This document shows, one piece after another, positions 1-19,290 of a stretch of 19,290 nucleotides of DNA. A program made the translations under genes and the position numbers. Position 1 is the stretch's first letter. Each line of letters begins with the position of its first letter. The notes beneath the pieces are model-generated. The model did not search any database. It saw only the letters and a list, made by a program, of their open reading frames with translations, and was not told the origin of the DNA. Source of the DNA: a bacterium (lineage in GTDB: Bacteria; CG2-30-53-67; CG2-30-70-394); NCBI GenBank assembly GCA_024278555.1, contig JAJRSX010000131.1:1-19290 (forward strand), in the 5' to 3' direction.

Positions 1-1
1 C

Positions 2-241
2 TACACCTACCAGATCGTCCACCGCGCCAGCCGGCGACGCGCCACCGTCACCTGGGACCGGGAACATGGCCAGGTGTGGGGACCGGTCGCCAGGGAGGTA
101 CGGCGCACCGCCGATGAGTGTGCGGATAACATCCTCTCCATCGCCCCCGGCACCCTCGACTCGGTCGCCCCCCACCTGAAGAGCGACCACGGCCTTCTCT
201 GTCTCCTCGACCGTCTCGGCTGGGAGTTCGCCGCCCGGTAG
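2..241 (+). CDS. C-terminal part of an unrecognised protein (5' end outside window)
   Basis: An open frame enters from the left edge and ends at TAG 239-241, giving the last 79 residues of a protein. It reads YTYQIVHRASRRR at its start and ends LCLLDRLGWEFAAR. I do not recognise a family. It is a soluble-looking, charged segment with no membrane span or repeat. Support for it being real is that the stop falls exactly where the intergenic repeat begins at 242, and that coding-like third-position GC continues up to that point. It converges on prsR, whose stop lies 163 bp away. The start and most of the protein lie outside the window, so no function is proposed. Confidence 0.5.
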   Translation, partial: YTYQIVHRASRRRATVTWDREHGQVWGPVAREVRRTADECADNILSIAPGTLDSVAPHLKSDHGLLCLLDRLGWEFAAR

Positions 242-404
242 GACGCGCGGGGATGGGGGATGAGGGGCGAGGGATGGGAAAAGGACAGCCCTGCGGGCTG
301 ATTGAGATGCCGCTCGAAGCGATCCCCGAATGATCTTCCTGCCGGCCGCAGGCCGGATCCACCCCCCATCCCCCACCCCTCATCCCTACGCGCGTTGCGC
401 GCCC
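242..404. repeat. Stem-loop intergenic repeat, copy R1
   Basis: This 163-bp stretch fills the whole gap between two convergent stop codons. Its left side is a G-rich run of GGGGATG/GAGGG units (about 249-279) and its right side a C-rich complement (about 361-389), so the ends can pair. Between them are two small hairpins: CAGCCC-TGC-GGGCTG near 288-302, and CCGGCC-GCA-GGCCGG near 342-357. The right end (GCGCGTTGCGCGCCCC) touches the prsR stop codon. It shares this plan with R2 (1860-2041), R3 (4124-4250) and R4 (4251-4420). It may act as a bidirectional terminator, but there is no clear T tract. Confidence 0.7.
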
Positions 405-1781
405 CTACCGTCGCGCGTACTCCTTGGCGGTGATCTCGTACTTGTTGAGCAGGTGGTGGAGGGTGGGACGGCTGGTACCGAGCTCGATCGAGGCGCGCGA
501 GACGTTGCCGTTGTGCTTCTCCAACGCCTTGACGATCACCTCGCGCTCCACCCGCTCGCGGGCGGCACGGAGGTCGAGGCTGGTGGGCCCCTCCTCGCGA
601 CCGGAGAGCTCCAGGTCGGCCGGGGTGATCCGCTCACCGTTGGAGACGATCAGGGCGCGATGGAGACGGTTCTCCAGCTCGCGGACATTCCCCGGCCACT
701 CATAGGCGGAGATCGCGTCGAGGGCCTCGCGGGTGAGGTTGACCCTGGGGCCACCGTGTTTTTCCTCGTGCCGTGCCACGATCGCCTTGGCGATCAGCGC
801 CGCGTCGTTGCCGCGATCGCGCAGGGGTGGCAGGTGGAGCTGAACCGTGTTTAGGCGAAAGTAGAGGTCTTCCCTAAAAGTCTTTGCAGTAATTGCATCT
901 TGTAGGTCGATATTGGTGGCGGAGACGATCCGCACGTCGACCTCGATCGGCTTGTGGCCGCCGACCCGCTCGATGGTCCGCTCCTGGAGGAAGCGGAGCA
1001 GCTTCACCTGGAGCTGGAGGGGCATCTCGCCAATCTCGTCCAGCAGCAGGGTGCCGCCGTCGGCGTATTCGATCTTGCCCTTGTTGAGGGCGTGGGCGCC
1101 GGTGAAGGCCCCCTTCTCGTGGCCGAAGAGCTCGCTCTCCAGGAGGTTCTCGGGGATCGCCCCGCAGTTGATCGCCACGAAGGGGCGGCGGGCGCGATTC
1201 GACCGTTCGTGCAGGGCCCGGGCGATGAGCTCCTTGCCGGTGCCGCTCTCGCCGGTAAGGAGGACCGGGGCGTTGGACTGGGCGACCTTGTCGACCATCG
1301 CCATCAGCTCGACCATCGGCCGCGAGGTCCCGAGGATCCGCCCCGCGGTCCCCTCCCGCGCCTCGATCTCCTCGCGCAGGCGGGTGTTCTCCCGCTCCAG
1401 CTCCACCATCTGCAGGTTGCGCCGGAGGATCACCTCCAGGTCGGCGATCTCCACCGGCTTGGCGAAGAAGTCGTGGGCGCCGCGGCTCACCGCGTCCAGG
1501 GCGGTGTCGTGCTCGTCGTTGCCGGTGATGACGATCACCCGGGTCATGGGCCAGCGGCTGCGCATCTCCGACAGGGCGGCGAACCCCTCCACCGAGCTGT
1601 CGGTGTGCGGTGGCAGGCCGAGGTCGAGGAGGACCACAGCGGGCTCCTCCAGGGCCATGGTGGAGAGGGCCTCGGCGCGGTTCGACGCCTGCAGGACGTC
1701 GTAATCGGCGTTCAGCGCCCAGCGCATCTGGGTGCGGATCGACTCCTCGTCATCGACGATCAGGATCTTCGGCTTGCTCAT
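405..1781 (-). CDS. prsR: PrsR, PEP-CTERM-system sigma-54 response regulator
   Basis: This is a 458-residue NtrC-class response regulator of the PrsR type, which with PrsK and RpoN activates PEP-CTERM genes (family knowledge). The receiver domain is residues 1-120, with acidic pocket D10-D11, phospho-acceptor D53, T86 and K108. The AAA+ domain is about 150-390: Walker A GESGTGKE at 177-184, sigma-54 contact loop GAFTGA at 224-229, Walker B LLLDEIGE at 245-252. A Fis-type helix-turn-helix lies at about 426-448. All key residues are intact. The ATG at 1781 was chosen because MSKPKILIVDDE is the normal receiver start and an AGGAGGG ribosome site lies just upstream. A 58-residue in-frame extension to 1955 runs into repeat DNA and was rejected. 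Its neighbour prsK is its probable kinase. Confidence 0.95.
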   Translation of the reverse strand: MSKPKILIVDDEESIRTQMRWALNADYDVLQASNRAEALSTMALEEPAVVLLDLGLPPHTDSSVEGFAALSEMRSRWPMTRVIVITGNDEHDTALDAVSRGAHDFFAKPVEIADLEVILRRNLQMVELERENTRLREEIEAREGTAGRILGTSRPMVELMAMVDKVAQSNAPVLLTGESGTGKELIARALHERSNRARRPFVAINCGAIPENLLESELFGHEKGAFTGAHALNKGKIEYADGGTLLLDEIGEMPLQLQVKLLRFLQERTIERVGGHKPIEVDVRIVSATNIDLQDAITAKTFREDLYFRLNTVQLHLPPLRDRGNDAALIAKAIVARHEEKHGGPRVNLTREALDAISAYEWPGNVRELENRLHRALIVSNGERITPADLELSGREEGPTSLDLRAARERVEREVIVKALEKHNGNVSRASIELGTSRPTLHHLLNKYEITAKEYARR

Positions 1782-1793
1782 GATTCCCTCCTC

Positions 1794-1811
1794 TTGGCAC
1801 GATGTTTGCCA
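1794..1811 (+). promoter_or_regulatory. Sigma-54 (-24/-12) promoter match upstream of prsR
   Basis: TTGGCACGATGTTTGCC on the plus strand matches the sigma-54 consensus YTGGCACG-N4-TTGCW at every position except the last, with the required GG-N10-GC spacing (GG 1796-1797, GC 1808-1809). In this orientation transcription would start near 1821 and run away from prsR, antisense to the 3' end of prsK, with no plus-strand gene downstream. The site is nearly palindromic, and the minus-strand reading CTGGCAAACATCGTGCCA also keeps GG-N10-GC but with about four mismatches. That weaker reading would start near 1785, inside or past the prsR ribosome site. Direction is therefore uncertain. Confidence 0.5.
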
Positions 1812-1817
1812 GTTAGG

Positions 1818-1838
1818 GGTGTCAGCATAATTGACACC
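1818..1838. promoter_or_regulatory. Inverted repeat GGTGTCA-N7-TGACACC, candidate PrsR operator
   Basis: Perfect 7-bp arms (1818-1824 and 1832-1838) flank an AT-rich 7-bp centre in a window where AT-rich DNA is rare. The two-fold symmetry and 21-bp length suit a dimeric Fis-type helix-turn-helix such as that of PrsR. It lies 37 bp upstream of the prsR start codon, next to the sigma-54 match. I saw no second copy elsewhere in the window. Binding by PrsR is an inference; another regulator is possible. Confidence 0.45.
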
Positions 1839-1859
1839 TCGCCGAGGAGCAACAGGGGC

Positions 1860-2041
1860 GGCTCGCTGTGCTCGCGGGGATGAGGGATGGGGGATGGGGG
1901 GCGAGGGGGTGGTCGGCCCTACGGGCCGGATGGAGGATTGTTCGGCAAGAGCCACGATGCATCAAATAAAACGATCCGCCGACCGAAGGCCGGCGCCTTC
2001 CCCTCACCCCTCACCCCCCCCGCGAGCGCAGCGAGCCCCCC
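1860..2041. repeat. Stem-loop intergenic repeat, copy R2 (most complete)
   Basis: About 180 bp between the prsR control region and the prsK stop codon. The left terminus GGCTCGCTGTGCTCGCGGGG and the reverse complement of the right terminus, GGCTCGCTGCGCTCGCGGGG, differ at one base, so this copy has clear terminal inverted repeats. G-rich and C-rich arms follow inside them. Next come the hairpin GGCCC-TAC-GGGCC near 1915-1925, an AT-rich block containing GATGCATCAAATAAAACGAT, and a second GC hairpin near 1978-1993. The AT-rich block is repeated without change in R4. The right terminus lies about 4 bp from the prsK stop. Confidence 0.75.
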
Positions 2042-4123
2042 CTACCCCGGCAGGCGCACCGTAAAGACCGTCCCCTCCCCCGGGGTGCTCGCCACCACCA
2101 TCTCGCCGCCGTGGGCCTCGACAATGGCGCGGGACTGAAAGACCCCGATCCCCAACCCCGCCTTCTTGGTGGTGTGGAAGGGGCGGAAGAGCTCCTTGTC
2201 GACGAACTCCGGCGACATCCCCTCGCCGGTGTCGGTCACCCGCACCACCGCGCCGGTGCCGTCGGCGGCAACCTCCAGGCGGAGCCGCCCCTCGCCGTCG
2301 ATCGCCTCCTGGCCGTTACGACACAGGTTGTAGAGGACCTTCTCCAGCTCCTCCGCGTCGCCGTCGATGGTCACCGGCCGGTCCGCCGCCGGCCCCTCCA
2401 CCTCCACCCCGGGGAGCGCCGGAAGGCGTGCGACGACCCGCCGCGCCAGCTCCGCGAGGTCCACCTCCCGCTTCGTGAGCGCCGGTGGGCGGGTGAAGTC
2501 GCGGAGGTTGGTGGTCATCGTGCGCATCTTGGTGACGATGTCGCCGACGGTGCGCATGGCGTCGCGCTGGAACTCCGGGTTGTCCATGTTGCGCTCGGCG
2601 TTTTGCACGATCAGACCCAGCATGTGGGCGAAGTTCTTCAGGTCGTGGACGAGGAAGGAGGAGACCCGCTGGAAGGTCTCCGCCTCGCGCGCCGAGACGA
2701 GCCGCTCGGCGAGGAGCGCCACCCGCAGGGCCGCCGCCCCCTGACCGGCGAGGGCATCGAGGATCGCCGCGTCCTCGTCGTCGAAGAGGCCGCCGCTGAT
2801 CACCGGCCCGACGGTGATGAAACCGATACACTCCCCCGCCGCGACCAGCGGGACGACCATCTCCACCCGCATCGGCGCCAGCTCGGCCACCGCCGCGGCG
2901 ACCTCACCCCCCTCCTCCGCCTCCCACGTCGGCCGCGAGGCCGCCTTGCCGCGACCGCACAGGTAGCGCACTAGGGGGCCGTCGGCCGGGAGGGTTATCA
3001 CCGCCGGCTCGGTGCCGCGCACCCGCGCCAGGCGGTACGGGCCGCCCTCCTCGGCGCGCACCCAGAGGGAGGCCTCGTTCACCCACAGGGTCTCGCACAC
3101 CATGTGGAGGATCTCCGGGATGATCTCCTCCACCGCCACCCGCCGGCCGAGGCGGTCGGTGAAGGTGAGCCACTCCTTCTGGTAGTCGTACCGGTGGCGG
3201 TAGAAGTTCTGCTCGATCGTCCGCCGAAGCCGCCGCCGGAGCCCCTCGGAGAGGAGCAGCGCCGTCAGGAAGAGGAGGGAGAGAAAGACGAAGATGTCGC
3301 GCGCCAGCAGGTCCAGGGGGCGGTTGAGCCACCGGACCCCCTCCGCCACCACCCCCACCGCCAGGAGATAGCCGCCCACCAGGAGGAAGGTGAGGGAGTG
3401 GTAGACCACATAGCGGGAGACGAAGACCTCCACCTCCAGGAGCCGATAGCGGAGGATGGCGAAGGCGATCAGGGCGACGCACACCGCCGCCACCGCCCCG
3501 TCGCGGGCGGCGAGGTCGACCCGCTCGGTGGCAAACAGCAGGGTCTGCGACAGGTGGAAGAGGAGGTAGACGAGCCACCCCCCCATCCCCAGGACAAAGG
3601 TCTTCGCCCGCCACCGCACCTCCCCGGGGGCGGCGCGGTAGAGGTTCTCCAGGTTGAGCAGGGCCCAGACCAGGGCGAGGAAGAGGAGGGCGAAGAAGGG
3701 GCGACCGGCGACCCCGAGGTGAAAGAGGGCGACCGGCGGCTCGTAGACCAGCTCGGCCTCGAAGATCCACGGGAAGGCGGCCGTCGCCCCCACCGGCGCC
3801 AGGAGGAGCATCGAAAAGCCCGCCCACCGCTGGCGCGGGGTCAGACGGTACGGCCCGCCGCGGGCAAACGAGGCGCTCAGCCAGTACCACCCCGCCGCCT
3901 GCAGGCCGAGGCCGGCGAGGGCCAGGCGGGCGAAGAGGGGCGCCTGCACCAGGTACTCGCCACCCCACAGGACCCCCATCGCGCCGCACTGGAGCGCCAC
4001 CCCCACCATCGCCAGGACAAAGGCGCGGTTGGCCACCGGCCGCCCCTGGCGCACCACCACCACCAGGGCGATCAGCAGGGCGGCGATCGCCGCGATCAGG
4101 GGGGGGAGGGAGCGGTACCACAT
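2042..4123 (-). CDS. prsK: PrsK, PEP-CTERM-system sensor histidine kinase
   Basis: This 693-residue membrane histidine kinase has the architecture of the PrsK family. About eight hydrophobic segments lie between residues 5 and 295. A GAF-like sensor domain follows at about 320-470, then the kinase core. The H-box is HDLKN with H493, the N-box is LYNLCRNGQEA at 597-607, G1 is DTGEGM at 631-636, and G2 is GLGIG at 656-660. All are intact. It should phosphorylate PrsR, encoded 260 bp further along the same strand; the two are separated by the control region and repeat R2. The start ATG at 4123 places the first membrane segment directly after the start, as expected. However, it abuts repeat R3 and the sequence before it (GCGAAGCGAGC) is a poor ribosome site. 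An internal start would cut into the first membrane spans, so I kept 4123. Confidence 0.93.
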   Translation of the reverse strand: MWYRSLPPLIAAIAALLIALVVVVRQGRPVANRAFVLAMVGVALQCGAMGVLWGGEYLVQAPLFARLALAGLGLQAAGWYWLSASFARGGPYRLTPRQRWAGFSMLLLAPVGATAAFPWIFEAELVYEPPVALFHLGVAGRPFFALLFLALVWALLNLENLYRAAPGEVRWRAKTFVLGMGGWLVYLLFHLSQTLLFATERVDLAARDGAVAAVCVALIAFAILRYRLLEVEVFVSRYVVYHSLTFLLVGGYLLAVGVVAEGVRWLNRPLDLLARDIFVFLSLLFLTALLLSEGLRRRLRRTIEQNFYRHRYDYQKEWLTFTDRLGRRVAVEEIIPEILHMVCETLWVNEASLWVRAEEGGPYRLARVRGTEPAVITLPADGPLVRYLCGRGKAASRPTWEAEEGGEVAAAVAELAPMRVEMVVPLVAAGECIGFITVGPVISGGLFDDEDAAILDALAGQGAAALRVALLAERLVSAREAETFQRVSSFLVHDLKNFAHMLGLIVQNAERNMDNPEFQRDAMRTVGDIVTKMRTMTTNLRDFTRPPALTKREVDLAELARRVVARLPALPGVEVEGPAADRPVTIDGDAEELEKVLYNLCRNGQEAIDGEGRLRLEVAADGTGAVVRVTDTGEGMSPEFVDKELFRPFHTTKKAGLGIGVFQSRAIVEAHGGEMVVASTPGEGTVFTVRLPG

Positions 4124-4250
4124 GCTCGCTTCGCTCGCGGGGATGGGGGGTGAGGGATGGGGGGTGAGGGGTGGTCGGCCCAGCGGGCCGGATGGTTATT
4201 TGAGGCGGGCACGACGCGCCAACTTCAATGATCCGCAGGCCGGAACCTTG
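4124..4250. repeat. Stem-loop intergenic repeat, copy R3 (partial)
   Basis: Starts at the base next to the prsK start codon with GCTCGCTTCGCTCGCGGGG, the same terminus as R2. The G-rich arm and the hairpin GGCCC-AGC-GGGCC (near 4175-4185) follow, then a diverged inner block ending AGGCCGGAACCTT. It lacks the C-rich right arm and runs straight into R4 in the same orientation. Confidence 0.65.
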
Positions 4251-4420
4251 TGCTCGCTGCGTTCGCGGGGGTGGGGGGTGGAGGATGGAGGGTGAGAGGT
4301 GGTCGGCCGTGCGGGCCGGATGATTGATCGGCGGGAGTCATGATGCATCAAATAAAACGATCCGCCGGCCGAAGGCCGGCACCTTGCCCCTCATCCCCCA
4401 CCCCGGCGCGCACCGCGCGC
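4251..4420. repeat. Stem-loop intergenic repeat, copy R4
   Basis: Begins TGCTCGCTGCGTTCGCGGGG, then has the G-rich arm and a hairpin of the GGCC-GTGC-GGCC type near 4304-4317. It contains the block GATGCATCAAATAAAACGAT, identical to R2, a GC hairpin GCCGGCC-GAA-GGCCGGC near 4365-4381, and the C-rich arm. It ends in GCGCGCACCGCGCGC directly against the epsI stop codon. Together R3 and R4 form the whole 297-bp gap between epsI and prsK, and I see no other gene there. Confidence 0.7.
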
Positions 4421-5059
4421 CTAATGGGGCAAAAAGCTCACCAGCTCCGGGATGCAGAGGCGGGCGAAGGCGGTGAGCTGCGCCTCCGCCCCCTTCGTGT
4501 CGCCGCCGACCACCGGGATGGAGAGGCGGACAAAGGCGGCGTCGGTGCGGTGGTAGCGGATCGCGTGGTCGATCATGTAGAGCTTCAGCAGGTACTCGTT
4601 GGTCGTGAAGCGGCGTGCCATCTGGTACCAGTAGAGGAAGAGGGTCTGCTCCCCACCCTTGCCGTAGAGGGTCTCGCGGGCGGTGAGGCGGCCGTCCGGG
4701 AGCGCCGGGTCGACGATCTCCACATGGCGCGCCCAGCGCGGCGCCCAGCCGCCCCCCGGCATGCAGTGCTTCGGCGAGTGGATCTGCATCCCCTCACGCT
4801 GCGAGGCGTAGTACCCCACGTAGAGGTAGATCGGGGCGACACCGGGCCGCCGGAACTCGCGCAGGAGCGAGTCGCTCACCTTGAGCTGCTCGTAGACGTA
4901 GTCCTCGAACCGGTGGTCGCGCCCCTCCCAGCCGCCGAGGCGGTGGGGGAACTCCACCAGCGGCTGCAACGGCTCCACCGCCTCGGAGAAGGGGGCGACG
5001 CGCACCCAGGCGGCCGCCGCCACCACGAGGGCGCAGGCGATCAGCAGCCGGAGCTTCAC
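4421..5059 (-). CDS. epsI: EpsI, exosortase-associated periplasmic protein (DUF3485)
   Basis: This 212-residue protein matches the EpsI family, found fused to or next to exosortases. One N-terminal hydrophobic segment (residues 3-19, LRLLIACALVVAAAAWV) anchors it or exports it, with the rest in the periplasm. The family signature is clear: GGWEG at 42-46, LYVGYY at 79-84, then SQREG and HSPKHCMPGGGW (H94, C99). The role is believed to be assisting exosortase or the linked polysaccharide system; the exact reaction is not known. I chose the GTG start at 5059 because it overlaps the exosortase stop as GTGA, has GGAGG upstream, and gives a normal N-terminus. The longer frame to 5284 is antisense-like sequence inside the exosortase gene. 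It is the last gene of the operon, and repeat R4 follows the stop immediately. Confidence 0.93.
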   Translation of the reverse strand: MKLRLLIACALVVAAAAWVRVAPFSEAVEPLQPLVEFPHRLGGWEGRDHRFEDYVYEQLKVSDSLLREFRRPGVAPIYLYVGYYASQREGMQIHSPKHCMPGGGWAPRWARHVEIVDPALPDGRLTARETLYGKGGEQTLFLYWYQMARRFTTNEYLLKLYMIDHAIRYHRTDAAFVRLSIPVVGGDTKGAEAQLTAFARLCIPELVSFLPH

Positions 5060-5931
5060 GCCGCCGCCTCCGATCGACGGCCGATCCGGCTCAGGAGGGC
5101 GCCGGCCACGAACAGGAGCACCAGCGCCGCCCCGAAGACCGCCAGGCCGGCGAACTCGTGGAAGAAGCCCATCGCCACCTTGGCACCGTAGTGGTCGGCG
5201 AGGACGGCGGTGCCGACGATGCGCGCCATGTTGGTGGCGATGGCGATCGGGATCGCGGAGAGGAAGAGCACCCACCGCCGCCACCCGGGCCGCTGGGTGA
5301 GATAGGCGAAGGCGGCGGCCAGCGCCAGCAGCGACATGAGCGAGCGGATCCCCGAGCAGGCGTCCGCCACCTGCAGGGTGGTCGCCTCCAGGTAGATCAC
5401 GTTGCCCTCCGCGTAGATCGGGATCCCCAGGTTGGCCACCACGGTGGTGGCGAACCGCGCCGCGAAGAGCTTCAGAGGGAAGGCCACCGCGTCATAGAGG
5501 AGGTACGGCAGGGGCACCATGAAGAGCAGATAGGCGTAGGGAAAGGCGACCGCCCGCAGCCACCGCCATCCGGCGAGGAAGGCGATGCCGCCGCCGAGGA
5601 CCACGAGCAGGGAGAGCCGCTTGGTGAACTGCTCCGCGCCGATCTCCCCCACCACCAGCCCGGCGAGGCCGACCAGCAGGAGGAGCAACCCCGACCACGC
5701 CGGCGCAGGCGCCAGGGCCGCGAGCCGCTCGCGCCGCTGCCAGAGAAAATAGGCGGCGACAAAGGGGACGAGGAAGCCATGGGAGTAGTTGTCGTCCCTG
5801 GCCCAATCGCGTGCCATCTCCAGGAGGATCGGACCGTAGGCGAACACCGCCACCGCCGCGAAGCAGGCGACGGTGAGCCACGCCCGGGGTGGGCGCACGC
5901 TCCGATCCATCTGTGTGGCTGCGGTGGTCAT
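5056..5931 (-). CDS. xrt: Exosortase (EpsH-type transpeptidase/protease)
   Basis: This 291-residue inner-membrane protein is an exosortase, the cysteine transpeptidase that cleaves and processes proteins carrying a PEP-CTERM-like tail. It has about eight membrane spans. The catalytic triad is in its usual setting: C192 in ADACSGIRS, R237 in NMARI, H258 in FFHEFAG. The N-terminal DDNYSHGFLVP motif (47-55) is also typical. The start ATG at 5931 overlaps the heparinase stop as ATGA and has AGGAG upstream; the longer frame to 6168 is arginine-rich shadow sequence. The stop overlaps the epsI start. PrsK/PrsR and the Daro_2409-type glycosyltransferase argue for a PEP-CTERM (XrtA-like) system, but I cannot fix the exosortase subtype from sequence alone. 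Confidence 0.94.
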   Translation of the reverse strand: MTTAATQMDRSVRPPRAWLTVACFAAVAVFAYGPILLEMARDWARDDNYSHGFLVPFVAAYFLWQRRERLAALAPAPAWSGLLLLLVGLAGLVVGEIGAEQFTKRLSLLVVLGGGIAFLAGWRWLRAVAFPYAYLLFMVPLPYLLYDAVAFPLKLFAARFATTVVANLGIPIYAEGNVIYLEATTLQVADACSGIRSLMSLLALAAAFAYLTQRPGWRRWVLFLSAIPIAIATNMARIVGTAVLADHYGAKVAMGFFHEFAGLAVFGAALVLLFVAGALLSRIGRRSEAAA

Positions 5932-8399
5932 CGATCTCCTTCCCTCCCTACCCCCATTTGCATTTCGACCCCTTTGCCGCCGGCCGTGACCCGCGCGCCT
6001 CCGAGGCGGAGGATACCGTCGCCGTCGGCGGTGACCACGCCCGCCCCGTCCGCGCCCGTCGGGGTGAGGGAGACCTCCACCCCCTCGGCCACGGGCCGCA
6101 CCCTCTCTCGGAACCGCCTCCCCGGCGCGAGGCCGAAGAGGAGCTGCTCGTCGTCCGGCCGGGTCCACGCCAGGCGGTAGCGAATCGCCTCGGCAACCGG
6201 CCGATCGTCGAGGCGACGGTTGAAGAGCAGGGCGATCCCGCCCCTCCCCCGGGCCACCTCCGCCCCCACCAGCTCCCCCGCCTCTACCGCCACCCGCCGT
6301 ACCCGGTGGTCCCGCGGCCGGCTCGCCAGGCCGGTGGCCAGGAGCGTGAGGAAGAGGTCATCGGCGCGCGGCCGCGGCGGCGTAATCTCGATCCGCCAGC
6401 TCCCCGGCTCATCCGGGCCCTGGGTCGGATCCACCTTCAGCGGCCGGTCCCGCCTGTCGAGGTCGTAGTTCTTGCCGCCGACGTCGAACTCGTGGCCCGG
6501 CCCGCCCACGGCGCGCACCGAGGCTCCCTCCGGCAGGAGCGCCACCACCTCCAGCCGCCCGTCGTAGCGGTACCGCTTGCGCCGCTTGTCCACGGTGTGG
6601 CGCAGGCCGCGCATCCACACATACCGGTGGCGCACGCTCTCGGTCCGCTCCACCACCACCCGGTTCCCGTGAATCCGCGGCCGGTTGATCGTGTGCAGGA
6701 GCCACCGCTTGGCGAACCGCGGGTTGTAGGCGCTCACCCGATCGAGGATGACGAAGAGGTCGGGCCGCAGGTAGAGGAAGTCGCGCCACCAGCGACGCAC
6801 CCGGCGGGTCCGGGCACGGTAGTCGCCTTGACCACTCTTGTGGTTGGTGAAGGCGGCGGTGACGTCGCCCTTGCAGTAGACGAAGCCGGGGTGCATCGCC
6901 ACGGTGGCCATGTCGCCCATCTCGTAGTCGTCACGCTCCCGTTCCCAGTCAGCCAGATCGTCGGGCGAGACATTGTAGCCTCCGGAGCCCACCCGCCGCT
7001 CGCCGCCATCGTTGGGGAGGTTGTGGCGATCGAGCCGGGCAGCCAGCCGCCGCATCTTCGCCGCCACCGAGCCGAAGGGGCCGCTCGGCCCGCCGAGGAG
7101 GCGGGAGCCCCAGCGCAACACCCGCGCCCTGGAGTCGGCGTAGGTGTCCGCCGGGTCGGTGACCGTGATGCAGTTGTGGGCGACCGTCTGCATCGCGTAC
7201 CAGAGGTGGTGGTCGCTGTTGTAGCCGGCGTAGTAGGTGCCGCTGTCGATCGCGAGTGCCCCGCGGTGGTAGATGGTGAAGCCGCCCGAGTCGAAGTGCT
7301 GGTGGCTCCAGAAGTGGTCGCCGACCCGGAAGGAGGCGAAGGTCGCCTCCTCGCTCCAGTCCGAGCGCATGGTCACCAGACCGATGCCACGGAAGTAGTG
7401 GTGCGGCGCCAGCTCGTCCACCGGCCGCACCGCCTCCTCCGCTTGCGGCGGCCACCACGGCCAGACCCGGCTGGTGGCGCCGCGCCGCCAGTGGCCCACC
7501 CGCTGGAGCCAGCCGCGGCCGTACGGGTTGTCGTAGACCGTGGCCAGGGGCGCCATCCCCTCGAACCAGGTGAGCTCCGAGGTGTTGTCGTCGCCCATGC
7601 GCAGGGAGGTGAAGTCGGGCCGGGTGGTGTAGATCGGATAGTCGATCAGCCCTGCCAGCCACGGGTTCTCGCGGAAGAGGTCGCGGCCGGTGGCATACCC
7701 CCACGAGGCCAGGGTCGGCACCGCCACCCCGCCGAGCCCCTTGCGCAGGTAGGTGATCCCCTCGTGCCAACCGCCGCCGCCGCCGATGATCTGGTGCCAC
7801 ACCGGCAGGTAGACGTCGAAGAGAACGTGGCGGGCGAAGCGGACGAGCGCCTCACCCTCGGGGGCGTCGGGGTAGGCGACCAGGGCGCCGATGAAGGGGG
7901 CGTTGTGGAGGCGGATGTAACCCACGTCGTTGTACGGGCTCACCCGGATCTTGCGGTAGTAGCGGTCCGCCTGGCTGGTGATGTCGACGATCCGCCGGAG
8001 CATCCGCGCCCGCACCGCCGGGGCGAGGTCGGCATAGCACCAGTCGTAGGCCACCGCCAGGACATCGACCCGGTGGAACCACCGCCCCTTCATCTCCGTC
8101 CCCGCCAGGGCCTCGATCTCCTTCAGCAGGGCCGGATCGCGGGTCGCCAGATAGAGGAGGAAGAGGTTGGTCTTGTTGCCGTGATGGCGCTGCTTGCGGA
8201 GGGTACGCAGGAGCTTCGGCTGGCCCCGCAGCCAGGCGAGGTACGCCTCGCTCGGATGCGGCAGGCGCGGATGGTCGACCCGATAGCGGTCACCCACCAG
8301 GGCGGGATCCACCTGCGCGCTCGCCACCCGTGGAGACAGGGCGGCGACCATCGCCAACGCAACCCAGGCCGCCGCCCACCGGCCGGGCGTTCGTCTCAC
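5928..8399 (-). CDS. Secreted heparinase II/III-family protein (polysaccharide lyase-like)
   Basis: The 823-residue product begins MRRTPGRWAAAWVALAMVAA and has a signal peptide with a likely cut after ASA near residue 27. An alpha-helical toroid region (about 40-330) includes YNDVGYIRLHNAPF. A beta-sandwich domain follows, with the heparinase II/III signature FWSHQHFDSGGFTIYHRG, in which H366, H368 and D370 are candidate functional residues. Such proteins cleave uronic-acid polysaccharides by beta-elimination; the substrate here is unknown. The GTG start at 8399 gives the signal peptide, overlaps the formyltransferase stop as GTGA, and has GAGGA upstream. About 107 extra residues in the longer frame are arginine-rich shadow sequence. 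Its stop overlaps the exosortase start, so the two are translationally coupled. There is no PEP-CTERM tail, so it is not itself a substrate. Confidence 0.85.
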   Translation of the reverse strand: MRRTPGRWAAAWVALAMVAALSPRVASAQVDPALVGDRYRVDHPRLPHPSEAYLAWLRGQPKLLRTLRKQRHHGNKTNLFLLYLATRDPALLKEIEALAGTEMKGRWFHRVDVLAVAYDWCYADLAPAVRARMLRRIVDITSQADRYYRKIRVSPYNDVGYIRLHNAPFIGALVAYPDAPEGEALVRFARHVLFDVYLPVWHQIIGGGGGWHEGITYLRKGLGGVAVPTLASWGYATGRDLFRENPWLAGLIDYPIYTTRPDFTSLRMGDDNTSELTWFEGMAPLATVYDNPYGRGWLQRVGHWRRGATSRVWPWWPPQAEEAVRPVDELAPHHYFRGIGLVTMRSDWSEEATFASFRVGDHFWSHQHFDSGGFTIYHRGALAIDSGTYYAGYNSDHHLWYAMQTVAHNCITVTDPADTYADSRARVLRWGSRLLGGPSGPFGSVAAKMRRLAARLDRHNLPNDGGERRVGSGGYNVSPDDLADWERERDDYEMGDMATVAMHPGFVYCKGDVTAAFTNHKSGQGDYRARTRRVRRWWRDFLYLRPDLFVILDRVSAYNPRFAKRWLLHTINRPRIHGNRVVVERTESVRHRYVWMRGLRHTVDKRRKRYRYDGRLEVVALLPEGASVRAVGGPGHEFDVGGKNYDLDRRDRPLKVDPTQGPDEPGSWRIEITPPRPRADDLFLTLLATGLASRPRDHRVRRVAVEAGELVGAEVARGRGGIALLFNRRLDDRPVAEAIRYRLAWTRPDDEQLLFGLAPGRRFRERVRPVAEGVEVSLTPTGADGAGVVTADGDGILRLGGARVTAGGKGVEMQMGVGREGDR

Positions 8400-9217
8400 C
8401 CCGCGTCCTCGCCGAACCAACGCACCCGTGGCGGCAGATCGACCCCGGCGAGGAGCCCCGCGGCGAGGCGCTCGGCCAGCTCCCGCTCCTGGAGCGGCTG
8501 CCGTTGCTTCACCTGGTAGAGGCGCCCCTTGTGGGGTTGCGTCGCGCCGAGGGGTTCGCCGGCGGCGAGCCGTTGGATCGCCTCCACGTAGACCGCGGCG
8601 CTGTCGTGCACCGCGCGCCAGAAGAGGGTGAGCTCGTCGTCGCCCTCCCCGACCGCCGGGCAGACATGGGCCACCAGGTCGCCGGTGTCGATCCCCGCGT
8701 TGATGAAGTGGAGGGTACAACCGATCTTCTCCGGCTCACCGTTATAGAGCGCCCAAAAGGTACAGTCGGCGCCACGGTACTCGGGAGAGAGGCCGCCGTG
8801 GAGGTTGAGCATCCCGAGACGGCCACGCTCCAACAGCGGGCCGCGGATGAGGGCGGTGCCGAAGACGGCGATCACGTCGGGGGCCAGACGGTCCGCGACA
8901 TCCACCACCGACGGATGGTTGATGTGCGGCACCCAGGTCACCAACTCCGGCCGTACCAGGGCGGGCTCGGTCTCGCCGAAGAAGAAGCGCGCCTCGCCGC
9001 CGCCAGCGTAGCGGCCGCGATCCCGCAACCGCCGCGCCACCTTGCGCCACAGGGCGGCGGGCCGCAGGAGGCGACGCACCTTCTTCCAGGTCCATTCGCC
9101 GCCCTTCTCGTGGACGATCCCCACCACCTTGGTGCCCTGACACAGGGCGTTGGCCACGTAGAGGTGGCGCGGCGAGGTGCCACACAGGACCAGGACCCGC
9201 GGACGGCCGTTGCTCAT
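8396..9217 (-). CDS. Formyltransferase-family protein (Fmt/ArnA-type fold)
   Basis: This 273-residue protein belongs to the formyl_trans_N superfamily, which transfers a formyl group from N10-formyl-tetrahydrofolate. The catalytic set is visible: N138 and H140 in LNLHGGLSPEYRGAD, and D177 in GIDTGD. The N-terminus VLVLCGTSPRHLYVANAL forms the first Rossmann strand and loop. Methionyl-tRNA formyltransferase is unlikely because the C-terminal tRNA domain is missing. In this setting N-formylation of an amino sugar for a surface glycan is the best guess. The ATG at 9217 forms an ATGA overlap with the preceding gene's stop, with GGGGAGGGG upstream. The longer frame to 9742 is a shadow of the neighbouring gene. 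No recognisable sugar aminotransferase is in the window, so the substrate is open. Confidence 0.85.
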   Translation of the reverse strand: MSNGRPRVLVLCGTSPRHLYVANALCQGTKVVGIVHEKGGEWTWKKVRRLLRPAALWRKVARRLRDRGRYAGGGEARFFFGETEPALVRPELVTWVPHINHPSVVDVADRLAPDVIAVFGTALIRGPLLERGRLGMLNLHGGLSPEYRGADCTFWALYNGEPEKIGCTLHFINAGIDTGDLVAHVCPAVGEGDDELTLFWRAVHDSAAVYVEAIQRLAAGEPLGATQPHKGRLYQVKQRQPLQERELAERLAAGLLAGVDLPPRVRWFGEDAG

Positions 9218-10434
9218 GCCCCCTCCCCCACCGCCAGCGAGGCGACCGGCGCCTCCACCAGGAGGTCGTGGCGACCGAGGTCGAGGATGAGGGCGTCGGC
9301 AAAGAACTTCGGCGCCCAGTTGGGGTACTCGAAGCGGGAGTAGCCGCCCCAGATCGGCGTGGAACCGGCCACCCCGCCCGCCACCTCCGGCGGGCCGGTG
9401 CGACGGTGGCACCGCTTCAGGTAGCCGATCGCCCGCCGTGCCGACGCCACCAGCTCCCCCTCCCCCGCCGCCTCGGCGAGGCGCAGCCAGTTGATCGCCA
9501 TCTGCGCCAGACCGGTAAGGCAGCAGTAGCGGGCGGTGGGGCGCCAGCCGTCGCCGAAGGTCCCGGCGAGGGAGCCGTCCTCTGCCTGCGCCTCGGCCAG
9601 GGCGCGGGCCGCCCGGGTGGCCGCCGCCACGAAGCGGTCGTCGTCGAGGAGGAGCCCCCCTTCGAGGAGGCCGCGGATCGCGTAGGCGATGGTGTGGGTA
9701 AAGGGGTCGCGGTCGCGGGTGAAGGCGTTGGCGGTGAACCAACCGCTCGCCCTCTGCTGGGTGAGTGCCCAGTCGAGGTTGCGGCGGGCCACCGCGAGGA
9801 GCTCCCGGTCCTCCGCCGCCACCCCTGCCCGCGCCACCGCCCAGGCGGCGCGGCTGTTGTAGGTGTGGACGCAGCCGTTGTGGACGTTGGTCCGCCAGCA
9901 GCCGTCCGCCTCCTGGAAGCTCGCCAGCCAGCGGCCCGCGGCCACCGCCGCATCCAGACAGTCGTCACGGCCGAGGCGCTGAAAGCCGGTGACCATCCCG
10001 TGGATGATCTGGCCGGTGTTGAAGACCACCGGCGCCGAGCCCGCCTCGCCGAAGTGGCCGGGGAAGGCGCCGTCACCGCGCTGGATGGAGAGCTCCCAGT
10101 CGAGGATCCGGTGGGCCCGACCCACCAGCTCCGGCCGGTCCAGGAGCTCCGCCGCCGCCACCAGGGTCTCGACGATGTAGCCGCTGGTCTCCGGATAGCT
10201 CGGCAACCAGCCGTCCTCGAAGGACCAGCCGGCGGCGACCCCGCCCGCGTCCGCCTCGGAGTCACGCACATCCTGCGCGTGACAGAGCCACGCGACCGCC
10301 GACGCCAGATGGTCCTGGTGGCTGCCCCCCGGCTCACGCGCACGGCCGAGGAGATCATCGCCGATCAGCGCCAGGTGGCGTGGCCGCCAGAGGCGAAAGC
10401 GAAACGGAACGGCGAGGAGGCGACCCAGACTCAC
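9214..10434 (-). CDS. Alpha/alpha-toroid protein of polysaccharide loci (VpsJ-like)
   Basis: This 406-residue protein is made of repeated helical hairpins with Gly/Trp-rich turns (GWSFEDGWLPSYPETSGYIVE, DGAFPGHFG, VVFNTGQIIHGMV, DGCWRTNVHNGCVHTYNSR, DGSLAGTFGDGW, GGYSRFEYPNWAPKFFADA). This pattern fits the six-hairpin (alpha/alpha)6 toroid fold seen in glycosidases, epimerases and prenyltransferase-like proteins. Relatives in exopolysaccharide clusters are often labelled VpsJ or prenyltransferase-like. I see no signal peptide, so it is probably cytoplasmic. I cannot assign a catalytic residue or a substrate. The GTG start at 10434 overlaps the CapK-like stop as GTGA and has GGGAGG upstream; the stop overlaps the formyltransferase start. 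Sequence is colinear and unbroken. Confidence 0.75.
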   Translation of the reverse strand: MSLGRLLAVPFRFRLWRPRHLALIGDDLLGRAREPGGSHQDHLASAVAWLCHAQDVRDSEADAGGVAAGWSFEDGWLPSYPETSGYIVETLVAAAELLDRPELVGRAHRILDWELSIQRGDGAFPGHFGEAGSAPVVFNTGQIIHGMVTGFQRLGRDDCLDAAVAAGRWLASFQEADGCWRTNVHNGCVHTYNSRAAWAVARAGVAAEDRELLAVARRNLDWALTQQRASGWFTANAFTRDRDPFTHTIAYAIRGLLEGGLLLDDDRFVAAATRAARALAEAQAEDGSLAGTFGDGWRPTARYCCLTGLAQMAINWLRLAEAAGEGELVASARRAIGYLKRCHRRTGPPEVAGGVAGSTPIWGGYSRFEYPNWAPKFFADALILDLGRHDLLVEAPVASLAVGEGA

Positions 10435-11837
10435 GGCGCACCTCCCACGGGAGCGGCGAAGGCGTCACGGTCGAGGCCGTCCGGGAGCGCCACGTCGCTC
10501 ACCACGTAGCGGAACTTGCCCGACGGGTCCGGCGGGATGCGGTCGCACGGGGTAATGGCGATCTCCACCCCCTCGCCCATGCGCGCCGCCAGCCCCGCGC
10601 GCACTGCCGCGGCCACCGTGTCGCTCCACTGGGCCGTGGGGACCACCGCCACCTCCAGCCGGTCCGGGGCGGTCTGGTGGACACGGAACTCCCCCACCCC
10701 GTCGGTGGCGCGCAGGACATAGATGACGGCCAGGGCGTGCATCACCGTACCGTCGGGCCGCACCACCAGGTCGGTCGTCCGCCCCGCCACCCGTTCGAGC
10801 ACGTGCAGGCCGCGCCCCTCGCGACACCCCTCGGGCGACAGGGTGACCACATCGCCGGTGCGGTAGCGGATGAAGGGCTGCGCCTCGGAGCACAGGCCGG
10901 TCATCACCGCCTCGCCGGGCTCTCCGGGCGCCACCGGCGCACCGTCCCCGTCCACCACCTCCAGGAGGATCGACTCGCTCATCAGGACCATCTGGCCGGC
11001 GGGGGTCTCGTGGGCGGTGAAGCCGATGTCGCGCGAGCCGTACTCGTTCGCCACCGGGCAACCGAAGGCCTCGGAGATCACCTGCCGCTGGTCCGGGTAG
11101 AGGGGCTCGCCGGTGGTACAGACCACCCGCAGGGAGGGCAGGTGCAGGTCGACGCCGCGCTGCAGGGCGCGTCGCGCCAGCAGCGCCAGGGAGGTGGCGT
11201 ACCCGTAGATACAGACGGGACGAAAGCGGCGGATCGCCTCCATGTACCCGTCCATCGCCGCCGGCGACATCTCGAAGGCGTTGAGGACCAGCTGGTTCAC
11301 CAACCGGTCGCGGAGGGTCTTGATCCGGTCGGTCTTGGAGAGCTCCACCGGCGCCCCCCACAGGTAGACCTCCGGCTCCCCCGGCTCCACCCCCCACCAC
11401 CGGCGCGCCCGCATCCGCCCGGCCGCGTCCGACGCCTGGCGCCGGCGGCCGAAGTAGAAGACCAGGGGGCGGCCGGACGAGCCGCCGGTGTTGTAGCGGC
11501 TCGCCCCGCCGGGGACATCGTGCCAAACGATCTCCTCCCGGTGGACGCGCGCCTCCTCCTTGTCCATGAGCGGCAGGCGGCGAAGGTCGTTTGTGGTGAT
11601 CGACTCCATCGCGGCCGGGTCGAGCCCCGCCGCCGCGAACCGCTGCGCGTGGTAGGGCGAGTGGGCCTGGGCGGTGCGCAGGAGGGCGAGGAGCTTCTCC
11701 CGCTGCAGCGCCTCCACCCCCTCCCGGCTCCTCCACTGGCTCTCCTCCAGGTCGCGCAGGTAGGCGAAGGTGGGGCGGTGCAGGGCGCCCTCCTGGAGGC
11801 GGTAGATGAGGCGGCTGGCGGCGGCGACCATGGCCAT
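10431..11837 (-). CDS. CapK/PaaK-like adenylate-forming enzyme
   Basis: This 468-residue member of the phenylacetate-CoA ligase/CapK group of the ANL superfamily activates a carboxylate with ATP. The motifs are intact: phosphate-binding loop NTGGSSGRP at 116-124, adenine-binding EYGSRD at 265-270, PFIRYRTGD at 321-329, and a C-terminal DPSGKFR with the probable catalytic lysine K441. CapK-type members sit in capsule and exopolysaccharide clusters; the acid substrate is unknown. I chose the ATG at 11837, 34 bp after the preceding stop, because MAMVAAASRLIYRLQEG looks like a natural N-terminus. There is no strong ribosome site, so the neighbouring ATG at 11831 or a TTG at 11894 overlapping the upstream gene remain possible. 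It follows a decayed paralogue. Confidence 0.87.
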   Translation of the reverse strand: MAMVAAASRLIYRLQEGALHRPTFAYLRDLEESQWRSREGVEALQREKLLALLRTAQAHSPYHAQRFAAAGLDPAAMESITTNDLRRLPLMDKEEARVHREEIVWHDVPGGASRYNTGGSSGRPLVFYFGRRRQASDAAGRMRARRWWGVEPGEPEVYLWGAPVELSKTDRIKTLRDRLVNQLVLNAFEMSPAAMDGYMEAIRRFRPVCIYGYATSLALLARRALQRGVDLHLPSLRVVCTTGEPLYPDQRQVISEAFGCPVANEYGSRDIGFTAHETPAGQMVLMSESILLEVVDGDGAPVAPGEPGEAVMTGLCSEAQPFIRYRTGDVVTLSPEGCREGRGLHVLERVAGRTTDLVVRPDGTVMHALAVIYVLRATDGVGEFRVHQTAPDRLEVAVVPTAQWSDTVAAAVRAGLAARMGEGVEIAITPCDRIPPDPSGKFRYVVSDVALPDGLDRDAFAAPVGGAP

Positions 11838-11871
11838 CGGATCGGTAGAGGGCGGGTGAGAGAGTAGCGAG

Positions 11872-12750
11872 TCAGATGGGCGCCACGTCCGCAAGCAGCG
11901 GCAGGCCGCGACCGCAGAGACACGGCCCGGTGGCCAGGCGGGCCCGGACGGCGGTGCGGCAGCGGACCCACGGGTCGCGGCGGCGGCTGGTGTCGGTCAC
12001 CACCACCTCCCCCTCCCTGCCCCCCTTGACCGGCCGGCCGGTGGCCGCCTTCACCACCTCCACCACCAGGTGGTCGCCGCACAGGTGGAGCCCCCCCTCC
12101 GGGCAGCCGTGGGCGACCAGTCCGATCCCCGGCAGGTCGAGGTAGGGGGCGACCGGCCCCCCAAGGCGCGCCTCCACCTCTTCGCGGCCCTCCTCGTCGA
12201 GGGTGCCGACCGGCACAAAGAGGGCGAGGAGGGGGCTCGCGGCAGGGGAGAGGCGCCGCTCCACGACCCGGCGGGCCAGGCCCAGGAGGGTCTCGCCCGC
12301 CGCCGCCACCGCCCGCGGCGGTCGCCGGCCCCAAAGGGTGTCGAGGGTGGCGTCGAGGCGCTCGCCGCCACCGGCGACGGTAAGCACCGCATCGGCCGGC
12401 TCCACCCCCCACCACCGCCGCGCCCGCACCACTGCCGCCCCCTGCCACGCCGCTCCCTCCGCCTCCACCACCTCCCCGCCCTCCGCGGGCGGGTCGACCG
12501 GGGGCAGCGCGGCGAGGGAGCCGGCCGAGGCGACCAGCTCGGGCCGGAAGCGGGCCTCGGCAAAGCGGTCGCGAAGGGCCGGGTGGTGGCGCCCCAGGTC
12601 CACGAGAAGGTGGCGCAACCGCCGCGCCTGGGCGGTGGCGATCCGCTCCGGCGGCCACCACTGGCCCCTCTCGAGCTCGTCGAGACGGGCGGCAACGCGG
12701 CCCCTGGGTCGGCCGACCCACGGCAGGCGGGAGAGAAGAGGGGCAGCCAC
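11872..12750 (-). CDS. Degenerate CapK/PaaK-like paralogue without catalytic motifs
   Basis: This 292-residue frame is related to the next gene. RARRWWGVEP at 109-118 is identical to residues 143-152 of the intact enzyme, and the N-terminal layout (arm with ERGQWWPPERI against EESQWRSREGV) and C-terminal CLCGRGLPLL align. The catalytic parts are gone. Acidic/alanine sequence stands where NTGGSSGRP should be, and PYLDLPGIG replaces the region of EYGSRD. PWVRCRTAV replaces PFIRYRTGD, and the C-terminal lysine domain is absent (about 175 residues shorter). The frame is open throughout. It starts with GTG at 12750, one base after the preceding stop, with GGGGAG upstream. It could be a pseudoenzyme or partner subunit kept for a structural role, or a gene in decay without frameshift. 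Confidence 0.75.
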   Translation of the reverse strand: MAAPLLSRLPWVGRPRGRVAARLDELERGQWWPPERIATAQARRLRHLLVDLGRHHPALRDRFAEARFRPELVASAGSLAALPPVDPPAEGGEVVEAEGAAWQGAAVVRARRWWGVEPADAVLTVAGGGERLDATLDTLWGRRPPRAVAAAGETLLGLARRVVERRLSPAASPLLALFVPVGTLDEEGREEVEARLGGPVAPYLDLPGIGLVAHGCPEGGLHLCGDHLVVEVVKAATGRPVKGGREGEVVVTDTSRRRDPWVRCRTAVRARLATGPCLCGRGLPLLADVAPI

Positions 12751-12751
12751 C

Positions 12752-13861
12752 TCAGCTCCCCCACAGCTCGTCATAGAGGGCCAAAAGCTGGCGGCGGACC
12801 GACGGCCAGGCAAAGCCCTGCGCCCGCTCCAGCCCCGCCTCGCGCAGGCCGGCGTAGAGGTCGGTGTCGTTGTGCAGGCGCGCCACGGTGTCGGCCATCG
12901 CCTCGGGGTCGTCCACCGGACACAAAAGCCCGGTCTCCCCGTCGTCCACCAGGTAGGGGACGCCCCCCACCGCGGTGGAGACCACCGGCACCCCCGCGGC
13001 CCACGCCTCGAGGATGGAGTTGGGCATGTTGTCGGCGCGGCTCGGGTTCAGGGCGATCCGGGCCTCGGCGTAGAGGGCGGCCATGGCGCGATTATCGACC
13101 CGGCCGGTGAAGCGGATGAAGGGGGCCACGCCCTCCCCCTCAGCCACCCTTCGCAGGCGCGCCGCCTCCGGCCCCGCGCCGGCGACGATCAGGCGCGCCG
13201 CGATCCCCCGCCGGTGGAGCAGGGCCACCGCGCGGATCGCCATGTCGATGCCGTAGAGGGGCTCGAGGTTACGGGCCACCAGGAGGACCGGCGCCGCCAC
13301 CGGCGTCCCCGGGGTGAAGCGCGACAGGTCGACGATGTTCGGGACGATTGTGGTGGCGAGGCCGTGGCGGGCGAAGAGGTCGGCGAGGAAGCCGCTCGGG
13401 ACCGCGATCCGCGCCGCCGCCCGCAGGGTCGGGAGGGCGAAGCGGCCGTGGGCGGCGAGGAAGGGCCCGGCCTCGCCGCCCCGATAGTTGATGACCACCG
13501 GGATCCCCCGCGCCCGCGCCAGGCGCACCGTGGGGGTGGCGTAGAGGTGGAAGGCCCACCACGAGTTGGTCACCAGGTGGACCAGGTCGGCCCCCTCCAG
13601 CCCCCGCCACAGGGCCGGCAGAAAGGCGGCGGCCGCGGCCCCGCCGCGCACCCCGCGCACCGCGGCGAGCCACGCCGGCGGCGGCCGGTGGCTGCGCACC
13701 ATGGCCACCTCCGCCCCCTCCCCCTCCAGCAGACCGGCGAGCTGGGCGGTCTGGTTCGCCATCCCCCCGGCGGGCGGCGGCAGCGGCCCCACCAGACAGA
13801 CCCGGCGGCCGGCCACGGCGGGGGCGGTGACCGCCGCCGCCGGGGCGATCGTGGCACTCAC
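12752..13861 (-). CDS. GT4-family glycosyltransferase
   Basis: This 369-residue GT-B retaining glycosyltransferase begins its nucleotide-binding fold with CLVGPLPPPAGGMANQT (22-38). It carries the C-terminal donor site PSRADNMPNSILEAWAAG. The usual EX7E motif appears as D277-x7-E285, an Asp form common in this branch. It should transfer a sugar from a nucleotide donor at the cytoplasmic face of the membrane during glycan assembly. The GTG at 13861 overlaps the upstream glycosyltransferase stop (GTGA) with GGGAGG in front. The reading frame continues open to 14902, but that extra part is the antisense shadow of the neighbouring gene and was rejected. Confidence 0.9.
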   Translation of the reverse strand: MSATIAPAAAVTAPAVAGRRVCLVGPLPPPAGGMANQTAQLAGLLEGEGAEVAMVRSHRPPPAWLAAVRGVRGGAAAAAFLPALWRGLEGADLVHLVTNSWWAFHLYATPTVRLARARGIPVVINYRGGEAGPFLAAHGRFALPTLRAAARIAVPSGFLADLFARHGLATTIVPNIVDLSRFTPGTPVAAPVLLVARNLEPLYGIDMAIRAVALLHRRGIAARLIVAGAGPEAARLRRVAEGEGVAPFIRFTGRVDNRAMAALYAEARIALNPSRADNMPNSILEAWAAGVPVVSTAVGGVPYLVDDGETGLLCPVDDPEAMADTVARLHNDTDLYAGLREAGLERAQGFAWPSVRRQLLALYDELWGS

Positions 13862-15066
13862 ACCGTCCTCCCAAGCGCCCGGCCGTAGACCTCGCGGTAG
13901 CGGGCCACCGACCCGGCCCAGCTCCGCGCCTCCTCCACGAAGCGGCGGCCGGCGGCGCGGTAGCGGGGCCAGGCGTCGCGATCGGTGAGCATCGCCACCG
14001 CCGTCACCGCCAGGTCGTCGGCATCGTCGGGACGAAAGAGGCGGCCGGTCACCCCGTCGTCGATCAGCTCCCGGTGGCCGCCCACGTCGGAGGCCAGGAC
14101 CAGCCGCTCCAGGGCCATCGCCTCCAGGGGCTTGAGGGGGGTCACCAGCTCGGTGATCCGCTTCGACCGGCGGGGGAAGAGCAGCAGGTCGATGAGGCCG
14201 TAGTAGCGCGCCACCTGGTCGTGGGGGACGCGACCGGGGAAGCAGACCGCGCCGTCGAGGCCGAGCCTCTCCGCCTGGGCGCGGAGCGCCGCCCCCTGGA
14301 AGCCGCCGCCCACCAGGAGGAGCTGTGCCCCGGGGAGCGATTCGCGGATCCGCGGCAGGGCGGCGATCGCCAGGTCGAGCCCCTCGTAGCCGTAGAAGGA
14401 GCCGAGGAAACCGAGGATCGGGCCGTCGCCGAGGCCGAGGCTGGTGGCCAGGGCCGCGTCGCGGACCACCGGCTCGAAGGCGTCGAGATCCACCCCGTTG
14501 GGGACCACCGTCACCCGCTCCGGGGCGACGCCGCGGCCGATGATCTCCCGCCGGAGCCCGTCGCAGATGCAGGTCACCTGATCGGCGCGCCGCAGAACCC
14601 ACGTCTCCAGTCCGCGGGTGGCGCGGTAGCGTGGGCCGCCCTCGGTCGCGGTGCCGTGGTCCACCGCCGCGTCCTCCCAGAAGGCGCGCACCTCGTAGAC
14701 CACCGGCAGCCCCAGGCGGCGACCGGCGCGCACCGCGGCGCGGCCGTCGAGCGCCGGCGAGTGGGCGTGGATGAGGTCGGGGCGGCTCTCCGTGGCCACC
14801 TCCACGACGCGCCGCTCCAGCGCCCGCATGAGGGCGAGCTCGCCGGCGACCGGCAGCCGGGCCAGGGGGCCGGTCGGCGGCGGCGTGCGGTGGAATCGCC
14901 ACCCACAGCTCTCCGTGGCCACCTCCTCCGCCGGCGGGTGCTTCGGCGAGGTGAGGTGGACCGTCTCCCAGCCGAGGCGCGCCTGCTCGCGCAGGATCGC
15001 ACCGGTGCGGAAGGTGTAACCCGAGTGGACCGGCAGGGAGTGGTCGAGGACGTGCAGGATTCGCAT
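13858..15066 (-). CDS. Exosortase-associated GT4 glycosyltransferase (Daro_2409 type)
   Basis: This 402-residue GT4 glycosyltransferase has an N-terminus, MRILHVLDHSLPVHSGYTFR, highly characteristic of the PEP-CTERM/exosortase-A-associated family known from Daro_2409. HAHSPALDG at 101-109 and the donor-domain segment ITELVTPLKPLEAMALE (304-320) are also typical. Its presence ties the glycan genes to the exosortase system. I chose the ATG at 15066 because the family starts exactly there, with CGGAG upstream. The extra 70 residues to 15276 come from repeat-derived sequence. It is the first gene of the nine-gene operon; the promoter should lie in 15067-15300 but I see no convincing -10/-35 or sigma-54 site there. 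Confidence 0.94.
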   Translation of the reverse strand: MRILHVLDHSLPVHSGYTFRTGAILREQARLGWETVHLTSPKHPPAEEVATESCGWRFHRTPPPTGPLARLPVAGELALMRALERRVVEVATESRPDLIHAHSPALDGRAAVRAGRRLGLPVVYEVRAFWEDAAVDHGTATEGGPRYRATRGLETWVLRRADQVTCICDGLRREIIGRGVAPERVTVVPNGVDLDAFEPVVRDAALATSLGLGDGPILGFLGSFYGYEGLDLAIAALPRIRESLPGAQLLLVGGGFQGAALRAQAERLGLDGAVCFPGRVPHDQVARYYGLIDLLLFPRRSKRITELVTPLKPLEAMALERLVLASDVGGHRELIDDGVTGRLFRPDDADDLAVTAVAMLTDRDAWPRYRAAGRRFVEEARSWAGSVARYREVYGRALGRTV

Positions 15067-15144
15067 GGCGATCCGCTCCGTATCGCCGACCGAACCGGGA
15101 AAGGCAAGGCGGGCGGTGGCCCCATAATCATCGGTTGGATTCTC

Positions 15145-15435
15145 GCGCAGAGATGCAAAGACGCAGAGAGGATCAGCGGAAATAGCAATGCATGCCGAGA
15201 TGGGACCGTCCGTAGGGCGGGCTTCAGCCCGCCGAGCACCGTAACTTCTTGAGAACTGCCTATCTCCTTTGCTCATGACGGACAGCGTGGTTCATCCTGA
15301 ACGCAAGAGGTTGAGGATGGCGAGTGGCATCCTATCCACCAGGGAGGGGGGAGCCGTTTTCAGGTACGGCGTCGGTCGGCTGAAGCCGACCCTACGGTCT
15401 GGTAACCCCATCTTGTTTCCGCTGATCCTCAGAGA
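15145..15435. repeat. Composite repeat as an inverted pair
   Basis: The left copy (about 15148-15233) holds CGCAGAG-type units, GAGGATCAGCGGAAA (15169-15183) and the hairpin GGCGGGCTTCAGCCCGCC. The right copy (about 15369-15435) holds the same parts in reverse order on the other strand: GGTCGGCTGAAGCCGACC, then TTTCCGCTGATCCTC. Each half of the GTAGGG-N-GGCTTCAGCC motif is itself a strong stem-loop. The two copies form a large imperfect palindrome of about 290 bp just upstream of the operon. A third CGCAGAG-type relic, in reverse orientation, lies at about 15747-15776 (CTCTGCGTCTCGGCGTCTCT). Confidence 0.6.
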
Positions 15436-15612
15436 GAAAGGAGAGATGGGAGAGATGGCATCAGACCGTCGTGGCGTCGTCACCCGCCGACTCCCGATCA
15501 TGCCTGGCCGGAAGGTCATTCTCACCACCGAGGGCACAGGGGCCATGCCGCCTTGTTGATGGGAGAGCGCCAGCCGCGTGCAGCTCCGGACGCCATCCCC
15601 GACACCGCTTTC

Positions 15613-15680
15613 ACCATGAAGAACATGAAGGTCATGAAGAGGCGAGATTCCGACCCTCTCTCCTTCATGCTCTTCATGGT
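15613..15680. repeat. ATGAAG-type inverted repeat, 19-bp arms
   Basis: ACCATGAAGAACATGAAGG (15613-15631) and CCTTCATGCTCTTCATGGT (15662-15680) are reverse complements apart from one base, separated by 30 bp. A further GTCATGAAGAGG unit lies inside the loop. This kind of CATGAAG repeat is seen between genes in various proteobacteria (general knowledge, not searched). A 12-bp palindrome GCCCTGCAGGGC follows at 15684-15695. Confidence 0.65.
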
Positions 15681-16005
15681 CCCGCCCTGCAGGGCAAGAT
15701 CGAATCCGCACCCTGCTGCCTGAGCCTCCCGTGGACCGGAACCGGACCTCTGCGTCTCGGCGTCTCTGCGCGAGGCCCGCCTTCCAGGCGTACACACCTT
15801 TTTTGTGCGGTTACCTGCGACGCCGGTGCCTCCCTCCTGCACCCCGGGGGGTGAGGACCACCCGGACTCCGACGATCCCCCATCAGTTTGGAAAAACTAC
15901 ACCTTCACCTCGGATGAGATTCCGGGAGCCGACAATCTAGGTGGCCTTGTGGGGCGCGCCGCGACAAGCTCGTGTTCGTCGCAGGGGGAGTCTCAGGAGC
16001 GAACC

Positions 16006-16194
16006 ATGAAAAAGAATGTCGGCAGTCTCGACCGGGCGGTGCGCATCGCCGTCGGCCTCGTCCTCATCGCCCTCGTCTTCGTCGGGCCGAAGACACCGTG
16101 GGGGTGGATCGGCGTGGTGCCCCTGGCCACCGGGATCATCCGGTGGTGTCCGGCGTATATGCCATTCCATATCAAGACATGCCACAAGAGATAG
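16006..16194 (+). CDS. Small DUF2892-type inner-membrane protein
   Basis: This 62-residue protein reads MKKNVGSLDRAVRIAVGLVL at its start, has two hydrophobic segments (about 11-27 and 33-47) and ends CPAYMPFHIKTCHKR. The N-terminal xNVGxxDRxxRxxxGxxL pattern and the C-terminal CP-x-Y/F-x-P-x-x-I-x-T-C element match the DUF2892 (YgaP-like transmembrane) family. That family includes the membrane part of some rhodanese fusions. Two cysteines, at 48 and 59, are conserved-looking. The function of stand-alone members is unknown. The ATG at 16006 has CAGGAG upstream. It stands alone on the plus strand and converges on gspB. Confidence 0.88.
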   Translation: MKKNVGSLDRAVRIAVGLVLIALVFVGPKTPWGWIGVVPLATGIIRWCPAYMPFHIKTCHKR

Positions 16195-16245
16195 GGGCGC
16201 GGATCCGACCGTATCTTGCCCTCGCGCCGGTGGGGGTGATCTTTC

Positions 16246-16332
16246 GGTAGGAGCGAGCTCCTGCTCGCGATTCAGCCCCGAAGGGGCTGCCGCGCCGGAG
16301 GCGCGGATCGCCGGCGGGAGCCGGCTCCTACC
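16246..16332. repeat. REP pair (BIME-like) of four hairpins
   Basis: Two REP-type units face each other. The left one (16248-16271) has stem GCGAGC-TCCT-GCTCGC preceded by GTAGGA. The right one, on the other strand, has stem GCCGGC-GGGA-GCCGGC (16310-16325), also led by GTAGGA when read in reverse. Between them are two further perfect hairpins, CAGCCCC-GAA-GGGGCTG (16273-16289) and CGCGCC-GGA-GGCGCG (16291-16305). The outer arms GGTAGGAGC and GCTCCTACC also pair. The GTAGGAGCnnGCTCC form is like REP sequences of Pseudomonas and other gammaproteobacteria. It lies between two convergent genes, the usual place for such elements. Confidence 0.8.
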
Positions 16333-16394
16333 TGACGACCACAATGGGGCTGCCCCAACCGGGGTCAAACGGCAGGCGCCCCTTCCCTCATGAT

Positions 16395-16413
16395 TCAGGC
16401 CCGCAGGGTCTGA
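16395..16413 (-). terminator. Possible terminator hairpin after gspB
   Basis: TCAGGCCC-GCA-GGGTCTGA forms an 8-bp stem with one wobble pair, starting 6 bp after the gspB stop on the minus strand. No run of T follows in that direction, so it is at best a weak intrinsic terminator. The REP pair further on may share the role. Confidence 0.35.
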
Positions 16414-16419
16414 ACCATC

Positions 16420-17286
16420 TCAGTGGCCGTAGGTGAGCAGCGACCGGCGGCCGCCCTTTTCCACGATGACGCCGTTCTCCTCGATGGAGACGACGGTGTA
16501 GTCATTGATGGCGCTCCCCTCGTAGACCATCTGGCCGTTGACCACCGCCATCCGGCGCTCCGGGTCGGGCGACCAGGCGACCGCCTGGAGGGTGATATCG
16601 GTGTCGTGGAGGCGCGGCGGGGCTGGCCTGGCCGCGGACGCGGCGGGACGGGGGGGGAGGGCCGGGGGGGGGACCACCACCGGCGCGGCCGGGGTGGCTG
16701 CCGGATGTGGTGGGACGGCGGCGACCGGGGGCTGTGGCGCTGGAGCCGGTGGCGTCGGACGCTCCGCCCCCCTGGCCGCCACCGCCTTCGCCGCGCCGGC
16801 GGCCGTCGGTGGTGCGGGCGGTACGACCGGCGTGGCCGGGGCTGCCGCGGGGATCGGCCGCGCCGGGAGGGTCGCGACCGGCAACCCCTTGGGCGGCGTG
16901 GGACGGCGGGGGGCGAGAACGGGCGGCTCGCCCTCCGGCTTTTCGACCGACCCCTCCGACCCAGCCGGCCTCTCCGGTACGACCGACTCCTCCGCCGTCT
17001 GCCTCTCCTTCACCGGCTCCACCCGCGGCGGCGCGACCGCCTTCGGCGGCCTGCGCCCCTCGACCCGCGCCACCTTCGGCGCCTCGGCCACGTCGCCGGC
17101 AGGCCGTTGCGCAACCCAGAGGGCGCCACCCGCCACCAGGAGGGCGACGACCCCTACCGGGAGCAGCCACCGCCGCCGCCGAGTCGCCTCGGCATGGCGA
17201 CTCGGGAGAGAGCCCTTCCACGCCGGCCCGTCCACGGCCGGGGCCTCCTCCTCCAGCTTCTTGAGGGCACGGAGGATGGAGCTCAC
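16420..17286 (-). CDS. gspB: GspB, type II secretion accessory protein
   Basis: This 288-residue protein begins MSSILRALKKLEEE, the conserved cytoplasmic N-terminus of GspB/ExeB. One membrane span follows at about 40-58 (WLLPVGVVALLVAGGALWV). A long Pro/Ala-rich periplasmic linker runs from about 65 to 225. The compact C-terminal T2SB domain is about 230-288 (LQAVAWSPDPERRMAVVNGQMVYEG). With GspA it helps insert the secretin ring of the type II secretion system through the peptidoglycan. The GTG start at 17286 overlaps the gspA stop as GTGA, so the two are coupled. No other type II secretion genes are in the window. Confidence 0.9.
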   Translation of the reverse strand: MSSILRALKKLEEEAPAVDGPAWKGSLPSRHAEATRRRRWLLPVGVVALLVAGGALWVAQRPAGDVAEAPKVARVEGRRPPKAVAPPRVEPVKERQTAEESVVPERPAGSEGSVEKPEGEPPVLAPRRPTPPKGLPVATLPARPIPAAAPATPVVPPAPPTAAGAAKAVAARGAERPTPPAPAPQPPVAAVPPHPAATPAAPVVVPPPALPPRPAASAARPAPPRLHDTDITLQAVAWSPDPERRMAVVNGQMVYEGSAINDYTVVSIEENGVIVEKGGRRSLLTYGH

Positions 17287-19061
17287 GGGGTCGCCTCCAC
17301 CAGGGTGGCCGCGTTGAGGTGCGGGATGCGCAGCCCCGGGCTCTCGTTGTAGAGGCAGATCTTGGTGAGCGCCCCCACCACCCCGTCCGGTTGTAGGCCG
17401 TGGCTCGCCTGGAGCTGCTCGATGAGGGCGCGGGTGTGGTCGTCGTAGCGCCCGGTGTCGGCGGGCGGGGGCAGGCCGATGGCGGCCAGGAGCTGTTTGA
17501 TCTTGCGTACCGCGGTCGGGCCGCCACTCTCCGGCACGGTGGCGTTGATGGAGACGAAGTCGCGCCACGGGAGATAGGCGGTGCCGGTCCAGTACCAGTT
17601 GAGCGCCTCGGGGGCGACCGTCGCCTCGGCCGTGCCGCCGCCGAGGCCATCGGCGCGCAGGGTGAGGACCTCGCCGTCGATGCGGACCAGGGTGAGGTAG
17701 CGCGGCAGGGGGTTGTCCGGGAGGCGGAGCTCGAGGATCGCCGGCACGTCGAGGCGGGCGAGGCGGGCGAGATCGGCGTCGACCCGGCGCAGCTTCAGAC
17801 CCGCGGCCGCCGCCGCGCCGCGGAAGAAGGCGGCGTCGTCCGTCTCCGCGCCGAGGGCGGTCGGGATGGCCGCCGGCAGCCCCCAGGCGGCGAGGGCCGC
17901 GCGCAGGGAGGCGACCCGTGACGCCCGCGGGGTGGTGGTGCGCAGGAGGTCACTGAGGGCGGGGGGCGTGTCGACCTCGCCGGCGGCCTCGGTCGCGGTC
18001 GCCGGGGCCTCCGGCGCCGACACGGCCTCGGTCGCGGCGGGCGCCGGAGGAGCCGGCGGTGGAGAGGTGGCGTCGGCAAGGGGGCTCGCCGCCCGGTTGT
18101 CCGCCGTCGCCGCCGGTGGTGCCCCGTCGGTGAGCTCCGGGGAAGGATCCCCGAGGGTCGGGTAGCGCGCCACCGCGACCGCTGCGGCCACCGCCACCGC
18201 GACCACCGCGGCGCCCCGGGCGACCGCCGCCCAGCCGCTCGCCCCCCTGCCGTGGCCACCGTCGCGAAGCTCCGCCACCGCCTGGCGTGCGATACCGCCG
18301 CTCACCCGCCTCCGGCCCGCCACATAGGCGGCGAGGAGGGCCCGGTCGGCGGCGATGTTGATCAGCCGCGGCACCCCGCCGCTGAACCGGTGGATCGCCC
18401 GCAGGGCGGCGCGGGAGAAGGAGACCGGCCGCCCCTGGGAGGCGACCGCGACCCGGTGGGCGATGTAGCGGCCGCTGTCGCGCCGGCTCAGGGGCGCCAG
18501 ATAACAGCTCAGGGTGATCCGCTGGGCGAGCTGGCGCAGCTCGTGGGAGTCGAGAAGGTCGCCGAGCTCCGGCTGCCCCACGAGGATGATCTGCAGGAGC
18601 TTGGCGTCGCGCGTCTCCAGGTTCGAGAGGAGGCGGAGCTGCTCGAGGACCTCGGCGGAGAGGTTCTGTGCCTCGTCGATGAGCACCAGGACCCGACTCC
18701 CCTTCTGGTGGCGGTCGATGAGAAAGCGGTTGAGCTCGTCGATCAGCTCCTTGGTGGTCTCGCCGGTGGCGTCGATGCCGAGCTCGTCGTTGATCGTCCG
18801 CAGGAGCTCGCGGCCGTCGAGGCGCGGGTTGAAGACGTAGGCCGCCTCCACCTGGTCGTCGAGGGAGTCGAGGAAGGTGCGACACAACAGCGTCTTGCCG
18901 GTCCCCACCTCGCCGATGATGGCGACAAAGCCGTCACCCTCGGCGAGGGCGTAGCTCAGGTGGGCGAGGGCCTCCTCATGGCCCCTGCTCAGGAAGAGGT
19001 AGGCCGGATTGGGGACGAGCTTGAAGGGACGCTCGCGCAGGTCGAAGAAGCGCTTGTACAT
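17283..19061 (-). CDS. gspA: GspA/ExeA-type ATPase with peptidoglycan-binding domain
   Basis: The 592-residue protein starts MYKRFFDLRERPFKLVPNP, the usual ExeA opening. An AAA ATPase domain lies at about 30-260, with Walker A GEVGTGKT (50-57) and Walker B VLVLIDEAQ (124-132). A membrane span is at about 278-298 and a low-complexity Ala/Pro linker at about 305-365. A C39-peptidase-like region lies near 370-500 and a PG_binding_1 domain at about 513-575 (TGRYDDHTRALIEQLQ). With GspB it supports secretin assembly. The peptidoglycan-binding tail separates it from the shorter exosortase-locus ATPase, which shares the N-terminal half. The start at 19061 follows the family; there is no good ribosome site. 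In-frame starts at 19148 (GTG) or at the ATG of MDPPWPL are possible, although the first lies in repeat DNA. Confidence 0.9.
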   Translation of the reverse strand: MYKRFFDLRERPFKLVPNPAYLFLSRGHEEALAHLSYALAEGDGFVAIIGEVGTGKTLLCRTFLDSLDDQVEAAYVFNPRLDGRELLRTINDELGIDATGETTKELIDELNRFLIDRHQKGSRVLVLIDEAQNLSAEVLEQLRLLSNLETRDAKLLQIILVGQPELGDLLDSHELRQLAQRITLSCYLAPLSRRDSGRYIAHRVAVASQGRPVSFSRAALRAIHRFSGGVPRLINIAADRALLAAYVAGRRRVSGGIARQAVAELRDGGHGRGASGWAAVARGAAVVAVAVAAAVAVARYPTLGDPSPELTDGAPPAATADNRAASPLADATSPPPAPPAPAATEAVSAPEAPATATEAAGEVDTPPALSDLLRTTTPRASRVASLRAALAAWGLPAAIPTALGAETDDAAFFRGAAAAAGLKLRRVDADLARLARLDVPAILELRLPDNPLPRYLTLVRIDGEVLTLRADGLGGGTAEATVAPEALNWYWTGTAYLPWRDFVSINATVPESGGPTAVRKIKQLLAAIGLPPPADTGRYDDHTRALIEQLQASHGLQPDGVVGALTKICLYNESPGLRIPHLNAATLVEATP

Positions 19062-19146
19062 GGTCGGCGGGGGCCAGAGTATGGCCGATTTCACCGCCGG
19101 CGTGTCGAGCGGCCACGGCGGGTCCATAATCGTCGGCTCGCTCCCC

Positions 19147-19290
19147 ACAGTTTTGGGGTCACAGTTTTGGGGTCAGGTCTTTCATCGCCACAGATTTTGG
19201 GGTCACAGCAGATTTTGGGGTCAGGTCTTTCATCGCCACATTTCTTGCAGATTTTGGGGTCACACATTTTTTGAAGAAATGTGGCGATGA
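19147..19290. repeat. TTTTGGGGTCA repeat array with terminal 17-bp inverted repeat
   Basis: TTTTGGGGTCA occurs five times (starting at 19151, 19165, 19195, 19213 and 19252). A longer unit, that motif followed by GGTCTTTCATCGCCACA, occurs twice (19165-19192 and 19213-19240). The last part is a hairpin: TCATCGCCACATTTCTT (19230-19246) pairs perfectly with AAGAAATGTGGCGATGA (19274-19290) across a 27-nt loop. Sequences of this kind (GGGGTCAGGTCTTTCAT) are often found next to REP-associated Y1 transposase genes; this is from memory, and no transposase is visible before the window ends. Confidence 0.7.

Follow-up and report, generated by a model that had tools for sequence, protein, structure and literature searches.

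A palindrome upstream of prsR as a predicted PrsR box overlapping the gene's own predicted sigma-70 promoter

In the window, by which we mean the whole 19,290-nt stretch of DNA analysed here, a 21-bp palindrome lies in the gap between the kinase gene prsK and the response regulator gene prsR (Table 1). We consider it fairly probable that this palindrome is a PrsR box giving feedback on prsR across the gene's own predicted sigma-70 promoter. The evidence read from the sequence comprises the similarity of the palindrome to known PrsR boxes, its conservation in a sister species, a recurring promoter layout and the overlap of promoter and box. An earlier note on this DNA had listed an autoregulatory site among several options, and for the palindrome these features favour that option. 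A PrsR box over prsR would put a known regulatory site in a new position, and we found no statement of PrsR autoregulation in the open-access literature searched. The regulation of PEP-CTERM and exosortase genes has so far been almost wholly predicted; the present case adds a concrete prediction, control of prsR by PrsR through a sigma-70 promoter. It also offers a PrsR box derived from sequence for comparison between phyla and extends the predicted box beyond the Proteobacteria.

Table 1. Features of the prsK-prsR region, with positions in the window
Feature	Position	Strand	Basis
prsR, NtrC-family PEP-CTERM response regulator	405..1781	-	TIGR02915 equivalog, 581 bits against a cut-off of 502.6; HTH aligned with Vibrio PrsR
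prsR ribosome-binding site GAGGAGGG	1786..1793	-	Sequence
Sigma-54-like promoter site (-24/-12) TTGGCACGATGTTTGCC, directed away from prsR, with its +1 expected near 1821	1794..1810	+	One mismatch to YTGGCACGNNNNTTGCW
Palindrome GGTGTCA-N7-TGACACC; its core (1820-1836, TGTCAGCATAATTGACA) is a predicted PrsR box (motif 1) that matches better in the + orientation	1818..1838	+	Matrix score, conservation in G001
Predicted -10 of prsR, TATGCT, within the palindrome; start expected near 1817	1824..1829	-	Position, recurring layout
Predicted sigma-70 -35 of prsR, TTGCTC	1847..1852	-	Highest sigma-70 score in the prsR upstream region (shuffle p 0.013)
Dispersed intergenic repeat copy, filling most of the prsK-prsR gap	1857..2041		73 matches in G000; inverted end arms
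Terminator-like hairpin in the repeat	1995-1972	-	Terminator scan
prsK, sensor histidine kinase	2042..4123	-	TIGR02916, score above cut-off

Similarity of the palindrome to PrsR boxes

Haft et al. (2006) described a 17-nt motif at proteobacterial PEP-CTERM genes, motif 1, which ends in TTTACA and lies on average 62.8 nt (range 32-92) upstream of the sigma-54 motif, and suggested that PrsR binds there (PMC1569441). We rebuilt this motif from the prsR-bearing plasmids of two Vibrionaceae, Vibrio alfacsensis and Photobacterium sp. GJ3. Five of the six plasmid PEP-CTERM genes with a sigma-54 site carried a box 49-71 nt upstream of that site, with the pattern TGTC-N7-TTTACA (TGTCAGTTTATTTTACA, TGTCGGGCTTTTTTACA, TGTCGATATATTTTACA, TGTCAGTATTTTTTACA and TGTCCATTTTTTTTACA). 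Because the search demanded either TTTAC or the ends TGT and ACA, these letters were selected, while the C at the fourth base and the T-rich middle were not. Scored with a matrix of the five boxes, the palindrome reached 19.25 bits in the + orientation, the top of the window, followed by a place with 7.1. The orthologous site in the sister MAG CG2_30_70_394 (G001), TGTCAGTTTAGTTGACA, scored 22.6 bits, against 13.6 for the next best place in 110 kb, and is identical to the first Vibrio box at 15 of 17 positions; the palindrome core agrees with single Vibrio boxes at 13-15 of 17. The matrix scans covered these 110 kb of G001 and about 251 kb of the 3.06-Mb genome of the window (G000, the host genome), and the pattern searches were genome-wide. 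Across the 251 kb, two other places outscored the palindrome under the host background, and under a flat background none scored higher and one tied. The chance expectation of such a match in the gap is 4.9e-5 for the host box and 4.1e-6 for the sister box (4e-3 and 5e-4, respectively, with a 50% GC background).

Counting against this identity, the palindrome ends in TTGACA, one base off the TTTACA of the Vibrio boxes, and its symmetry is also unlike theirs. With motif 1 (PMC1569441) it shares a 17-nt core with TGTC-N7-T(T/G)ACA-type spacing, co-occurrence in one genome with a TIGR02915 PrsR, and the presence of related asymmetric boxes in front of the sigma-54 promoters of a few PEP-CTERM genes. 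It differs in that it is a perfect palindrome, that it lies over the promoter of prsR itself, and that its host is related to a 'Nitrospirae' MAG; Haft et al. recorded the motif in no group other than the Proteobacteria. No sigma-54 promoter was found 32-92 nt downstream of it, where the best score was 9 of 15.4, and we therefore call it an operator with a PrsR-box sequence rather than a motif 1-motif 2 unit. The regulator itself fits such a box: the host genome encodes a TIGR02915 PrsR with a matching DNA-binding helix, its recognition helix being SRPTLHHLLNKY and that of the Vibrio PrsR TRPTLYHLLDKY, with RPTL-HLL-KY in common. The paralogues of the host genome that aligned differ from PrsR in this helix. 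In the PrsR proteins of family f2 the helix is SRVTLHDMLKKY; the box is absent from the f2 prsR genes, a point that counts against the favoured reading. As a side observation, the PrsR model gave 55 matches in the 3.06-Mb host genome, many of them full sigma-54 activators, which makes this a very activator-rich genome.

The palindrome is exact and lies where the earlier note had placed it. It is the peak of conservation in an ungapped comparison of the two sister genomes (18 of 21 positions), within a gap that has otherwise diverged, and is 36 nt from the prsR ATG in the host and 34 nt in G001. The looser pattern TGTCA-N{1,15}-TGACA occurs once in the whole of G001, at prsR, and seven times in G000, where only the copies at prsR and gspC have the N7 spacing. 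Likewise, exact GGTGTCA-N7-TGACACC occurs twice in the host genome against 0.008 expected. The second copy precedes gspC-gspD by about 150 nt; an enrichment of the palindrome at PEP-CTERM genes, which the earlier note had suggested looking for, was thus not found.

This second copy raises the alternative that the palindrome is the operator of a different dyad-binding regulator, for instance of the LysR type, with prsR and the type II secretion genes gspC-gspD as its targets. It is the sole other exact copy in 3.06 Mb, the T-N11-A spacing of LysR-type sites also fits, and the Vibrio boxes are less symmetric than the palindrome with its perfect 7-bp arms. Against this stand the agreement of the core with single Vibrio PrsR boxes and the absence of a known candidate regulator gene. 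The gspC site, moreover, had to be rejected as a conserved second copy: G001 keeps only the right arm, TTTGACACCC, with the promoter-like stretch after it, and this right half doubles as a TTGACA -35. In the host the gspC palindrome is followed by TTTT, resembling a terminator hairpin, and sits just past another terminator-like hairpin. We regard a different regulator as rather unlikely, and continue to favour a PrsR box. Separately, gspC (L013, 4115-5139) is apparently split over two frames in the host (4405-5139 and 4115-4480); a single frame of about 400 codons covers it in G001, and the split could be a sequencing error.

The predicted sigma-70 promoter of prsR and the proposed feedback

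The prsR upstream regions of six genomes were compared, namely G000, G001 and four genomes of family f2 (G002, G003, G006 and G007). In all six, the best sigma-70 match has a 17-nt spacer: TTGCTC-N17-TATGCT in the host, TTGTAC-N17-TAAACT in G001, and TTGATT-N17 followed by CATAAT, GATAAT or AATAAT in the f2 genomes. The end of the -10 lies 42 nt from the prsR start in the host, 40, 42 and 41 nt from it in G001, G007 and G006, and 68-79 nt from it in the remaining two genomes, and in both G000 and G001 the -10 falls inside the palindrome. It is this recurring layout across relatives, and not the strength of the hexamers, that argues for the predicted promoter. The prsR hexamers are weak (3 of 6 positions at the -35, 4 of 6 at the -10), which counts against it, and a scan with a stricter sigma-70 consensus gave no promoter upstream of prsR.

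The terminator-like hairpin on the - strand of the prsK-prsR gap implies that prsR plausibly needs a promoter of its own. The hairpin belongs to a dispersed repeat whose inverted ends are GCTCGCTGCGCTCGCGGGG; the matches to it are partial in G000, G001 has 11 weak ones, and Rfam gave only sub-threshold miRNA matches. Further copies in the window lie at 4124-4404 and about 246-400. It is very unlikely, in our estimate, that the palindrome acts instead as an RNA hairpin in a prsK-prsR read-through mRNA. In G001 the stem does persist through a sense-strand G-U pair, but no T-run follows the palindrome at prsR, its folding z-scores of -0.4 to -0.5 are no better than those of shuffled sequences, and its loop resembles the interior of a PrsR box.

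Under the favoured reading, feedback by PrsR, prsR would be transcribed from its predicted sigma-70 promoter, and a PrsR dimer bound to the box would lie across both the -10 and the start, holding prsR transcription down. Such coverage points to negative feedback, and the direction is thus probably autorepression. Asymmetric versions of the box, found ahead of sigma-54 promoters at a few PEP-CTERM genes, would probably act in activation. The feedback would not require the sigma-54-like site that lies on the + strand between box and ribosome-binding site. There is precedent in NtrC, which represses the sigma-70 promoters glnAp1 and glnLp (PMC3870243). In both cases an activator of the NtrC family binds, or here is predicted to bind, over the sigma-70 promoter of its own gene. 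The cases differ in that repression by PrsR is predicted from the position of its box, and in that prsK lies upstream, outside the controlled promoter.

The sigma-54-like site facing away from prsR

The earlier note had drawn attention to a near-perfect sigma-54 site on the + strand, and its description holds up: TTGGCACGATGTTTGCC has the GG-N10-GC arrangement, differs from the consensus at a single position, and is the only place in the window with fewer than three mismatches to YTGGCACGNNNNTTGCW. The start expected from it does fall within the palindrome. Strict matches to TTGGCACN5TTGC number 14 in the host genome, against about 0.9 expected from composition, and TTGGCACGATGTTTGCC fits the sigma-54 promoter pattern of this genome. 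Each of the other 13 is followed on its own strand by a gene start, in most cases no more than about 205 nt away (12 of these starts come from the ORF check; the short gene at L019, which the check missed, was read by eye). As the earlier note had also observed, no + strand gene follows TTGGCACGATGTTTGCC, which is the only one of the 14 in this position; over the next 400 nt the + strand has no start preceded by a ribosome-binding site. At the last consensus position it has C, whereas A or T stands there in 12 of the 13 others. No comparable site was found upstream of prsR in G001, G002, G003, G006 or G007, among which the best sigma-54 score was 12.9 of 15.4, in G002, without the GC of the -12. 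Behind the site, the matrix scan of the window found no PrsR box, and the best score for CAAnnGSTTAYR, the motif upstream of PEP-CTERM sigma-54 promoters described below, was 1.6, against 9.4-16.3 for the training sites.

Lacking a downstream gene, a known upstream motif and conservation, this site is probably silent, a species-specific orphan or a coincidence, although RpoN could still bind it. In Escherichia coli, orphan and antisense sigma-54 sites are bound and orphans are common (PMC4591121). Those sites share with ours a good consensus and the absence of a gene directly downstream; ours differs in being intergenic and predicted from sequence.

The earlier note had proposed that the site drives an antisense or small RNA controlled by PrsR. 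A working promoter of this kind, under PrsR or another activator, with a transcript across the prsK-prsR gap and the 3' end of prsK, would be in keeping with the bound orphan and antisense sites of E. coli and with the other strict matches of the genome, 13 of 14 of which look like real promoters. Yet the site is missing upstream of prsR in the five relatives, its last consensus base is atypical, and neither of the known upstream motifs stands behind it. The PrsR box covers its +1 instead of lying 32-92 nt upstream, so PrsR would block the site rather than activate it. A transcript would at once enter the dispersed repeat, and of the roughly 0.9 strict matches expected by chance per genome, TTGGCACGATGTTTGCC would be the one without a gene. 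We judge such a promoter distinctly unlikely, and the note's further suggestion of a relic of a lost divergent gene left no trace in the sequence. It is a long shot that a single PrsR box blocks both the prsR sigma-70 promoter and a divergent RpoN-dependent antisense transcript running from 1821 towards prsK; were it so, the levels of RpoN, prsK and PrsR would be tied together in one 60-bp switch.

Read in reverse, the same stretch gives CTGGCAAACATCGTGCC, which might serve prsR as a sigma-54 promoter; PrsR would then activate its own gene by binding the neighbouring box. We find this most improbable. The reverse reading keeps the GG-N10-GC spacing and scores 12.5 of 15.4, and the palindrome is nearly symmetric, although the better orientation of the box does not face prsR. 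As the earlier note had remarked, however, the reverse match is the weaker of the two and starts too close to the prsR start codon; its start, at about 1785, would fall within the prsR ribosome-binding site. Only about 6 nt separate the box from the -24 of CTGGCAAACATCGTGCC, against the 32-92 nt of motif 1 (PMC1569441), and CTGGCAAACATCGTGCC is not conserved in G001.

Boxes and other motifs at PEP-CTERM genes

Two PEP-CTERM genes of the host genome carry the asymmetric form TGTCR-N6-TTTACR upstream of a sigma-54 site, at 63 nt (C116) and 217 nt (C164). The spacing at C116 equals the published mean for motif 1 and lies within its 32-92 nt range (PMC1569441). A box of the same type occurs in G001, 97 nt upstream of the sigma-54 site of a secreted-protein gene (C32). 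Each of the three boxes is at chance level genome-wide when taken alone, so that their support comes from position. Most PEP-CTERM sigma-54 promoters of the host have other upstream motifs, which counts against a settled PrsR specificity and indicates that other activators probably take part. In family f2, PEP-CTERM sigma-54 promoters were too few for use.

Motif finding on the PEP-CTERM upstream regions did not recover the palindrome and yielded CAAnnGSTTAYR and TGTCTCA-N3-TGAGACA instead. The former precedes sigma-54 promoters of PEP-CTERM genes in G000 and G001 (L114-L141), with its near end 39-40 nt from the -24 in six cases, and scored 91 at width 14, against 52-66 in shuffled sequences; it is likely the site of another activator. 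The dyad TGTCTCA-N3-TGAGACA was seen ahead of PEP-CTERM sigma-54 sites at a distance of about 95-110 nt (L115, L120, L125, L133 and L139), and repeats of GGAAAC-N-CGAGTTTCC were present in other PEP-CTERM upstream regions.
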